Shown here piece after piece: positions 1-64,000 of a stretch of DNA of 64,000 nt; the first letter of the stretch is position 1, and each line of letters begins with the position of its first letter. The stretch covers positions 62,001 through 126,000 of IMG/VR virus record IMGVR_UViG_3300025646_005482. One strand, 5' to 3'. A program made the translations under genes and the position numbers. Origin of the DNA: a virus. The notes under the pieces are model-generated. The model ran no database searches. It saw only the letters and a program-made list of their open reading frames with translations, and had not been told where the DNA came from.

Positions 1-2
1 AC

Positions 3-353
3 AAAGACTACGCCAAAATTGCTATAGATAGTAAGGAAGAAGTAAAACAAATTTTCCGTGATGTGCTCGACCAAGAAAAAGCATGGGCAAACTATTTGTT
101 CAAACAAGGATCTATGATAGGTCTGAATGCTGAGCTCTTGAATGAGTATGTGGAGTGGCTAGGTAACAAGCGTATGTATGCCATTGGATTATCAAACGAG
201 CGAGGCGGATCTGACCCGCTGCCTTGGACACAAAAGTGGATCAGTGGTGCAGAAGTACAGGTCGCCCCGCAAGAAACTGAAATCACATCATATATTGTTG
301 GTGGTATCAAGAAAGATGTCGACGACGATACATTTAAGGACTTTTCATTCTAA
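3..353 (+). CDS. nrdB: Ribonucleotide reductase class I small (beta) subunit, C-terminal fragment
   Basis: The reading frame is open from the left edge, so the gene starts outside the window. The visible 116 residues match the end of NrdB: a helix with DxxLDQEKAWANYLF, the NPLPWxxxW-like segment (DPLPWTQKW), the QVAPQETEI motif, and an acidic C-terminal tail ending DDTFKDFSF, which in this family docks into the large subunit. NrdB holds the di-iron/tyrosyl radical cofactor used to make deoxynucleotides; those ligands lie upstream and cannot be seen. The stop overlaps the next start (TAATG), so the genes are probably translationally coupled. Confidence 0.9.
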   Translation, partial: KDYAKIAIDSKEEVKQIFRDVLDQEKAWANYLFKQGSMIGLNAELLNEYVEWLGNKRMYAIGLSNERGGSDPLPWTQKWISGAEVQVAPQETEITSYIVGGIKKDVDDDTFKDFSF

Positions 354-1072
354 TGAATAATTTTCAAACAAAAATTCTATCAGAGCTATTTGATATTATA
401 GCTGGTGACGAACCATTAAAACCAAAAAGATTCGAACACATCGATATCTGTCATGCTGGTGAAAACCATATCAGTGACTATACTGATATGGAACCATTGA
501 TGGACAGAATGGGCATTGCAGAATGTCCGAGAGATCTATACGAATTCTATGAATTAATAGGTGCTAATAAAACTATTATCATGCACGATGAATTTGGAGA
601 TCTAGATTGGAACAAGCATTTTGAATGGCCACGAGAAAAGCCCTTCGACATCATCGTAAACTGCGGTAAGTCATCACACATTTTCAATCAATTTGCTTTC
701 TTTGATAACATCCATCGTATGGCTGGTGAAGGCACGTTTATGGTACACGCTGTTCCGTTTTTCTCTACCGTAGAAGCATCAATTTATACATATTCTCCAA
801 ACTTCTTTGCTAGATTATGTGCAGCGAATCAGTATGAAATGTGTGGGTCATTCATCGGCACTACTACGGGTGAAAGATTTTCTCGGATGAAAATATCCCT
901 CGATTATGCGTTGAATAGATACAGCGATGAATTTAAATTTCAAATATGGTCCAACGGCGAAGATAAAGGGTATAAAAGACCCGCTCATGTAGGTGTGATA
1001 TTGCGAAAGAAGAATAACGACCAATTCAAAATACCAGACTACAGAGAACGAGATGATACAGACGCTGATTGA
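353..1072 (+). CDS. Putative SAM-dependent methyltransferase-like protein
   Basis: 239 residues. The central part (FDIIVNCGKSSHIFNQ, then DNIHRMAGEGTFMVHAVPF) resembles the class I methyltransferase pattern in which an acidic strand (FDxVxNxGTxEHxFxQ) is followed by a helix and a GGxxxHxxPF strand. The usual N-terminal GxGxG SAM-binding loop is not evident; the first 70 residues instead hold conserved-looking acidic and His patches. It starts on the stop of nrdB, so it is in the same transcription unit. The substrate is unknown. It could be a degenerate methyltransferase without SAM binding. Confidence 0.45.
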   Translation: MNNFQTKILSELFDIIAGDEPLKPKRFEHIDICHAGENHISDYTDMEPLMDRMGIAECPRDLYEFYELIGANKTIIMHDEFGDLDWNKHFEWPREKPFDIIVNCGKSSHIFNQFAFFDNIHRMAGEGTFMVHAVPFFSTVEASIYTYSPNFFARLCAANQYEMCGSFIGTTTGERFSRMKISLDYALNRYSDEFKFQIWSNGEDKGYKRPAHVGVILRKKNNDQFKIPDYRERDDTDAD

Positions 1073-1247
1073 ACTAATCAAATCAAAATTTAAAATAGAA
1101 ACTCGTATTGTAGATACCGATACGGAATTGAGTTTGGTTGTTGTCAATATGTTTGGCAATGAGGTAATATATGAACACAAACAAGATTTGTTACCTCTGT
1201 TAGAAGCTTTTAAAAGCAGGATAAAAGATGTACAAGAAGACGATTAA
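1053..1247 (+). CDS. Small hypothetical protein
   Basis: 64 residues, overlapping the end of the upstream gene by 20 bases. It starts ATG with amphipathic helix-like sequence (MIQTLIELIKSKFKIETR), followed by a possible beta-hairpin and an acidic C-terminus. I recognise no family. Its place in a string of overlapping small genes in the same direction supports it being real. Confidence 0.5.
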   Translation: MIQTLIELIKSKFKIETRIVDTDTELSLVVVNMFGNEVIYEHKQDLLPLLEAFKSRIKDVQEDD

Positions 1248-1398
1248 TTGTAAATCGTGCGAGGTCAAATGTGACGTAATTATTCGTCAGACTAATTTTG
1301 ATGATGAAGAGATGCCTATCGAGTTTTGTCCTATCTGTAGTGCATCTCTCGAAGATCAGCAGTTTGAATATGATGATGATATGGAGTTAGAGTGGTAA
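1228..1398 (+). CDS. Small zinc-ribbon-like protein
   Basis: A 56-residue reading frame with start ATG at 1228 and an AGGA 5 bases upstream. It carries two CxxC pairs (Cys8/Cys11 and Cys34/Cys37, plus Cys15), the arrangement of a zinc ribbon, with an acidic C-terminal tail. It overlaps the previous gene by 20 bases and the next by 7, the compact packing seen throughout this block. Metal binding is inferred from the cysteines only; function is unknown. Confidence 0.55.
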   Translation: MYKKTINCKSCEVKCDVIIRQTNFDDEEMPIEFCPICSASLEDQQFEYDDDMELEW

Positions 1399-1856
1399 AC
1401 TATCCTGGAATTAGTTCGGCGTGGGATCGTAAGTTCTTAGCGTTAGCACAACACATCTCATCGTGGTCGAAAGACCCGTCAAAAAAGATCGGCGCGGTAG
1501 CTGTTGGTCCTAATCGTAATATTCTCGCCACAGGATATAATGGATTCCCAAAGGGAATACAAGACACCGAAGAAAGACTGAACGATCGCGAGACAAAGTA
1601 TGAGCTCGTGGTACACGCTGAAATGAATTGTATATATAATGCTGTAGAGAATGGAGTTTCACTGAAGGGTGCACATCTCTACGTTTACGGATTACCTATC
1701 TGCCACGAATGTGCAAAAGGCGTAGTACAAGTTGGTATAGGTAGAGTAGTCATCGAAGATGCATTATGCGCCGAACAAAGGTGGTCAGACAGTTTTGCCA
1801 AATCAAAAAGAATCTTCCACGAAGGTAACGTCGTCGTTAACTACTGCAAGTTATGA
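1392..1856 (+). CDS. cd: dCMP deaminase
   Basis: 154 residues from a GTG start that overlaps the upstream gene. It has the cytidine/deoxycytidylate deaminase zinc site: HAE at residues 75-77 (zinc His and catalytic Glu) and PICHEC at 102-107 (Cys104, Cys107). The N-terminal WDRKFLALAQ...WSKDPSKKIGAV and GYNGFP segments are typical of phage and bacterial dCMP deaminases. The enzyme converts dCMP to dUMP for thymidylate synthesis and fits beside nrdB in a nucleotide-supply operon. Confidence 0.9.
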   Translation: MVNYPGISSAWDRKFLALAQHISSWSKDPSKKIGAVAVGPNRNILATGYNGFPKGIQDTEERLNDRETKYELVVHAEMNCIYNAVENGVSLKGAHLYVYGLPICHECAKGVVQVGIGRVVIEDALCAEQRWSDSFAKSKRIFHEGNVVVNYCKL

Positions 1857-2280
1857 AAACCCATGGATACACTTACTAGAAGGTTGGGCGCTCGAGTCTG
1901 AGCATGTACAAAATTTCTATGGTATGGTATATTTGTTAATTAATAAAGAAACTAAACGTAAGTATATCGGCAAGAAGTTTTTTTGGAGTAAGAAGACACT
2001 ACCTCCGCTCAAAGGCAAGAAGAGAAAGAGAAGATCATTAGTCGAATCAGACTGGAAAAATTACTACGGATCAAATCAAGAACTCAAAGATGAGCTAGCT
2101 AATGGTGCCGAGTTCGAACGATATGTGGTTCATCTTTGCGAAACAAAAACAGAGTGTGCATATTGGGAAATGGATTATCAAATTCGTTGTGAAGCACTAC
2201 TCACAGAAGAATACTATAATCAATTTATTGGTGGGAAGATAAACGGAAAATGGCTAAAGAAAAAAGACGAGAAATTCTAA
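1759..2280 (+). CDS. Putative GIY-YIG-like endonuclease
   Basis: Up to 173 residues. The core FYGMVYLLINKETKRKYIGKK looks like a variant GIY-YIG motif (GMVY...KYIGKK), followed by a basic lysine-rich stretch, ESDWKNYYGSN and a conserved-looking Glu (YWEMDYQ). Small proteins of this type occur in T4-like phages and are often called Seg-like homing endonucleases. The start is uncertain: ATG 1759 overlaps the dCMP deaminase gene by 98 bases, and TTG 1795 is an alternative. It could be a non-mobile repair or structure-specific nuclease. Confidence 0.55.
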   Translation: MHYAPNKGGQTVLPNQKESSTKVTSSLTTASYENPWIHLLEGWALESEHVQNFYGMVYLLINKETKRKYIGKKFFWSKKTLPPLKGKKRKRRSLVESDWKNYYGSNQELKDELANGAEFERYVVHLCETKTECAYWEMDYQIRCEALLTEEYYNQFIGGKINGKWLKKKDEKF

Positions 2281-2471
2281 TTTCGCTAGACAATGTGTTT
2301 TCTGCACAAATTCAAAGACATAAAGTCAATGTCGATATCATGATTGATAGCAATGTCGGTGTAGCGGAACACCCTGACGTGATGTTAACTATCGAAGAGG
2401 AGTTAGCAAAAATGGCCGAATGGGAAGATAAACGCGAAGTATTGAGGAAATATTTTGGCGAGTCCGAATGA
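2250..2471 (+). CDS. Small hypothetical protein
   Basis: 73 residues, ATG start, overlapping the previous gene by 31 bases and the glutaredoxin gene by 17. It has an N-terminal basic segment and a C-terminal charged helix (EEELAKMAEWEDKREVLRKYF). No family recognised. The overlap with both neighbours fits the tight gene string here. Confidence 0.5.
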   Translation: MAKEKRREILISLDNVFSAQIQRHKVNVDIMIDSNVGVAEHPDVMLTIEEELAKMAEWEDKREVLRKYFGESE

Positions 2472-2691
2472 TCACATCGTAGTCATCACACAGGAGGGTT
2501 GTCCTCCTTGTGATATGCTGAAGATGTATATTGAACAGAAAGATGTGAAGTGTGTAATGCTAGAAGTGCACACTGATATTTCTTTAGAGGCTGTAGAAAA
2601 AATATGGCCAGAATGCGAAGGTTTTCCATTCGTAACCGTGAATGGTGCTTTTATTGGTGATTTAATGTTCTACTTGGAGAGTGGATTGTAA
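2455..2691 (+). CDS. Glutaredoxin-like protein
   Basis: 78 residues from a TTG start. The redox motif CPPC sits at residues 16-19 right after the first strand, and GFPFVTVNGAFIGD provides the cis-proline and glutathione-site region typical of glutaredoxins. Length is normal for the family. Phage glutaredoxins commonly supply electrons to ribonucleotide reductase, consistent with nrdB nearby. CPPC rather than the more usual CPYC is a mild variation. Confidence 0.85.
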   Translation: MASPNDHIVVITQEGCPPCDMLKMYIEQKDVKCVMLEVHTDISLEAVEKIWPECEGFPFVTVNGAFIGDLMFYLESGL

Positions 2692-2870
2692 TGTTAGATG
2701 TATGGAGAATTAAGAAAACACGAGAGATCGTTTATCCAATGGGTAAAGCCGATGGTAATAATCACACACTAGTTTTATTTCGACATAAGAGACAAACTAA
2801 AGCTGGTAATTATGGTCATCTCAGTGCAGTGAGAAATGATAACTTAATCAAGGATCGTGAAAATGGCTGA
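2691..2870 (+). CDS. Small hypothetical protein
   Basis: A 59-residue reading frame that starts on the last base of the glutaredoxin stop (TAATG) with GGAG upstream, and ends inside the start of the glycosyltransferase gene. Basic and polar; no family recognised. The position filling the gap between two coupled genes is the main support. Confidence 0.55.
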   Translation: MLDVWRIKKTREIVYPMGKADGNNHTLVLFRHKRQTKAGNYGHLSAVRNDNLIKDRENG

Positions 2871-3870
2871 GATACTCGCTGGAGAATTTAAACGCAACGA
2901 AACAAATGAAAAATCAATGGGCGGTACAGAAGTACTGACCATGAAAGTTGCAGAACGAGCTGACCAAAAATTATTGAAAGAATGCCAAATCATTTCTTCT
3001 CGTGTAAAGAGCGAGTTAGCAGATGATAAGATTCGTATTTTTTGGGCACATGATTTGCCAGGCGATCCTGAGGCCGATTTTTTAAAGACCGATCATGGCA
3101 AAGAAAAGTTTCATAAATTCGTGTTTGTATCTAACTGGCAAATGCAGAGATACATCGACCGCTATCAATTACCATGGAGTAAATGTATTGTATTACGCAA
3201 CTTTATTGATACGATACCCGAACACGAAAAACCCAATGACGGCACAATCAATCTGATATACCACACAACACCACACCGAGGCCTAAACATCTTGGCTGCA
3301 GTGTTTCAAAGGATTGCAGAAAAACATAAGAATGTTCATCTTGACGTGTACTCATCATTCGACATATATGGATGGGGCGCCCGAGACAATGATTACAAAG
3401 AAGTGTTTAAGATTCTCGATGATCATCCGAATGCAACTAATCATGGCGCGAAGCCACATGCAGAAGTCGTAGAGGCACTCAAGAAATCTCATATCTTTGC
3501 ATATCCATCTACATGGGCAGAGACTGGTTGTCTTGCACTGATGGAAGCGATGTCAGCTAAAAACGTCTGTGTACACTCCAACTTCGGCGCTTTATATGAA
3601 ACAGCATCACATTGGACAAATATGTACCAGTTTTACGAAGATCCCAATTCACATGCTGGTGCCTTGTTTAATATGTTAGATTTGTCTATCAATCATTACA
3701 AAGACATGTATCATAACACAGGGCCTACGAAGGTATATGCTGATACATTTTATAGTTGGGAAAACAGGGCAGCCGAGTGGAATTCACTGATGAGTGCGCT
3801 GATTGGCCACATTAAAGATAGATCTGTACCGAAAGATGTTGGACCGGTTTTCAGTTATAAGACAACTTGA
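2863..3870 (+). CDS. Glycosyltransferase, family 4-like
   Basis: 335 residues from ATG 2863 (GTG 2857 is also in frame). The C-terminal half has the GT-B nucleotide-sugar pattern: YPSTWAETGCLALMEAM contains an E-x7-E motif (Glu220 and Glu228), followed by VCVHSNFGAL. The N-terminal half has KFVFVSNWQ and a Rossmann-like INLIYHTTPHRGLNIL strand. It may glycosylate phage DNA bases or a virion or host surface component; acceptor and donor cannot be read from sequence. It ends just before a late-type promoter box. Confidence 0.75.
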   Translation: MAEILAGEFKRNETNEKSMGGTEVLTMKVAERADQKLLKECQIISSRVKSELADDKIRIFWAHDLPGDPEADFLKTDHGKEKFHKFVFVSNWQMQRYIDRYQLPWSKCIVLRNFIDTIPEHEKPNDGTINLIYHTTPHRGLNILAAVFQRIAEKHKNVHLDVYSSFDIYGWGARDNDYKEVFKILDDHPNATNHGAKPHAEVVEALKKSHIFAYPSTWAETGCLALMEAMSAKNVCVHSNFGALYETASHWTNMYQFYEDPNSHAGALFNMLDLSINHYKDMYHNTGPTKVYADTFYSWENRAAEWNSLMSALIGHIKDRSVPKDVGPVFSYKTT

Positions 3871-3878
3871 TATAAATA
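3871..3878 (+). promoter_or_regulatory. T4-type late promoter box TATAAATA
   Basis: An exact TATAAATA octamer that ends 5 bases before the next ATG (3884). In T4 this box is centred about 10 bp upstream of the start site, so transcription would begin at or next to the ATG. Confidence 0.6.
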
Positions 3879-3883
3879 GATCT

Positions 3884-4204
3884 ATGAACAATGTCATAGA
3901 GTTTCCGTTAGATCGTCGTCTGGAACAGATGGCGATTGAGGACGGTTTCAATGTCTACGATAAAGTAGAACTCGCCGAATTAGACACAGATCAATACTTG
4001 TCTGAAATGCTTAGTAGTATGTTTAGTAACGACTATAGAGTAGACAATGAAGATTATGTGTACGATATTTCCTTCTTATACGAGACTCTCAAATCATTTG
4101 TCTATAAGATGAATGATTGCCATCACCCCATTCAACACTTCGCGAAGAACTTATACTGGGATGCAGTACATCCAGACACTACTCAATTGGAATTCGATTT
4201 TTAG
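3884..4204 (+). CDS. Hypothetical protein
   Basis: 106 residues. The start is put at ATG 3884 because an upstream in-frame extension would overlap the glycosyltransferase and the promoter box. It begins MNNVIEFPLDRR, is acidic and Tyr/Phe-rich, and ends QLEFDF. No domain recognised. A sigma70-like promoter follows it, so it closes a transcription unit. Confidence 0.65.
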   Translation: MNNVIEFPLDRRLEQMAIEDGFNVYDKVELAELDTDQYLSEMLSSMFSNDYRVDNEDYVYDISFLYETLKSFVYKMNDCHHPIQHFAKNLYWDAVHPDTTQLEFDF

Positions 4205-4205
4205 G

Positions 4206-4234
4206 TTTACAAAGCCACATTTATTTGGTAGAAT
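4206..4234 (+). promoter_or_regulatory. Sigma70-like (early) promoter for rnh
   Basis: TTTACA at 4206-4211, a 17-base spacer ending GG, and TAGAAT at 4229-4234. The same -35/-10 design with exactly 17 bases recurs at 12020, 12348, 13775 and 16293. The start of rnh (GTG 4262) follows, with GGAG at 4251-4254. Confidence 0.75.
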
Positions 4235-4261
4235 ATACCAGTAAATAAGTGGAGTTTAACA

Positions 4262-5098
4262 GTGATTATATTAGATTACAACCAAGTAGCCCTCGCCAGT
4301 CTGATGGTGAGTGGTCCTAAAAACATCAATGCGAATGAAGATCTGCTACGACATATGATCCTCAATTCTATTCGTATGAATAAAGTCAAGTTTGAGAAAG
4401 AGTTCGGCGAGCTAGTTATCGCATGCGACGCTACGTCTAACTGGCGCAAACAGTTCTTCCCATATTACAAAGCGAATCGCAAGAAGAACCGACAAGATTC
4501 TGGTCTAGACTGGAATGAAATCTTTCGTATTCTCAATGCAGTACGCGATGAACTTGCAGAATTCTTTCCCTACCCCACCGTCCGAGTTGAGCATGCCGAA
4601 GCTGATGATGTCATTGCGACTCTTTGTCATGAACACGGTCGCCAACTCGGCGGTGACCCTATCCTCATCTTGTCAGGCGACAAAGACTTCCAGCAGCTCC
4701 AGAAATATTCTAATGTCCAGCAGTATGATCCTACACGAAAGAAATGGATTCGCTGTAATGATCCTGTGGCATTCCTGAAAGAGCATATTATTAAAGGCGA
4801 CACCGGTGATGGTATACCCAATGTGTTGAGTGCTGATGATACATTTGTAGCAAATGCACGACAGAAACCATTACGTTCGAAGAGGATGGCTGAATTGTTG
4901 GAGCATGTACCAGAAGAACTAAGGTATAATTACAGCCGTAATCGTATGCTTATCGATCTCAGTGCCGTACCCAACGACATTAGGGCAAACATCAAAAAGG
5001 TATGCGAAGAACAAGAAGGCAAAGGTCGAGAAAAACTCTTCAATTACTTTATCAAATACAAACTCAAAAATTTAACCGATAGCATCTCGGAGTTTTAA
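4262..5098 (+). CDS. rnh: RNase H / 5'-3' exonuclease of the T4 rnh (FEN) family
   Basis: 278 residues (T4 RNase H is about 305) with a GTG start preceded by GGAG. The metal-binding acidic clusters of the FEN/5'-nuclease fold are visible: Asp5 (LDYN), Asp56 (ACDATSNWR), the EADD cluster near 113-116, SGDKD at 138-142 and GDTGDGIPN near 179-187. It removes RNA primers from lagging-strand fragments during phage replication. Early expression fits its own sigma70-like promoter. The next gene begins 2 bases later. Confidence 0.9.
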   Translation: MIILDYNQVALASLMVSGPKNINANEDLLRHMILNSIRMNKVKFEKEFGELVIACDATSNWRKQFFPYYKANRKKNRQDSGLDWNEIFRILNAVRDELAEFFPYPTVRVEHAEADDVIATLCHEHGRQLGGDPILILSGDKDFQQLQKYSNVQQYDPTRKKWIRCNDPVAFLKEHIIKGDTGDGIPNVLSADDTFVANARQKPLRSKRMAELLEHVPEELRYNYSRNRMLIDLSAVPNDIRANIKKVCEEQEGKGREKLFNYFIKYKLKNLTDSISEF

Positions 5099-5099
5099 A

Positions 5100-5528
5100 A
5101 TGGCAAAATTAATTAGCGATATCTTTAAAGAAATAGAAAAGGTATCTGGCCGAAAGGCAAAAATTCAAAAGTTACAAGAATATCAAAATAACAATGCCTT
5201 CATGCAAATCTTAGAGGCAGTGTGTGACGTTCGAGTTATTTTTGAATTACCTGACGGCGCGCCTCCCTACAATCCTCCTGAAGATATGATCGATAATACA
5301 GGAGGTCTGTACAAAGAAATACGTAAGATGTATATCTTTACGAAGAATAGTCGTAGCGCCGCCATCCAGCCGTTCAAGCGTGAAAAGGTATTCATCGAGA
5401 TGTTAGAGAGTATTCATCCAAATGATGCTGAGCTGATGCTGAGTGTCAAGGAAAAGAAACTGCCGTACAAAGGCATTACATCAAAACTAGTACAGGAAGC
5501 ATTTCCGGAAAGGTTTAAGTATGAGTAA
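5100..5528 (+). CDS. Conserved T4-like phage protein (DUF6433-like)
   Basis: 142 residues. Starts MAKLISDIFKEIEKVSGR and contains GAPPYNPPED and LPYKGITSKLVQEAFPERF, features I associate with an uncharacterised family next to replication genes in marine T4-like phages (DUF6433, recalled rather than searched). It lies immediately after rnh and overlaps the next start. No catalytic motif is visible. Confidence 0.6.
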   Translation: MAKLISDIFKEIEKVSGRKAKIQKLQEYQNNNAFMQILEAVCDVRVIFELPDGAPPYNPPEDMIDNTGGLYKEIRKMYIFTKNSRSAAIQPFKREKVFIEMLESIHPNDAELMLSVKEKKLPYKGITSKLVQEAFPERFKYE

Positions 5529-5694
5529 ATCTAAGAGAGAAAGTAATTACCGCAAAGAAGAGCGTAAATATCAGGATGGTTCACAGCGAGAATTTATCCA
5601 TGAGTACCGCGAGCACAAAGAAGAAAAATATTTAAAAAATGTTCTCAGATCTAACGATCTGGAAGCTCTGTTGGAAGTTGAAGATTATAAATAA
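5521..5694 (+). CDS. Small basic hypothetical protein
   Basis: A 57-residue frame starting at ATG 5521, overlapping the upstream gene by 8 bases. Highly charged (MSKSKRESNYRKEERKYQ...) with a C-terminal amphipathic helix (LRSNDLEALLEVEDYK). Its last codons contain the TATAAATA box used by the next gene. No family recognised. Confidence 0.6.
   Translation: MSKSKRESNYRKEERKYQDGSQREFIHEYREHKEEKYLKNVLRSNDLEALLEVEDYK
5686..5693 (+). promoter_or_regulatory. T4-type late promoter box TATAAATA
   Basis: Exact octamer inside the last codons of the preceding gene, ending 4 bases before ATG 5698. The predicted start site falls within the ATG. Confidence 0.5.
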
Positions 5695-5697
5695 AAC

Positions 5698-5931
5698 ATG
5701 CCTACATACACTTATTTTAATTCTGAGTCCGGTGAACAAGAAGAACATTTCCATAAGATAGCTGAAATGGACGACTTCTCAGCTAGGCACCCCCATCTCA
5801 CTCGAGTTATCACAGCTCCGAAGAACAATATTGTTACTGGCATCAATCAAAAACCTGATGCTGGCTTTCGTGATGTCCTCAAATCAATCAAAAAAGCCTC
5901 AGGGAGGGATAATACAGTCAACACCTTTTAA
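5698..5931 (+). CDS. FmdB-like small protein without zinc cysteines
   Basis: 77 residues. MPTYTYFNSESGEQEEHFHKI mirrors the start of FmdB-family zinc ribbons (MPTYxYxCxxCG...FE), but every cysteine is replaced, so it cannot bind zinc in the usual way. The C-terminal KPDAGFRDVLKSIKKASG is shared with phage members of that group. Function unknown. Confidence 0.6.
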   Translation: MPTYTYFNSESGEQEEHFHKIAEMDDFSARHPHLTRVITAPKNNIVTGINQKPDAGFRDVLKSIKKASGRDNTVNTF

Positions 5932-5966
5932 CCCGTAAGTTTAATAACAAAAAAAGAGTAGGTTAT

Positions 5967-6707
5967 ATGGCACTTTCGAAGAGACAACGACGCGCGTTAC
6001 GTAAGAATGGAATTTTGGATTCGCGTGAACATGTACCACAGAGAGGCATGAAGCTTCAGCCAATTTTTCCGAAAACTTTTGCTCAACAGTTGACTTTTGA
6101 TGCATACGACTCAGGAGACCATTTACTACTTCATGGAATGGCAGGTACAGGTAAAACATTTATTTCATTTTACTTGGCACTGACAGATTTATTCAATAAT
6201 CCCGACTGCGAGTACTACGACATCACAGTCGTACGTTCCGCGGTACCAACCAGAGATATCGGCTTCCTTCCGGGTAATGAAGACGAAAAGCTATCAGTAT
6301 ATGAAGAACCTTATCGAGCAATCTGTAACGAGTTGTTTCGACGCGGCGACGCATACGATATCCTGAAAGAAAAAGAACTAGTAAAGTTTATGTGTACATC
6401 TTTCGTTAGAGGCTGTACAATGGATAATACTATTGTCATTATAGACGAAGTTAACAACATGAATTTTCACGAATTAGATTCGATCATCACACGAATCGGT
6501 GAAAATTGCAGGGTGATCTTTTGCGGTGATTTCCGACAAAGTGATTTAACTAAACAACAGGAGAGACAAGGTCTTCTAGATTTTATGAAGATTATTGACA
6601 GACTACATGGATTCGAACACATTGAATTCCATGCTAACGATATCGTTAGATCATGTCTGGTGAAGGAGTATATCATTGCAAGAGAAGAACTCGGACTTTG
6701 CGCTTAA
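5967..6707 (+). CDS. phoH: PhoH-like P-loop ATPase
   Basis: 246 residues. Walker A is GMAGTGKT at 57-64 and Walker B is TIVIIDE at 155-161, followed by NNMNFHEL and a CGDFRQSD sensor-like segment, all typical of PhoH-type helicase-like ATPases. A basic N-terminal tail (SKRQRRALRKNG) precedes the ATPase core. Such genes are frequent in marine phages; the role is not settled (RNA or DNA metabolism). GAGTAGG lies upstream of the ATG. It overlaps the following nuclease gene by 32 bases. Confidence 0.9.
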   Translation: MALSKRQRRALRKNGILDSREHVPQRGMKLQPIFPKTFAQQLTFDAYDSGDHLLLHGMAGTGKTFISFYLALTDLFNNPDCEYYDITVVRSAVPTRDIGFLPGNEDEKLSVYEEPYRAICNELFRRGDAYDILKEKELVKFMCTSFVRGCTMDNTIVIIDEVNNMNFHELDSIITRIGENCRVIFCGDFRQSDLTKQQERQGLLDFMKIIDRLHGFEHIEFHANDIVRSCLVKEYIIAREELGLCA

Positions 6708-7359
6708 ACTTTTTGAGCCCAAACCCCTAAAACGAATCAACGAGGATGGCCAGAGGCTGTACGTTACTGAAAATGGAGAAAAATATCCATCAGTAACGTC
6801 GGCCCTTGGTGCATTATCGAGGAAGAAGATATGGGAATGGAGACAGCGTGTTGGCGCCGAAACTGCCAACAAGATCTCAACACAGGCATCCCGCGCCGGT
6901 ACTGCAGTGCACCAGATTGCGGAAGACTATATTCTCGGACAGATGAAAGAAGACGTGAATCCGATCGCGTTAAACACCTTTCGAACCATCCAGCCGTATC
7001 TCGATCAGAAAGTGGACGAGATCTACGGCGTGGAACTGCAAATGTATTCGACCGAATTAAAAACGGCCGGAACAACTGATCTTATCTGCCGCTATGACGG
7101 CAAAAACACAATCTTAGACTTCAAAACATCTAAACGTTGGAAATCAAAAGACGAGATTCACTCGTACTTTATGCAAGGCGCTGCGTATGCTACGATGGTC
7201 AAAGAACACTATGATATGGATATCGAACGTATCGTGATTCTGATGGCCGTAAATGCTGGTGAAGGTGCACTCGTATTTGATGAAGCACTCGAAGATTGGC
7301 AACCAATGACACGTAAATTCTTTGATCTATATCATAAAGGAAAACTGAAGGATTTTTAA
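6676..7359 (+). CDS. PD-(D/E)XK (RecB/Cas4-like) exonuclease
   Basis: 227 residues from a TTG start inside phoH. The nuclease signature is present: GTAVHQIAE at 75-83, Glu120 (VELQM), GTTDLI with Asp135, ILDFKT with Asp148-x-Lys150, and a downstream Gln/Tyr helix (YFMQGAAYA). This order matches the exonuclease family found in T4-like marine phages and relatives of the MGME1 group. It likely acts on DNA ends in recombination or host DNA breakdown. TAATG coupling to the next gene. Confidence 0.85.
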   Translation: MQEKNSDFALKLFEPKPLKRINEDGQRLYVTENGEKYPSVTSALGALSRKKIWEWRQRVGAETANKISTQASRAGTAVHQIAEDYILGQMKEDVNPIALNTFRTIQPYLDQKVDEIYGVELQMYSTELKTAGTTDLICRYDGKNTILDFKTSKRWKSKDEIHSYFMQGAAYATMVKEHYDMDIERIVILMAVNAGEGALVFDEALEDWQPMTRKFFDLYHKGKLKDF

Positions 7360-8033
7360 TGGCTACTAAAGAAGTATTTTCGGTTACACCTGATTTCTTA
7401 TCAGTTAAAGAGTGTGATCAACTAGTAAAGTTTTGTGAAAAGTTTAAGGATCGTTGGGGAAATGGCGAAGTATCCGAAGATGGAATTGCGGGTCAAGCTG
7501 CAAGAGATCCTATCCGTAACTGCAAAACGTGGTTTATTCAAGGCGACTTCGATGAGAAAGATCAGAGAGAAGCCGAAAGATTTTACAGGATGATTGATGA
7601 AAGATTCAATCGTGTAAAATTAGAAATGGGTCTTGATAACTGGGTTATTACTGAGAGAGAAGCATTTCAGTATACACACTACGAAAAAAATGACGGATAC
7701 GGTTGGCATAAAGATACACATGATGACCCATACGACTCTGCAATGGGTACTGATCCAGCGCATGACGGTCTAAATAGAAAATTAAGTATGACTATTTTTC
7801 TAAACGATTTTGTTGAGTGGGAAGAAGGTCGCTTTGAAATAGAAAATGCATGGACTCATGGACCTAATGATCCTCATTATAGAATTCATCAGTTCCAACC
7901 AGATTATAGTGATCAAATCAGAAAGGGTACAGCAATTGTTTTCCCTTCATATGTCCAACATAGAGTATCGCCAGTACAATCTGGTGTACGTAAATCACTC
8001 GTCGCTTGGTATCTTGGTCCGCCTTGGGTTTAA
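7359..8033 (+). CDS. 2OG-Fe(II) oxygenase (PiuC/prolyl-4-hydroxylase-like)
   Basis: 224 residues. Iron ligands are readable: H117-x-D119 (GWHKDTHDD) and His201 (VQHRVSPV), with Arg211 (GVRKSLVAW) to hold 2-oxoglutarate. The EAFQYTHYEKNDGYGWHKD strand is typical of the PiuC-like branch common in cyanophages. Substrate unknown. It ends the rightward block; its last 4 bases overlap the convergent gene on the other strand, leaving no room for a terminator. Confidence 0.85.
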   Translation: MATKEVFSVTPDFLSVKECDQLVKFCEKFKDRWGNGEVSEDGIAGQAARDPIRNCKTWFIQGDFDEKDQREAERFYRMIDERFNRVKLEMGLDNWVITEREAFQYTHYEKNDGYGWHKDTHDDPYDSAMGTDPAHDGLNRKLSMTIFLNDFVEWEEGRFEIENAWTHGPNDPHYRIHQFQPDYSDQIRKGTAIVFPSYVQHRVSPVQSGVRKSLVAWYLGPPWV

Positions 8034-8506
8034 TTGTTTAGCGGATTATCGAGTATAATCTGAATCTTCTCTTCGAGATCTTTTCTGGTCTGACGTAAAT
8101 CAGCATCGAGCGTTCTCATACGCTCGTTTACTTTCGACTCAATACCATATACATCATCACGCAGTTCGCGCTGTGTAGTATTTGTCTGATCGTCTACACG
8201 TCTAGCAAGGGTCTCGACTTTATCCATATCTTCGGTTAGTCTATCTTCTGCTAACTCAAGCTTCTTCTCAAGCTGATCTATCGTAGCGAGGAGTGATGCC
8301 ATTGATTCTGACTGTACTGCCAATTCTTGTTCTATATGTGACATGTCAGGCGCCACGTACTCCTCAATCTGCGCCTTCATATTACGATAGTCATTATAAA
8401 ATTCGAACGCACCCCATGCACCACCACCGAGAGTCGATAGTGCTGTAAGGACCATAAACATCTTACCGCCCTTAAATGTCATGCCAGCAAATTCAAATTC
8501 TGCCAT
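8030..8506 (-). CDS. Membrane-anchored coiled-coil protein
   Basis: 158 residues. One hydrophobic segment near the N-terminus (MFMVLTALSTLGGGAWGAFEF, roughly residues 16-36) is followed by a long heptad-like coiled coil full of Glu/Leu/Arg. The layout resembles inner-membrane spanin-like or virion-associated coiled-coil proteins, but nothing more specific can be said. It is the last gene of the leftward exported-protein cluster. Confidence 0.65.
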   Translation of the reverse strand: MAEFEFAGMTFKGGKMFMVLTALSTLGGGAWGAFEFYNDYRNMKAQIEEYVAPDMSHIEQELAVQSESMASLLATIDQLEKKLELAEDRLTEDMDKVETLARRVDDQTNTTQRELRDDVYGIESKVNERMRTLDADLRQTRKDLEEKIQIILDNPLNN

Positions 8507-8618
8507 TTTTTTCTGCCTTTTCCGCTATGTATCGTTCGGTTGTTCTAATAATAATATAACCTTTGTCATCATAGACTGTATAAATTAATTGGCCTCCGCG
8601 AGTAACTTCTATGCTCAT
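8493..8618 (-). CDS. Very small hypothetical protein
   Basis: A 41-residue frame (MSIEVTRGGQLIYTVYDDKG...) filling the gap between two leftward genes. Its ATG overlaps the stop of the upstream gene (TAATG) and its end overlaps the next gene by 14 bases. Strand-rich at the start, basic at the end. No family recognised. Confidence 0.5.
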   Translation of the reverse strand: MSIEVTRGGQLIYTVYDDKGYIIIRTTERYIAEKAEKNGRI

Positions 8619-9079
8619 TATAAAATACTCAGAAAGCCGGCAATGATCATACCAATAAACACAAAGAAGCCGCCGACAGCTGCTACGTCAATATAAAATG
8701 CTTTTTTACGGGCAGCTGCTTGTGCTGCTTCGATTCTACGTTGACGAATCATGCGTCTTTCTTTCATCATATCTTCGTAGAACTGTTGTTGACCAGTATA
8801 AAGCAAAAATTCATATAGTTCTTTTTCGAGTTGCTTTATCTTGTGTCGTGCTGCGGTGACTTGTAGTGCTTGTGCTTCTACACTACTTCCACCAAATAAT
8901 GATCCCACCATCGATGGGTTTTTTGCGTGTTGATCTGCCTCTGCTAGTTGTTCTTTCGCATCAAAGAATTTGGCAAATACATCGTACATATCCTGGACCT
9001 CTTGGCCCTTCTCAATCGCTCCTTTAATCATATTAAATGCAGAACCAGCCATCGACAACGCCGCGGCTATTTCTATCAT
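8618..9079 (-). CDS. Hypothetical protein with C-terminal membrane segment
   Basis: 153 residues. A helical N-terminus (MIEIAAALSMAGSAFNMIKGAIEKG) and long charged helices lead to a basic patch (MKERRMIRQRRIEAAQAAARKK) and a final hydrophobic segment (VAAVGGFFVFIGMIIAGFLSIL). It could be a tail-anchored membrane protein. Conserved-looking, but I do not recognise the family. Part of the leftward cluster. Confidence 0.6.
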   Translation of the reverse strand: MIEIAAALSMAGSAFNMIKGAIEKGQEVQDMYDVFAKFFDAKEQLAEADQHAKNPSMVGSLFGGSSVEAQALQVTAARHKIKQLEKELYEFLLYTGQQQFYEDMMKERRMIRQRRIEAAQAAARKKAFYIDVAAVGGFFVFIGMIIAGFLSIL

Positions 9080-9084
9080 TATGA

Positions 9085-9552
9085 TTACTCTCCGTTAGCT
9101 AATACACTCGGTGCCGTCGGAGCCTCAAACTGTAGGTTCCGAAGGTTTTGTATCTCCTGTTGTAACTTCAGCACCTCGAGCCTTTTCTTTTCCAACTCGA
9201 GTTTGTATAATACATTGCAATTGAGTCTTTCTTTCGGCGCTCCAATTGGTATGGTGATTCTACCATATACGCCGATGTCTCTCATAAAATCGTCTTGTCG
9301 GAAATTATAAGTTGGATCCATACCACCATAAAATGGATCATTCTGATTTAAAATTCCTACAACACCGAACTCTACGTTCGTTGATGAACCGATAGCAGCC
9401 GAACATTCCAAATCACCAGCCCGTATTCTATCTGACTGGAAACTCTGCGGAGATTGTGGAATTGCTAAGTTGATACCACTTGATTGTGCATATGTAAACA
9501 TCGGTAACATCAACAGCATTATAATTATTTTTTTCATTTTACTTTTGAACAT
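9085..9552 (-). CDS. Exported hypothetical protein
   Basis: 155 residues from ATG 9552, or 150 from the second ATG (9537), which gives a cleaner signal peptide (MKKIIIMLLMLPMFTYAQ). The mature part has two cysteines (LECSAAIG, LNCNVLYK), a YGRITIPIGAP strand, and a C-terminal coiled coil (LELEKKRLEVLKLQQEIQNL). It probably goes to the periplasm or beyond. Overlaps the upstream gene by up to 19 bases. No family recognised. Confidence 0.6.
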   Translation of the reverse strand: MFKSKMKKIIIMLLMLPMFTYAQSSGINLAIPQSPQSFQSDRIRAGDLECSAAIGSSTNVEFGVVGILNQNDPFYGGMDPTYNFRQDDFMRDIGVYGRITIPIGAPKERLNCNVLYKLELEKKRLEVLKLQQEIQNLRNLQFEAPTAPSVLANGE

Positions 9553-9911
9553 ACCCTAGAAGAAACTAAACTCGCAGATAGTCTTTGTTTCTCATGTAAT
9601 GAGAGAGAACAAATGTAACGCACACGCGGTACATCTGCCTTTCTTATGTATATATTTATTTTTTTGCGCTCGAGATACTGTACATTTACTGTACGGCCAT
9701 CAGTCATGGCCCACGGTATATGTTCCCAATTATCGGTGTATACTTCGAAAGTGTAGTATGATACGTCTGCGCGAGAGTTCCAAAGAAGCATCTCAGCAAC
9801 ATAAACATCTTTGACGTATGACATTTTGAGTTCGGGATAGGTGGGAGTCCATGCGTGGGCCCATGCGGACCCACTCATGACTGTAAACAAGAGAGCCATA
9901 ATATAGCGCAT
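9534..9911 (-). CDS. Exported Ig-like (possible pilus-chaperone-like) protein
   Basis: 125 residues with a signal peptide ending SAWAHA. The mature part alternates strands in the way of a PapD-like N-terminal Ig domain: VYVAEMLLWNSRADVSYYTFEVY, then DNWEHIPWAMTDGRTVNVQYLERKKINIYIRK, which reads like the fimbrial-chaperone pattern of a residue pair after 'W.P' and a 'KKxxIxI' strand. Two late cysteines (ICSLS, VCSKV). It lies next to a pilin-like gene. The chaperone idea is an inference from pattern alone. Confidence 0.45.
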   Translation of the reverse strand: MRYIMALLFTVMSGSAWAHAWTPTYPELKMSYVKDVYVAEMLLWNSRADVSYYTFEVYTDNWEHIPWAMTDGRTVNVQYLERKKINIYIRKADVPRVRYICSLSLHEKQRLSASLVSSRVCSKVK

Positions 9912-9913
9912 GG

Positions 9914-10411
9914 TTAGATCGCTATGCAGTTAGCCTGAACGATTGCAGTGTACGTACCGCCAGGAAGTGCTTTGCTAATACCATAGTCAGCTTCTGAACT
10001 GACTTTGAACCATGTGCTACCGGTATACTCGAGATCGATCTCAGTAGTAGAATCATACTCAATCTTACTCGTATCGTATGCAGACATCTGAGCATCAGAT
10101 ACGGCCTCTACCGCAGTAGAACCTGTCCATGCAATTGTATCTGAAAGTGCAGGACTTTGTGAGAAAGATGAAGGATGAGTGATGACCGCTTTATACGCGT
10201 TAGCGATAACAACATCATAACGTACAACAGGCTCTACACCACCATCAACTGAGTCAGTACTAAGTACGCTTGCTGAAGGGTTACCGTATACACCTTGCTT
10301 ATCAAGAGTGACAACACACTTAGACTCAACATTTCCTACGATAGGAGCATCGAGTGCTTGTGCGCTGATAGCTGTCATGGCGATTGCTGCTGCCAAAATT
10401 TTCTTGAACAT
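9914..10411 (-). CDS. Exported pilin-like / spore-coat-U-like subunit candidate
   Basis: 165 residues with a clear signal peptide (MFKKILAAAIAMTAISAQA). The mature protein is strand-rich and ends LPGGTYTAIVQANCIAI, close to the PAGTYTxxVxVxV ending of chaperone-usher and SCPU-type subunits; Cys32 and the final-strand Cys could form a disulfide. ATG overlaps the stop of the upstream gene (TAATG). Could equally be a virion or secreted protein with a similar beta-sandwich. Confidence 0.45.
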   Translation of the reverse strand: MFKKILAAAIAMTAISAQALDAPIVGNVESKCVVTLDKQGVYGNPSASVLSTDSVDGGVEPVVRYDVVIANAYKAVITHPSSFSQSPALSDTIAWTGSTAVEAVSDAQMSAYDTSKIEYDSTTEIDLEYTGSTWFKVSSEADYGISKALPGGTYTAIVQANCIAI

Positions 10412-11292
10412 TACTGTTCTCCTTTGTATTGTGATTTGACTAACTTATCATGTAGTACATCTTGTGCAATAAGTAGGCTTCGACCCCGGTTATTTCTAGG
10501 CATCGAAGCATCTTTGAGTTGAATTGTTTCACGATATACTGTATCAGGCAATTGCTCATAATATAGATTAGAGAATTGGCTCATAGCCATTACTTGATTA
10601 TGCTTCGCTGTATCTTGAGCATTTTGTAATGATCTACTAGCTATACCTAATACTGTCTCGAGATCAACCTCTTCTTCATCGTCTTCTTTTTCCTCCATGT
10701 CTTTGCGCTCACGTTCCTCTTCATCTTCGTCGCGCATAGTCATCTCTCTATCAATCTCGTCTTGTACGAATGTATTATCAAGTGGATCTACAACTTCAAC
10801 CGATGGAATATCAGGCATTTGTACCTTATATCCTGGACATGATGGATCCGATTGCGGATCAAAACATGTGTCATACTGATATGTGTAAATAACTGACGGA
10901 TCAGTTACTTTACCATCACCTTCCCATACTATTTCTCCGTCTCCCCAATAATCGATAGGTATTCCACCAACACCTATCACTTTGAAGATAGAATTTCCTG
11001 GCAGACCTGTCCAATCATCTGTCTCTCGAAAGATGTATCCACCATCGACTGCATTCTCGTTTTGCACAGTAACAAGCAATGGATCCTCAGGATTTTTGAT
11101 TGTCGTATACCTATACAAAACTGTGTTGACTTGCAAACCAGCCTGCTGAGGCAAGAGATTACTCATGACCCAATTGTATCCATTCTGTGCAGCGTTGGTC
11201 GTTTGACCAAATACCTGTTCAGAGTAGGAGTAAGAGGGCGAGTATGCCAGCAAGACCGCCACCAGCCATGGCAGTTTTCTTTGTTTGCTCAT
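10411..11292 (-). CDS. Exported hypothetical protein with acidic central region
   Basis: 293 residues. Signal peptide (MSKQRKLPWLVAVLLAYSPSYSYS). The first half is strand-rich with two cysteines (YDTCFDPQSDPSCPGY). Residues ~180-215 are an extreme run of Asp/Glu/Arg. The end is helical. It starts inside the upstream gene (74-base overlap). I recognise no function; surface or periplasmic location is inferred from the signal peptide. Confidence 0.6.
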   Translation of the reverse strand: MSKQRKLPWLVAVLLAYSPSYSYSEQVFGQTTNAAQNGYNWVMSNLLPQQAGLQVNTVLYRYTTIKNPEDPLLVTVQNENAVDGGYIFRETDDWTGLPGNSIFKVIGVGGIPIDYWGDGEIVWEGDGKVTDPSVIYTYQYDTCFDPQSDPSCPGYKVQMPDIPSVEVVDPLDNTFVQDEIDREMTMRDEDEEERERKDMEEKEDDEEEVDLETVLGIASRSLQNAQDTAKHNQVMAMSQFSNLYYEQLPDTVYRETIQLKDASMPRNNRGRSLLIAQDVLHDKLVKSQYKGEQ

Positions 11293-11827
11293 CTATTCCA
11301 TCCTTTGGTTTCTCTATTGTTTCATTATCAGCACCTGCAGCAAGCCACGCGGCTTTTGCTTCAGCACCGATCAAACCATCATATGGACATGGTGTACCAG
11401 CATTCATCATTGCATTGAATACTCTTTCGTCTGTACACATGAGTGACACTGCTGCCACTTTCATACCCATATCATATAGAGTTTTGGCATTCTTCAGTCG
11501 TTCACAGTTCTCATCAGTAAATTGTGTACCTGTAGAAATACCGAGAATTTGTGTTTGTACTGCTCCAGCTACACCAAAAGTACAAAGATCAGAGTTCGAT
11601 GTATTGATAGTTGGTGTAATCGCCGATGCAGGAGGCGACTTCAGTGTTGTGGTAGTATTACCGTTGGTCGTAATTGTGCTTGTAGTTGTCGACTCAGTTC
11701 TGATTAAATTAGGATCTACAGCTTCTTCTTGAGCGATTACAATTGCAGGTAGCCACAGAAAACCGAAAATGATGATAATGCAAAACAGAGTGACTCTAAG
11801 CAAGCTTGAGTCTAATTTATCAAACAT
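11219..11827 (-). CDS. Conserved exported/membrane protein of marine T4-like phages
   Basis: 202 residues. N-terminal hydrophobic signal or anchor (VTLFCIIIIFGFLWLPAIVIA), a Thr-rich linker, then a cysteine-containing domain (DLCTFGVAGAVQTQ, MKVAAVSLMCTDERVF, MNAGTPCPYDGLIG) and a C-terminal hydrophobic segment (AGGGLAGILALLLLL). I recall this Cys domain from other marine phages, where it is unassigned. First gene of the leftward cluster, behind a TATAAATA box on the same strand. Confidence 0.6.
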   Translation of the reverse strand: MFDKLDSSLLRVTLFCIIIIFGFLWLPAIVIAQEEAVDPNLIRTESTTTSTITTNGNTTTTLKSPPASAITPTINTSNSDLCTFGVAGAVQTQILGISTGTQFTDENCERLKNAKTLYDMGMKVAAVSLMCTDERVFNAMMNAGTPCPYDGLIGAEAKAAWLAAGADNETIEKPKDGIDEQTKKTAMAGGGLAGILALLLLL

Positions 11828-11910
11828 ATTATTTTTACCTATAAAATTTTAAAATTGATTTTTAAATACATCAATATAGGCATACTGTTAGAGTGGCTCA
11901 TCCACATAAG

Positions 11911-11918
11911 TATTTATA
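11911..11918 (-). promoter_or_regulatory. T4-type late promoter box, leftward
   Basis: TATTTATA on the given strand, that is TATAAATA leftward, about 83 bases before the start of the first gene of the leftward cluster. The predicted start is near 11905. It makes the whole exported-protein cluster a late operon. Confidence 0.55.
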
Positions 11919-11932
11919 CAAACCTGATCCCA

Positions 11933-11956
11933 GGCCTGTCAATAAATGGACAGGCC
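11933..11956. repeat. Perfect inverted repeat (8-bp arms, 8-base gap)
   Basis: GGCCTGTC at 11933-11940 and GACAGGCC at 11949-11956. It lies in the divergent gap between the leftward late promoter and the rightward early promoter, so neither should transcribe it; a DNA site for a protein is more likely than a terminator. Confidence 0.5.
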
Positions 11957-11969
11957 CCTGCACCTCACG

Positions 11970-12013
11970 GCTTATACGCAAAAGTTATAAGCTTAGAAGT
12001 AAAAAGTCTAAGC
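11970..12013. promoter_or_regulatory. Two abutting dyads upstream of an early promoter (candidate operator)
   Basis: GCTTATA-9-TATAAGC (11970-11992) shares its last two bases with GCTTAGA-9-TCTAAGC (11991-12013). Both have 7-bp arms and 9-base gaps, and their centres are 21 bp apart, two helical turns. The second is centred about 41 bp before the -10 of the promoter at 12020, the same place as the dyad at 12320. Confidence 0.5.
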
Positions 12014-12019
12014 CAGGCA

Positions 12020-12048
12020 TGTAACGGGGCCTCCCCATGAGGTAGAAT
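12020..12048 (+). promoter_or_regulatory. Sigma70-like (early) promoter
   Basis: TGTAAC at 12020-12025, a 17-base spacer ending GG, and TAGAAT at 12043-12048. Start predicted near 12055, just before the GAGGAGA Shine-Dalgarno of the next gene. Confidence 0.65.
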
Positions 12049-12073
12049 ACCAGCCCCCTTGAGGAGAATATCT

Positions 12074-12265
12074 ATGTATACTTATGAACTCGACTGCGCT
12101 TCTGACTGCACCCTCGGCTACCTCTCTGATCTTTGCACCAAATACAATGCACACTATCGCTCTCGCATCCACTATGGACCTGCCGGGGGCAATCCGTATA
12201 TCCAATTCATTTTTAATAACCAAAACGACTTAGATCATTTTGTTATTGATTATGTAAATAATTAA
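12074..12265 (+). CDS. Small early hypothetical protein
   Basis: 63 residues. The start is set at ATG 12074, 6 bases after GAGGAGA and downstream of the predicted transcription start; the longer in-frame TTG would lie at the transcript end. Acidic, aromatic, with two cysteines (LDCASDC). No family recognised; its strong early promoter suggests an early takeover role. Confidence 0.65.
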   Translation: MYTYELDCASDCTLGYLSDLCTKYNAHYRSRIHYGPAGGNPYIQFIFNNQNDLDHFVIDYVNN

Positions 12266-12319
12266 CAAAAATAATCTAAAAAAATCTCTAATGAAATCAA
12301 TAACTTGCAAGCGCCCAAA

Positions 12320-12342
12320 AAGTCTAATCAAATCATAGACTT
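12320..12342. promoter_or_regulatory. Dyad upstream of an early promoter (candidate operator)
   Basis: AAGTCTA-9-TAGACTT: 7-bp arms with a 9-base gap, centred 40 bp before the -10 hexamer at 12371. Same geometry and spacing as the dyad at 11991-12013. Confidence 0.5.
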
Positions 12343-12347
12343 AGAGG

Positions 12348-12376
12348 TGTACAACCCCATCTCAGCAGGGTATAAT
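12348..12376 (+). promoter_or_regulatory. Sigma70-like (early) promoter
   Basis: TGTACA at 12348-12353, 17-base spacer ending GGG, consensus TATAAT at 12371-12376. Start predicted near 12383; the next gene starts at 12403 behind GGAG. Confidence 0.8.
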
Positions 12377-12402
12377 GGCTCTTGTCAAATGGAGATATAC
12401 TT

Positions 12403-12909
12403 ATGAAAGCGATCATTCAGACTCAACACATGGAAAACTACGGTGCCCACGATTGGGACGGCGAGGGTTCTTGTCCGCAGTACTGGAAGCCCAAAGGTGG
12501 TAGCACCTACATCTTCAACTGCACCATCGAGGAGAACATGGACCCTCAGTGGTGGGCCCGTGTCGAGGCTGCTTGCACCAGCAAGAGCGAGTACTTTGAG
12601 GAGTACTCAGTTGGTGAGACTGTGGTCGATGATATCGACTTTCGTGTCTCTGACCACACCCCTGACTGGGACGCACCTTATTATGGTACGATCAAGGAAG
12701 ATCGTATCTCTTTCAACCGCACGACCGAAAACCGGCCGATGTCTGGTTGGCGCAAAGAAATCGCTAAGGAGTTCACCGCGTACGACGTGTTGGACAATGG
12801 CGAGGAAGTACATCACGGTGTTGCCTTCGAAATGGTAAACGGTGATGTTATACCTTTCGCTGAGCTTCGCGCTTGGCTGGACAAGTACGCACCTGCGGAG
12901 GCAGCGTAA
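12403..12909 (+). CDS. Conserved early hypothetical protein
   Basis: 168 residues from ATG 12403 (the in-frame TTG 12382 coincides with the predicted transcription start). Starts MKAIIQTQHMENYGAHDWDG, rich in Trp and acidic residues, with GSCPQYWKPKGGSTYIF. I have an impression of similar proteins in phages but no function. Codons are clearly richer in C/G at third positions than in the tail genes, as in the other early genes here. Coupled (TAATG) to the next small gene. Confidence 0.75.
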   Translation: MKAIIQTQHMENYGAHDWDGEGSCPQYWKPKGGSTYIFNCTIEENMDPQWWARVEAACTSKSEYFEEYSVGETVVDDIDFRVSDHTPDWDAPYYGTIKEDRISFNRTTENRPMSGWRKEIAKEFTAYDVLDNGEEVHHGVAFEMVNGDVIPFAELRAWLDKYAPAEAA

Positions 12910-12989
12910 TGAAAGACACACTTACTGGAATTTTTGTAATGGCACTGTTGGGTGCCATCCTTGGAATCATGTTAGGAGTATCCATATAA
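12909..12989 (+). CDS. 26-residue single-span membrane peptide
   Basis: A tiny frame (MKDTLTGIFVMALLGAILGI...) with a good GGAGG 7 bases before its ATG and TAATG overlaps at both ends. Almost the whole peptide after residue 6 is hydrophobic, consistent with one membrane helix. Too short for most gene callers; the ribosome site and packing support it. Confidence 0.55.
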   Translation: MKDTLTGIFVMALLGAILGIMLGVSI

Positions 12990-13351
12990 TGGGTAGAAAA
13001 AGAAAGAACGATCCGTTTGCAGTCGAAGAAGTCGAGGTATTTGATCCTGACTTCAAGCAACCCCAAATGATCATTCAGCTTCGTAAGATCGTCGACTCTA
13101 TCGGCAATCCGAAGCCGCTTCATTGGGTTCGTACTGACGGTGATCGTAACATTTGGGTTGCTCACAAGCACGCCAAAACCATCGTTGAGATGTACGATCG
13201 ACTGACTAGCGAAGAAGCTACTTCGTCTGTCGTCCAGAATCGTCAAGATCCAGCTATCAATGCACAACGTACACGCCTCAAGCGTGAGTTTATGCAGCGC
13301 CTGCAGACCACTGTCGGTCTCCAGTCAATTCTCGAGTCGTTGCGAGCATGA
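12989..13351 (+). CDS. Early hypothetical protein
   Basis: 120 residues from ATG 12989, chosen because AGGAG sits 10 bases upstream and the longer in-frame start lies in the previous coding region. Basic N-terminus (MGRKRKNDPF), then KPLHWVRTDGDRNIWVAHKHAKTIVEMYDRL and a helical end. No domain recognised. Overlaps the next gene by 4 bases. Confidence 0.65.
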   Translation: MGRKRKNDPFAVEEVEVFDPDFKQPQMIIQLRKIVDSIGNPKPLHWVRTDGDRNIWVAHKHAKTIVEMYDRLTSEEATSSVVQNRQDPAINAQRTRLKREFMQRLQTTVGLQSILESLRA

Positions 13352-13560
13352 CTAAGCAGGAAACAGCTGCTCGCGAGTTCGGTAACCTCATGGACCATTA
13401 CTTCGCGTATGATGATTTTCACCTCGGAGTATTTCCTCTGATGAAGAGAACACGTGGCCGTGAGGATGCTGTAGAAAATACAGCTTGGCATGAGTTTGAA
13501 GCTAGACTGCTTGATCTGATATTGAAGCAAATACCACCGGAGTATCCAAACGAGCTATGA
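13348..13560 (+). CDS. Small early hypothetical protein
   Basis: 70 residues, ATGA-type overlap with both neighbours. Mixed-charge helices with MDHYFAYDDFHLG and WHEFEARLLDLILKQIPPEY. No family recognised; co-transcribed with the early operon starting near 12383. Confidence 0.6.
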   Translation: MTKQETAAREFGNLMDHYFAYDDFHLGVFPLMKRTRGREDAVENTAWHEFEARLLDLILKQIPPEYPNEL

Positions 13561-13787
13561 GAATCTTCAAGGAATTAACAGAGTGGCCTGACGTTGAGTA
13601 CAATGTACCCAACCACACTTATGCTGTCAATGATGCAGGGAAGTGTGTAGGCTACGTCAAGACTGGTACCTCAGAATGGATATTCTTTGCTAAGCCCCGT
13701 ATGTTTGACAGGGCCCGCCGCAAGTTTATCCAGCTCAAGTCAGGAAATTTAGTAAATCTTTTTGAAAAAAACTATGTACAATACTAA
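13557..13787 (+). CDS. Small early hypothetical protein
   Basis: 76 residues, overlapping the preceding gene by 4 bases. Contains YAVNDAGKCVGYVKTGTSEWIFFAKP, strand-like, then a basic helix. No family recognised. Last gene before a new early promoter. Confidence 0.6.
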   Translation: MRIFKELTEWPDVEYNVPNHTYAVNDAGKCVGYVKTGTSEWIFFAKPRMFDRARRKFIQLKSGNLVNLFEKNYVQY

Positions 13788-13803
13788 TTTTTTTTGGTAG
13801 AAT
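13775..13803 (+). promoter_or_regulatory. Sigma70-like (early) promoter of the DUF932 operon
   Basis: TGTACA at 13775-13780, a T-rich 17-base spacer ending GG, and TAGAAT at 13798-13803. Predicted start near 13810, leaving a leader of about 110 bases with strong secondary structure. Confidence 0.75.
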
Positions 13804-13820
13804 GGTACATGTAAATTGAA

Positions 13821-13893
13821 TTGGCCGAGAATGTAGAGGTGGGGTTGCAACCCGAAACGGCCCAAATAGCTGAATATGACAGCCTCTACATTC
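13821..13893 (+). ncRNA. Candidate structured leader (H-type pseudoknot with internal hairpin)
   Basis: Three helices can be drawn by eye. P1: TTGGCCG (13821-13827) with CGGCC-C-AA (13858-13865, one bulged C). P2: 11 perfect pairs, GAATGTAGAGG (13829-13839) with CCTCTACATTC (13883-13893). P3: GGGT-TGCA-ACCC (13842-13853) in between. The order P1-P2-P3-P1'-P2' is a pseudoknot. It starts about 11 bases after the predicted transcript start and ends 17 bases before the GGAGGG ribosome site. It matches no riboswitch consensus I can recall. Confidence 0.5.
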
Positions 13894-13920
13894 ACCTTAA
13901 TTAGCCTGTAGGAGGGCAAT

Positions 13921-14055
13921 ATGAAAAATGAAAATGTAGTTGAATTTCCAAGCCAAAACAATGATGATCAGCGCGCCAAAATCGAACGGCAAGCTGACGA
14001 GATTGCGGCTCAAACGGATGCTATCGCTAACCTAATCTTTGGTGAGGAAGCTTAA
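13921..14055 (+). CDS. Small early protein preceding the DUF932 gene
   Basis: A 44-residue frame with GGAGGG 4 bases before the ATG. Starts MKNENVVEFPSQ (compare MNNVIEFP at 3884) and ends in a helix (KIERQADEIAAQTDAIANLI). It is the first gene behind the structured leader and is followed after 2 bases by the DUF932 gene. No function known. Confidence 0.65.
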   Translation: MKNENVVEFPSQNNDDQRAKIERQADEIAAQTDAIANLIFGEEA

Positions 14056-14057
14056 TA

Positions 14058-15044
14058 ATGGCACATATGGTTGAAACAATGGCGTACGCTGGTGAAGTTC
14101 CTTGGCACGGTTTAGGTGTCAAGGTTGCTGACGATCTGACGCCTCAAGAGATGATGAAGGTTGCTGGTCTTGATTGGTCAGTAGAGCGTCATCCTATCAC
14201 TACGCTGGTTGATGGTGAAGAGATCACTATCGAAGGCAAAAAAGCTTTGGTTCGTTCATCTGACAACAAAGTACTCGACGTTGTAGGAGATCAGTGGATC
14301 CCAGTCCAAAATGCTGATGCGTTCGAGTTCTTTGACGAGTATGTTAAGGCTGGCGGCATGACGATGCACACTGCTGGATCGTTGAAAGATGGCCAGATTG
14401 TATGGGGACTCGCTAAGATCGACGAATCTTTTTCTCTCTTTGGCGGTAAGGATCAGGTAGACTCCTACCTCTTGCTGTCAAATCCACATAATTACGGTCG
14501 CGGTGTCGATGTTCGATTCACACCCATTCGGGTAGTTTGCAATAACACCCTGTCAATGTCTCTCGAAGGCAAAGCATCGCTTGGTATCTCGCTTAATCAC
14601 AAGTCAGAGTTCAATGCTGAGCGTGTCCGCCTAGCCCTCGATGAGGCATCTAAGAAGATGGAAACCTACCACGAAATGGCTGATTTTCTGTCGAAGAAGT
14701 ACTACAAGCAAGCTGACTTGTTCGAGTACTTCAACCAAGTCTTCCCTGTTACCACCAATCGTGCTGGTACAATGGACTTTGACGAGCTTATGAAGTCATT
14801 CCAGGAAGGTAAGAAAGCTGGTTCGCGTAACGCTAGAACTGCAATGGAAATCATTCACACTCAGCCTGGTGCATCACTTGCCGAAGGTACATGGTGGAAT
14901 GCTTACAACGCGGTGACTTATATGACTAATCACACTCTCGGCAACAGTCAAGATACTCGACTGCAGTCAGCTTGGTTCGGTCATAACAAGAACACGAACA
15001 TCAACGCTTTAGGTATGGCAATTGAATACGCTCAAGCAGCGTAA
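14058..15044 (+). CDS. DUF932 (phage/plasmid-like, TIGR03299-type) protein
   Basis: 328 residues. Family landmarks: PWHGLGVKVADDLTPQEMMKVAGLDW at the N-terminus, GDQWIPVQN, then YLLLSNPHNYGRGVDVRFTPIRVVCNNTLS and the C-terminal WWNAYNAVTYMTNH / NSQDTRLQSAWFGHNKN. The family is widespread in phages and plasmids; its biochemical role is not established. Strong codon choice, its own early promoter, a structured leader and a tight terminator suggest high and regulated early expression. Confidence 0.85.
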   Translation: MAHMVETMAYAGEVPWHGLGVKVADDLTPQEMMKVAGLDWSVERHPITTLVDGEEITIEGKKALVRSSDNKVLDVVGDQWIPVQNADAFEFFDEYVKAGGMTMHTAGSLKDGQIVWGLAKIDESFSLFGGKDQVDSYLLLSNPHNYGRGVDVRFTPIRVVCNNTLSMSLEGKASLGISLNHKSEFNAERVRLALDEASKKMETYHEMADFLSKKYYKQADLFEYFNQVFPVTTNRAGTMDFDELMKSFQEGKKAGSRNARTAMEIIHTQPGASLAEGTWWNAYNAVTYMTNHTLGNSQDTRLQSAWFGHNKNTNINALGMAIEYAQAA

Positions 15045-15049
15045 GGTTT

Positions 15050-15092
15050 GGAGGCTCGCGGCCACGGCGAGACGTGGCCGGCCTCCTTTTTT
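15050..15092 (+). terminator. Rho-independent terminator
   Basis: Outer arms GGAGGC (15050-15055) and GCCTCC (15081-15086), inner arms CGGCCACG (15059-15066) and CGTGGCCG (15073-15080), loop GCGAGA, then six T. It ends the DUF932 operon 6 bases after the stop. Confidence 0.9.
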
Positions 15093-15097
15093 AGTAA

Positions 15098-15105
15098 CAT
15101 AAATA
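15098..15105 (+). promoter_or_regulatory. Late promoter box variant CATAAATA
   Basis: CATAAATA just after the terminator and 26 bases before ATG 15132; one mismatch to the T4 octamer, the same variant as at 29356, 58454 and 61519. Confidence 0.45.
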
Positions 15106-15131
15106 TTATTCCATACAGAGGAGGATTTGTT

Positions 15132-15461
15132 ATGGAATGGATTATTGCAGTAGCTGTGGCACTTGGATTGGCCGCATTTTTCTTTTGGCCGCGAGTGAGC
15201 GAAAAAATCGATGAAGTTCAGGAAGACATCACCGAAGCTCGCGAAAAGGTTGAAGAGAAGTTTGAAGAAGTCATTGAAGATGTTGAAGATGCAGTTAAAG
15301 AAGCATTGAATAATCTTCCGACAAAAGCGCAACTAATGAAACTCACTAAGGCAAAGATCGATGAACTGGCTTCAGAAGTCGGTATCACACTTGATCGACG
15401 TCAAACAAAAGAGAAGATGGTTGCTGACCTTCAGAAGCAAGCTAAAAAAGCGAAACAGTAA
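15132..15461 (+). CDS. Membrane-anchored coiled-coil protein
   Basis: 109 residues. Start set at ATG 15132, 8 bases after GAGGAGG; the longer in-frame start lies in the terminator. One N-terminal membrane segment (WIIAVAVALGLAAFFFW), then a Glu/Lys-rich coiled coil (residues ~24-65) and a basic helical C-terminus (KMVADLQKQAKKAKQ) resembling a SAP/HeH-type DNA-binding helix pair (LMKLTKAKIDELASEVGI). Could tether DNA or replication proteins to the membrane; inferred. Confidence 0.65.
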   Translation: MEWIIAVAVALGLAAFFFWPRVSEKIDEVQEDITEAREKVEEKFEEVIEDVEDAVKEALNNLPTKAQLMKLTKAKIDELASEVGITLDRRQTKEKMVADLQKQAKKAKQ

Positions 15462-15462
15462 T

Positions 15463-15711
15463 ATGACAGAAATAATCGACGATGCTCCGAAGGAGTTCGG
15501 AGCTCAGTCTTTTTTGTTCGAGATAGAAAAGCTACGAGAGAAAGATTCAATCGATTATATGGATGCCATCTTACATTATTGCGAAAGAAACGATATTGAG
15601 ATCGAGGCAGTGGCGCAGTACATTCGAAAGAATCTAGTGCTCAAAGCAAAGATCCAAGAAGAAGCCGAAGATTTAAACTTTTTACAGAAGACAGCAAGAC
15701 TACCTATATAA
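15463..15711 (+). CDS. gp33: Late-transcription co-activator gp33
   Basis: 82 residues from ATG 15463. The segment IEKLREKDSIDYMDAILHYCERNDIEIEAVAQYI resembles marine T4-like gp33 (xSYxDAIxxYCExNxIExExV). In T4, gp33 sits on the RNA polymerase beta flap and links it to the sliding clamp so that gp55-polymerase fires at TATAAATA promoters. The order gp33-gp59-gp32 is the same as in T4, which supports the call. The TATAAATA boxes in this window are the expected targets. Ends on the ATG of gp59. Confidence 0.75.
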   Translation: MTEIIDDAPKEFGAQSFLFEIEKLREKDSIDYMDAILHYCERNDIEIEAVAQYIRKNLVLKAKIQEEAEDLNFLQKTARLPI

Positions 15712-16280
15712 TGGAACCATTTGAGGCATTTCAGAAATATCTTGCGCTCAAGCTTCACTTCGATTCTGAATCCTATGACTACTTCAAGTACCGTGGGAAG
15801 ACGAATGCAAAGAAAGATAAGTTTGATTTAAGGCAAGATCGTTTCTTCTTCCATCGTCTATCAAAGAAAGATGATCTCGAGTTGTACCTAGCCAGCAATC
15901 TGTTTGAAAATCCAGATGCATGGGTAGGACAACTCCTTGATCAAGAATGCGTTGATAGATTTAAAGAAACAAAGAAACGTCATCAGTCCCTGAAATATCT
16001 TTTTCAGCAAGACATGTCACAGTTCGAGAGCTTAGATGACGCGCTCGTGGTTAAGAACGGTGATTACCCTAAGATACTCAACATGTACAACAGAAAGGAG
16101 ATCATGCCTGAAACCATGATAATCCTGAATGCTACGTGTAGGGTATTCTGGTATTGGAAAGAAAACATTTCTGATACTATTATATGGCCGAAGACAATGA
16201 ACAAGCTGTTGAAGTTTCAGCCGTTCGTGAAGTTTGATTTAGAAGATTATGTTGAACTCGTCGGCAATTTATATAAATAA
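15711..16280 (+). CDS. gp59: Helicase loader gp59
   Basis: 189 residues (T4 gp59 is 217). The N-terminus EPFEAFQKYLALKLHFDSESYDYFKY and DRFFFHRLSKK are characteristic of gp59, as is the C-terminal PKTMNKLLKFQPFVKFD. The protein binds forked DNA and gp32 and loads the gp41 helicase. It sits between gp33 and gp32 as in T4. Its last codons contain a TATAAATA box. Confidence 0.88.
   Translation: MEPFEAFQKYLALKLHFDSESYDYFKYRGKTNAKKDKFDLRQDRFFFHRLSKKDDLELYLASNLFENPDAWVGQLLDQECVDRFKETKKRHQSLKYLFQQDMSQFESLDDALVVKNGDYPKILNMYNRKEIMPETMIILNATCRVFWYWKENISDTIIWPKTMNKLLKFQPFVKFDLEDYVELVGNLYK
16272..16279 (+). promoter_or_regulatory. T4-type late promoter box TATAAATA
   Basis: Exact octamer within the end of gp59; the predicted start falls in the G-run at 16281-16292. 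It would give gene 32 a late promoter in addition to the early one at 16293. Confidence 0.45.
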
Positions 16281-16292
16281 GGGGGAGGGGGG

Positions 16293-16321
16293 TTTACAAG
16301 CACTCTCTTTTGTAGTAAGAT
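16293..16321 (+). promoter_or_regulatory. Sigma70-like (early) promoter of gene 32
   Basis: TTTACA at 16293-16298, 17-base spacer, TAAGAT at 16316-16321. Gene 32 starts at 16386 behind AAGGAAA. An unusual G-run (GGGGGAGGGGGG) precedes the -35. Confidence 0.65.
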
Positions 16322-16385
16322 ATACTTGTTATATTATGAATACTGTGAATAAACTGTTTATACATTCGCATACAAGGAAATACAT

Positions 16386-17297
16386 ATGGATTTTGCAAGT
16401 CTAAAATCAAACCGTAAGTCGTCATTCGACAAACTTACAGCAGCCGCTGAGAAAGTAGCCGGCAATCAATCACAAAGCAACGGCCCAGACGAACGCTTTT
16501 GGAAACCCACAGTCGACACAGCAGGTAATGGTTCTGCCATTATCCGATTCTTGCCTGCACCCTCAGGTGAAGATGTGCCTTTCGTCAGATATTGGGACCA
16601 TGGCTTCCAAGGCCCTGGTGGTTGGTACATTGAGAAGTCACTGACTTCTATCGGCCTCGACGATCCTGTCGGTGAATACAACTCTAAGTTGTGGAACTCT
16701 GGTCTTGAGTCTGACAAAGAGATCGCACGTAAGCAGAAGCGTCGTCTTCACTATGTGTCTAATATCTTGGTCGTCTCTGATCCTGCCAATCCTCAGAACG
16801 AAGGCAAAGTCTTCCTCTATGAGTATGGCAAGAAGATCTTTGACAAGATCAATGACCTCATGCATCCCGCCTTCGAAGACGAGGCAGCAGTCAACCCATT
16901 TGATCTGTGGGAAGGTGCCAACTTCCGCCTGCGCATTCGCAAGGTAGAAGGTTATCGTAATTACGACAAGTCAGCATTCGACTCTCCGTCTGCTCTGTCT
17001 AACGATGACAGCGAGCTTGAAACCATTTGGAAACAGGAACATGGTCTTGCCGAGTTCCTCGATCAGAAGAACTTCAAGTCGTACGAAGAGCTTCAGCAGA
17101 AGTTGATGCGTGTACTTGGTGGGTTGCAGCCTGATAGTGTAGCAGAAGATGTACCTAATGCATCACCTGCTGCGCCTGAAGTGGCTCCAGCGTGGACACC
17201 TCCAGCAGCTACAGCAGAACCTGAACCAGCAAAGGAAACAGTCTTCGACGACGATGATGAGTCACTGGATTTCTTTAGGAAGCTTGCTAACGAATAA
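16386..17297 (+). CDS. gp32: Single-stranded DNA-binding protein gp32
   Basis: 303 residues, the T4 length (301). The N-terminal cooperativity (LAST) motif is KSNRKSS at residues 7-13; the OB-fold core includes FWKPTVD, AIIRFLP, RYWDHGF and GGWYIEKS; an acidic tail (FDDDDESLDFFRKL) ends the protein as in T4. The T4 zinc site is gone: where T4 has the CPVC segment this protein reads LDDPVGEYNSKLW, as I recall for cyanophage gp32. It coats single-stranded DNA and organises replication with gp59. Confidence 0.95.
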   Translation: MDFASLKSNRKSSFDKLTAAAEKVAGNQSQSNGPDERFWKPTVDTAGNGSAIIRFLPAPSGEDVPFVRYWDHGFQGPGGWYIEKSLTSIGLDDPVGEYNSKLWNSGLESDKEIARKQKRRLHYVSNILVVSDPANPQNEGKVFLYEYGKKIFDKINDLMHPAFEDEAAVNPFDLWEGANFRLRIRKVEGYRNYDKSAFDSPSALSNDDSELETIWKQEHGLAEFLDQKNFKSYEELQQKLMRVLGGLQPDSVAEDVPNASPAAPEVAPAWTPPAATAEPEPAKETVFDDDDESLDFFRKLANE

Positions 17298-17312
17298 AGC
17301 TTGGGAAGCTTA

Positions 17313-17374
17313 GGGTCGTAGATCTTCAAAAGCGCGAGTCATGCAGTAGCGCGCGGGTCTACGGCCCTTTTTTT
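17313..17374 (+). terminator. Rho-independent terminator after gene 32
   Basis: A 12-pair stem, GGGTCGTAGATC (17313-17324) with GGTCTACGGCCC (17356-17367, two G-T pairs), followed by seven T. The 31-base loop contains GCGCG/CGCGC that could pair inside. It separates gp32 from the convergent leftward tail operon. Confidence 0.85.
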
Positions 17375-19793
17375 ATGTCTGCATTTTGATCCTGACAAAT
17401 GGATCGATTGACATATAGTTAGGTCGAGCACCATCTAAACCTGATTTAGCTTGTGTACCCGCTGGAATAGGTGTTTCTTTCATTGCTTGACCTTGCCTTA
17501 TGATAGGCATAAGAGTAGCTTTGATAGCTTGATCTACAGTTTCATCAACTACTGAATCGATATTTTCTTGTAAACCTGCTAATTTTTCATTAATTGGTTT
17601 TTCTACATTTTCGGCAACTATATTAGCTACATCTTGTTGTATAGCGCCGGGTACTTGTTCTAAAATTTCACTGATAGGTACTACTTCACCCACATCAGGT
17701 AATTGTAAAGTTTCTTGTGCGGCTTCTTTCAAATCACGAATACTTATACCGCCAGGTATTGCATCTTCCATTCTTATGGAATTTTCTTTCATGCGTTTAA
17801 GTGCTTCTGAGCCAGAAATTTTACCTTCTCGTAAGTCTTTGTATATTTGAGCACTTTCGCGAGTATAAAACTTAGTGTCTTCGTAGCTGGTTGATTCTGC
17901 GTCTTCTCCTGTAATACCATCAGTTGAAGTTGGTGTTTCAGCAATTTCAGCAGTAATACCATCTGTAGCTGGTTGTTCCATGACATCTTCACCAGTAATA
18001 CCATCTGTATTTGTTGGAACCTCTACTATCGGATCTTCTTCTACCGGCTCTTCAGCTAGTTTTTTAGCTACAGTGTTTTCAGTAATAGTATCCATAATAT
18101 TATTTAATCCTTCCATACCTACTGCACTAAATACTGCTTCACTTAATGGTGTTCCATGTGTTTCTTGGTATCTTTCTCCTAGATCCAGCCACTCGTCGTA
18201 TATCATATCTTTGAAAGCAGCTTTAATATCTGATTCTGATTCTGCAACGTCAAACATTCCTTCGCCCAATATATCAGCGAACTTATCTACATCAGCCATA
18301 CCGCTATATTTTTCTTCCATTTCTTCATCAGATGTGGCTTCTACATCTTCTAAATCAACATCGCCACCACCAAACATCATCTCGCCCAATTTTTCATCAA
18401 TTTCGGTATTGTCTGCAATTAGCTTTCCTGCCATATATCCGACACCAGCTGCGGCAGTAACACCTGCAGCAACTGCTAAAACTGGTGCGGCAGCAACTAA
18501 TAATGCTGGAGCAGCAACACCCATTGCAGTCGCGGCCGCTACACCGCCTGATGCTGCTAATCCTGCAACACCAGTAATAGTAGAAGCTGTCAATAGAGCG
18601 CCTGACACACCTTCTTCAGACGCAGCAATAGCTTGATCTAATAGACCCACTTCTTCTTCAGCTACAGGTTCTTCTTCAGATCCGTCGTCTACACCATCGT
18701 CATCAGGAGGATCGAGACCCAACTCTCGCATTTGATCATCGGTAAGATATTCACCTTCTTGTGCATCTTCTAAAGATGAAGCATATTGCTTATCGTCTGT
18801 TGGATCTGCTGCGCCTTCTTCTTCTTGTATTTCTGGTTCTTCTTCATCATCTGTAAGCCACGCACCTACATCATCTGCAAATAATGCTATAGCGCCCATC
18901 GTAGCGACGTTCATTGCTCTCGTAAGGAAACCTGCTGTTTTAGCAGTGACATAACCAGCGGCTAAACCAGCTCCTAACATCACAGCACCAGTAATAGGAC
19001 CTCTTTTCTTTTCTTGGTCATTTTCGTCGCGACGTCTTTCATTAGCTCTGTTAGTAGCTAAATTTAAACCAATAGCATCTTTCAGAGCCTTTTTAATTAG
19101 ATTTAAATTAGCATTTGTAATTACTAATTGTTTATTGAGTTCGTCAGTTTGACCTCTCAAAGCATCAGTAATTTTAAACAGTTGACCAATTTCAGCTATT
19201 CGTGATGGTATAATAGTACCCGATTGAATAAATGGGTATCCGCCTTCTTCATCAAGCTCAATGTCTTCAACTGCTGTAACTTTAATTAGAGACGATGCTC
19301 TCTCTTCTTCAGGCAATTCAATTCTTGGTATTGAAACTGCAAGAGCCTGTGGCATCCATGATAGATCAATAGTTTTATCTAATATTTCGGCAGGTGTTTT
19401 CTGAGGTGGTTCGGCAGTTCCAGGCGCACCGACTGGTGTGTTTGGTGGGTCTTCACTACCACCTAACATAGAACCAATTAAGCCGCCGACACCACCTGTT
19501 CCAAGCATTCCTTTTAGTTTGCCTTTAAAACCTGTGGTACCGCTTTTGACTTTTGCGTTTTTCTTTATTCGTTTTGCTTCACGCTGTTGTCTCAGCTGTT
19601 TGGCCTGATTTTTTCGAGCTTTAATTTCTTTTGGTGATCTTTGAGCAGGCGGTTTTCCTTTTGAACTTTTTACTAGTTCTTTTTGTTTTTTAGCTTTTTT
19701 CTTTGCAACAGTTTTTGCGCCCTTCTTGGCACCGAGCGTCACAAGACTTTTTGCCGCTTTTAGTATTCCGCCTACGACTGCTCCTGCACCCAT
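17373..19793 (-). CDS. Putative tail tape-measure protein
   Basis: 806 residues. Very basic N-terminus (residues 1-95), a predicted helical middle with two long Ala/Gly-rich hydrophobic stretches (around 268-300 and 395-450), acidic linkers, three short repeats of a TDGIT(G/A)E unit near 590-640, and a helical C-terminus. No similarity to T4 gp29 can be read directly. The call rests on synteny: it follows a tail-tube-like gene and a chaperone with a -1 extension, the standard place for the tape measure. Its ATG overlaps the stop of that extension. A virion-injected membrane-active protein is the alternative. Confidence 0.6.
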   Translation of the reverse strand: MGAGAVVGGILKAAKSLVTLGAKKGAKTVAKKKAKKQKELVKSSKGKPPAQRSPKEIKARKNQAKQLRQQREAKRIKKNAKVKSGTTGFKGKLKGMLGTGGVGGLIGSMLGGSEDPPNTPVGAPGTAEPPQKTPAEILDKTIDLSWMPQALAVSIPRIELPEEERASSLIKVTAVEDIELDEEGGYPFIQSGTIIPSRIAEIGQLFKITDALRGQTDELNKQLVITNANLNLIKKALKDAIGLNLATNRANERRRDENDQEKKRGPITGAVMLGAGLAAGYVTAKTAGFLTRAMNVATMGAIALFADDVGAWLTDDEEEPEIQEEEGAADPTDDKQYASSLEDAQEGEYLTDDQMRELGLDPPDDDGVDDGSEEEPVAEEEVGLLDQAIAASEEGVSGALLTASTITGVAGLAASGGVAAATAMGVAAPALLVAAAPVLAVAAGVTAAAGVGYMAGKLIADNTEIDEKLGEMMFGGGDVDLEDVEATSDEEMEEKYSGMADVDKFADILGEGMFDVAESESDIKAAFKDMIYDEWLDLGERYQETHGTPLSEAVFSAVGMEGLNNIMDTITENTVAKKLAEEPVEEDPIVEVPTNTDGITGEDVMEQPATDGITAEIAETPTSTDGITGEDAESTSYEDTKFYTRESAQIYKDLREGKISGSEALKRMKENSIRMEDAIPGGISIRDLKEAAQETLQLPDVGEVVPISEILEQVPGAIQQDVANIVAENVEKPINEKLAGLQENIDSVVDETVDQAIKATLMPIIRQGQAMKETPIPAGTQAKSGLDGARPNYMSIDPFVRIKMQT

Positions 19794-19983
19794 TATAGAT
19801 CGCCTATCTCTACTTGATTTTTATTCTTTTTCTTTTCTATCTTTTCTTTAATCAAATCTACCCATACCTCTCTTTCGAAAGGTATCATATTCTCTATTTC
19901 AGGTATCGTAATCGGGTGGAACTGAGTCAAATTAAACGTGAGTTTGTAGTGAGAGTATAAATCGAGATAACTCAGCCCAATAT
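19793..19983 (-). CDS. -1 frameshift extension of the tail assembly chaperone
   Basis: This frame has no good start codon (only CTG at 19975). It is read if ribosomes slip -1 on the T7 run at 19990-19984, continuing YIGLSYLDLYSHYKLTFNL and on for about 63 residues to the TAA overlapping the tape-measure ATG. The content (LTQFHPITIPEIENMIPFER, then a charged helix) resembles the C-terminal parts of G-T-type chaperones, which recruit to the tape measure. Alternatively it is a separate 60-residue protein from CTG. Confidence 0.6.
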
Positions 19984-20685
19984 AAAAAAATCGTTAAGAT
20001 TCCTGAATACTACCTTCTTATTTTTATTATTGCTATTTGTATAGTTAACAACATGTTCAATCTTGGGCATATTATCAAAGAATTTGCCGATTGTCTTATA
20101 ATGTTCAACTGGTAGCATTTCTAAAAATGTATCTTGTTCTACTTTTGATTCTTGATCCCAAGCATAAACATCATCTTCATCAAATACAGCATCGATACAT
20201 GCTTTTATCAGTTCGTACGTAATTTCAGTAATGTCTTCCAAATTTTTAATTTTTTCTGAGACAGCAGGAGTTGGATACTTCATCATCAATCCAATTCCTC
20301 CATCTAATTCAATCTTGTTATTATGATTCTCGTCGGGCATCTTCATCTCTACATCATTTAAATCAAGAGATAGTTTATATTCAATTCCATCGTCACTATC
20401 AACTACCTTAAAATTAATAATATTACCCACAGACACAGATCTAATCTTAATGAACAACCATTCGAGATCAAATGTTGCGCATTTGTCGATGTCAAATGCA
20501 TCCATCACAATACAATTATTAATCACTGTTCTAATTGCATTGTATACTTCGTTTACTTCTCCCGTTTCTTTTGCTAACAATAAGATTTTTTCTTCTTTAA
20601 CAAGGAAAGGTCTATAATAAATTGGTTTGCCAGTTGACGGCAGAGTAGTCTGAAAAGTGGGACTACTGATTTTTGGTAAAGCCAT
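19972..20685 (-). CDS. T4 gp26/gp51-family baseplate protein, probable tail assembly chaperone
   Basis: 237 residues. LPSTGKPIYYRPFLVKEEKILLLAKET near the N-terminus and IKIRSVSVGNIINFKV are typical of the family Pfam names T4_baseplate (gp26-type; recalled). The end of the gene holds a T7 run and a -1 frame extension, and the tape-measure-like gene follows, so I propose it acts as the G-like chaperone, with the shifted product as G-T. ATG lies 12 bases after the tail-tube-like gene. If the frameshift is wrong, it is simply the hub protein gp26. Confidence 0.75.
   Translation of the reverse strand: MALPKISSPTFQTTLPSTGKPIYYRPFLVKEEKILLLAKETGEVNEVYNAIRTVINNCIVMDAFDIDKCATFDLEWLFIKIRSVSVGNIINFKVVDSDDGIEYKLSLDLNDVEMKMPDENHNNKIELDGGIGLMMKYPTPAVSEKIKNLEDITEITYELIKACIDAVFDEDDVYAWDQESKVEQDTFLEMLPVEHYKTIGKFFDNMPKIEHVVNYTNSNNKNKKVVFRNLNDFFILG
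19984..19990 (-). other. Candidate -1 ribosomal frameshift site
   Basis: On the coding strand GAT-TTT-TTT-ATA contains the heptamer T-TTT-TTT in the zero frame, 9 bases before the zero-frame TGA. Slippage by -1 leads exactly into the open frame running to 19793. Confidence 0.55.
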
Positions 20686-20697
20686 TATGAAACTCCA

Positions 20698-21219
20698 TTA
20701 CGATACTGTAAATCGTGTAAACCTATAATTAACTGAAAATTTAGCTATCTCATCGTGTTGACCCCATCCTAATTGTATTGGTTCTACAACAATAGGAAAG
20801 GCTTCGATGAATTTTATTGTTTTGACTTTGGTTTTGTTATGTCTTTTATAAACATTTAAATCCATGTCGACAACATAATCAAAGAGAAACTTAGCTGAGA
20901 ATGCATCTGCGCCATCTAAGTCAACAATTTTATTTGCCCAATTTCTATATGTCTGATATATCTCAGCTTCTTCATCAACCGTATGCATCATACTCACTTC
21001 TTGAGGATTATACTTATACGGGATATTATAGATTAATCCATTTCCATACGGAGAAAAATTATCTACAGAAGAAAATGCGATACCAGGCATCGACGCAGTT
21101 TCTGTTCTAATTAAAATTTGATCGCCATTACCACCTGGAGGTGTAACGACCAATTCGTACATGCTCGCTGGCAAACTATCTTTTGTTTGTGATTTCCATG
21201 CGTCAATTGATAATGACAT
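20698..21219 (-). CDS. Tail-tube-like protein (gp19/gp54 family)
   Basis: 173 residues, near the size of T4 tube protein gp19 (163). SMYELVVTPPGGNGDQILIRTETASMPGIAFSSVD and the FIEAFPIVVEPIQLGWGQHDEIAKFSVNYRFTRF ending follow the gp19 fold pattern. It is either the tube protein or a short gp54-type tube initiator; the main gp18/gp19 pair usually lies elsewhere in T4-like genomes, so I favour an initiator or second tube protein. Confidence 0.75.
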   Translation of the reverse strand: MSLSIDAWKSQTKDSLPASMYELVVTPPGGNGDQILIRTETASMPGIAFSSVDNFSPYGNGLIYNIPYKYNPQEVSMMHTVDEEAEIYQTYRNWANKIVDLDGADAFSAKFLFDYVVDMDLNVYKRHNKTKVKTIKFIEAFPIVVEPIQLGWGQHDEIAKFSVNYRFTRFTVS

Positions 21220-21220
21220 T

Positions 21221-21823
21221 TTACGATCTCTGAATTAGTTGTTTAGAATCTTTCCAGACAACTGCTTGTTGTCTCTTTCTAAATCTCTGTGTTGGTAACA
21301 TGAGTGCGATGTCCCAATCATCGTATGGTATCCACAGATATCGTGATCTTACTTGATTAAATAAGTATCGTTTTACGGTGGGCCTAAAGTATTTATATTT
21401 GGCGGCAGAGTTCAAAAATCCATAGCTCAATCTTAATTTCTTTGATTCTCTCAGATTGTCTTGTCTTTGTATAGTATACAATCTATCCATCAGTCTAGCA
21501 CGAAATAGAGGAGGTAGATAGTGCAGATTCATTCCTAAAAATCCATCTTTATATCTCTCAAGAACAAATATTAATGGAAACATATCATAGTACGGTAAAG
21601 TTTCTTTATGTTTAGGATCATACATAAACATATACATACGGCCGACATCGAGATTCACTAATTTATTATATGTTCTGGCTCTATTCTTTAGCTCTCGTCT
21701 CGTATTCACGGCTTTGATAGAGGAAGCCTTATCACGATACCAATCACGTGCTTCTTCTGTGCCAGCCTCTACACCTTCTGCTCTACCTTCATCAGCTATC
21801 TTTTGAAAGATATATGTTGCCAT
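21221..21823 (-). CDS. gp2: Putative DNA end protector / head-completion protein gp2-like
   Basis: 200 residues from ATG 21823, which overlaps the gp4 stop (TAATG); a longer start would run into gp4. The core GRMYMFMYDPKHKETLPYYDMFPLIFVLERYKDGFLGMNLHYLPP is what I recall for cyanophage proteins labelled gp2. It lies next to gp4, as gene 2 does in T4. In T4, gp2 protects packaged DNA ends from RecBCD. The protein is very basic and aromatic. Confidence 0.6.
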   Translation of the reverse strand: MATYIFQKIADEGRAEGVEAGTEEARDWYRDKASSIKAVNTRRELKNRARTYNKLVNLDVGRMYMFMYDPKHKETLPYYDMFPLIFVLERYKDGFLGMNLHYLPPLFRARLMDRLYTIQRQDNLRESKKLRLSYGFLNSAAKYKYFRPTVKRYLFNQVRSRYLWIPYDDWDIALMLPTQRFRKRQQAVVWKDSKQLIQRS

Positions 21824-22269
21824 TAGAATTTTAATCCTAGTTCGTTTTCTGTGAGGATGACAAAATCCCAACCTCGTTCTTTACAATATTTATTTGCTGC
21901 AGTCCATTTCGAAGAATTTATACCCCACGTCTTCACTTCATATAAATACTTCTTAGTAAGTTTATTTTGCGCAGTTGGCTCTACGGTTTCTTTGTGAGGT
22001 TTGATCTCAACTACCACCGTATCAGTTTTACCGTCGCGATTGATCTTCTTGACCCAAAAATCTGGAAAGTATCGATGTACTCGTCCGTCTATCGGTGACC
22101 TATATGGAATGATTAGCTCTTCACTTGCCCATTCTAAAACACCTTTTTCGGAATCGAGATAACGCATAAAGAATAGCTCCCATCTACTTCTATAAATAAT
22201 GTTGGTGGGATCACCTCGATACTTACTCGGATTTTTAGGTTTAAAGACACCTTTATAAGTCTTAGCCAT
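21823..22269 (-). CDS. gp4: Head completion protein gp4
   Basis: 148 residues from ATG 22269 (an upstream ATG at 22293 lies before the predicted late transcription start). Starts MAKTYKGVFKPKNPSKYRGD and has YRSRWELFFMRYLD, IPYRSPIDGRVHRYFPDFWVK and VVEIKPHKE: the D-x11-ExK arrangement of a PD-(D/E)XK nuclease-like fold seen in gp4. It finishes the DNA-filled head before tail joining. First gene of the leftward tail/head operon. Confidence 0.88.
   Translation of the reverse strand: MAKTYKGVFKPKNPSKYRGDPTNIIYRSRWELFFMRYLDSEKGVLEWASEELIIPYRSPIDGRVHRYFPDFWVKKINRDGKTDTVVVEIKPHKETVEPTAQNKLTKKYLYEVKTWGINSSKWTAANKYCKERGWDFVILTENELGLKF
22191..22198 (+). promoter_or_regulatory. T4-type late promoter box TATAAATA, rightward
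   Basis: Exact octamer on the plus strand inside the leftward gp4 gene, about 94 bases before the gp48 ATG. It is the best candidate to start the long rightward baseplate operon; the alternative at 21941-21948 is further away. Confidence 0.5.
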
Positions 22270-22274
22270 TAAAC

Positions 22275-22282
22275 TATTTATA
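22275..22282 (-). promoter_or_regulatory. T4-type late promoter box, leftward
   Basis: TATTTATA on the given strand (TATAAATA leftward), ending 5 bases before the gp4 ATG at 22269. Predicted start at the A of the ATG. Confidence 0.6.
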
Positions 22283-22291
22283 GGATTTCTC

Positions 22292-23527
22292 ATGGCAGAA
22301 AAAACAGCAGTCGACGGAGTAGGACCGGTCGCATCACAATTAAAGGAAACTTTTAGTTCTCTTGAGCGTGCTCAGCTGAGCGCTATCAAAAATATGGGAG
22401 GAGGAGCAGTTAATCCTCGTCCTGGTACTGGAGGATCTGATGTTAGTGGTATTGTGACACGAATTAATCCTACACAAAAATCTGCAATGGAAATAGGAGC
22501 AAACTTAGCTGCAAAACTAGAAAGATCAGGTGCTGTTTTGCGCGCAGCTTCGGGTGAAATAAGCGCACAAATAAATTCGACAGTACAAGATAAATTACCA
22601 TTAGCACGAAGATATCCTAAACAAATCCCAGATCTTTCTAATGTCAAAAACAGAGTACCAGATCCTTACGGTACTAGTGTCGAAGAAAGAATTAAAACAC
22701 AAAAAGAAAGTATTTTAGGTGAAGAAGATTTCCAGTACGAAGGTTTAGCTTATCCTCCAGATCTTGGTGAAAATACAGCTAAAGCTTGGATTGAATTGGA
22801 ATTTATGACATATACTCGTGGATCGCCATTCGGTAAAGGACAGATTAACGGTGGTACAGTTATCAAGCTTCCTCTGCCTGAAAATTTAAATGTTTATCAC
22901 TCTATTAGATACGAAGAAAGAGATACTGGTACACTTGGTGCACTTGCTCAAAAAGATTCTGCTAGAATTGTAGCGTCTAATGCAACAGCTGAAGCAAATA
23001 AAAAATTCGAAGATATGCAAATGAAAAATTTGATTTCAGGATTAAGTGGCAGCGATTTGCTCAAAGATGCAGCAGAAGTGGCTGGTTATGCTGCGTATTC
23101 TAAACTTGTTGAATCAGAGCCAGTACTAGGTGGTTTAGCAGGTCAAATATCAGGTGTAATTCCAAATCCACACCCAACAGTATTTTTTAAGGGTGTTGAT
23201 CTAAGACAGTTTGAATGGACTTGGCACTTTGTTCCTCGTTCTGCAGCTGAAGCTGCGAGATTAAAACAAATTATAGTAATGATCAAATCAAAGATACTAC
23301 CTAAAAATGGTGGTAACTTTATGGATTACCCAGATTTGATTCAGCCGAGAGTAATTCCAGAAGATCAAGCGTGGGGTAAATTTAGAAGATGTGCTGTTAA
23401 AAACTTTAGTATTAACTTTACTGGCGAAGGTACATCAGCCTTTTTCGTCAATGGTGCACCTGTTTCAGTCAGATGTCAAATGTCTTTCCAAGAAATTGAA
23501 GCATTTATAAATCAATCTGAGGGATAA
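22292..23527 (+). CDS. gp48: Baseplate tail tube cap gp48
   Basis: 411 residues (T4 gp48 is 364). The C-terminal part carries the family pattern: NPHPTVFFKGVDLRQFEWTW, PRSAAEAARLKQII, and a tube-like end (KNFSINFTGEGTSAFF, VRCQMSFQEIE). The N-terminal 100 residues are low-complexity. In T4, gp48 caps the baseplate hub and lets the tube polymerise. First gene of the rightward baseplate operon, divergent from gp4. Confidence 0.85.
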   Translation: MAEKTAVDGVGPVASQLKETFSSLERAQLSAIKNMGGGAVNPRPGTGGSDVSGIVTRINPTQKSAMEIGANLAAKLERSGAVLRAASGEISAQINSTVQDKLPLARRYPKQIPDLSNVKNRVPDPYGTSVEERIKTQKESILGEEDFQYEGLAYPPDLGENTAKAWIELEFMTYTRGSPFGKGQINGGTVIKLPLPENLNVYHSIRYEERDTGTLGALAQKDSARIVASNATAEANKKFEDMQMKNLISGLSGSDLLKDAAEVAGYAAYSKLVESEPVLGGLAGQISGVIPNPHPTVFFKGVDLRQFEWTWHFVPRSAAEAARLKQIIVMIKSKILPKNGGNFMDYPDLIQPRVIPEDQAWGKFRRCAVKNFSINFTGEGTSAFFVNGAPVSVRCQMSFQEIEAFINQSEG

Positions 23528-23529
23528 TA

Positions 23530-24396
23530 ATGTCAGATAGAACACAATACTTTAAAAAATTCCCGCTGACCATCTATAACGATGTACCCGCTATTAATAT
23601 CTTACGACGTGTAGATTTTAATACTAAAGTGAGGGATTTCTTTACAGCTTTTTATAGTTTTACAGTTAAATCAGGCGAAAGACTAGAAACTGTTGCTTTC
23701 GATTATTATGATGATCAAGATTTGGATTGGTTAATCTATCATACAAACGATATCATGGATCCGTATCATGATGTAGTACTCGATTTTGAAGATTTCGAAG
23801 AGACAATAAAGAAAAAATATGGCAGTATACGTCTAGCTAAATTAAAGACTTTTTGTTATCGCAACAATTATAGAGGCGATATACAAATGTTAACTAGCGA
23901 CGGGTACTCAGCTCTTGATGGAGACGTAAAGAAATATTGGAAACCACAATTTGCTCTCGGCCAGATATCAGGTTATGATAGAAACGAAGATGATATGTTT
24001 GCTTCTACTAATCGTATCATATCTTTTTCGTTTTCAGCTACAGTAGAAAATACTTTTACTAAGAATGAAATAGTAACTAATAACAAAGGCGGTATGGCGC
24101 AGGTTGCGACTAGCAATACTTCTTATGTTACGTTGCAACACATCGAAGGAGATTGGGCAAGTTACACGACAAATTTTGATGTGACTGGTGATGAATCAGG
24201 ACGAGTCATTAATTTCGATCATGCGACTTATAAACTTATTCAACATGTAATACCAGAAGCCGAAGCAATTTATTTTGAAAAATATAGTTTCTATGATTAT
24301 GAAACAGAAAAGAACGATGCATTACGTAATATTTCTCTGATAGATAAAGCCTACGCAGAAGAAATTAATCTACAACTCGATGGTTTAATGAAGTAA
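23530..24396 (+). CDS. gp53: Baseplate wedge protein gp53
   Basis: 288 residues, longer than T4 gp53 (196). YFKKFPLTIYNDVPAINILRRVDF and the LysM-like segment VKSGERLETVAFDYYDDQDLDWLIYHTN identify it. The extra ~90 residues are a strand-rich insert (about 150-245). In T4, gp53 joins neighbouring wedges around the hub. Two bases after gp48. Confidence 0.9.
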   Translation: MSDRTQYFKKFPLTIYNDVPAINILRRVDFNTKVRDFFTAFYSFTVKSGERLETVAFDYYDDQDLDWLIYHTNDIMDPYHDVVLDFEDFEETIKKKYGSIRLAKLKTFCYRNNYRGDIQMLTSDGYSALDGDVKKYWKPQFALGQISGYDRNEDDMFASTNRIISFSFSATVENTFTKNEIVTNNKGGMAQVATSNTSYVTLQHIEGDWASYTTNFDVTGDESGRVINFDHATYKLIQHVIPEAEAIYFEKYSFYDYETEKNDALRNISLIDKAYAEEINLQLDGLMK

Positions 24397-25671
24397 ATGA
24401 AAGCTAAAGACGCTGGTGAGGTAATCATATCGGGTGAAAAGATATCGCTGAAAAAGTTTTCAGGCGGTGGAAATCTGAATATACACAACCTTGTCCAAAG
24501 AATGGAATTGGTTGAATCACTCGATACACATACTATTACTGCTGATTTTTATATCGCTGAAGGTATTGATTTACCTAATGAATATCCCATGGGTGGTGAA
24601 GAATTAGTAGAATTAGGAATACAAACTCCTGGAAAAGGAGTGTGTAATTATAAGTTCTTTATTGAAAGTATCAAAGCAATGACTACGAACGATGAATCTA
24701 ATATGCGTTCTTATTTGTTGCGTTGTACTACAAAAGATTTTCTAAAAAATAGTTGTACAGTATACACAAAGAGATATAAAGATAAACCATATGATGCGGC
24801 TTTACGTGAAGTCATTAATACGGATCTTGGTGCACAAGAACCATTAATGACAGTAGAGGCTACGAAAGGTAAGTTTGATTATGTTGTCAATCAAAAACGA
24901 CCTTTTCAGGTAGTAGATTTGATAAAAGAAAGAGCCGTCTCAGCCGAAGGAAATAAGTCTTCTATTTTTACATTCTATCAAGATGCTGATGGATACCACT
25001 TTACAACTATTGAGAAATTAATTACAGAACGAAAAGGTGGTGCAGAAAGTAAAACTTTTGTAGCTGACACATCTAATAAAATAGCCAATTATGAAGAAGT
25101 TATTAACGTTAGAAATATTCTAGCATACGAAACAGTTACGCAAGGATCATCAGTAGATAAAGTATTAGACGGTGCACAATATACGCAGATACGAGAATTT
25201 GATTTACATCGTGGTTCTTATTATGATATGCAAGAGTATATAAATCCAGCTCACCATGGCGCATTTAAAAAGACAGACGCGTCTAACGATTTTCATAGTG
25301 GTGATTATAATGGTTTTACTACAAAATTGCCTGGTGTAACTCGTATGGCATTTAAAGATGATACACGGCCCGAAATGGAACACAATAAAAACATTCATTG
25401 GGCCCGTGGTTTTATACCGAGGATGAATCAATACGGTGTAAGATTTAGAACGTATGGTGATACTGATATGAGAGTGGGAGATATTATAAAATTAAAGCTG
25501 CCTATTATATCAGGTACCACTGGATCTCGACCACAGAATAAAATATTTTCACAGAATTATATTGTGACTAATTTAAAACATGTTTTGCAAAAAACAGATC
25601 AAGGTAGATTCGAACACTTTTTGGTAATGGAAGTGGCCAAGCCAAATCAATATGGCAGACCGCTTGGATAA
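24397..25671 (+). CDS. gp27: Baseplate hub gp27-like
   Basis: 424 residues (T4 gp27 is 391). LNIHNLVQRMELVESLDTHTITADFYIAEG is a typical first tube-like domain, followed by LRCTTKDFLKN and INPAHHGAFKKTD. gp27 forms the trimeric hub ring that holds the gp5 spike. It starts on the base after the gp53 stop. Confidence 0.8.
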   Translation: MKAKDAGEVIISGEKISLKKFSGGGNLNIHNLVQRMELVESLDTHTITADFYIAEGIDLPNEYPMGGEELVELGIQTPGKGVCNYKFFIESIKAMTTNDESNMRSYLLRCTTKDFLKNSCTVYTKRYKDKPYDAALREVINTDLGAQEPLMTVEATKGKFDYVVNQKRPFQVVDLIKERAVSAEGNKSSIFTFYQDADGYHFTTIEKLITERKGGAESKTFVADTSNKIANYEEVINVRNILAYETVTQGSSVDKVLDGAQYTQIREFDLHRGSYYDMQEYINPAHHGAFKKTDASNDFHSGDYNGFTTKLPGVTRMAFKDDTRPEMEHNKNIHWARGFIPRMNQYGVRFRTYGDTDMRVGDIIKLKLPIISGTTGSRPQNKIFSQNYIVTNLKHVLQKTDQGRFEHFLVMEVAKPNQYGRPLG

Positions 25672-25682
25672 TGGAGAAATAA

Positions 25683-27743
25683 ATGGCATTTTATCATTTA
25701 GGACATGGATTTAATTGGTTTATGGGTCGAGTGGTAGAACTCGATCCAACCGAAGATCCAAAGTTCAAAAGATATTTAGGTCGTGTAAAAGTGCGAGTCA
25801 TACACGATCAAACTGGTGATTTAGGTAAAATCAAAGCTCCGTTTGGTATTCCTGATTCTGATCTATTATGGGCGTGGCCATTATCATCTATACAATCTGC
25901 AAGTTTAAGTTATCGCAAGATAGTAGAATTAGAAGAATATCCTACACCATTTTGGATTGATGCTGTGGGTACATCACCTACGGGCATCGCTGTTGGCACT
26001 TATGTTTTTGGTTTTTATATTGATGGTCAAGAAGGTAACATACCAGTTATTTTTGCTACCTATCATAAAGACTCAATATATCCTGAACCACCCACTGACG
26101 ATGCAGCTGGTGATATGTTGCAGATCAAACCTCCTGAAGGTCCCATTTTTGATTACATGGATGTATCTGCTCTGGCGAAAGGTTGGCATCATGATCCAGA
26201 ACGAGATGAGAATCATCCTTTAGGAAGAGAATATCCACCATCTACTGACCCCGAAAAGGGTGGTCAGATGCTGCCTAAACACAAATCGGCTGCTAATCCA
26301 GACGGTTATAAAAAAGGTTTGATGAATCTCGTTTGGGAACCAGCATCAGATTATAACACAAAATATCCGTTTAATTTTGTTCATACTACGAAATCAGGGC
26401 ATGCAATAGAGTTAGACGATACACAGGGACACGAGAGGATACAGTGGTGGCATCGATCTGGTAGCTTCGAAGAACTATCTAATAATATACTAGGTGGTCC
26501 TCAGGACAGAGACGGATTAGCTGGTGAGTATCCTCAAAAGATGGTTGGTTGGAAAGAACCAATGAAAAACCATGAACCGGGCACTCACCCGCCATGGGAA
26601 GGAAGACGTGTAAAGAAAACTACAGGCAATGATTATACTATCGTATTAGAAAACAAAGAGACGTATGTAGGTGCATCGACTAAACTAGAGATTGTTAATA
26701 ACACGACTTCTGGTATAGGCAATAATCATATCGAGACAGTTGCTAATAACGTTTATATCGCTGTAGGTTTTTATCCACGAACTGCAAACAATGAATTAAC
26801 GGGCGAATCAGCACGTTATCAATTAAAAGATTCATGGCAAGACGAAACTGGTTTTAGAAGCAACGCCGAGAAGAAGTTTAAAGAATTACCTGCTACGCAC
26901 AAATATGATTTTATTACAGACGTAGCTAACAACGTTCAAATGTCTGTGGGTTGGACGTGGAAAAAAGGAAGAGAGATTGATGTATATTCTGAGAAAAATA
27001 ATTTTGTTGAGATAGCAAACAATCAATTAGTATCTCTTGGTTGGATTCCACTCAATAATTACGATGGTGACAAAGAAGGTAGATCTATTCAAGCGCTTGA
27101 CAAGATGAATCATTATCTTGATGTCAAGAATAATAGTTTTACTACGATTGGGTGGAATCCGTTTACAGAAGCACGTCAAGCGACTGCCTTAGATATCTCA
27201 AACCATTACACTGATGTAAAGAATAATGCGTGGGTCAATATTGGTTATGAACCAAAAGGAGAAGATGCGCGCTTAATCAATTCTGACGACGTATATAACT
27301 ATTATACTGACGTGAGAAATACGTGGAGACAAACAACACAAAATAATTTATACATTAGTGTAGGTAATTTGCCTAAAGACGAAAGAAAAAAATCACAATC
27401 TGATGAACGAAGTTTATTCATAGATGTTTCGAATAAATGGGCTACACGAGTTGGTACAGATACAGCCTTTGATTTTAGAGGCAAGATGAACATGAACATC
27501 ATCAAAGAAGGTATGATTGATGCTCACTCACAATTCGTCATTAATGGACATCAAGAAGTTATAATTAAATCTCCTGTAGGCATTACATTTGAAGCGCCGT
27601 CAGTGACAGTAGTTGGTGGTAGTTTCTCAGCTGAGAAAGGTTTGAGTGCGATGTCGAAGGGAATGAGTACGTCTTTTACAGCAATGAATGGTGTCACACT
27701 TAATTTTACCGATGGAATATTAACTAGTATAGAAAGGCCGTAG
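25683..27743 (+). CDS. gp5: Baseplate central spike gp5-like, without lysozyme domain
   Basis: 686 residues. Residues 1-120 form the OB-fold of gp5/VgrG (YLGRVKVRVIHDQTGDLGK, then FWIDAVGTSPTGIAVGTYVFGFYIDGQEGN). GHAIELDDTQGHERIQWWHRSG near 238-260 is the VgrG-like spike entry. The T4 lysozyme domain (ExxxDxxxxT catalytic motif) is not seen. Residues ~345-590 hold about seven units built on an NN-x4-S/T-x-G motif (VANNVQMSVGW, IANNQLVSLGW, VKNNSFTTIGW and so on). The C-terminus is a short beta-helix with glycine-rich turns. Confidence 0.82.
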   Translation: MAFYHLGHGFNWFMGRVVELDPTEDPKFKRYLGRVKVRVIHDQTGDLGKIKAPFGIPDSDLLWAWPLSSIQSASLSYRKIVELEEYPTPFWIDAVGTSPTGIAVGTYVFGFYIDGQEGNIPVIFATYHKDSIYPEPPTDDAAGDMLQIKPPEGPIFDYMDVSALAKGWHHDPERDENHPLGREYPPSTDPEKGGQMLPKHKSAANPDGYKKGLMNLVWEPASDYNTKYPFNFVHTTKSGHAIELDDTQGHERIQWWHRSGSFEELSNNILGGPQDRDGLAGEYPQKMVGWKEPMKNHEPGTHPPWEGRRVKKTTGNDYTIVLENKETYVGASTKLEIVNNTTSGIGNNHIETVANNVYIAVGFYPRTANNELTGESARYQLKDSWQDETGFRSNAEKKFKELPATHKYDFITDVANNVQMSVGWTWKKGREIDVYSEKNNFVEIANNQLVSLGWIPLNNYDGDKEGRSIQALDKMNHYLDVKNNSFTTIGWNPFTEARQATALDISNHYTDVKNNAWVNIGYEPKGEDARLINSDDVYNYYTDVRNTWRQTTQNNLYISVGNLPKDERKKSQSDERSLFIDVSNKWATRVGTDTAFDFRGKMNMNIIKEGMIDAHSQFVINGHQEVIIKSPVGITFEAPSVTVVGGSFSAEKGLSAMSKGMSTSFTAMNGVTLNFTDGILTSIERP

Positions 27744-27752
27744 GATAATAAT

Positions 27753-28445
27753 ATGTCAATGTCAGTAGCGATAGCTCGCTTAAAATCAATGCAAGAAGAA
27801 CTCGAGGCCGCAACAGGTGTAACCGAGGTCGAATTGCCTGGTCCTCCCGCTGGTCAAGTAGTATCAGTCGCAGGTGAATTTAGTTGTGAAAGATTAGAAT
27901 TGTTAGTGCAAGAACATATCAAAGCCGTAACTGATATGATCAAAGCAAAAACGCAAGAAATCTCTGCGCTAATATCTAACTACGCTCCTATCTTATCTTT
28001 ACCGAGTGATCCGCTCAAGATTTTGAAATGGGCAAAGAAAGTAGTATTAGGAATGGCCGAACCTGCAATTGCAGCGGCTATTCAACATGCTATCGAAATT
28101 GCTCAATTGGCTGGAGCAATGGCTGGTTTGATCGGTGCAGTTGCAGCTGCGGCGTCTAGACTTGCAACGTGTATTACAAATCTAGTTCAAGATAGTTTAA
28201 AGTCTGTGATGGACGAATTGATGAATGGAGCAATTGCTCTATACGATCAAGCAACAGGAATTTATGAATCACTGAAAGATCAAGCGCTTGATCAACTTGG
28301 ATTCAATGAAATTTTAGAATTGTCAGATACCGTATCAGGCCAGATTGATACTCTGAAGAGCACGGTGGGTGACATTGAAAGTTCGGTCGATAGTATGTCG
28401 AATAGTGTTGACGTATTATCTGGCATTCAAGTACCAGCAACGTAG
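27753..28445 (+). CDS. Baseplate-associated hypothetical protein
   Basis: 230 residues. Helical throughout, with a long Ala-rich hydrophobic section (roughly 92-150: AAIQHAIEIAQLAGAMAGLIGAVAAAAS) and a C-terminal coiled coil. It lies between the spike and a candidate spike-tip gene. The hydrophobic helix could suit a hub protein ejected into the membrane, but this is a guess. No family recognised. Confidence 0.6.
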   Translation: MSMSVAIARLKSMQEELEAATGVTEVELPGPPAGQVVSVAGEFSCERLELLVQEHIKAVTDMIKAKTQEISALISNYAPILSLPSDPLKILKWAKKVVLGMAEPAIAAAIQHAIEIAQLAGAMAGLIGAVAAAASRLATCITNLVQDSLKSVMDELMNGAIALYDQATGIYESLKDQALDQLGFNEILELSDTVSGQIDTLKSTVGDIESSVDSMSNSVDVLSGIQVPAT

Positions 28446-28454
28446 GAATAGATC

Positions 28455-29360
28455 ATGGCAGATTGCGCAAATTGCGGAGCAGCTAATTCACCAGAATGTG
28501 AAAACTGTACAAAGTGTGGTAAACCCGTTGGTGGTATTCGCAGTGCTCCTCCTAATTCACCCACTGGTGGCCGGACAGTTTTTGGTACTGGTAGTATTGG
28601 TGCTAAGGGCAAGTGGTTTTCAGGAATCCAAGCTTTAGGTGAAAAAGCAGCAAAAGAAATTGCAGAACAAGTTTCTACAATTGGTCCGACTCGGGCAAAT
28701 AATAAAGTCAGAAAACCAGGAACTGGTCGGCCAAAACCAACTGTATATACAATTCCTCAAATCAATATACCTGTAGCTAATACAGAAGAATACGAAGTAT
28801 CATCTAACACCGAACTTTATATTCCTGCTATCGGTACTGAAATTGGTAATGGAGCTGTAGACTATGTAAAGTTTGCAGAAAAAATGCAAGCTCAAGCGAC
28901 AGAGTTAGCAAACAATCTACAGACGCTAAAGAATCAAAAGGGAGTTTCCAGCGGTGCAGGCGGGGGTGTACCTGACGGACCTGATTGTGATATCGACGTA
29001 GAATATCCTGCTAATACGTTTACGATTGAAGTTAAATCAAAATTTGAAGTTATACCGTGTGAAGATCCGGTGCCGTGTGAATTTACATGTTCAACATTTA
29101 CTGTAAATGCTGATGATACAGTTACTATAACAAACGGCACGATTACTATCACATTGAGTGGCGGCACATTGTCATTTGCTGGTGTGACGGCGATGGATTT
29201 ACCATCTGTCACAACTATCGGTGGTAATGCTATTGCTGATAAATCTTGGGTTACTAGCGGCTTCTCAGAAAATACCCATACTCATACATTCTCAGGTACT
29301 GGTTCTGACGGTAACACTAGTATTACTATTTCTGGAACTACGTCTGCAGCATCAACATAA
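28455..29360 (+). CDS. Candidate spike-tip protein with N-terminal Cys cluster and C-terminal HxH
   Basis: 301 residues. Five cysteines at 4, 7, 15, 18 and 21 (CANC, CENCTKC) look like a zinc finger or ribbon. The middle is Pro/Gly-rich with a helix. The C-terminus is beta-helix-like (TITNGTITITLSGGTLSFAGV) and ends with HTHTFSGTGSDGNTS, His275-x-His277, which recalls the iron-binding HxH tip of phage P2 gpV. Position after gp5 fits a tip, since no PAAR protein is visible. HTH motifs also occur in side tail fibres, so this is tentative. Confidence 0.5.
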   Translation: MADCANCGAANSPECENCTKCGKPVGGIRSAPPNSPTGGRTVFGTGSIGAKGKWFSGIQALGEKAAKEIAEQVSTIGPTRANNKVRKPGTGRPKPTVYTIPQINIPVANTEEYEVSSNTELYIPAIGTEIGNGAVDYVKFAEKMQAQATELANNLQTLKNQKGVSSGAGGGVPDGPDCDIDVEYPANTFTIEVKSKFEVIPCEDPVPCEFTCSTFTVNADDTVTITNGTITITLSGGTLSFAGVTAMDLPSVTTIGGNAIADKSWVTSGFSENTHTHTFSGTGSDGNTSITISGTTSAAST

Positions 29361-29363
29361 ATA
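29356..29363 (+). promoter_or_regulatory. Late promoter box variant CATAAATA
   Basis: CATAAATA at the end of the preceding gene, 19 bases before the gp25 ATG at 29383; predicted start near 29369. Confidence 0.45.
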
Positions 29364-29382
29364 ACAATTAAAAGAGAAAACA

Positions 29383-29823
29383 ATGGGCGTTAAGACAGCA
29401 AGAGAAAACGAACAATATAAAATCACGGCCAGAAATCGTGATTTGTTTAGCGATTTCAATCAATCTTTTTTACCTCATCCAAATACTGGTCAAATCAGTC
29501 GAAAGGTAAATGTCGACGCGGTTAAGATGTCTTTACGTAATCTCGTATTGACTAATAAATATGAAAGGTTAAGAAACCCACGATTTGGTGGCAATATTCG
29601 TAGGTGGTTGTTCGAGCCATCTACATCAGCATATGCTATTACAAAAGAAATAGAACGACATGTAAGAGAAATTGTTCGTCAATATGAGCCGCGAGTAAGA
29701 TTATTAGAAGTGATCGCATCAGCAACAGAAGATGATACCACCGTCAATATTTACATTAAGTTTAGCATCGTCTCATCAGAAAGAGATGAAGAACTCAACA
29801 TCACATTGTATAGAGTAAGATAA
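29383..29823 (+). CDS. gp25: Baseplate wedge gp25
   Basis: 146 residues (T4 gp25 is 132). DAVKMSLRNLVLTNKYERLRNPRFGGNIRRWLFEP contains the conserved EPR-type core (here NPRFGGNI...LFEP) of the GPW/gp25 family, and TTVNIYIKFSI the last strand. gp25 anchors the first sheath ring in T4-like baseplates. Stop and next ATG are adjacent. Confidence 0.92.
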   Translation: MGVKTARENEQYKITARNRDLFSDFNQSFLPHPNTGQISRKVNVDAVKMSLRNLVLTNKYERLRNPRFGGNIRRWLFEPSTSAYAITKEIERHVREIVRQYEPRVRLLEVIASATEDDTTVNIYIKFSIVSSERDEELNITLYRVR

Positions 29824-31584
29824 ATGGCCTCTACAAGTAACGATCTCACCACTCTCGACTTCGAATCCGTCAAAGAAAATCTAAAGACGTATCTATCTAG
29901 TCAAGCTATCTTTAAAGACTATGATTTCGAAGCATCTAATATCAGCGTTTTGTTAGATATTCTTGCATATAATACAAACCTCAATGGTTTTTATTTAAAC
30001 ATGATTGCAAATGAGATGTTTCTTGACTCAGCACTATTACGCGATTCTATTATTTCACATGCTAAAGAATTAAACTATTTGCCGCGGTCATTTAGATCAG
30101 CACAGGCTATTATCAACCTAACTCTTACTGACAATTCTAATAATTCTACAGTGCTTATACCGCGCGGTACCACATTTACCGGCCGCTCAGCCAATAAGAA
30201 TTTTACTTTTACGACTGCAGAAAATATACAAGCTCGTAGTACTAACATCACAAATCAATTTAAAGCTGACAATATAGTTATATACGAAGGTGATTACGTA
30301 CAAGATTCTTATGTAACTGATGCTCAAAATCAACCGCGTTTTATCATTACGAATAAAACTGTAGACACAAATAGTTTAAAGGTAATCGTTATTGAAGACA
30401 ATGGCGCAACAACACTGTCTTATGAAAGAAGAGATTCTCTTTTTGGCATCGGTGCTACTGATCAGGTTTTCTTTATACAAGCAGCAGAAAACGACACATA
30501 TGAAATTTTATTTGGTGATGGTGTTATAGGTAGACAACCTAAGAACAACTCTATTGTACTTATCGAGTATCGTGCATGCAACGGCGAATTGCCAAATGGC
30601 TTAGGTGTATTTGCTGCTGATGATAATGTTGGTTCAGCTACAGTTACGGCCGTTGAAACAGTGAGTAAAGCTTCTGGCGGTTCAATTCCTGAATCACTAG
30701 ATTCAATTAAGTTTAATGCGCCACGAGCATTTACTACTCAGGAACGTGTTGTTACAGCACAAGATTACGCCACACTTCTCAAAGCTAATTTCTCTGAGAT
30801 TAATGATGTTGCTGCATTTGGTGGAGAAGAATACACACCTCCTCAGTTTGGCAAAGTAATTGTTGCTGTAGATTTAAAGAACACAGACTTGTTGCCTGAT
30901 AGCTATCGTGAAAAATATAGAAACTTTATTGCACCTCGTAGCCCCTTGTCAATCGATCCAGTATTCGTCAAACCAGAATATTTGTATTTGTCTATTACTA
31001 CTAATGTCAAATACGATATCTCACAGACATCATTGGGTGTAGATGATATTAAGAGTCTTGTTGTATCAGCTATTCAAGCTTACAACGAAAATAGTCTAAA
31101 TGGATTTAAAAAGACGATGCGTTACAGTAAATTAGTTGCAGCAATCGATGGTGCACAAAACGCTATTATCAGCAACGATACTACTGTTTTGGCAACTCAA
31201 TACTTGCCATTGATAATCGGCCAGAGATCGGCTTATAAATTAGATTTTGCAATGCCATTAACTATTGACAAAGACAAATCTTCGGTTAAATCTGAATTGT
31301 TCCAATTCTCTGGCACACCGAGTTATATCAGAGATGACAACGATGGCAAATTAAGAATAGTCAATGAGGGAGCAGATGATGTTTTCTTGGCAACAGTTGG
31401 TTCGGTTGACTATAATAATGGAGAAATAATATTAGATGATTTTGCTACTGGTGACCAGAAAACACAATTGAAATTTACTGTTACTCCAAAAGAAAGAGAC
31501 ATTGCTTCTATTAGATCTTCTATTCTCAGAGTTCTCGATGAAGATATCACCGTAAGAGTCGACCAGGTCCGTTTAGATGGCTAG
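29824..31584 (+). CDS. gp6: Baseplate wedge gp6
   Basis: 586 residues (T4 gp6 is 660). LDFESVKENLKTYLSSQ, ISVLLDILAYNTNLNGFYLNMIANEMFLDSA and the central TAQDYATLLKANFSEINDVAAFGGEEY are typical of gp6/J-like wedge proteins. It forms the iris ring of the baseplate with gp7. Overlaps the next gene by 8 bases. Confidence 0.92.
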   Translation: MASTSNDLTTLDFESVKENLKTYLSSQAIFKDYDFEASNISVLLDILAYNTNLNGFYLNMIANEMFLDSALLRDSIISHAKELNYLPRSFRSAQAIINLTLTDNSNNSTVLIPRGTTFTGRSANKNFTFTTAENIQARSTNITNQFKADNIVIYEGDYVQDSYVTDAQNQPRFIITNKTVDTNSLKVIVIEDNGATTLSYERRDSLFGIGATDQVFFIQAAENDTYEILFGDGVIGRQPKNNSIVLIEYRACNGELPNGLGVFAADDNVGSATVTAVETVSKASGGSIPESLDSIKFNAPRAFTTQERVVTAQDYATLLKANFSEINDVAAFGGEEYTPPQFGKVIVAVDLKNTDLLPDSYREKYRNFIAPRSPLSIDPVFVKPEYLYLSITTNVKYDISQTSLGVDDIKSLVVSAIQAYNENSLNGFKKTMRYSKLVAAIDGAQNAIISNDTTVLATQYLPLIIGQRSAYKLDFAMPLTIDKDKSSVKSELFQFSGTPSYIRDDNDGKLRIVNEGADDVFLATVGSVDYNNGEIILDDFATGDQKTQLKFTVTPKERDIASIRSSILRVLDEDITVRVDQVRLDG

Positions 31585-34411
31585 AGATATTACGAGAGAA
31601 ATCTCGCAATTAGTTAAGAACCAATTTCCCTCTTTTTATCATGAAGAGGGAGAAATGTTTATTGCATTCGTAAAAGCATATTACGAATGGTTAGAATCAA
31701 ACAATCAGGCTTTGTATCATAGTCGAAGATTGCCAGACTATAAAGACATTGATAAGACTATCGATGATTTTATTATTGACTTCAAAAACAAATTTCTTGT
31801 TGATGTGCAGTTTAACGTTGCGACTAATAAAAGACTCTTCATTAAAAATGCATTAGAATTTTACAGAGCAAAAGGAACATCACGAGCTGTAGACCTATTC
31901 TTTAAACTAGTATATGGTTTAGAAGCCAGAGTTTATGAGCCATCACGTGATCTGTTTAGATTGTCAGATAATGAATGGACAGATGAACGCTATCTAGAAA
32001 TTTTGCCTAATCCTAAAAATCTAAATTTCGTAGGCAAACAGATATTTGGTTCTATATCAGGTGCCACCGCGTTTGCCGAAAAATTAGTAAGAGTAAAATC
32101 TGGATCAAAATTCATTGAAGTTTTATATCTCAGTGGTCTTTCTGATAACTTCGTAACAAACGAACTAATATATGCATACGATATCGATGTCGATGCGCAA
32201 GCTGAATACAGGACAGAAATCGTAGGTTCGCTTACACACTTTACAATCACGGCTTCAGATGCAGGATTTGAGGTTGGTGAAAAACTATACGTAAAAGTAG
32301 GATCTGGTAAAAAAGCACAAGCAACTGTATCAGCAGTCCAATCTGCTGTAGGTATTGTTGATTTTACATTCGTACATGGTGGATGGGGTTATAGTACTAA
32401 CGCTCAGATAATTGGTTCTGATAAGACTATGATATTTGACAATGTGCAATTTACTAGTAATGCATATTTTTATCATAACTTTCCTTTCGAACAATTTACT
32501 CCAATAAAACAAGATGTAGTAAGATATTATCTCGAAACTACTAATACGACTAGTACTACAGCAGCATTAGATCTTGCCATCGGTACAGAAGTTTATGCTG
32601 CTTGGGGTGACGATGGTAGTAATACTGTAGTTTGGGAAGGTACAATAGTCGATAAGAGTATTCCTAATTCCACATTAGATATTAATTATACAAAAACAAA
32701 TTATACGAATGATTTAACTGACGACGGCCGAGCAATATCTGGTAATAATGACATCACATTCTTATTTGCAAATGTCTCTGGTAATACAGTTGCGATGGAA
32801 ATTGATGTCGTAGATCAAAATGCATTAGATGTTTCGGTAGAAGGAAACGTGATCGCGACATCAAATACCTGTACTATTAGTTATACTACGTCTGACACTG
32901 ATACTGTAATTGAAACTAATGAAATATTCTATCAAGCTGATCCTACCTACAGCCATATGTTTGCGTCAGCTAGTGTTTTAGGTACGTTTGCAAATACAGA
33001 AACATCAGCGAAATATATCAATTTACAAATGAATAGGGGATATTTTAGAACAGATCTTCCTTTCTACAGAACAGTAAACGGAGATGGAGTTACTGATGTA
33101 GAATATCAAGTTGTCAATATGTCTAATGTCGCTGTAGGTATTATTACTAGTACTACTGATTTGAACTTTAAGCTTTTAGCAAATACGTACGCTGCAAATA
33201 CTGCTCTCGGAACTTTCTGTCCTGGTAGCAATAATAATGTCATCGGAGCATATACTACTAAAGCTACGATCAGAGCATCATCCTTCGAAAATACCGAAGG
33301 TCATACTTTCTTGCAGACTCTTGATAAAAATGGTGCAGAACTTACTATCAATAAACTCGATCTCTCAACCATAATTGATGATACAGCTAATATTGATATT
33401 ACTGATACAGCCAATTCGCCATTCGAACATGTTCATGCCGGTAACACTATATTCTATTCTAATACTACTCTCGATGATGCGCTAAATTATACAGCAGAAA
33501 CAATTACTCTCGGAGAAATATCATCGTTTGTCGTGACATCACCTGGTGCAGGGTATGGTGCTGATCCAATGTTCATTGTTTATGAACCCACGTTGTATCA
33601 CGCTGAAAGATATGATTTTTATTTAAGATATAAATCAGAAAATGCCATCGATGACTTACAAAAAGCCTTTATAATCGGAGAAAATATTACGACAGCGAAT
33701 GGAACAAAGGCTAAGATACGAAGATTTAATCAAGCTACGAGAGAAATTTATGCGACGCGATTGCATTTAAGTCAAGATACGTCTAACACTGTAAATCTCT
33801 GGACTACAGACGATTTTAGAATCGGAGACACAATTACAGGTGATACTTCACGTATATCTGCAATAATAGAAACAATTGATGAGACACGATACGCTCCACG
33901 TTCTGGTCTAAACGCAGATATTAAAACACTTGCATTATCAGGTACAGGATTTATTACGGATTTGCGTATATTAGATTCAGGATTTGGTTATTTCGGCAAA
34001 AGAAAAGACTCATCTACTGGTACATATGTAAAAGGAGAAGAGATGACGCTCGCTTCTTTCACAGATTCAACAAAAGAAGTAAGTGTATTAGGATATAACT
34101 TGTCTAACGGAATAGCTCCAGGTCAACACCCAAATCGTAGATCATTCTTAAGTTCAGATAAATACTTACACGACAATAATTTCTATCAAGAATATTCGTA
34201 TCAAGTTCTAACTGCACTACCATTTAGTAAATACAAGAGCACACTCGTTGATGTGTTGCACTTAGCTGGTAGCAAACCTTTTGGTGGATATGTAGGAACA
34301 TCGGAAATCAAGATAGATATTACTCCAACCGATTCTATAGCAACCTATGATATCAAGAACTACGGTTTGTGGGTAAATCAAAATACTTTCTATAGTGCTA
34401 ACGTAGCGTAG
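31577..34411 (+). CDS. gp7: Baseplate wedge gp7-like
   Basis: 944 residues (T4 gp7 is 1032). The N-terminus ISQLVKNQFPSFYHEEGEMFIAFVKAYYEWLE and KRLFIKNALEFYRAKGTSRAVDLFFKLVYG is what I recall for marine gp7. The rest is mostly strand and Thr/Asn-rich. Order gp25-gp6-gp7-gp8 equals T4. No enzymatic motif. Confidence 0.8.
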   Translation: MARDITREISQLVKNQFPSFYHEEGEMFIAFVKAYYEWLESNNQALYHSRRLPDYKDIDKTIDDFIIDFKNKFLVDVQFNVATNKRLFIKNALEFYRAKGTSRAVDLFFKLVYGLEARVYEPSRDLFRLSDNEWTDERYLEILPNPKNLNFVGKQIFGSISGATAFAEKLVRVKSGSKFIEVLYLSGLSDNFVTNELIYAYDIDVDAQAEYRTEIVGSLTHFTITASDAGFEVGEKLYVKVGSGKKAQATVSAVQSAVGIVDFTFVHGGWGYSTNAQIIGSDKTMIFDNVQFTSNAYFYHNFPFEQFTPIKQDVVRYYLETTNTTSTTAALDLAIGTEVYAAWGDDGSNTVVWEGTIVDKSIPNSTLDINYTKTNYTNDLTDDGRAISGNNDITFLFANVSGNTVAMEIDVVDQNALDVSVEGNVIATSNTCTISYTTSDTDTVIETNEIFYQADPTYSHMFASASVLGTFANTETSAKYINLQMNRGYFRTDLPFYRTVNGDGVTDVEYQVVNMSNVAVGIITSTTDLNFKLLANTYAANTALGTFCPGSNNNVIGAYTTKATIRASSFENTEGHTFLQTLDKNGAELTINKLDLSTIIDDTANIDITDTANSPFEHVHAGNTIFYSNTTLDDALNYTAETITLGEISSFVVTSPGAGYGADPMFIVYEPTLYHAERYDFYLRYKSENAIDDLQKAFIIGENITTANGTKAKIRRFNQATREIYATRLHLSQDTSNTVNLWTTDDFRIGDTITGDTSRISAIIETIDETRYAPRSGLNADIKTLALSGTGFITDLRILDSGFGYFGKRKDSSTGTYVKGEEMTLASFTDSTKEVSVLGYNLSNGIAPGQHPNRRSFLSSDKYLHDNNFYQEYSYQVLTALPFSKYKSTLVDVLHLAGSKPFGGYVGTSEIKIDITPTDSIATYDIKNYGLWVNQNTFYSANVA

Positions 34412-34419
34412 AGAAAAAC

Positions 34420-36663
34420 ATGGCCAAGAAATTAGTACCTTCAGATTTTAAGACACACATTATCAATCAGATCATTGAATCAGTGACTGAACCAGCTAAC
34501 ACTGCATATTACGCTTTCGTTGGCGATCATGAAACCGTTGCATCATCTGAAGAAGAAATAGTGCAGCCTACTGAAACGTTTAGAAATACAAACACAAATG
34601 TTTTCCGCAATATGATTTTTGGCAAAAGAGTTACTGCGCAAGATATTTCTTTTGTGATTAATAGAAACAATTGGATTTCTGGCACTGTATATGAAATGTA
34701 TGACGATCAAAAGATTGACATACAAGATACTAATTTTTATGTTCTCGTAGATGAAAATTCATTTAAACATGTATATAAGTGTCTATTTAATAACAACGGT
34801 GCGCCAAGTACTGATAGACCTCTATTTAAGAATGCGAAATACGAAGAAGATTTATTTTCGCCTGGTGATGATTATTATGAAACCTCTGATGGTTATCAGT
34901 GGAAATATATGTACAGTGTTTCTTCGTCGGTATTTGATAAATTCGCGTCAGAAAAATATATTCCAGTAGTTGCAAATACTGTCGTAGCTAGTAATGCGCA
35001 AGAAGGATCGATCGATGTCATCAAAGTAACTGACGCAGGTAAAAACTATGAGAATCATCTCACTGGTAGATTTGTAAGAGCAGATATCGGTCGTATCACT
35101 AGAGCATTGATCCAAAGTGATACTGTAGAAGCTTCTCCCGCGGATTCTACTGGAGCTAGTCATTTTGATATTATTAAAGCAGCTCAATGTTATAGAATTA
35201 AACCTACAGTAGATGATAGAGACATGACCACAAACTTCTATGCAAATACTATTTTGTATTTGACTACTGGTACGGGTGCGGGTCAATATCAGTTCGTTGA
35301 AAAGTCTGCTTACGTATCTGAAGTAGGTGGTGTTGTATTACAATTAGAAAATCAGTTCTCTGTTTTACCAGATGAAACTACTAATTACGAAATTACTCCA
35401 GCTGTTATTGTCACCGGCGATGGAGGTCAAACAGTAAATGCAGTTGCTCGAGCAATTATTAATGCTAATGCATCGGACAGTGTACATAAAGTAGAGATGT
35501 TGAATACAGGAGCAGATTATTCGTTCGCGTCAGCTGAAGTTTTATCTGGCAACCCAAGATCAGTAAATGGTCAAAGTGTTGTTGTACAACCAGCAAGTGT
35601 CAGACCTATTCTTTCTCCACCTGGCGGTCACGGAGCAAATACTATTGTAGAATTTGGAGCAAAAAGACTGTCATTCTATATGAAGTTTACTGGTAGCGAG
35701 TCTAACCTAGTTGAACCAACAAATACTTTCGCACAGTTTGGATTAATTAGAGATCCCAAATTTGCTAACGTAGCAATATATACTACCGACACGTCTGGTG
35801 AATTTTTGCCTAATGAAACTATAACTCAATTTACTAAATTGCCTATCGGTGCAACTGGAAAATTTGTTTCTAATACATCTTTGGGAGCATCTATTCAAGA
35901 CGTAACCTCAGGCGCAGATGAAAAATATGATCAGCACTTTGTTGTAGGTGATTATATTTTCTTAAAAACCGAACCCTTGACTGGTGTTTCTCAATATTTT
36001 CTTACCACAGTCGGTGTAGGCAGTACTTCTAATACTATATCGCTTGCTGCTTCTCCTCCATGGATAACCTCTACAAGCATGTCTACAACAGCATATTATG
36101 TACATGTTCAAGGTTCAGCAAAAGTTAAAGCTACTACTTTACCTTTGCCGGCCGGTGCTACTAGTGGTTTATTATTAAATAACGTTACACCTGAATTCAA
36201 AAAAGATCATCAAATTTATGGTAGCTTGAGTAGAAATATTGCTACAATTCAAGGGATTGATATAAATACTAGAATCGGAGAAGCCGAATCAGATTTTCAG
36301 TTTGCCGATTTTAATCAGATGTTGAAGATTAGTGCTCCAGTTTTGTCAGGAACATTTGTTGAAGATGAAGAAGTTACACAAGGTGCACCAATCACGGCAC
36401 GTGGTCAACTACATTCTATTGCAACAGCTGGTGGCGGTTCTACAATCAGCATGACTAATATAACAGGCCAATTTTCTACAGTAGGTACGATAACTGGCTC
36501 AACCAGTGGAGCTCAACTCTCTCAAACCGGATCAAATGCTATGGATCTTGTATATGGAGATCTTGACCCAAATACTGGTACAATACTTTATCTACAAAAC
36601 GATATTCCTGTAGATAGGGATGATGATCAAACAGAAGAAATAAGAGTAATCTTGGAGTTCTAA
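34420..36663 (+). CDS. gp8: Baseplate wedge gp8-like
   Basis: 747 residues, more than twice T4 gp8 (334). The first ~215 residues hold gp8-like features (TAYYAFVGDH, DGYQWKYMYSVSSSVFDKF, IDVIKVTDAGKNY). The remainder is an extended strand-rich tail, a common enlargement in marine T4-like phages. gp8 bridges gp6/gp7 and gp10 in T4. ATG follows the gp7 stop by 8 bases. Confidence 0.8.
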   Translation: MAKKLVPSDFKTHIINQIIESVTEPANTAYYAFVGDHETVASSEEEIVQPTETFRNTNTNVFRNMIFGKRVTAQDISFVINRNNWISGTVYEMYDDQKIDIQDTNFYVLVDENSFKHVYKCLFNNNGAPSTDRPLFKNAKYEEDLFSPGDDYYETSDGYQWKYMYSVSSSVFDKFASEKYIPVVANTVVASNAQEGSIDVIKVTDAGKNYENHLTGRFVRADIGRITRALIQSDTVEASPADSTGASHFDIIKAAQCYRIKPTVDDRDMTTNFYANTILYLTTGTGAGQYQFVEKSAYVSEVGGVVLQLENQFSVLPDETTNYEITPAVIVTGDGGQTVNAVARAIINANASDSVHKVEMLNTGADYSFASAEVLSGNPRSVNGQSVVVQPASVRPILSPPGGHGANTIVEFGAKRLSFYMKFTGSESNLVEPTNTFAQFGLIRDPKFANVAIYTTDTSGEFLPNETITQFTKLPIGATGKFVSNTSLGASIQDVTSGADEKYDQHFVVGDYIFLKTEPLTGVSQYFLTTVGVGSTSNTISLAASPPWITSTSMSTTAYYVHVQGSAKVKATTLPLPAGATSGLLLNNVTPEFKKDHQIYGSLSRNIATIQGIDINTRIGEAESDFQFADFNQMLKISAPVLSGTFVEDEEVTQGAPITARGQLHSIATAGGGSTISMTNITGQFSTVGTITGSTSGAQLSQTGSNAMDLVYGDLDPNTGTILYLQNDIPVDRDDDQTEEIRVILEF

Positions 36664-36666
36664 GTA

Positions 36667-39600
36667 ATGCCTTTAAACACTAATTTATCATCGGCTCCTT
36701 ACTTTGACGATTTCGATAGAGACGATAACTACTATCGAATTTTGTTCAAACCAGCTACTGCTGTTCAAGTAAGAGAAGTCAACCAGCTTCAGACGCTGTT
36801 ACAGGATCAAATCGAACAATTCGGTGATCATATCCTAAGAGCTGGTACAATCTTAGAAGGATGTACGTTCACTTATTTGAACTCAATGGCATTTGTGAAG
36901 ATTACTGACAATGCTCTCGATGGAAAAGCTATCGACCTAAATGCAATCAACGGTCTGAGCGCCAACGGACAAACATCGGGTAAAATTGGCAGAATTACTC
37001 ACGTCGAAGATGGATTTGAAAATGATGCTGCAGGAAATCTAAAAACTCTTTATATCGATTACGACGATGATGACAATAATACAGCTGACAAAGACGAGTT
37101 TCAAGCTGGCGAAGAGATTAGAATTTTTGCACGTGATGATAGACTGTACGATATCAAGATTGCTAATAATGCTACTGGCGCTCTTGTATTTTCAAATAAT
37201 GACGTAGTAGTAATTACATCTGCAATCGAAATTGCTGGTACGTTTACTGGCTCATCTGCAGATTTCTCAAATACATTCTCTCAAGGAGATACAATTACTG
37301 GTACTACAGCCGCTGGTAAAGTTATCGACATGGAAGTTTGGTTTGCAGCTAATCCTGCTACAGATTCTACTCAAGATGAAACTCTCATTCTAAGAGTAAA
37401 ACCAAAAGCCACTAAAATGTCTGGTGCCGCTATCGATACTGACTCTTGGTCAGTATCTGTCGGCGATGTATTGACTCATACCGAAGGCGGTCAAGAATTC
37501 AAGATCGTAAAAATGGTCGGTGAAGGAGCAAGCGCGCAGATTACGACAACTTCTCAGGGTCAAATGATCGACGCTACTGTTACACGTGGTGGTACAGGAT
37601 ATAGTACTCTGCCGCATATCAGTGTTTATTCTCAAGGAGCATCTTCAGCACAGTTAAATATCTTGACGATGGAAGCAGAAACATGGGCGATTAGACTTCA
37701 AGCAGCCCAAGTTACTGACACTGTAGGTACGGGTTTTGGTGTTGAAGTTAGTGATGGCAAGATCTATCAAAAAGGTCTTTTCCTCAACGCCTCTAAACAA
37801 TTTATCATGGTTGATAAGTATTCGAATACACCTTCAGACGTATCAATTGGTTTTGACAGCACAGAAAGTATTGTCAACGTATTTACAGATTCTTCTTTAT
37901 ATGATAATGCGTCAGGCTTCTTGAATGAAGCAGCACCTGGTGCAGACAGATTAAAAGTTAGTCCTAGTCTTGTTGTGAAGACTGTAGCAGAAGAAAGAGC
38001 TGCAGGTAACTTCTTCCCGCTTGTGCGCTTCTCAGAAGGCAAGCCGTATCAACAGAATAAGTTGACTCAGTACAATAAGCTCGGCGATTTGATCGCACAG
38101 CGTACATATGAGGAGTCAGGTAACTATGTACTCGATGAATTTAAGGCAGTATCACGCTCGACATTGGACTTTTCTGAATCTAACACGACGTTTAGTTATG
38201 TAATCGATCCAGGTCATGCGTATGTTCATGGTTATAGGGTCAAGACCGAAACAAATTTTGTTAAAGATGTTTCAAAAGGTTTAGTAACCCAGACTGAAAC
38301 TGGTCTGGGGAGAGATCTTGTATATTCTAATTATTTCGAAGTACATGATCTTGCTGGTTCATTTAACTTTAATACTGGCGAAGAGATTAGTTTACGAGAT
38401 ACAGCTGTAAATTACATTACAGACTATGATCACGACACAAGTGATGTAACGAGTGCACTTGGCGGAACAGAAATTGGTACAGCTAAGATTCGAAGCATCG
38501 ATTATGGTATAGGTATCAAAGGTACTAAGACTGCTGTATATAAAATTCATGTTTTCGATGTAAGAATGAATCGCGGCAAATCTGTTCGCGATGTAAAATC
38601 TATCTATGCAAGTAATGGTGGTGGCGCAGCACAAGATGGTATCGCTGACGTTTCTTTGATTTTTGATAACGCTAAAGTATTTCGTGGCTTAGTCAGCACA
38701 GGCATTCAAAGTGCTAATGGAACATACGATCCTGTTGCTCGTGAAGAAATCGGCCGATTGATTAATCCTGAAGATGACGGTCTCGTACTTCCTTTAAGTG
38801 TTGCAGCAAAACAAATCACAAATTACGCATATATTTATCGTACAACACTAGATGGTGCGGCGGTTGCTGCGAATGGTATGATTACTGTACCATGTGAAGG
38901 ATCTGCTGGTCCGACGGCTAATACTATCTTCCCATATATCGGTAATCTGACCGACGCTGAAGAAAATGAAATTATCGTAATTCCAAAACAAGATATTGTA
39001 TCGACTACTACTGTAGGTGGTAGTGGATTTGATTATGCAAACGTTGCAATCACAGTAACAACGCCAGCAGGTACAGAAGCTAATCACTATGTTTTGACTT
39101 CTGGTGGAAGCGAATCGTTCTTGACCGACTTCAGAGTTGGTGATTGGATTTATGAAGATACATCAGCTGGTACACCAGTAGCACAGATTACAAGTATTGC
39201 TGGTCAGAATCAAATGACAGTGCGCACTAGATCAGGTGCTTTCGGTGCTGCCCCTGGTTCAGGCAACTATGGCATCTATCGATACTATCCAAAAGATATG
39301 CCATTGCCTACCGGTACACGTACAGGCACGACTGCGGCTGATGCATATGCATCTGTATCTGCAGATCGTCGTACGATGTATGTGCACACCGGCACAGCGA
39401 TGTCTACTGCTCATCAATTTGTTGTGTACTTTAACCAATTGCACAATAATACTAAAGTTAGTCTGACCACGCGTCGTAAGCGCTATGTCAAACTCACCAC
39501 GGCTGGTCAATGGCCTGTTACCGGTAAGTGTGTTGGTATTTCGGGTGCTATCCGATTGCATGCTGTTTATAATGGTACTAATGTAGACGGTTCTGGCAAT

Positions 39601-42600
39601 CCTACTGACCCTGATATTACCAGTCAATTCGAATTAGATACACATGAAAATGGAAATTACTTTGGTCTTGGTCACCTACTCAAGAGAAATCTTGATAACT
39701 CGGTTACACTTTCGCCAACAATCCTAGTCGAGCTTGATTATATTACAGACGGTTGTGTGCATGGTCTGAAGACAGTCGATTCTTACAATCTAAACGACAG
39801 CTTAGAGTTGGCCGATCTGCGTAATAGTTCTTCTATGCACACATTAGAAATTCCTGAATTTAGAGATAAGAATGATAATTATTATGACTTAAGAGAGTGT
39901 GCTGACTTTAGACCATTTGCCGATTTGACAGCTGCAGATTCGACGACTGTAAGTGGTGCAACTACAGATCCTGCGAGTACAATTTCTTTTGCTAACTATT
40001 CTTCTTTCAAATATCCAAAGCCTGAAGGTGATTTTACCTACGACATCGAATACTATTTAGGTCGTACAGACGAAATTTCTATAAAAGACGACGGTACATT
40101 TGAATTTGAATTAGGTGCTACTGACACTGATACAAACAAAGCAAATAAATTGTTGTTGTTCAGATCTGAAGTGCCTCCATATCCTTCTCTTCCGGAAGCC
40201 GTATCTTCTGAAATTAAAGATATTTACGAAAGAAATCTTGTATGTAATGGCACACTCAATCTAAGGATCGCTGAATTTACTACTGTTATTAGTGAAGTAG
40301 ATCCTCAAGTCAAAACTTATACTATGGCAGAATTGGCTAGTCTCGAGCGTCGTGTTGAAGCTCTTGAATATATGGCCAATGTTTCAGAACTTGAAAACAG
40401 CACGATGGCAAAATCTATTCCGAGTTCTACTGACTCTACAGTAGAAAGATTTAAGTTTGGATTCTTTGTCGATAATTTTGAAGATAATTCATTAGCAGAT
40501 ATTGGCGCTGATTATTATGATGCATCTATATACGAATACGTATTGCATCCTGATAGAACATCGTTAAATATCGATTATGAAATTTCAACAGCATCTAGTA
40601 AGTATAGAGAAGGTGATATTATCACTTTCCCGCATACACGTAAACTATTATTGTCACAAGAAACGGCAACATACGCTCCGTTCGTAGAAGTGCCTGAAGT
40701 ACAGATTGTAGAAAACTGCGATTTCGAAACTAATAGAAATATGAAAAATGCTGGTGACAGCACGACAGTTTATAGTAAACTACAAAAAGTATGGGAAGAA
40801 TTTACGTTTGTAGGTGCAAATGAAGACGATGGTACTCAGCGATATATCGAACTGAAGTTCTTTAACCCGAATAGAGGCATCATTTACGAAATCATTCAAA
40901 GCACTAAGCCTCCTACTCAAAATACTAGTGAAACTGGTACAACAGTTCATGCACCTACTTCAACAGCAGTGACTGCATTGAGCGCGACTGATGATGCAAT
41001 TCCGCTTTATCAAAAGTTGTATCCAGTTAAAAATGCTAGAAATGCAATTTTGCCGTTTGCTACAAATCCATGGTTCCAGACACTGTCCGGTCCACAAAAT
41101 GTTAGTATTACAGTAACAGGATCTCCGATAAATTATAAATCTTATCAGGGTGCAGGCAAAATTAAGATTCCATACGATTATACAAAAGGTCGATACATCA
41201 CCGTACGAGTTCATAAGGGACCAGGCGGCAATGTATTCAACTTCGAACTGTGTTATCCTGCGGTTTCTGACGTAGATGCTATCTATGATGCTGGAGCACA
41301 GAATGTCAGGACGAGGCCAGCACCTTGTCCCAAAGGCCAATTCAAGTATGAGCGATGTGTAGGCTCTAACTTGTATGTTTATGGTTGTGATGGTAACTAC
41401 GGCACTCAAGTGAATAGAATTATTCGTAATTCACCTAAGTGTTATATTCCTGTGCCGCCAAAACCGCCAGAGCCTATCAAGAGCTGTCCAAAAGCTGGAA
41501 CATTTTATCGTTCTACATGCTCAGGTTCAACTCAGAAAACTTACACTTATACAGGCGCAAGAGGTGCAGGACCAGGTGGTTGTGTAGTTCGAGTTTCTGA
41601 TACGGTAATTTGTTCTAGTTCTTGTGGTTGTAGGCCTAAGCCTCCACCCGTTATTGTCAAGTGTCCTGTAAGGCCACCACCAATTGTACCGCCCGATGAC
41701 GGCTGTACTGCGACTACTAAGCGTGATTGTGATATTAAAGTGTCGACTCCGCCACCAGCACCACCTGCTCCACCGCCAGCCCCGCCGAGGCCGCCGGCGC
41801 CGCCGGTGACACCACCAGCCCCGCCGAAGCCGCCAAAGAAAATTTTGACCAGCCCGCCGATTCCAAAGTGGTTGGGACCCAAGATATGTTTCGTTGCTGG
41901 TACATTGGTCGATATGGCAGATGGAAGTCAGAAGCTAATTCAAGATATGCAAGTTGGAGATCTTGTAATGGCAAAAGACGGGCAGCATGACACCGTATCA
42001 TTTGTACACGATTTAGATGTAGCGTCGCATGTACTAGTGAAATACAACAATAGAATTACTTCTACGTCTGGTCATGCTTTCTTGACAACCGATGGATGGA
42101 AATCTCTAGATCCTGAAATATCGCGAGAAGTTTATGACGATATCGATGTAGGTGAGATACAGATAGGTGATCATTTTGTCAAGAGCGATGGCACCACGGA
42201 AGAAATAACTTCTATGGATCATTGGGTAGAAGAGTGTAAAGTCTATAACTTTGTTACTGAAGATACTCATACATATGTTGTAGATGGAGTTGTGACGCAT
42301 AATAAGCGACCGCCAGTGCGGATTAGTCCGGCGGGTGGTGGTAAAAAGACGACGGTTACGAAGCCGCCGGTTGTTCCGCCGCCTCCACCTCCTCCTCCGC
42401 CGCCTCCGCCCCCGCCGCCGAAGCCGCCGAAGAAGCCAACATTTGGTGGTGGTTGTGTACACGTAGACAGTTATCTGCCTATGGTTACGGAGCATCAACG
42501 ACAAGCGTGGCAGATGTTGCCTGGTTCAGCTATATTATTGAGTTCGGAAGATCTCGAGAATACGGTTGGAACTATCGAGAAAGTACATACTCGACCAGAA

Positions 42601-42915
42601 CCATGTGTCAGACTTGTCACGGAGTCAGGTATCAGTCTCGTATGTTCGCATTCAGCGCCAATTATGACAGAAAGCAAAGATTATCTCGATGCTCCTGAAA
42701 CATTGGGTGCTAGAGTAGCGGTCATGTCAAACGATGAGGCACGCTTCGAAGAAGTTACAGAAGTTGTTGATATGGGTATTCTTGAAGTTAGACCTATCTC
42801 CGCCGGAAATCAAAATTTCTGGGCTGGTGAAAAGGATGGAGAATACATCTTACACCATAACATTTGGTTGAGACATAAAGTTAACTCATCGTTCCCGACG
42901 TTAAAGAAGAGGTAA
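36667..42915 (+). CDS. Giant baseplate/fibre protein (DUF4815-type) with Cys-rich, Pro-rich and two Hint domains
   Basis: 2082 residues. 1-~1550: DUF4815-type structural part (PLNTNLSSAPYFDDFD, REVNQLQTLLQDQIEQFGDHIL), taking the place of gp10. ~1554-1656: two Cys-rich units (CPKGQFKYERC, CPKAGTFYRSTC). ~1695-1724: Pro-rich linker. 1741-1879: Hint domain with CFVAGTLVDM at the start, SGHAFLTTDGW inside, and VVTHN at the end followed by Lys1880. 1904-1918: fifteen prolines. 1930-2065: second Hint-like unit starting CVHVDSYLP, with CSHSAPI inside and ILHHN at the end, then 17 residues. Both lack a C/S/T after the final Asn, so cleavage rather than splicing is expected. Confidence 0.85.
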   Translation: MPLNTNLSSAPYFDDFDRDDNYYRILFKPATAVQVREVNQLQTLLQDQIEQFGDHILRAGTILEGCTFTYLNSMAFVKITDNALDGKAIDLNAINGLSANGQTSGKIGRITHVEDGFENDAAGNLKTLYIDYDDDDNNTADKDEFQAGEEIRIFARDDRLYDIKIANNATGALVFSNNDVVVITSAIEIAGTFTGSSADFSNTFSQGDTITGTTAAGKVIDMEVWFAANPATDSTQDETLILRVKPKATKMSGAAIDTDSWSVSVGDVLTHTEGGQEFKIVKMVGEGASAQITTTSQGQMIDATVTRGGTGYSTLPHISVYSQGASSAQLNILTMEAETWAIRLQAAQVTDTVGTGFGVEVSDGKIYQKGLFLNASKQFIMVDKYSNTPSDVSIGFDSTESIVNVFTDSSLYDNASGFLNEAAPGADRLKVSPSLVVKTVAEERAAGNFFPLVRFSEGKPYQQNKLTQYNKLGDLIAQRTYEESGNYVLDEFKAVSRSTLDFSESNTTFSYVIDPGHAYVHGYRVKTETNFVKDVSKGLVTQTETGLGRDLVYSNYFEVHDLAGSFNFNTGEEISLRDTAVNYITDYDHDTSDVTSALGGTEIGTAKIRSIDYGIGIKGTKTAVYKIHVFDVRMNRGKSVRDVKSIYASNGGGAAQDGIADVSLIFDNAKVFRGLVSTGIQSANGTYDPVAREEIGRLINPEDDGLVLPLSVAAKQITNYAYIYRTTLDGAAVAANGMITVPCEGSAGPTANTIFPYIGNLTDAEENEIIVIPKQDIVSTTTVGGSGFDYANVAITVTTPAGTEANHYVLTSGGSESFLTDFRVGDWIYEDTSAGTPVAQITSIAGQNQMTVRTRSGAFGAAPGSGNYGIYRYYPKDMPLPTGTRTGTTAADAYASVSADRRTMYVHTGTAMSTAHQFVVYFNQLHNNTKVSLTTRRKRYVKLTTAGQWPVTGKCVGISGAIRLHAVYNGTNVDGSGNPTDPDITSQFELDTHENGNYFGLGHLLKRNLDNSVTLSPTILVELDYITDGCVHGLKTVDSYNLNDSLELADLRNSSSMHTLEIPEFRDKNDNYYDLRECADFRPFADLTAADSTTVSGATTDPASTISFANYSSFKYPKPEGDFTYDIEYYLGRTDEISIKDDGTFEFELGATDTDTNKANKLLLFRSEVPPYPSLPEAVSSEIKDIYERNLVCNGTLNLRIAEFTTVISEVDPQVKTYTMAELASLERRVEALEYMANVSELENSTMAKSIPSSTDSTVERFKFGFFVDNFEDNSLADIGADYYDASIYEYVLHPDRTSLNIDYEISTASSKYREGDIITFPHTRKLLLSQETATYAPFVEVPEVQIVENCDFETNRNMKNAGDSTTVYSKLQKVWEEFTFVGANEDDGTQRYIELKFFNPNRGIIYEIIQSTKPPTQNTSETGTTVHAPTSTAVTALSATDDAIPLYQKLYPVKNARNAILPFATNPWFQTLSGPQNVSITVTGSPINYKSYQGAGKIKIPYDYTKGRYITVRVHKGPGGNVFNFELCYPAVSDVDAIYDAGAQNVRTRPAPCPKGQFKYERCVGSNLYVYGCDGNYGTQVNRIIRNSPKCYIPVPPKPPEPIKSCPKAGTFYRSTCSGSTQKTYTYTGARGAGPGGCVVRVSDTVICSSSCGCRPKPPPVIVKCPVRPPPIVPPDDGCTATTKRDCDIKVSTPPPAPPAPPPAPPRPPAPPVTPPAPPKPPKKILTSPPIPKWLGPKICFVAGTLVDMADGSQKLIQDMQVGDLVMAKDGQHDTVSFVHDLDVASHVLVKYNNRITSTSGHAFLTTDGWKSLDPEISREVYDDIDVGEIQIGDHFVKSDGTTEEITSMDHWVEECKVYNFVTEDTHTYVVDGVVTHNKRPPVRISPAGGGKKTTVTKPPVVPPPPPPPPPPPPPPPKPPKKPTFGGGCVHVDSYLPMVTEHQRQAWQMLPGSAILLSSEDLENTVGTIEKVHTRPEPCVRLVTESGISLVCSHSAPIMTESKDYLDAPETLGARVAVMSNDEARFEEVTEVVDMGILEVRPISAGNQNFWAGEKDGEYILHHNIWLRHKVNSSFPTLKKR

Positions 42916-42921
42916 GATTAA

Positions 42922-43554
42922 ATGGCAGCACATGAAAGAGCCAATGAATCGTTTGGATATCGAGAGCACTTATATTATAATGGAGTAATTAAGAGCACTC
43001 GATATCCTATTAATGATTCATTATCTAGTGGAGCAAAGACCATACTGACGGATAATTTTCCTGCTTACGCTAGCTGGATTGCTAAATATAATCATAATGT
43101 CATTGGCAGTAATGTAGCTTGGCGTGAACCATACGGCAGCGGCACAATGGTTACTTTGTATGTCACTGAGCAACCTATTGATTCATTGAAAACTGAATGG
43201 TCAGTCGACACGAATTTGGATTGTTGCACTTGGTTCGGATTTAAATTTATGTTGACTGATAATTCAGTTCAGCTAAAAGTTCCATTTTATGATCCTGACG
43301 GTTATTACACACAACCATCATTTCCAGTAACACCAGCACACTTTGCTAATGTGTATAGTACAAGCGGTTTATGGGGAAAAAGGGAAGCATTTTTCTGGGA
43401 AGGTGGTTATCAGACAATTACTAATTATTGTAATACACATGGTCTATCAAAACCATGGGGAAGTAACACGAGTTTAAGATTTAGACAGTGGTCTGTAGTT
43501 TATGATTCAGAAACACTTGTGCCAGAAATGGTAAAAATGTATGTCTACGAATAA
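42922..43554 (+). CDS. Virion-associated hypothetical protein
   Basis: 210 residues, rich in Trp, Tyr and Phe, no signal peptide. Segments like DCCTWFGFKFMLTDN and WGKREAFFWEGGYQT suggest a compact beta-sandwich. It sits between two large structural genes and in the same orientation. No family recognised. Confidence 0.65.
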   Translation: MAAHERANESFGYREHLYYNGVIKSTRYPINDSLSSGAKTILTDNFPAYASWIAKYNHNVIGSNVAWREPYGSGTMVTLYVTEQPIDSLKTEWSVDTNLDCCTWFGFKFMLTDNSVQLKVPFYDPDGYYTQPSFPVTPAHFANVYSTSGLWGKREAFFWEGGYQTITNYCNTHGLSKPWGSNTSLRFRQWSVVYDSETLVPEMVKMYVYE

Positions 43555-43675
43555 AGAAATTAAATTTTTACATGATGTAAAAAAGATTAATGAAAAATTC
43601 TGGGCAGCGGTAGAAAGAGAAAAAAAGATACGTCAATATAACGTTGATAAGAAGATAGGTAAAGTCAATGGCTAG
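43541..43675 (+). CDS. 44-residue basic peptide
   Basis: A frame starting ATG 43541 within the end of the previous gene and stopping inside the start of the next (14- and 8-base overlaps). Lys-rich helix (EIKFLHDVKKINEKFWAAVE). The ribosome site is weak, so the bridging position is the only support. Confidence 0.4.
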   Translation: MSTNKEIKFLHDVKKINEKFWAAVEREKKIRQYNVDKKIGKVNG

Positions 43676-46535
43676 GAAAAATCTTGGACGAAGTATAAAC
43701 ACCCTTAGGAAAAAAGGTCAAAGCATATTTAGACTGCCTCGTAATATTCCTAATTTTGCTGGTGGTAATTCACTTAATCCTCTTAAAGTTAGACCTATGG
43801 TGATCAAAGCGCGTGGTCTTAAGCCTAATACAAAGTATAAGGTAATGCTTGATAATCAAGCTGGTAGCGCGTTCGAGGATATTACTGACACATCAAAACC
43901 AGTGGGTAAAACTCGTAAAAATAATACTATTACTCGTATTGCTCCAGCTTTTGGCGGAGGTAAACCTGCGCGTCAATTTATCAAGACTGACTCGAAAGGA
44001 AATCTTGAAGTAAGGTGCAAGCCTTTTGGTACCGAAGAAAATACTAAACCGGCAGTTGTTGTTCCTTCTCCTGGTGTAATAGTTTGTAAACCGCCTACAC
44101 ATGGTAAATTGTGGAAATACTGGCATGGACGTGTTCGCGCTAACGATTTCGGCAGAGATAGAATCAAGCTGATTCAATACAGCGCAATTCAGAATCCTGA
44201 CGCCTCTGATCGTGTAAAAACACTTAAAAAAGAAATTTCTACTGAGACTGTTAGACCTGGTAAACCTACGAGTCGGCCTAAAAAAGCACCAGAGTATTAT
44301 TTGCCGCCTGCTGTTATCTGCGATGTTCCGCCAAAACCCGAAGGCGAGATCATTAAGAAAGTTCAAGAAAAGGTAATCACTGATTATTATCAAACTTTTT
44401 ATATCGATGCTGACGTCGTAGACGGTTCTGATACTGTTGATTTGTTGGATGTTTCTTTGTATATCCGCTCAAAACCACAATTTAAAGCAAATGCATCAGG
44501 AGCAGAAGGTCCTGGCATCAATATTTGTTTGATAGATTGTGAAGTAGATGGTACTCCTATCATTGATTCTAAATATGCAGACTCAGTTGTTGACCTCGAT
44601 TATCATGCTATCAAAGCATCACCTCTTGCAACTTCTGAAACTGTATTTAAATTCCCTAGTCCGGTCACCGTAAGAACTAATGCTCATTATGCGATCGCAG
44701 TGTTCCTTGAAGATCAGGGCTACATACTTTGGGACAATCGTAAAGGCGATCTGACCATTGTAGATGGTCAGAAAACTGAAGAGCGCTCACAAGGTTCATC
44801 TAAAGGTCATAAAGGCGACGTCTATTTTTATAACGATGAAGCAGTTCAAGGCAAAAAAGGCAAACCACAATGGGTACCTAAGAATGATCTTGACTTAAAG
44901 TTTGATGTACATATTGCAGAATATTCAGTTAGTGATGTAACAGTAAAACTTGTAAACAAGCCATATGAATTCTTTAACCTGTCTTCTGTTTCCGGAACAG
45001 ACTGGGATCCAGGCGAATTAGTTTATAAGCAACAAGCATCTAATCGTCCAGGTACCGTATCTGTTGTTGCAGGTGCACAAAAAATTACTGGTGACGCTAG
45101 TACAGACTTTACTGATTTGACTGATGGTCAAAAAATTGTATTGATCGATTCTACTGATAACAGTATCAGAGACATTTTTACTGTCGATCGATCAGTTTCT
45201 GGTACAGCAAACACTTTGTATGTAGATGAAATTGCCGAGATTGACATTACTGGAAATTATCAAGTTACTGTTGTGGCTGAAGTAGAATATTTTGATTACT
45301 ACTTTAATTCCATTCGACTAGAGAATTCCAGCGTAAACTATACTCAATATACAAATGCAAATTCAGCCCTATCAAATACTCTGATTTTTGCAGTTGGAGA
45401 CACTATCAGAGGTGTAGATTCTGGTATGACTGCAGTCATCGACTCTTATAATCCTTTGCCTGTATCTACATTCCGCGCTGATATGAATGCTACTGTACCT
45501 CCACAATTTAAGACAGTTACACATTACAACTTTAGCTATGAAGATTCTACTACACCTGGCGTTTATTACCTTGCTGATACTGATAAGCAATTTTTCTTGA
45601 ATGCACCAAACCACATCAAAGGTTATGCTGGTACATTGCTTAGCGCTTCTCAAGAAGTTGATCAAACTCATTCTGGTATGATTGATAATCAAAGCAGATC
45701 ATCTGAAATTGAGATTACGTATCAATATACTGGTGCTAATACAAGATGTTATGCTTGTCCTACCATTTCTCTTGACGAACTAGAAATGACTACTCACAGA
45801 TGGGTAATTAACAACGATGGTACGAACGAGCACCTGAACGAGGGTAACGCGAAGACAAGACACATTTCATCTGTCCTAGATTTAGGTCCTGGTAGTGATG
45901 CAGAAGATGTTCGTCTTATCATGAATGCATACAAGCCGAGAGGCACTTCTATTCATGCATATGCTAGGATACAAAATAGAGACGATACAGAAAACTTCGA
46001 TAATATCAACTGGACTAAGTTGAAGCTGGTCGGTGGTGGTGATTCGTTTAGTGATCCAACCGAACAGTTTGATTATGTTGAACTTGAATTTGGACTAGAT
46101 GATTATACAACTGGCACAAATATCTCAGGGGCGTTTACTACTGTATCAGGTTCAGCTGTTATTACAGGGTCAGTCGGTACCGATGTTTCTAGTGTAAATG
46201 TTGATGATACAATCAGAATTTATAGTCCTCTATTCGAAGATAATTATCAAATATTTAATGTTGAATCTAAAGATGTCGGAGCTAGAACTATCACATTATC
46301 AGAAGCAATAGCTAATAATAATATTGTTGGTGAGGGTTTCAAAGTCGATATCATGACTGCGCCTACCGCTGCATTTAAGAATCCTGATAATTATGGCATC
46401 GCTAGATATTATAATTCAACAGGTGAGAAGTTCGACACCTATAGCAGATTGCAGGTTAAACTAGTGTTGCTAGCACAAAATAGGTACTTAGTACCAAAAG
46501 TTGATGACTATCGAGTAATTGGAGTTACTGCTTAA
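43668..46535 (+). CDS. Virion structural protein, C-terminal half of a DUF4815-like protein
   Basis: 955 residues. LKVRPMVIKARGLKPNTKYKVMLD near the N-terminus and a C-terminus of the type DVRLIMNAYKPRGTSIHAYARI ... LVPKVDDYRVIGV are motifs that, in marine T4-like relatives I remember, sit in the same polypeptide as the PLNTNL...FDD N-terminus found here at 36667. A middle cysteine region (IVCKPP, VICDVPPKPEGE) precedes the strand-rich body. Probably a baseplate or fibre-network protein. Confidence 0.7.
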   Translation: MARKNLGRSINTLRKKGQSIFRLPRNIPNFAGGNSLNPLKVRPMVIKARGLKPNTKYKVMLDNQAGSAFEDITDTSKPVGKTRKNNTITRIAPAFGGGKPARQFIKTDSKGNLEVRCKPFGTEENTKPAVVVPSPGVIVCKPPTHGKLWKYWHGRVRANDFGRDRIKLIQYSAIQNPDASDRVKTLKKEISTETVRPGKPTSRPKKAPEYYLPPAVICDVPPKPEGEIIKKVQEKVITDYYQTFYIDADVVDGSDTVDLLDVSLYIRSKPQFKANASGAEGPGINICLIDCEVDGTPIIDSKYADSVVDLDYHAIKASPLATSETVFKFPSPVTVRTNAHYAIAVFLEDQGYILWDNRKGDLTIVDGQKTEERSQGSSKGHKGDVYFYNDEAVQGKKGKPQWVPKNDLDLKFDVHIAEYSVSDVTVKLVNKPYEFFNLSSVSGTDWDPGELVYKQQASNRPGTVSVVAGAQKITGDASTDFTDLTDGQKIVLIDSTDNSIRDIFTVDRSVSGTANTLYVDEIAEIDITGNYQVTVVAEVEYFDYYFNSIRLENSSVNYTQYTNANSALSNTLIFAVGDTIRGVDSGMTAVIDSYNPLPVSTFRADMNATVPPQFKTVTHYNFSYEDSTTPGVYYLADTDKQFFLNAPNHIKGYAGTLLSASQEVDQTHSGMIDNQSRSSEIEITYQYTGANTRCYACPTISLDELEMTTHRWVINNDGTNEHLNEGNAKTRHISSVLDLGPGSDAEDVRLIMNAYKPRGTSIHAYARIQNRDDTENFDNINWTKLKLVGGGDSFSDPTEQFDYVELEFGLDDYTTGTNISGAFTTVSGSAVITGSVGTDVSSVNVDDTIRIYSPLFEDNYQIFNVESKDVGARTITLSEAIANNNIVGEGFKVDIMTAPTAAFKNPDNYGIARYYNSTGEKFDTYSRLQVKLVLLAQNRYLVPKVDDYRVIGVTA

Positions 46536-46575
46536 TGAGAGAACCTGGTTTTACAAAACAGACCGAAGGCGTCTT

Positions 46576-46583
46576 TATAAATA
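46576..46583 (+). promoter_or_regulatory. T4-type late promoter box TATAAATA
   Basis: Exact octamer, 20 bases before ATG 46604, with AAAAGGAA between. It is the first good box after 29356, so it divides the 34-kb structural run. Confidence 0.6.
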
Positions 46584-46603
46584 ACAATGAAAAGGAACTC
46601 GCC

Positions 46604-46735
46604 ATGTACCGCTCTCATCGAGCTCGAGCTTATAGGGAGCGGGAACATTCTGAAAGAATAGACAAATTAGAACAAGAATTACAACAAATAAAACAATTAC
46701 TGCAAAAACATATTGTTGCGCAGCGCAAAGATTAG
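46604..46735 (+). CDS. Small coiled-coil protein
   Basis: 43 residues from ATG 46604 (an in-frame ATG at 46535 gives 66 residues but lies upstream of the late promoter box). Arg-rich start (MYRSHRARAYRERE), then a Leu/Gln coiled coil (IDKLEQELQQIKQLLQK). It could trimerise a fibre or be an assembly helper. Position just before a long fibre gene. Confidence 0.55.
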   Translation: MYRSHRARAYREREHSERIDKLEQELQQIKQLLQKHIVAQRKD

Positions 46736-46744
46736 GATAGATAA

Positions 46745-49700
46745 ATGGCATTGTTAACAGGATTTGACGAATTAGATCCGGGTGCGGATACTTTTTCTGA
46801 TTGGTTAAACAAGACCAACGAACTTGTCTTGTACCTCAGAGGAAGTACTGACGCAGGTCAAACTTCTATCATGACCGCCAACTCTCAGCTTGGTGGTTCT
46901 CTCACTTATGGTAATGCTACACTTTGGGGTCAAATGGCTGCCAACTCTATGGTAGTATTCAATAATGGTGATGACGATGATTTTTCTGCGAACGGTGAAT
47001 ATGGCGGTCTGAGAGGTGGTACTTGGGTTGCAGCTGCAAATGCTATTCTAACCGATACACTTTACGTAGTATCTAATACCACATTTACTGACGATACTAT
47101 CAAAGTTAACGTCAACTCTGTATACGGTCTAGTAGTTGAAAACACAATCGATGCAAATGGCGATGTATTGTTTATCGGAGCAGGCGGTTCGAATACCGAT
47201 CCTGAATTACAATGGGAAGCAAACAATGCTACTCTTAATTGGAATGATAATATCAAGGCCACTTTTGGTACTGGAGATGACCTTGAGGTCTATTATACAG
47301 GAACTCGAGGAAATGTAAACACCGATATTCTAGATATTCGTGGTTCTACTAATACAAACATCTTCACAGATGACTTTGAGATGCGCTCTCAGGCCAACAA
47401 TGAGTTGATGTTAACAGCAAATGTCGCGAACGGCGTCGAGCTTTATTGGGATGGCATCAAGAAAGTATCATCAAATACACATGGTGTTGAAGTATACGGT
47501 CAAGTTATTGCTGATAATGGATTTGTTACTTACAACAACCAACCTATCGAGATGGGTGGCGCGAACTACGCAGCAGCCCATAACTTCACCATCGTCACTG
47601 ATGGCACAGATACAACTATAACAGAAACCTCTAACGATTTATCAGTTCGCGTTGAGGATAACTTCCGCGTTACTGATGATACAGGTGCTACTAGCCTCAT
47701 CGTTGCTAATACATCTGGTGAAGTTACACTGTATCACAACAATAATCAAAAGATGCAGACAAATGCTTACGGTGTAGAAATCACTGGAGAAGCAAATACT
47801 GATACGCTGCGTGTTGGTTCCGATGCAAACTTTGATAATAATACTCTGAATTCCAATAGTGTCCATTGGGATGCCACTCTTGAAGTGTGGAATTATCGTG
47901 ATGATGTTAAGGCTACATTCGGTGATTCGGACGATTGGACTTTGTACTATGATGCAGCTGGCAGAGCATATTCAAATGTAGATAATATGGATATTCGGGC
48001 TAGAACCGATATGAATATTATTACAGACGTCTTTGAATTAAAATCAGAAACTGGTCCAGAATTGTATATCTCTGCTGGTGTTGCAGATAATAGCACCGTA
48101 AGATTGTATTACGAAGGAAATGAAAGACTTCAGACAAATACATACGGTGTTGAAGTTACCGGACAATTAGTTGCAAATGGTGGTATCGTTGCATATAATA
48201 ATCAAAAGTTGGAGATGGGCGGTACAAACTACGCTGCAGCTCACAATTTCGAAATTTATACAGATGGTACCGATAGCCATATTACAGAAACTGGTGGCGG
48301 CGATCTTATTGTACAAGCCAATAATATACAAATCGAAGATACAAGTGGCCAAGCGTACTTCTGTGGTACTTCGGGATTGGGAGCTTCTGTCCATTATAAC
48401 GGTGCTATCAAACTAATTACCACAAATATTGGTATTGATATTACAGGCCAAGCAAACACGACTACACTACGAGTGCAAGGAAACGCCGCGTTTGAAAATG
48501 ATGGCGGTGTTGAGTCGATGCATTGGCATTCTAATGACGCTGTGCACGGTACACATTTACACTTCGAAGATGATGTTCAAATTAAAATGGGTGCCGCTCA
48601 TGATTTTGTCATATATCACGAGCCCGGTGGCAATAGCTATATTAAAGAACTGGGTAACGGCGATTTAGTATTACAAGCGAATAACATGCAACTTGAAGAT
48701 ACTTCAGGTCAAGCATACTTCTGCGGTACTGCTGGATCTGGAGCATCGATGCATTTTAATGGTGCTCAAAAACTTATCACTACAAATATTGGTCTTGATA
48801 TTACTGGCGAAGCCAATACTGATACCTTGCGTGTACAATCGACTACTTTACTAGAAGATGATGTTTATTTCGATGGTACAACAGCTGATCAATTGCATTG
48901 GGATTCATCGCAAAATGAATTACACTATAAAGACAATGTTTCAGCAGTCTTTGGCAACACAGATGATCTTAAAATTTACCACGATGGCACTGATGGTCGA
49001 ATTGTAGAATCTACCTCTGGTAATTTACATGTAACTGCAAACAATCTTATTCTAGAAGATACCGACGGTAATCAGTATGTCTGCGGCCTTGCAGGTTTAG
49101 GAACGTCTATTCACTACGCTGGCGCTACTAAGATTATCACTACGAATATTGGTATCGATATTACAGGTGAAGCTAATACTGATACGCTACGAGTGAAGTC
49201 TACAACAGATCTTGAAGACGATATCAGAATACAAGGTTCAACTAACTCTGACACAGTGACATGGGATAAATCAGCTAATACACTTAACTTAGACGACTAC
49301 AACTATCTGACATTCGGTACTGGTGGTGATTTTACTATTCATCACGACGGCAGCAACACATATATGACCGAAATTGGTGTTGGTCACCTTCATGTACAAG
49401 CCAATAATGTACAAATTGAAGACACAGATGGAGATGCATATTTCTGTGGATTAGCCGGAGCAGGAGCTTCTATACACTTTAACGGTGCACAAAAACTTAT
49501 TACCACTGCAACTGGTGTCGATGTAACTGGAAAAGTAGTCACAGATTCATTGCAAGTTGATGGTCATGTAGATCTTGGAGCTTCTGCAGCAGATACCATC
49601 AGCGTACTTGGTGAATTTGACACGGCATTGATTCCTGCAGTCGCTACAGCGAATGTTGGTTCTGTAGCTGATCCATGGGATTGGGGATACTTTAACGATA

Positions 49701-50107
49701 TCGTTGTTGCTAATACAGCGACTATCTTAAATCTTGAAGTAACTACACTCGAAGCCAACGGTGTAGCATTTACTGGTACTGGTGATGATGTCACGACTAC
49801 TTCTACGACTATTATTGATTCGTTTGAATATACTCAAACACAAGGATTTAAGTTCTTTGTACACGGTGAAAATATCAATGATGCCTCTTCTGGTTATGCG
49901 GTTGAAATCAATGTAATTGTAACAGATAATAAAGACATCTACTATACACGATATGGCGAAGTTGAAAATAATATGTCAGATGTCGTGATTGTTCCTGCGC
50001 TGGCAGCTAACACAACTCACGTAATTCTGAATGCAACGTGTGGTTCTGCGAGTGGTACAGATATACATAGATTCAAAGTTCTGAAGATAGAGACGAGAGC
50101 ATCTTAA
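46745..50107 (+). CDS. Long repetitive tail fibre protein
   Basis: 1120 residues. N-terminus FDELDPGADTFSDWLNKTNELV, then about eight imperfect repeats of 90-120 residues built from KATFGxxDDLxIYxDG, xxGDLxVQANNxQIEDTSGQAYFCG and ASxHFNGAxKLITTNxGxDITGEANTDTLRV. The C-terminal ~120 residues (ISVLGEFDTALIPAVATANVG onward) differ and resemble a fibre head. This fibre type is common in marine myoviruses. Coupled by TAATG to the next gene. Confidence 0.8.
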   Translation: MALLTGFDELDPGADTFSDWLNKTNELVLYLRGSTDAGQTSIMTANSQLGGSLTYGNATLWGQMAANSMVVFNNGDDDDFSANGEYGGLRGGTWVAAANAILTDTLYVVSNTTFTDDTIKVNVNSVYGLVVENTIDANGDVLFIGAGGSNTDPELQWEANNATLNWNDNIKATFGTGDDLEVYYTGTRGNVNTDILDIRGSTNTNIFTDDFEMRSQANNELMLTANVANGVELYWDGIKKVSSNTHGVEVYGQVIADNGFVTYNNQPIEMGGANYAAAHNFTIVTDGTDTTITETSNDLSVRVEDNFRVTDDTGATSLIVANTSGEVTLYHNNNQKMQTNAYGVEITGEANTDTLRVGSDANFDNNTLNSNSVHWDATLEVWNYRDDVKATFGDSDDWTLYYDAAGRAYSNVDNMDIRARTDMNIITDVFELKSETGPELYISAGVADNSTVRLYYEGNERLQTNTYGVEVTGQLVANGGIVAYNNQKLEMGGTNYAAAHNFEIYTDGTDSHITETGGGDLIVQANNIQIEDTSGQAYFCGTSGLGASVHYNGAIKLITTNIGIDITGQANTTTLRVQGNAAFENDGGVESMHWHSNDAVHGTHLHFEDDVQIKMGAAHDFVIYHEPGGNSYIKELGNGDLVLQANNMQLEDTSGQAYFCGTAGSGASMHFNGAQKLITTNIGLDITGEANTDTLRVQSTTLLEDDVYFDGTTADQLHWDSSQNELHYKDNVSAVFGNTDDLKIYHDGTDGRIVESTSGNLHVTANNLILEDTDGNQYVCGLAGLGTSIHYAGATKIITTNIGIDITGEANTDTLRVKSTTDLEDDIRIQGSTNSDTVTWDKSANTLNLDDYNYLTFGTGGDFTIHHDGSNTYMTEIGVGHLHVQANNVQIEDTDGDAYFCGLAGAGASIHFNGAQKLITTATGVDVTGKVVTDSLQVDGHVDLGASAADTISVLGEFDTALIPAVATANVGSVADPWDWGYFNDIVVANTATILNLEVTTLEANGVAFTGTGDDVTTTSTTIIDSFEYTQTQGFKFFVHGENINDASSGYAVEINVIVTDNKDIYYTRYGEVENNMSDVVIVPALAANTTHVILNATCGSASGTDIHRFKVLKIETRAS

Positions 50108-50523
50108 TGGCAAATGCAATATATGATAAATACAAGGAAGCATTATTAAATGGTTCAGCAAATACGTCTCTAACTACTGAAACTGTTAAAGTTTCTTTGA
50201 TCGAGTCTAATACTTCTGTTGAGCCATTTACTTCTACAGATGAATTTTATAGTGATGTGACAAGTGTAGTTGCGACAGCTACACTGACTAATGTGACTGT
50301 AGCAGATGGTGTACTCGATGCTGATGATTTAGTATTTGAGTCTGTTACAGATACTACAGTAGACGGAGATGCTAACGCTTTGTTATTTTGGATAGACACT
50401 GGAAATACATCTACTAGCAGACTAGTTGCTTGGATGGACACTGACATAAACGGTTTACCAATTACTCCTGATGGCGCAAACGTAAATGTTACATGGAGCT
50501 CATCAGGAATATTCAAATTATAA
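50107..50523 (+). CDS. Small virion structural protein
   Basis: 138 residues. MANAIYDKYKEALLNGSANTSLTTETVKVSLIES and the C-terminal PITPDGANVNVTWSSSGIFKL belong to a small structural family I have seen annotated next to fibres in marine phages. Thr/Val/Asp-rich beta protein. Function not established. Confidence 0.65.
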   Translation: MANAIYDKYKEALLNGSANTSLTTETVKVSLIESNTSVEPFTSTDEFYSDVTSVVATATLTNVTVADGVLDADDLVFESVTDTTVDGDANALLFWIDTGNTSTSRLVAWMDTDINGLPITPDGANVNVTWSSSGIFKL

Positions 50524-50535
50524 GAAGAGAAAGAG

Positions 50536-51558
50536 ATGGCCGTATCATCACAAAAATTTGACACACTCGATGGATTAGTTGTCACGGGCCCGATGGAAAT
50601 TGGCGGCAATGTGGCTGTCGACACGAACGTCCTTTTTGTAGACACTGTAAACAATCGTGTAGGTATCAATAAAACTCCAACTGTTGCGTTAGATGTTAGT
50701 GGTGCTGTAGCTATTACGAGCGGAAATATTACTGGCCTAACTAATCTTGGAGCTGGTAATCTAAGTCTAAACACTGATACTATTACTGGTACAGCAGGTA
50801 TAACACTAGACGCAGTGGGAGATATTTCTCTAGATGCTGATGGTGCCGACATTCTGTTAAAGGACGCTGGTACACAATACGGCGCTCTCACTAATTCTTC
50901 TGGCAATCTTGTAGTAAAGTCAGGTACTACTACCGCGATGACACTTACATCGGCAGGTGGAGTTGTATTTTCTGATAACTTAGGTATATCAAACGGCAAA
51001 CGTATCGATTTCGGTACGGTCATGGACATGACTGCAGACTCACAGGGTGTTTTATTAAATGCAAACACATATCATCAAGGGTCTATCGTCAGTTATTTTG
51101 GCGGAGTAAAAGATACAAATACGTATCTACAATTTAATGGTGCTGATTCTTTCCAAATAACAACTGGCGGAACAGTTAGAATGACCGTTAATAATAGCGG
51201 TGTGACTATTCCAGGGGCCTTGTTATTCGATAGTGTTGCATCAGATCAACCATATTATGAAACAATCAATGCTCCTGCTGGACTAACATTTAATTTGAAT
51301 AATGGATCAGCGTTTACTAAATCTGGTGGAGGAAGCGGAGGAACTGTAGTGTTTACCATGCCTTCAAGTCCCGGTACAAATAGTTTTGCATGGACAATTA
51401 AATTTATAAACTCTGGCGCATTGACTTGGCCAGCTAGTGTCAAGTGGTCTGAAGGAGTTCAACCGCCAGAATCTTCTGGAACTGATATATATAGTTTTGT
51501 AACGTACGACGGTGGAACCAACATCTATGGCTCACTCGCAGTTAGAAACGCGTCGTAA
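50536..51558 (+). CDS. Tail fibre protein with shared C-terminal tip domain
   Basis: 340 residues. Fibre-like repeats (NNRVGINKTPTVALDVSGAVAIT, GDISLDADGADILLKDAG) and a C-terminal ~95-residue domain ending WSEGVQPPESSGTDIYSF, GSLAVRNAS. The same domain ends the proteins at 60174 and 61821. It is probably a host-contact tip. Confidence 0.75.
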   Translation: MAVSSQKFDTLDGLVVTGPMEIGGNVAVDTNVLFVDTVNNRVGINKTPTVALDVSGAVAITSGNITGLTNLGAGNLSLNTDTITGTAGITLDAVGDISLDADGADILLKDAGTQYGALTNSSGNLVVKSGTTTAMTLTSAGGVVFSDNLGISNGKRIDFGTVMDMTADSQGVLLNANTYHQGSIVSYFGGVKDTNTYLQFNGADSFQITTGGTVRMTVNNSGVTIPGALLFDSVASDQPYYETINAPAGLTFNLNNGSAFTKSGGGSGGTVVFTMPSSPGTNSFAWTIKFINSGALTWPASVKWSEGVQPPESSGTDIYSFVTYDGGTNIYGSLAVRNAS

Positions 51559-51568
51559 GGGGTAAGAT

Positions 51569-53446
51569 ATGGCTGGTGCTGGTGGTAAAGGGTTTTTAGA
51601 TAGAACTTGGGCTGCAACATATGATCAGACCTCAGCGGGTACTGCTCCTGGTTCTGACCTCAATGTAACATACGGCAAACAAATAATAGAAGTATCAGCA
51701 AGAGGTGGAACGGCTAGCGCTCCTATCTTGCAACCTGCTTATTCCGTCACAACCAATTATCCTGCTCGCGATTACACACAAAGCGCTTATCAGGTCACAA
51801 CATTTTATGCAGATGAGATAACTAATTATCCTTCTCGTATCTTTACTCAGCCTGCATATTCAGTAATTACAAACTATCCGTCACGTAATGTTGCTGATCA
51901 ACCAGCGTATGCAGTAATTACTAATTATCCTAGTCGTTCTACTAATCAACCTGCATATTCAGTAATTACAAACTATCCGTCTCGTGGTAACCCTGCGCAG
52001 CCTGCGTATAGTGTGACTACAAACTATCCGAGTCGAGCCGTACCTGATCAGCCAGCATATTCAGTAACGACTAACTATCCGAGTCGAGCCGTACCTGATC
52101 AGCCAGCATATTCAGTAACGACTAACTATCCAGCTCGTGCGACACCTGATCAACCAGCGTATGGTGTCACAACTAACTATCCTGCACGGCTATATCAACA
52201 GGCTTCTTATTCAAGTATTGTATATTATCCTGCTAGAACTAATTATCAGAGTTATCCTGCACGAACGACTAACTATCCGTCGCGCAACACACCATCACAG
52301 CCCGCATATACTACAAACTATCCTGCGCGAACGACTAACTATCCAGCTCGAGCTGTACCGAATCAGCCCTCTTATACTGCAAGTTTTCCAGCGCGTTTCG
52401 TGCCTAATCAGCCTGCATACTCGCAAAATTTCCAAAACTTTAACATCTATATGGCATACTTGTGGGGGGTTATATATTATCCATCGCGTACGGTACCAAA
52501 CCAGCCTGCGTATGTTGCTAGTTATCCAGCACGTAACGTACCATCACAGCCCGGATATAGTGTAACTCAACCAGCATATAGTGTTTCTCATCCGGCCCGT
52601 GCTAATCCTGCACAGCCAGCATATAGTGTTACTCAACCCGGTTATCAGGGTTCTGCGTATCAACCAGGATATTCTAATGTTACTAATTATCCTGCTAGAA
52701 ATTATTATCAGAATGCATACTCTGTAACGACAGCTTATCCGTCACGTGCTAATCCTGCGCAACCAGCATATAGTGTTACAACTAACTATCCGGCCCGTGC
52801 TAATCCTGCGCAACCAGCATATAGTGTGACTACAAACTATCCATCACGAGCTAATCCTGCACAGCCAGCATATAGTGTAACTACAAACTATCCATCTCGT
52901 GCGACACCTGATCAACCAGCGTATAGTGTCACGACTAACTATCCCTCTCGTAATTATTCAGAGGCAGCGTATAGTGTCACGACTAACTATCCATCGCGAG
53001 CTGTACCAAACCAACCTGCGTACTCTGTAGTGACAAATTATCCGTCACGTGCTACTACACAGCCTACATATTCTGTTACTCAACCAGCATATCAGGTTGT
53101 AACATATTATCCATCGCGAGTATATCAACAAGCAGCGTACAGTGTGATCACAAACTATCCATCTCGAGTAACAGCTGGTACCAGTGGTACAGCTACTACT
53201 TTGCAAATGACTGGCAAAGATGGTACTACATATTTGTTGACAGCTCCAGGCACTGCGACGAATGTAGCTAACTACGCTGCTCCTCCCGTGGCTACTGCAG
53301 TATATGCAACTCTTTACGCGCCTGTGGTAAAAGAGCTAGCTAATGATCCTAATGAGGCAGATGTCACATTGGGTACAAGTCCTGCTGGTCAAACTAATCC
53401 GACATATCGGCCATTTGTCAATGTGAAGTATGACGGCAACCCATAA
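51569..53446 (+). CDS. Tyr-Pro repeat protein (QPAYSVTTNYPSR repeats)
   Basis: 625 residues. A Gly-rich N-terminus (MAGAGGKGFLDRTWAATYDQ), then residues ~55-538 made of about 25 imperfect ~17-residue units with consensus QPAYSVTTNYPSRAxPx; I count 28 (Y/F/H)P(S/A)R motifs. A non-repetitive C-terminal ~90 residues follows. No cysteine and very few acidic residues in the repeats. Two neighbouring units are identical over 51 bases. Likely an extended, flexible fibre or whisker. The next gene is a prolyl-4-hydroxylase-like enzyme. I recognise no family. Confidence 0.7.
   Translation: MAGAGGKGFLDRTWAATYDQTSAGTAPGSDLNVTYGKQIIEVSARGGTASAPILQPAYSVTTNYPARDYTQSAYQVTTFYADEITNYPSRIFTQPAYSVITNYPSRNVADQPAYAVITNYPSRSTNQPAYSVITNYPSRGNPAQPAYSVTTNYPSRAVPDQPAYSVTTNYPSRAVPDQPAYSVTTNYPARATPDQPAYGVTTNYPARLYQQASYSSIVYYPARTNYQSYPARTTNYPSRNTPSQPAYTTNYPARTTNYPARAVPNQPSYTASFPARFVPNQPAYSQNFQNFNIYMAYLWGVIYYPSRTVPNQPAYVASYPARNVPSQPGYSVTQPAYSVSHPARANPAQPAYSVTQPGYQGSAYQPGYSNVTNYPARNYYQNAYSVTTAYPSRANPAQPAYSVTTNYPARANPAQPAYSVTTNYPSRANPAQPAYSVTTNYPSRATPDQPAYSVTTNYPSRNYSEAAYSVTTNYPSRAVPNQPAYSVVTNYPSRATTQPTYSVTQPAYQVVTYYPSRVYQQAAYSVITNYPSRVTAGTSGTATTLQMTGKDGTTYLLTAPGTATNVANYAAPPVATAVYATLYAPVVKELANDPNEADVTLGTSPAGQTNPTYRPFVNVKYDGNP
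52022..52123 (+). repeat. Perfect 51-bp tandem duplication inside the Tyr-Pro repeat gene
   Basis: 52022-52072 and 52073-52123 are identical and encode one 17-residue unit each. The rest of the array (about 51731-53178) has diverged copies of the same unit. Confidence 0.85.
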
Positions 53447-53451
53447 CGTCA

Positions 53452-53459
53452 TATAAATA
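53452..53459 (+). promoter_or_regulatory. T4-type late promoter box TATAAATA
   Basis: Exact octamer between the repeat protein and the oxygenase gene, 30 bases before ATG 53490; AAGGTGATC serves as ribosome site. Confidence 0.6.
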
Positions 53460-53489
53460 AAAATGTGACTATATTATTTAAGGTGATCT

Positions 53490-54116
53490 ATGTTTCAATT
53501 ACCATACTCTCTTGTTCCTCCATACGAACTTCCCCATTTTGGTGTCATGGAAAAAGTGTTCGACGAAGAAGAAGTCGAACGCATTCGTTTCTATGAAAAA
53601 ATTCTAGATTTTCAAGATGCTACGATTGTTGGGCAACAACAAGGCGATGAAGCTTCGCAAGAACAAACAGCCAGAATTGCAAAAAATGCAAGTATTCCAC
53701 ATGACGAAAATACTGTTTGGTTGTGGAATAAGATAGCGCATTTATCAGCAAAAGCAAATTATGATTTATTTTTATACGACATTTCTTTTCTCGAAGATTT
53801 AAGTTATACTGTCTACATAGGTACAGATAACGGACACTATACAAAACACATAGATACTTCTTTATTTGGTTATCGCAGATACGATAGAAAAATATCTGGT
53901 ATTTTAGTGTTGTCTGATCCAGATGAATATGAAGGAGGCACTCTGAGTATTGATGTATACGGTGGCGCGCCTGAAGACAGATGGACGAGAATAGAAAAAC
54001 CGAATAAAGGTGATTTAATTTTCTTTGATTCTAATTTCATTCACACGGTAGAACCAGTGACTAGTGGTAAACGTCAAGTGTTAGTATTTTGGGTACACGG
54101 TAAACAAAAACTATGA
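53490..54116 (+). CDS. 2OG-Fe(II) oxygenase, prolyl-4-hydroxylase-like
   Basis: 208 residues. Iron ligands H120-x-D122 (HYTKHIDTS) and His185 (FIHTVEPV); 2-oxoglutarate Arg195 (GKRQVLVFW). KISGILVLSDPDEYEGGTLSID before and GDLIFFDSNFIHTVEPV after follow the P4H/PiuC pattern closely. Located 43 bases after the Tyr-Pro repeat gene, which offers dozens of proline targets in one protein. Overlaps the next gene by 4 bases. The substrate link is inference from position. Confidence 0.88.
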   Translation: MFQLPYSLVPPYELPHFGVMEKVFDEEEVERIRFYEKILDFQDATIVGQQQGDEASQEQTARIAKNASIPHDENTVWLWNKIAHLSAKANYDLFLYDISFLEDLSYTVYIGTDNGHYTKHIDTSLFGYRRYDRKISGILVLSDPDEYEGGTLSIDVYGGAPEDRWTRIEKPNKGDLIFFDSNFIHTVEPVTSGKRQVLVFWVHGKQKL

Positions 54117-54826
54117 AAAGATTTTTTGGTAATGATATCATTGAGTTTTATACTTCTGATGATTTATATGGAAGTATACCCGAACCTGTAGAAGCAGCTA
54201 AATGTGTACCAGATTGGTTTAAAAAACTAAAACCATTCGTTGGAAGATCACGCGAAGGATTTCCTGAACCTACTGCAAAAAGATGCTTGCCTTTATTAGA
54301 TGCGATGACTCACGGCTATATCATCCCATTACAAGGTGATATTCATGTCATTTCTAATCATGATCTCAGTGTTATCAAGGCTAATGAACGAAACAGAGAT
54401 GCTCTCTTCTTGATGGATGGACATCCTAGTTTTCAAGTAGATTCTGCTGCATGGCCAGTTCAAAAACAACATCCACTCAAATTTATCAATAAGTGGAGAA
54501 TTAAAACGCGACCAGGTTGGTCGGTCCTTTTTACTGCGCCTTTAAATCATATTGGAATGCCATTTACAATTTTAAGTGGTGTTGTTGATAGTGATAAATA
54601 TCATCGCGAGGTAAATTTTCCTGCAATATGGCATGTGCCTAATTATGATGGTACTTTAAAAGCTGGCATGCCATTAGCTCAAGTAATTCCATTTAAAAGA
54701 GAAAAGTTTCCTAAGGCAAAGCCGAGAGTACAAAATAAAAAAGAAAGACAACATGAAGAAAAATTACGAGTTGCTATGGATAGCAGACATGGAGCTTATA
54801 CTGAAGAGCTGAGAGAAAAGAGATAA
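54113..54826 (+). CDS. DUF6065-like protein (paralogue 1)
   Basis: 237 residues. CVPDWFKKLKPFVGR, then HPLKFINKWRIKTRPGWSVLF, SGVVDSDKYHREVNFPAIW and LKAGMPLAQVIPFKRE are what I recall for DUF6065, an uncharacterised family found with oxygenases in marine phages and bacteria. It shares this layout with the protein at 56206. Starts in the end of the oxygenase gene, so the two are coupled. Confidence 0.6.
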   Translation: MKRFFGNDIIEFYTSDDLYGSIPEPVEAAKCVPDWFKKLKPFVGRSREGFPEPTAKRCLPLLDAMTHGYIIPLQGDIHVISNHDLSVIKANERNRDALFLMDGHPSFQVDSAAWPVQKQHPLKFINKWRIKTRPGWSVLFTAPLNHIGMPFTILSGVVDSDKYHREVNFPAIWHVPNYDGTLKAGMPLAQVIPFKREKFPKAKPRVQNKKERQHEEKLRVAMDSRHGAYTEELREKR

Positions 54827-54829
54827 ATA
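54822..54829 (+). promoter_or_regulatory. Late promoter box variant GATAAATA
   Basis: GATAAATA over the stop of the preceding gene, ending 5 bases before ATG 54835; same spacing as the boxes at 3871 and 22275. Confidence 0.4.
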
Positions 54830-54834
54830 GTAAT

Positions 54835-55092
54835 ATGAAGATATGGGATAAAATAGTTGCAAAGATCGATGCGTGGCTTCACGACGAATTCGAAGTCACC
54901 ATTTATTTTGCAGGTGAAGTAATCGAAAAACCAGACGGCAGCAAAGTCACTACAGGCAATCCGAAAACATATGTATGTAGTAAGTTGATTAAGGTTACTG
55001 AGACACATTTTAAATTTATAACAACCGATAAAAGATTAGTGGAGATTAAAACGGTAGCACCTGTGAGCTATGACGTCGTCAAAATCAAATAG
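54835..55092 (+). CDS. Conserved small hypothetical protein
   Basis: 85 residues. MKIWDKIVAKIDAWLHDEFEVTIYFAGEVIEKPDG is familiar from marine T4-like phages, unassigned. A short amphipathic helix is followed by beta strands. No ribosome site before the ATG; a late box ends 5 bases upstream. Confidence 0.6.
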   Translation: MKIWDKIVAKIDAWLHDEFEVTIYFAGEVIEKPDGSKVTTGNPKTYVCSKLIKVTETHFKFITTDKRLVEIKTVAPVSYDVVKIK

Positions 55093-55100
55093 GAGCTAAC

Positions 55101-55430
55101 ATGGCCGAAGAAGAAAAAGAAGTAAAAGGCTTTCATCCAGCAGATACTAATGGTGACGGTAAAGTCAGTGAAGAAGAGCATGCAATGTATATGGAGTTTA
55201 AGAGAAAGGAACTAGAAGATGCCGATGCAATGCGAGACGCACAACGAAATATGGCGTGGTTCTCTCTTGCTGGTATGCTTTTGTATCCCGCCATGGTTGT
55301 TGCTACTGATCTTGCTGGGTTAGAAAAAGCATCGAACATTTTAGGTGATATGGCGCCGACCTATTTTGTTGCAGTCGCTGGTTTAGTTGCAGCGTTCTTT
55401 GGCGCACAAGCATGGAGCAAAGGTAAGTAA
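55101..55430 (+). CDS. EF-hand protein with two membrane segments, candidate holin
   Basis: 109 residues. One canonical EF-hand loop at 15-26 (DTNGDGKVSEEE), a charged helix, then two hydrophobic segments (about 50-70 WFSLAGMLLYPAMVVAT and 86-104 YFVAVAGLVAAFFGAQA). It is directly upstream of the spanin pair, the usual place for a holin. Small size and two spans fit. The EF-hand is unusual for a holin. It could instead be another membrane protein. Confidence 0.55.
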   Translation: MAEEEKEVKGFHPADTNGDGKVSEEEHAMYMEFKRKELEDADAMRDAQRNMAWFSLAGMLLYPAMVVATDLAGLEKASNILGDMAPTYFVAVAGLVAAFFGAQAWSKGK

Positions 55431-55431
55431 T

Positions 55432-55827
55432 ATGCCGTATTTGATTTTATTATTGTTGCTTGGATCGATGGGCGGAGGCGCTTGGTATTATTATACCGAT
55501 ACACAAGAGCGCCTTGCAGTCCTTCGTGATAACAATGCAAAGCTAATGATGGTGGCTGAGACTAATCAAGAAACCATCAACAGTCTGCAACGTGACTATG
55601 AACTCGCACAAGAGAACATGCTCGCACTTGCAGAGAGGGCGAAAGCAGCAGAAGTGTATCAAGACGAATTGGCTGCAAAGCTACGTCGTCATGACCTCAC
55701 ACGACTGACCCTACAAAAACCTGGACTAATTGAAAAGAGAGTAAACAATGCTACGGACAAGATTTTCTCAGAGCTTGAAGTCGATTCTGGCGCTGAGCCT
55801 GTTGTTCCCGCTGATCAGCCTGAATAG
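55432..55827 (+). CDS. Rz: Inner-membrane spanin (Rz-like)
   Basis: 131 residues from ATG 55432, 1 base after the upstream stop. One N-terminal membrane segment (YLILLLLLGSMGGGAWYYY) and a periplasmic coiled coil (residues ~22-95), the plan of an i-spanin. The next gene, a lipoprotein, starts inside its 3' end in another frame, the usual Rz/Rz1 overlap. No lysozyme gene is in the window. Confidence 0.7.
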   Translation: MPYLILLLLLGSMGGGAWYYYTDTQERLAVLRDNNAKLMMVAETNQETINSLQRDYELAQENMLALAERAKAAEVYQDELAAKLRRHDLTRLTLQKPGLIEKRVNNATDKIFSELEVDSGAEPVVPADQPE

Positions 55828-56209
55828 TGGTTGTGCAAGCGTAGAACCAACTGTCGTAGTCAAGACCGACTACGTCGTCAAGGATATTCCTATCCAACCC
55901 CGCCCTAAACCTATGAATCTGCATAGGGTAAAGTTTTATGCTGTGACTCCTGAAAACATGGATGAGTTCCTCGTTCGGTTTGAAGAAGAGAGTGGTACTA
56001 CTGTGTTCTTTGCATTGAGTGTTCCCGATTATGAGAACATGAGCCTGAACGTAGCAGAACTGCGTCGATATATAAACCAGCAGAAAGCTCTAATTGTATA
56101 TTATGAGGAATCTATCGAGACGATGATCAGAGAAACCCCAGAAGATACAGAAGAGGTAGTGCAAGAAGGAACAGATTCTCTGTTTGACCTTTTACCAAAA
56201 TTTGATTGA
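55748..56209 (+). CDS. Rz1: Outer-membrane spanin-like lipoprotein (Rz1-like)
   Basis: 153 residues overlapping the Rz-like gene by 80 bases. A lipoprotein signal with lipobox-like LNSGC and Cys29, then a Pro-containing linker (IPIQPRPKP) and a mixed domain with a helical C-terminus. It is longer than a typical Rz1. With the upstream coiled-coil membrane protein it would span the periplasm and fuse membranes at lysis. Confidence 0.65.
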   Translation: MLRTRFSQSLKSILALSLLFPLISLNSGCASVEPTVVVKTDYVVKDIPIQPRPKPMNLHRVKFYAVTPENMDEFLVRFEEESGTTVFFALSVPDYENMSLNVAELRRYINQQKALIVYYEESIETMIRETPEDTEEVVQEGTDSLFDLLPKFD

Positions 56210-56973
56210 GTAATAACTTTATGGGAATAAGATTCTCTGATATGTCAGGCCAGTTGTATACTGTTCATCCAATAGTCCCTGCAAGGTCTGTCGAGCCAGT
56301 ACATAGAAAAATTCAAATGGAAAAATACAACAGCGAGATGTTTGCGCTGTGTCCTGGTATCATGGACTTTAAAAATACTGGTTGGATTATGCCAGCGTGG
56401 GATGATATTAGAGTATACTGTTCTGAGAAAGCATCGATGGCGTATGCTGGCGGTCAAAAAAGACCACACAACTGGAAGCTTCCGCAGCCAGTAAAAAAAG
56501 TAGAATACTATGATGGCAGAGCTCACGCCGGTCCGATGGATAAGAGAATGGTCGATGGTGTTCCTGCAAATCACGGTTGTCCTATAAAAACAGGAACACA
56601 ACCACTGCACTTTCAGTCCCCTTGGGCATGTGAAATGTTTGGTGATGATGTTGTTTCATTGATGTTATTGCCTCCATATTATCATAGTGATATAGTTGAT
56701 CATGTGCAAGTTTATCCTGGCATTGTCGATTATAATAATAAATTTGATACAATGAGTGTTGTACTAGCACCTCGTACACAGGGAACATTTACTATTAAAG
56801 CTGGAGAACCTTTAGTACATATTATTCCTATTGAAAAGAAAACATACAATGCAGAATACGGTCCAGCAAAAATGAATCGCATGAAAGGACTGGTAGCTAC
56901 GTGTAATCATTTTTATAGAAAATATATGATGAGGAAAAGTCGTTATAATTTGGAATTGAATGAAGATGTTTGA
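56206..56973 (+). CDS. DUF6065-like protein (paralogue 2)
   Basis: 255 residues from TTG 56206, or 250 from ATG 56221; neither has a clear ribosome site. CPGIMDFKNTGWIMPAWDDIRV, PLHFQSPWACEMFGDDVVSLMLLPP, YPGIVDYNNKFDTMSVVLAPR and IKAGEPLVHIIPI align by order with the protein at 54113 (substrate-like W.I, 'PLKF.N.W', 'SGVVD', 'AGxPLxxxIPF'). Two diverged copies frame the lysis genes. Function unknown. Confidence 0.55.
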   Translation: MSNNFMGIRFSDMSGQLYTVHPIVPARSVEPVHRKIQMEKYNSEMFALCPGIMDFKNTGWIMPAWDDIRVYCSEKASMAYAGGQKRPHNWKLPQPVKKVEYYDGRAHAGPMDKRMVDGVPANHGCPIKTGTQPLHFQSPWACEMFGDDVVSLMLLPPYYHSDIVDHVQVYPGIVDYNNKFDTMSVVLAPRTQGTFTIKAGEPLVHIIPIEKKTYNAEYGPAKMNRMKGLVATCNHFYRKYMMRKSRYNLELNEDV

Positions 56974-57763
56974 TAAAGAAAAACTGCGAGAATTAAAAGA
57001 AACTCTAAGACATGACGACAGACCAATTTTCCTAGAGAATGTATTAGATTCTCCTGAAGATTGGGCGAGTTGGAAGGATATAACTTATTGTTGTGAGAAT
57101 CCGAGCATATACGATGTACGCTACTTTAATAAAGTAGAATCTAAATATGATGGTGTGACCGTAGTAAAGCTCATGACTAATTCAGAGAATGAAGTTCATG
57201 CTATTGAACGCAGAGGAAGTTTAACTCGTAAAAATAAGAGATTAAATCCAGTTAAAGTTGTTGATGCTAAAAAGCTTTTAGACAAAAATCATTCTATCAT
57301 AATTACTAATTTTGAATATAAAAATGAAAATTGTAAGAGCATGATTGATTTTCTATGTCATCTATTTTATTACAATGTTGAAAATCATGGTGTATGGCCT
57401 GCAAAAATTGGTCCCAATTCTGGTCATGCCCATTGTTATGCAGGCAAAAAAGAAAGTAATTCTTTTTCTCCGCATGTAGATGGACCAGCGAATTTTATTT
57501 TTCAAATTGAAGGTCAACAAAAATTTACGGTGTACGAAAATAGAAAGTGTGCTTTAACAGAAATTGCCATGCCCGCAGATGCTACACTCGAATATAGAAA
57601 AGAAGTTTATGACAATCTGAGAGTATATGAAGAAAGAATAATGAATCCTGGTGATATGGTATATGTGCCATCTAGAACATATCATTATGTAGAACCAGTA
57701 TCTGATCGTATTTCAATGAGTTTTCCTTTGATCCTAAAGGGACCTACCTCGGTAATGTTGTAA
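56960..57763 (+). CDS. JmjC/cupin-type 2OG oxygenase-like protein
   Basis: 267 residues. FSPHVDGPANFIFQIEGQQKFTVY gives H172-x-D174 within a cupin strand; GDMVYVPSRTYHYVEPVSDRISMSF gives His242 and Arg250. This is the order of ribosomal-oxygenase (RoxA/JmjC-like) enzymes, which hydroxylate protein side chains. The N-terminal half (FLENVLDSPEDWASW) is the usual lid region. Overlaps the previous gene by 14 bases and its stop overlaps the next start. Confidence 0.75.
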   Translation: MKMFDKEKLRELKETLRHDDRPIFLENVLDSPEDWASWKDITYCCENPSIYDVRYFNKVESKYDGVTVVKLMTNSENEVHAIERRGSLTRKNKRLNPVKVVDAKKLLDKNHSIIITNFEYKNENCKSMIDFLCHLFYYNVENHGVWPAKIGPNSGHAHCYAGKKESNSFSPHVDGPANFIFQIEGQQKFTVYENRKCALTEIAMPADATLEYRKEVYDNLRVYEERIMNPGDMVYVPSRTYHYVEPVSDRISMSFPLILKGPTSVML

Positions 57764-58434
57764 TGGAAATCAATATTAAACGACATGAATTGTGGACAGA
57801 AAGTATGTTCGAAATTCATTTGCCAGACATAGACAATGAATCTATCATAAAGTTTTATGATGAAATAGAAAAAGTTGATCCTGGCCAAAAAAGATCCAAC
57901 ATTGGTGGTTGGCAAAGAGAAGTAAATCCCGGGGAATGTCAAGCATACGATGAATTGATGTATATGATGGCATACGCTGTCACAGATATTTTTAGAAATG
58001 TATTTAAATTGCCAATAGATTTAGCTATAGCAAATTCTTGGCTAAATTCTAATATATTAGGCGAGAATAATGCATTTCATACACATCCCGGCTGTGTTTA
58101 TTCTGGTGTCTATTATATCAATGCTTCAAAAGATAAAGAAAATGGGTCTATTACATTTGTAAACCCTCAGCATCATGTGATCGAAGATTGGATTTCAAAT
58201 TTGCCATTACGAAGTAACGGCGACATTGATCATAAACAATGTGAAGTGTTGCATGAAGATAAACAGTTTGCTTCTACACAACATTTTGAACCCAAATCAA
58301 ACTATGCTTATGTTTTTCCGCCGTGGACGGGACATGAAGTAAGAAAAAATCCACATTCCTTTAATCGTCTAGTTGCTGGAATCAATTTTAGACCAGCAAA
58401 TCAGCCATTGCCTGAATTAAAAGATAGAGTTTAG
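57763..58434 (+). CDS. 2OG-Fe(II) oxygenase of the TIGR02466 type
   Basis: 223 residues. WLNSNILGENNAFHTHPGCVYSGVYYIN contains the H106-x-H108 site of this subfamily (His in place of the usual Asp), and FPPWTGHEVRKN gives His191, with Arg202 following. SNIGGWQRE near 45 is another landmark. Substrate unknown. Third oxygenase of the island. Confidence 0.75.
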   Translation: MEINIKRHELWTESMFEIHLPDIDNESIIKFYDEIEKVDPGQKRSNIGGWQREVNPGECQAYDELMYMMAYAVTDIFRNVFKLPIDLAIANSWLNSNILGENNAFHTHPGCVYSGVYYINASKDKENGSITFVNPQHHVIEDWISNLPLRSNGDIDHKQCEVLHEDKQFASTQHFEPKSNYAYVFPPWTGHEVRKNPHSFNRLVAGINFRPANQPLPELKDRV

Positions 58435-58445
58435 TCCGTCAATCT

Positions 58446-58461
58446 TATAAATACATAAATA
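58446..58461 (+). promoter_or_regulatory. Tandem late promoter boxes
   Basis: TATAAATA (58446-58453) followed at once by CATAAATA (58454-58461), in the gap before the fibre gene at 58487. Predicted starts near 58459 and 58467. Confidence 0.6.
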
Positions 58462-58486
58462 AATGTAACTCAAACAGGATCTTTTT

Positions 58487-58846
58487 ATGGCCACTGCCCG
58501 CTCTGAAGACCTGACGGTTGTACAAGGTACAGACGCGCTCTTCAAAATTAATATAAAGGATACTTCGGGCAACGCCTTTGACGTTAGCTCAAAATCATTC
58601 TCTGCTTCCCTTAAAAAATCCTACAGCGCTGATGATGCTACTGCTATCAATTTTACTACTGCAATCAGTAATGCTGTTGGAGGTGTTATTTCTATCTCAT
58701 TGTCTGACACCCAAACACTTGCTTTGGATGTCAACACTCGTTATGTTTACGATGTAATGATGTACAATACAGCAGGGTCAACTGAAATTACAAACATTTT
58801 AAAAGGCAAAGTGTTCGTAGAAGCAAGTGTAACGAGGGTGTCGTAA
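58487..58846 (+). CDS. Small structural protein (fibre/BppU-like)
   Basis: 119 residues. ATARSEDLTVVQGTDALFKINIKDTSGNAFDVSS is an immunoglobulin-like strand order seen in small tail-fibre or baseplate attachment proteins, for example BppU N-terminal domains. Stop overlaps the next ATG. First gene of the last fibre operon. Confidence 0.6.
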   Translation: MATARSEDLTVVQGTDALFKINIKDTSGNAFDVSSKSFSASLKKSYSADDATAINFTTAISNAVGGVISISLSDTQTLALDVNTRYVYDVMMYNTAGSTEITNILKGKVFVEASVTRVS

Positions 58847-59103
58847 TGTCAACTATTATTGTACGTACCGTAACAGATGCTAACGCGAATACAAAAAACG
58901 ATACACTTACTCATACCGAACTCGATAATAATTTTATCAATCTAAATAATGATAAGTATGAGCAAGGTGATGATATTGTTGCAAATACGGTTAGTATTAC
59001 TGGTGGAACTTCTTCACAATTTCTCATGGCAGATGGCTCTACATCTACCCAAACAGGTGCAACTGTCGACGATGCGACTGCACTCGCAATAGCACTAGGA
59101 TAA
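58846..59103 (+). CDS. Small fibre-associated protein
   Basis: 85 residues. VRTVTDANANTKNDTLTHTELDNNFINLNNDK is the N-terminal fibre-attachment-like motif found in many phage fibre proteins (LTxxELDxNFxNL), here cut to a short protein with SSQFLMADGSTST. It may be a detached N-terminal adaptor for the fibres that follow. Confidence 0.6.
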   Translation: MSTIIVRTVTDANANTKNDTLTHTELDNNFINLNNDKYEQGDDIVANTVSITGGTSSQFLMADGSTSTQTGATVDDATALAIALG

Positions 59104-59107
59104 ACAA

Positions 59108-59440
59108 ATGGCAAATACATTTAAGAATGCTGCACTCGCTGACGTAAATAATGCTGCGTACGACACTCTTTATACATGTCCCAGCGCAACTACAGCAATC
59201 GTCCTCGGCGTGGCTATTACAAACAAATTAGCTCAAGCTGTAAGTATTACAGTTCAATTCGCTGATACATCGGCGAGTACGACACATCAATTACTCGAAC
59301 AAGTTGAAATTCCGGGTAGAACCACTCTCGAAGTATTAGCTGGTCAAAAGTATGTGCTAGAAGCATCTGATATATTTAAATGCAAAGCAGGAACAGCTTC
59401 AGCTATTGATGTTACTATGGGCCTGATGGAGATCACCTAA
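59108..59440 (+). CDS. Small structural protein
   Basis: 110 residues. FKNAALADVNNAAYDTLYTCPSATTAIVLGVAITN and LEVLAGQKYVLEASDIFKCKAGTASAIDVTMGLMEI form a small beta-sandwich of a type common in marine phage structural gene clusters. Unassigned role. Stop overlaps the next ATG. Confidence 0.65.
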   Translation: MANTFKNAALADVNNAAYDTLYTCPSATTAIVLGVAITNKLAQAVSITVQFADTSASTTHQLLEQVEIPGRTTLEVLAGQKYVLEASDIFKCKAGTASAIDVTMGLMEIT

Positions 59441-60174
59441 TGGCTCTTACCAAAATTGGTATCCTTAGAAATTTTCTATCCACTGGTATCGATGATAATG
59501 CAACCAGTACTGCACTTACGATCGATGCCAATGAAAATGCCACGTTCGCGAATGGTGTTACTGCGTCGTCTTTTTCTGGTGATGGTTCTGCACTCACAGG
59601 TATCGTATCTCTACCTGATGCTATCGAAGTTGAATCAGGCGCTGCTGCCAATTCATTCATCATACAAGCAGATGGCGATGTAGTTTTAACTTCGAATCTA
59701 TCTGCTGTATATGTAACGGCCAATTTGAATGCCACTACTGTATCAGTTAATGATTTAACCGTCAGTAACACATATACTCATGGAACCGGCAACTACGTTC
59801 AAAATCGTTATGTGTTGCATGGAACGACGACCAATAATACCGAAACAGAAATTTTTACTATTAATTCAAATGGTAGAGTCCCTGTTGATACTAATACAAC
59901 TGTATTTTATGAGGCATCGTTTGCAGCACGACGAACAGATGCTACTGGTGAATCTGCTGCTTGGCACCTTAAAGGTGTAGCTGACAATTTTAGCGGTACG
60001 GTCGCTGATGTAGGCAACGTTTATGAGATCGCCGTTGCGCAAGATGATATAAATCTTGCGGTAGATATACGAGCAGATAATACTAATGATGCTATAGGAG
60101 TGTTTGTCACTGGCGCGACTAGTAAAAATTATAGTTGGTCGGTTGTTCTAACAACGGTTGAGGTATCACAATAA
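59440..60174 (+). CDS. Tail fibre protein
   Basis: 244 residues. N-terminal FSGDGSALTGI, a widespread fibre motif, and a C-terminal ~100-residue beta domain (VLHGTTTNNTETEIFTIN ... YSWSVVLTTVEVSQ). Coupled to the next gene by a 1-base overlap. Confidence 0.7.
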   Translation: MALTKIGILRNFLSTGIDDNATSTALTIDANENATFANGVTASSFSGDGSALTGIVSLPDAIEVESGAAANSFIIQADGDVVLTSNLSAVYVTANLNATTVSVNDLTVSNTYTHGTGNYVQNRYVLHGTTTNNTETEIFTINSNGRVPVDTNTTVFYEASFAARRTDATGESAAWHLKGVADNFSGTVADVGNVYEIAVAQDDINLAVDIRADNTNDAIGVFVTGATSKNYSWSVVLTTVEVSQ

Positions 60175-61514
60175 TGGCAAGGCGCAGACGAAGTTTCTTC
60201 TTTGATAACATCAACAAAAAATTGTTGACGGATACAACAAAGAATACAAAAGATGTCAAAGATGACGTAGATGCTGCTGTAGTCGCTAATAACCATATTA
60301 TGACTAAAGAAGAAATTCAGGATGAAATCTCTTCAACTTTGACAACTGATGGTTATGCTACACAGACTTATGTAAATTCTACAGTATCTACTTCGAATAC
60401 TGCGTTAAAATCATACGTTGATACTAACTTCTCTACTACTACGGCGATGAATACCGCCATCGCATCATCAAATACTGCGATGAAGACATACGTCGATAAT
60501 GAAGTTGCAAGTGTAGATCTATCATCATATTCTACAACTATTCAGATGAACACAGCCATCGCATCATCAAATACTGCGATGAAAACGTATGTTGATAATG
60601 AAGTCGCGGGCATTGTCGATTCTGCGCCTGGAACATTAAATACTCTTAACGAGCTCGCTGCTGCGCTGGGTGATGATGCTAACTTCTCTACTACTACAGC
60701 AACATCGTTGGGTAATAGACTAAGAATAGATACTGCTGCGCAAGGTTTGACGGGTACACAACAAACAAATGCGTTGACTAATCTTGGTATTACTGCATCT
60801 CTTACTGAGCTCAATAAGCTCGACGGTGTTACTGCATCTACTACAGAACTGAATTATTTAGATGGTGTAACAAGTAATATTCAAACACAGTTAGACGGTA
60901 AACAAGCTTCAGGTAGTTATTTAACAGGTAACCAAACAATTACATTGTCGGGAGATGTCAGTGGTTCAGGAACTACGAGCATTGTTGTTACAGTCGCAGA
61001 CGATTCTCACAATCATATTATTTCAAATGTAGATGGCTTGCAGGCAGCACTTGATGCAAGAGTTACATCTCTTGCAGATCTCAGCATAACTGCAACAGCG
61101 ACAGAACTCAATTATGTCGATGGTGTAACGTCTAATATTCAAACACAGTTAAACGCTAAGGCAAATTTAAGTGGAGCAACGTTTACAGGCGGAGTGGTTG
61201 CCTTACACTATATAGAGACTAAAGTAACCGCTGCATCAGGAACTGGTACAAAGACATTTAATTTAAATAGTGGTTCATCATTCGAATATACTGGCACAGG
61301 CGCTGGATTTACTGCAGCATTTAGTAATGTACCCGGAACAAATACAATTTCTTGGACATTAAAAACAACTAATAGCGGCACTATTACTTGGCCAGCAGGA
61401 GTGAATTGGTCAGAAGGTGTAACACCACCTCCTTCAAGTGGCACCGATATCTATAGTTTCATAAGTATAGCCGGAACAATTTATGGCTCGCTAGCCATGA
61501 GAAACGCGAGTTAA
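60174..61514 (+). CDS. Tail fibre protein with shared C-terminal tip domain
   Basis: 446 residues. Basic N-terminus (MARRRRSFFFDNINKKLL), helical repeats with SSNTAMKTYVDNEV units, then ELNKLDGVTASTTELNYLDGVTSNIQTQLD units common in fibres. The last ~95 residues (WSEGVTPPPSSGTDIYSF, GSLAMRNAS) are the tip domain also found at 50536 and 61821. Confidence 0.75.
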   Translation: MARRRRSFFFDNINKKLLTDTTKNTKDVKDDVDAAVVANNHIMTKEEIQDEISSTLTTDGYATQTYVNSTVSTSNTALKSYVDTNFSTTTAMNTAIASSNTAMKTYVDNEVASVDLSSYSTTIQMNTAIASSNTAMKTYVDNEVAGIVDSAPGTLNTLNELAAALGDDANFSTTTATSLGNRLRIDTAAQGLTGTQQTNALTNLGITASLTELNKLDGVTASTTELNYLDGVTSNIQTQLDGKQASGSYLTGNQTITLSGDVSGSGTTSIVVTVADDSHNHIISNVDGLQAALDARVTSLADLSITATATELNYVDGVTSNIQTQLNAKANLSGATFTGGVVALHYIETKVTAASGTGTKTFNLNSGSSFEYTGTGAGFTAAFSNVPGTNTISWTLKTTNSGTITWPAGVNWSEGVTPPPSSGTDIYSFISIAGTIYGSLAMRNAS

Positions 61515-61518
61515 TAAA

Positions 61519-61526
61519 CATAAATA
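61519..61526 (+). promoter_or_regulatory. Late promoter box variant CATAAATA
   Basis: CATAAATA between fibre genes, 28 bases before ATG 61555, with ACGGAG as ribosome site. Confidence 0.45.
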
Positions 61527-61554
61527 CATATAGAAATTTTTACGGAGAATAACA

Positions 61555-61821
61555 ATGGCTGATTATTGGGTATATTGTAAAACTGGCAATACAACCAGAT
61601 ACGATAGAATAGCATTCAACATGGGTCATGAGATGACACCAGATCAAAAAGCTGACATAGAGGCTTCGACTGGTTTAACTCTTGACGATCCAATATTTTT
61701 TCAAGTAGCAGATGATTTTGATTTAGCTAGTATAGAATTTGATGCTGACGGTAATTTGTATGCCGTATCAGCGGCTGAAGCTGCAGAAAGGGATTTGAAC
61801 GGTTGGCCGGAGCCTGAATAA
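61555..61821 (+). CDS. Small hypothetical protein of the fibre operon
   Basis: 88 residues, acidic (MADYWVYCKTGNTTRYDRIAF ... DLNGWPEPE). Position and TAATG coupling to a fibre gene suggest a fibre assembly helper or adaptor; no family recognised. Confidence 0.6.
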   Translation: MADYWVYCKTGNTTRYDRIAFNMGHEMTPDQKADIEASTGLTLDDPIFFQVADDFDLASIEFDADGNLYAVSAAEAAERDLNGWPEPE

Positions 61822-63389
61822 TGCCATTTCTTGGTAGGGCGCCAGTAAGAGCTATCACTGATCTTAGTATCGATGGTTCAACAATACAAAACGCAACGAT
61901 CGCAAACTCAACGATCACCGCGGGTACAATCACGTCTGCAACAATTGATACTGCGACCTTATCAAATACTGCCGTTTCATTAGAAAACGGAACGATTACT
62001 AATTGCGATATTTCAGGTGGTACCATCAATGCTACTGCTATATCGTCTGGAACAATTACTGATACAGATATTCAAGCTGGCACAGTAAATGCTACCGCTG
62101 TAACTTCTACTAGTTTCACTGATATTACTATTTCTGGTGGCACAATATCTACCGCATCAATTACATCGGGCACTATCGCTGATGCAGCTATCAGTAATAC
62201 AAGTATAGAAACTGGTACTATCAACGCTGCTAGCATTTCAGCTGGTTCGATTAGCGGAACAGATATAGAAGGTGGTACTATCAATGCCACTGCTATTTCA
62301 GCTGGTTCTATTAGCGGAGCAGATATCGAAGGTGGTACAGTAAATGCGACAGCAGTAACTTCAACTAGTTTCTCTGATATTACTATTTCAAGTAGTACTA
62401 TTAGTTCTACGGCGATCAGTACTGGTTCGATATCTGCTGCTAGTATTTCTGCCGGCACGATCGCTGATGCTAGCATAAGCAATACTACTATCACCACTGG
62501 TTCTATTACCAGTACGTCTATTACCAGTGCGGATATCGAAACTAGCACAATAAATGCATCATCGATCTCTGCTGGTACTATTGCTGGTGCTGATATTGAT
62601 AGCGGTACTATCTCGTCGACGACTATTGATACAGCTACTATATCAAATACTTCTTTGAATCTTACTGGTGGCACTCTTACTGGTGTCGATATCGAAGCTG
62701 GTACCATCAATGCAACAACAATTACAGATGCTTCAATTTCTAATACAACTATAGAGACAGGCACGATCAATGCTGCTAGTATTTCGGCTGGTTCGATATC
62801 TGGCGCCGATATTTCTGGTGGTACTATCACGTCATCTACAATTGAAAGTGGTACTGTGAACGCGGCTGCAGTGACGTCGACAACATTTACGGATATCGAT
62901 ATCACCGGTGGTACTATCAGCACAGCATCAATCAGCGCTGGAACGATTGAAGATGCTAGCATAAGCAATACTACTATCACCACTGGTTCTATTACAAGTA
63001 CATCCATCAGCTCTGGTACGATTACAAATGCTGACATTAGTGGTGGTTCTATCACTCACTCTTCGTTCATCGAAAAGAAAGTTGCGGCGACTTCAGGAAC
63101 CGGCACGAAGACATACAGTCTCAACGATGGTTCTTCGTTCGAGCACACAGGATCAGGAGCATTTACTGCAAACTTTACGAATGTGCCCGGAACACATACC
63201 ACTTCTTGGACATTGGAAGTCAACAATGGTGGAACAGCACACACGATTACATGGCAAGTTGCTGGAGCTGATGCGGTCAATTGGTCAGAAGGTATCATAC
63301 CTCCACCATCTACAGGCACAGACATCTATAGCTTTATCTCTGTAGCAGGTACAGTTTATGGATCACTCGCAATAAGGAACGGTAGCTAA
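61821..63389 (+). CDS. Beta-helical tail fibre with pentapeptide-like repeats and shared tip
   Basis: 522 residues. After a short N-terminus, residues ~15-415 are a nearly continuous repeat of 5-residue steps such as GTINA-TAISA-GSISG-ADIEG, matching a right-handed beta-helix with Ser/Thr/Gly/Ile faces. The last ~100 residues carry the tip (VNWSEGIIPPPSTGTDIYSF, GSLAIRNGS) shared with 50536 and 60174. Two 44-base stretches (62466-62509 and 62952-62995) are identical. Confidence 0.8.
   Translation: MPFLGRAPVRAITDLSIDGSTIQNATIANSTITAGTITSATIDTATLSNTAVSLENGTITNCDISGGTINATAISSGTITDTDIQAGTVNATAVTSTSFTDITISGGTISTASITSGTIADAAISNTSIETGTINAASISAGSISGTDIEGGTINATAISAGSISGADIEGGTVNATAVTSTSFSDITISSSTISSTAISTGSISAASISAGTIADASISNTTITTGSITSTSITSADIETSTINASSISAGTIAGADIDSGTISSTTIDTATISNTSLNLTGGTLTGVDIEAGTINATTITDASISNTTIETGTINAASISAGSISGADISGGTITSSTIESGTVNAAAVTSTTFTDIDITGGTISTASISAGTIEDASISNTTITTGSITSTSISSGTITNADISGGSITHSSFIEKKVAATSGTGTKTYSLNDGSSFEHTGSGAFTANFTNVPGTHTTSWTLEVNNGGTAHTITWQVAGADAVNWSEGIIPPPSTGTDIYSFISVAGTVYGSLAIRNGS
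62466..62995 (+). repeat. Direct repeat within the beta-helical fibre gene
   Basis: 62466-62509 and 62952-62995 are identical (44 bases), embedded in a whole gene of shorter degenerate repeats; a sign of recent internal recombination or duplication. Confidence 0.7.
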
Positions 63390-64000
63390 TGCCATTTATA
63401 GGTAAGGAAAATTTAGCTGGTCAATATGCACTATTAGATAGTATCACTACTGATGGTAGTGTTTCATATAGCCTGCTGCGCGACGGAGTAGCGTTCGTAC
63501 CATACTCTGAGCGAAATATGATCGTGTCTGTAAACGGTGTCACACAGGCCCCAGTCGCTGCGTATACGATTAGTGGATCAACAATTACATTTGCCGAAGC
63601 ATTGACATCGAGCGATGTAATTGATTATATTCTTATTTTAGGTGATGTATTTGATATTGGTCGACCTTCAGATGACTCAGTTGATACAGCATCAATAAAA
63701 GATGGTGCCGTTACGAATGCAAAAATAGATACAATGGCGGCAACAAAACTCACCGGTACTATAGCAAATGCAAGATTGCCAGATGATATTACAATCGGTG
63801 GTAATTTAGTTGTCAGTGGTAACCTACAAATTGATGGAACAACCACTACAATTAATTCTACTACTCTTACTGTTGACGACAAAAATATTGTTCTTGCTAG
63901 TGGAGCTGAAAATGCGGCAGCTGCCGATGGTGCAGGTATTACTGTTGATGGTGCAAGTGCAACTCTAACTTATAATTCTAGTCCTGATGCATGGTCGTTT
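63389..64000 (+). CDS. Tail fibre protein, N-terminal part (cut by window end)
   Basis: The frame opens at ATG 63389, overlapping the previous stop, and is open to the window edge (204 codons). VPYSERNMIVSVNGVTQ and the stretch TINSTTLTVDDKNIVLASGA are widespread in marine myovirus fibres. NAKIDTMAATKLTGTIANARLPDD is the common fibre linker. The C-terminus is not available. Confidence 0.75.
   Translation, partial: MPFIGKENLAGQYALLDSITTDGSVSYSLLRDGVAFVPYSERNMIVSVNGVTQAPVAAYTISGSTITFAEALTSSDVIDYILILGDVFDIGRPSDDSVDTASIKDGAVTNAKIDTMAATKLTGTIANARLPDDITIGGNLVVSGNLQIDGTTTTINSTTLTVDDKNIVLASGAENAAAADGAGITVDGASATLTYNSSPDAWSF

What the first reader, a model, noticed from the sequence alone, without database searches (positions are those of the whole stretch)
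51569..54116. YPSR-repeat protein next to a prolyl-4-hydroxylase-like enzyme
About 25 units of QPAYSVTTNYPSRAxPx, with 28 (Y/F/H)P(S/A)R motifs, are followed after 43 bases by an enzyme with the P4H iron and 2-oxoglutarate residues (H120, D122, H185, R195). Repeated Tyr-Pro segments resemble hydroxylated adhesive and cell-wall proteins in layout. Inference: the phage hydroxylates its own fibre to stiffen, glycosylate or make it adhesive. Both genes are in the late region.
Basis: partly seen in the sequence, partly recalled or inferred. Interest (0 to 1): 0.85.

Follow-up and report, generated by a model that had tools for sequence, protein, structure and literature searches.

The report
Phage prolyl-hydroxylase paired with repeat fibre
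A marine bacteriophage carries a long tyrosine-proline repeat protein beside its tail-fibre genes and, immediately after it, an enzyme of the prolyl-hydroxylase type; the same pairing recurs in diverse related viruses, so the phage probably hydroxylates its own fibre, a modification not reported for bacteriophages in the papers I could search.

Summary
ORF 51569-53446 (625 aa) carries 28 [YFH]P[SA]R motifs (0.1 expected in shuffles). After 43 bases comes a 208-aa PF13640 enzyme with H120, D122, H185 and R195, residues invariant in 26 relatives; its model matches prolyl hydroxylases (PHD2, P. putida P4H) and PKHD/PiuC. The pairing is not chance. A search from the repeat side alone found 7 viral loci, and all 7 have this enzyme as the next gene. 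In the tree, 12 of 13 members of one supported clade have a repeat protein directly upstream; the 13th contig is cut there. The repeat class differs between subclades (YPSR, FNIIPGN, NYNPLVPG, TPGNY), while a shared N-terminal domain and high proline persist. Elsewhere the family sits near collagen-like fibres, in cultured cyanophages (S-PRM1, S-8S55) with a GT25/PLOD-type collagen glycosyltransferase. Best reading: the enzyme hydroxylates prolines of the neighbouring fibre. Hydroxylation itself, proline as target and presence in the virion are inferred. Caution: chlorovirus virions with an active P4H showed no hydroxyproline. New variant of a known kind.

The parts
51569..51730 (+). N-terminal domain of the repeat protein (TW...IPYGKxIIEIxxRGG type), shared with repeat proteins of other repeat classes
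   Evidence: Alignment A2 and local HMM, 44 loci copies hit
51731..53189 (+). Repeat region: about 25-28 units of QPAYSVTTNYP(S/A)R, usual period 17 residues
   Evidence: 28 strict motifs versus 0.11 in shuffles; anchor-based count puts P.R 7 residues after the QPAY-type Tyr in 19 of 28 anchors
53190..53446 (+). Non-repetitive C-terminal part of the repeat protein, conserved in relatives (FVNVKYDG / FINMKYD)
   Evidence: Alignment A3
53452..53459 (+). TATAAATA, T4-type late-promoter-like motif between the two genes
   Evidence: 12 in the window versus 6.4 expected, 0 of 100 shuffles reach 12; function inferred
53490..54116 (+). Prolyl-hydroxylase-like Fe(II)/2-oxoglutarate oxygenase, 208 aa (H120, D122, H185 iron; R195 2OG)
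   Evidence: PF13640 6e-15; residues invariant in 26 relatives; AF2 pLDDT 83, matches PKHD, PiuC, P. putida P4H:EF-Tu, PHD2
54113..54826 (+). DUF6065 protein, frequent downstream partner, function unknown
   Evidence: PF19541 7e-10; neighbour in several relatives
56206..56973 (+). Second DUF6065-related protein (phrog_7084)
   Evidence: conserved in L001 and L130
46745..50107 (+). Large upstream tail-fibre/virion structural protein
   Evidence: phrog_19195 virion structural 1e-55, phrog_3484 tail fiber 4e-21
50536..51558 (+). Tail-fibre-like protein directly upstream of the repeat gene
   Evidence: phrog_7760 and phrog_9017 tail fiber about 1e-6

Best explanation
The two genes form a fibre-plus-modifying-enzyme pair in the late (tail) region of a T4-like marine phage. 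The 625-aa protein is most likely an extended, repetitive fibre or fibre-tip protein. The enzyme after it is an Fe(II)/2-oxoglutarate prolyl hydroxylase of the PHD/PKHD type that hydroxylates prolines in the repeats, most likely the conserved Pro of the Y-P-x-R motif, during late infection, before the fibre is built into the virion. Shown: sequence, motif statistics, enzyme family and predicted fold, conserved pairing, matching of enzyme subclade to repeat class. Inferred: hydroxylation, the target residue, the virion location, and any effect on rigidity, folding or host binding.
For: Repeat-side search: 7 of 7 loci (4-5 distinct lineages) have the enzyme as next gene. Of 20 distinct repeat proteins with the shared N-terminal domain (44 copies, reached from three sides), 19 have the enzyme next, 15-43 bases away; the exception is a second copy in a locus whose first copy has it. 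Tree: 13-row clade (SH-aLRT 95); every member with upstream sequence (12 of 12) has a repeat gene at -1; YPSR partners form a subclade (97), FNIIPGN/NYNPLVPG-type partners another (96). Pro is high in all repeat classes while Lys is 1.1-1.5% and Arg 0.5-2.2% outside the YPSR class. Across all 59 dereplicated enzymes with flanks, 24% are adjacent to a repeat or collagen-like gene versus 4% of other genes in the same loci. Fold: PHD2:HIF and P. putida P4H:EF-Tu among the best PDB matches. Independent cases where the fibre is collagen-like and a collagen-type glycosyltransferase follows: S-PRM1 and S-8S55.
Against: No biochemical data. Chloroviruses encode an active P4H, yet hydroxyproline was not found in virions (PMC7019647). 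The nearest sequence relatives with structures are PKHD/PiuC proteins, for which I found no substrate in the papers searched. The repeat protein has no family match and no usable model, so its being a fibre rests on gene position and shared architecture. Members of the wider enzyme family often lack a repeat neighbour, one of them in this same phage (7359-8033). Asn and aromatic residues are also common in the repeats, so the target residue is not fixed by sequence. Related phages share ancestry, so the 12 cases are not 12 independent events.
Confidence: 0.7

Rival explanations
1. The enzyme hydroxylates the repeat protein, but on another residue (Asn in the TNYP segment, Asp, or another side chain), as factor-inhibiting-HIF-type and aspartyl hydroxylases do.
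For: Asn is frequent in all repeat classes (6-19%); the 2OG oxygenase fold serves many residues; a weak sub-threshold Asp_Arg_Hydrox match.
Against: In YPSR-class proteins the Asn position changes to Asp, Tyr, Ser or Leu while Pro stays; best structural matches are prolyl hydroxylases and PKHD proteins.
Confidence: 0.12
2. The enzyme acts on a host protein (for example EF-Tu, as P. putida P4H does, or a ribosomal protein) and sits by the fibre gene only through shared late expression.
For: P. putida P4H in complex with EF-Tu is the third best PDB match; the enzyme has its own late-promoter-like motif.
Against: A gene for a host target would not be expected to stay 15-43 bases from a repeat gene across diverged phages, nor to split into subclades by repeat class.
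Confidence: 0.1
3. Nucleic-acid repair or modification (AlkB-like), as proposed for cyanophage genes with a P4H domain.
For: Published view for cyanophage Syn9 homologues next to uvsX/uvsY (PMC2984593); the second oxygenase of this phage (7359-8033) lies beside genes that read as DNA metabolism.
Against: This gene lies among baseplate, fibre and lysis-like genes; its clade is tied to repeat proteins; Pfam, NCBIfam and fold matches are to P4H/PKHD, and no AlkB family was hit.
Confidence: 0.03
4. Passive linkage: the pair moves together as part of a tail module, and the enzyme's target lies elsewhere in the phage, or it acts as an assembly factor rather than a catalyst.
For: Phage tail modules are shuffled as blocks; the enzyme occupies the place between distal fibre and lysis genes that T4 gp38 holds (from general knowledge).
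Against: Iron- and 2OG-binding residues are invariant in 26 relatives, so catalysis appears to be under selection; in L001 the pair persists although the first DUF6065 gene is absent; repeat class and enzyme subclade track each other.
Confidence: 0.05

Closest known systems
PBCV-1 (chlorovirus) prolyl 4-hydroxylase (Eriksson et al. 1999, cited in PMC7019647 and PMC9301287)
   Same: A virus-encoded prolyl hydroxylase with a sequence-specific preference for Pro-containing peptides
   Different: Eukaryotic virus; hydroxyproline not detected in virions (PMC7019647); here a bacteriophage enzyme of PHD/PKHD type sits directly after one repeat gene, and the pairing is conserved
Mimivirus collagen-modifying enzymes L230 (lysyl hydroxylase/glucosyltransferase) and R699 (PMC9546862)
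   Same: Virus modifies its own repetitive proteins by 2OG hydroxylation, followed by GT25/PLOD-type glycosylation
   Different: The window protein is not collagen (24 Gly in 625 residues) and is poor in Lys; the cyanophage collagen cassette noticed here (S-PRM1) is the closer analogue
Bacillus anthracis P4H acting on collagen-like substrates (Schnicker and Dey 2016, cited in PMC8968730)
   Same: Bacterial prolyl hydroxylase with repetitive Pro substrates; sequence match 2e-6
   Different: Cellular enzyme with a different substrate sequence
P. putida P4H (PPHD):EF-Tu and human PHD2:HIF
   Same: Fold and iron/2OG residues, Arg at the 2OG site in PHD2 (the PHD2 residue from general knowledge)
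   Different: Single-site substrates in soluble proteins; about 20% identity
PKHD-type hydroxylases (PiuC, YbiX)
   Same: Nearest by sequence (3e-14 as profile)
   Different: Score far below the NCBIfam family cut-offs (62 versus 143 bits); iron-uptake context
Phage collagen-like tail fibres (prophage EPclA, PMC3368898; pelagimyophage triple collagen repeats, PMC7029224)
   Same: Repetitive Pro-containing fibre proteins in tails
   Different: Described as lacking hydroxylation (PMC3368898); the window repeat is not Gly-X-Y

Membership tests
Prolyl 4-hydroxylase / 2OG-FeII_Oxy_3 (PF13640) | Curated profile score above cut-off | tested here: met
   56.4 bits versus cut-off 27
Prolyl 4-hydroxylase / 2OG-FeII_Oxy_3 (PF13640) | HxD...H iron triad and basic residue for 2-oxoglutarate | tested here: met
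   H120, D122, H185, R195 invariant in 26 relatives
Collagen-type / algal P4H subfamily | Lys (not Arg) binding the 2OG C5 carboxylate (established knowledge) | tested here: not met
   Arg195 in all 26, as in PHD2 and PKHD enzymes
Prolyl hydroxylase by fold | Double-stranded beta-helix matching solved prolyl hydroxylases | tested here: met
   PHD2 TMq 0.64-0.69, PPHD 0.66, E about 1e-10; model pLDDT 83
Prolyl hydroxylase by function | Hydroxyproline formed in a peptide or protein | not testable with these tools
   Needs enzyme assay or proteomics
PKHD-type hydroxylase (PiuC/YbiX, NCBIfam PRK05467) | Score above the equivalog cut-off | tested here: not met
   62.3 bits versus 143 for the best model
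Collagen-like protein | Runs of Gly-X-Y | tested here: not met
   24 Gly in 625 residues; no Pfam Collagen match; related YPSR proteins have Gly-X-Y run 0
Phage tail fibre | Position within tail-fibre genes of a contractile-tail phage | tested here: met
   Baseplate and fibre PHROGs upstream
Phage tail fibre | Present in the virion | not testable with these tools
   Needs virion proteomics
Hydroxyproline glycosylation (GT60, PF11397) | GT60 gene with the pair | tested here: not met
   Not found in G000 nor in the records of L001, L129, L130, L132, L134, L135 (several are fragments); present in the L003-, L007-, L008- and L010-type loci

The most novel reading that the evidence does not exclude
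Marine tailed phages have a general fibre-maturation chemistry: PHD/PKHD-type hydroxylases modify Pro (and in some lineages Lys) in repetitive or collagen-like tail fibres, and in some lineages GT60 or GT25/PLOD-type enzymes then add sugars, so that hydroxylated and sometimes glycosylated fibres exist in bacteriophages. The YPSR pair is one non-collagen branch of it.
Probability: 0.45. Interest if true: 0.87.

Novelty: new variant of a known kind. Interest (0 to 1): 0.72.

Why it matters
Oxygenases with a P4H domain are common in marine phages and have been read as DNA repair (PMC2984593) or left as cryptic (PMC9301287), while phage collagen-like fibres have been described as lacking hydroxylation (PMC3368898). 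A clade in which the enzyme is tied to an adjacent proline-repeat gene gives a concrete substrate to test. The cyanophage isolates S-PRM1, S-CAM9 and S-8S55 make a parallel test possible with laboratory Synechococcus hosts. If true, oxygen, iron and 2-oxoglutarate in the host would affect fibre maturation, and phage fibres would join collagen and plant wall proteins as hydroxylated structural repeats.

Tried and rejected
tblastn of the repeat protein against annotated phages found nothing, partly because the low-complexity filter masks repeats; a first pattern search in viral contigs failed because it chose the non-repeated peptides, and a repeat-based DNA pattern then worked. The N-terminal-domain alignment was not conserved enough for a collection search. 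AlphaFold of the repeat protein gave pLDDT 36, not interpreted. DUF6065 resembled the dUTPase/dCTP-deaminase fold to my eye, but a profile search of solved structures found nothing, so this was dropped. GT60 as a constant part of the pathway was rejected for the YPSR phages; isolates XacN1 and RAS14 carry GT60 homologues in stretches where no annotated product names an oxygenase. A bacterial origin: the best cellular relatives are only about 32% identical over most of the protein, so the clade looks phage-specific. The invariance of P and R in units picked by a P.R pattern is circular, so it was rechecked by alignment columns and by QPAY anchors. The dN/dS of 0.24 among units has the same selection bias and is not used as evidence.

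Full report
1. The observation. The repeat ORF is 51569-53446 (+, 625 aa) and the enzyme ORF 53490-54116 (+, 208 aa), separated by 43 bases. The repeat protein has 28 [YFH]P[SA]R, 19 QPAY and 24 QPxY; shuffles of the same protein give 0.11 YPSR-type motifs on average and at most 3. Pro, Tyr, Ala and Thr dominate (78 Pro, 77 Tyr), with 31 Arg (28 of them in P.R) and only 5 Lys. The units use many synonymous codons at the Pro and Arg of the motif, so the motif has been kept by selection on the protein rather than copied recently.

2. Setting. The window lies in a 160,330-base virus record. Upstream genes match T4-type baseplate families (phrog_230, 232, 350, 430, 219, 438), and one tail protein has about 22% identity to the nearest isolates, Sinorhizobium phage phiM12 relatives and marine T4-like phages: a distant lineage of contractile-tail phage. 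The repeat gene follows a 1120-aa virion/tail-fibre protein, a phrog_644 protein and a 340-aa protein with tail-fibre matches. Downstream are DUF6065 proteins, small membrane proteins that look like lysis genes, a JmjC_2 protein and a further oxygenase. A TATAAATA motif, the T4 late-promoter consensus (general knowledge), lies in the 43-base gap at 53452-53459; the window holds 12 against 6.4 expected. Its function is inferred.

3. The enzyme. PF13640 at 6e-15; H120, D122, H185 and R195 invariant in 26 relatives. AlphaFold model pLDDT 83, pTM 0.83. Best PDB matches: a PKHD protein, PiuC, P. putida P4H with EF-Tu, and PHD2 with HIF peptides. By sequence, PiuC is nearest (3e-14 as a profile), then B. 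anthracis P4H, P. putida P4H, Chlamydomonas P4H and PHD2. The 2OG-binding residue is Arg, as in PHD2 and PKHD enzymes, whereas collagen-type P4Hs use Lys (established knowledge), so 'prolyl hydroxylase of PHD/PKHD type' is the accurate name. NCBIfam cut-offs for PKHD equivalogs are not met.

4. Is the pairing real? It was approached from three sides. From the enzyme: the 53%-identical relative L001 has a homologous YPSR/QPAY protein 24 bases upstream. From the repeat: a DNA pattern for QPAYxVxTxYP found 7 viral loci, all with the enzyme next. From the GT60 gene of the L003-type phages: the repeat copies reached that way also have the enzyme next. Of 20 distinct repeat proteins with the shared N-terminal domain, 19 have the enzyme as the next gene at 15-43 bases; the exception is the second copy in L011, whose first copy has it. 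The tree of 83 enzymes has a 13-row clade (SH-aLRT 95) in which every member with upstream sequence has a repeat gene at -1; L002 is cut there. Within it, YPSR partners and FNIIPGN/NYNPLVPG partners form separate supported subclades. Among all 59 enzymes with flanks, 14 (24%) are adjacent to a repeat or collagen-like gene against 19 of 452 (4%) other genes of the same loci; related rows contribute to this, so it is supporting evidence, not a clean probability.

5. What residue? The repeat classes differ (YPSR; FNIIPGNATGT and GPQNFNPATN; NYNPLVPG; YNVVYP; TPGNY) but all are rich in Pro (9.9-14.7%), while Lys is 1.1-1.5% and Arg is 0.5-2.2% outside the YPSR class. In an alignment of six YPSR-class proteins the spine of invariant columns is Pro, Arg and Tyr. 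That points to Pro; Asn (6-19%) and aromatic residues are not excluded.

6. The wider pattern. Distant members of the family lie near collagen-like genes in several separate branches. In the isolate S-PRM1 (host Synechococcus WH7803) the order is a 1824-aa fibre with collagen repeats (PF01391 3e-25) and an S74 chaperone domain, a small gene, two PF13640 oxygenases, and a protein with GT25 (5e-29) and PLOD glycosyltransferase (9e-46) domains. S-8S55 repeats the order, with a glycosyltransferase of 68% identity, and S-CAM9 has the same glycosyltransferase next to a 2OG oxygenase. In the L003/L007/L008/L010 branch the enzyme has a GT60 (PF11397, 4e-26) gene a few genes downstream; GT60 includes the Skp1 hydroxyproline GlcNAc-transferases (established knowledge), though phages XacN1 and RAS14 carry GT60 homologues outside such a setting. 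No GT60 was found in the window's record or the other YPSR-locus records held.

7. Literature. The held library gave no paper reporting hydroxyproline in bacteriophage fibres; most subscription papers are not held, so this is absence from one library. Cyanophage P4H-domain genes were read as AlkB-like repair (PMC2984593), a study of Baltic viruses calls their use cryptic (PMC9301287), and a study of prophage collagen-like fibres states that bacteria and viruses lack the hydroxylases (PMC3368898). Against a quick conclusion: chloroviruses have an active P4H, but hydroxyproline was not found in virions (PMC7019647).

8. Verdict. Observation confirmed; interpretation upheld in its core (the enzyme modifies prolines of the adjacent repeat protein, probability about 0.7) and corrected in detail. 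Hydroxylation, the target residue, virion location and the effect on the fibre remain to be shown, first of all by mass spectrometry.

Noticed in passing
L136:546-9387 (S-PRM1); L150, L147, L034: Collagen-like tail fibre followed by PF13640 2OG oxygenases and a GT25 + PLOD-type glycosyltransferase: a candidate phage collagen hydroxylation and glycosylation cassette in cultured cyanophages, annotated mostly as hypothetical proteins.
   Followed up: partly
L003:6347-7366, L007, L008, L010: GT60 (PF11397) glycosyltransferase a few genes downstream of the enzyme in the non-YPSR repeat branch.
   Followed up: partly
window 54113-54826 and 56206-56973: Two DUF6065-type proteins (phrog_7084) recur beside the pair; no solved relative by profile search; function unknown.
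   Followed up: partly
window 7359-8033: A second PF13640 oxygenase, next to genes that read as PhoH-like and nuclease-like; away from the fibre region.
   Followed up: no
window 56960-57763 and 57763-58434: JmjC_2 (PF08007) protein and a 2OG-FeII_Oxy_5 (PF13759) protein back to back; the JmjC_2 gene is also in the records of L001, L129 and L135.
   Followed up: partly
window 55101-56209: Small membrane protein with an EF-hand-like start, then overlapping ORFs 55387-55827 and 55748-56209, the second with a lipoprotein-like SGCAS signal: possible holin and spanin pair, read from sequence only.
   Followed up: no
window, 12 sites including 46576, 53452, 58446: TATAAATA late-promoter-like motif at twice the expected number, several just upstream of late genes.
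   Followed up: partly
L148:110-2971, L149:1201-3292: GT25-type proteins with a run of histidines at the N-terminus (MQHHHHHE), without an oxygenase hit in the stretch held.
   Followed up: no
L014, L018: Arrays of several oxygenase-like genes beside FAD-dependent halogenase-like proteins (GGGTAGW motif), read from sequence only.
   Followed up: no
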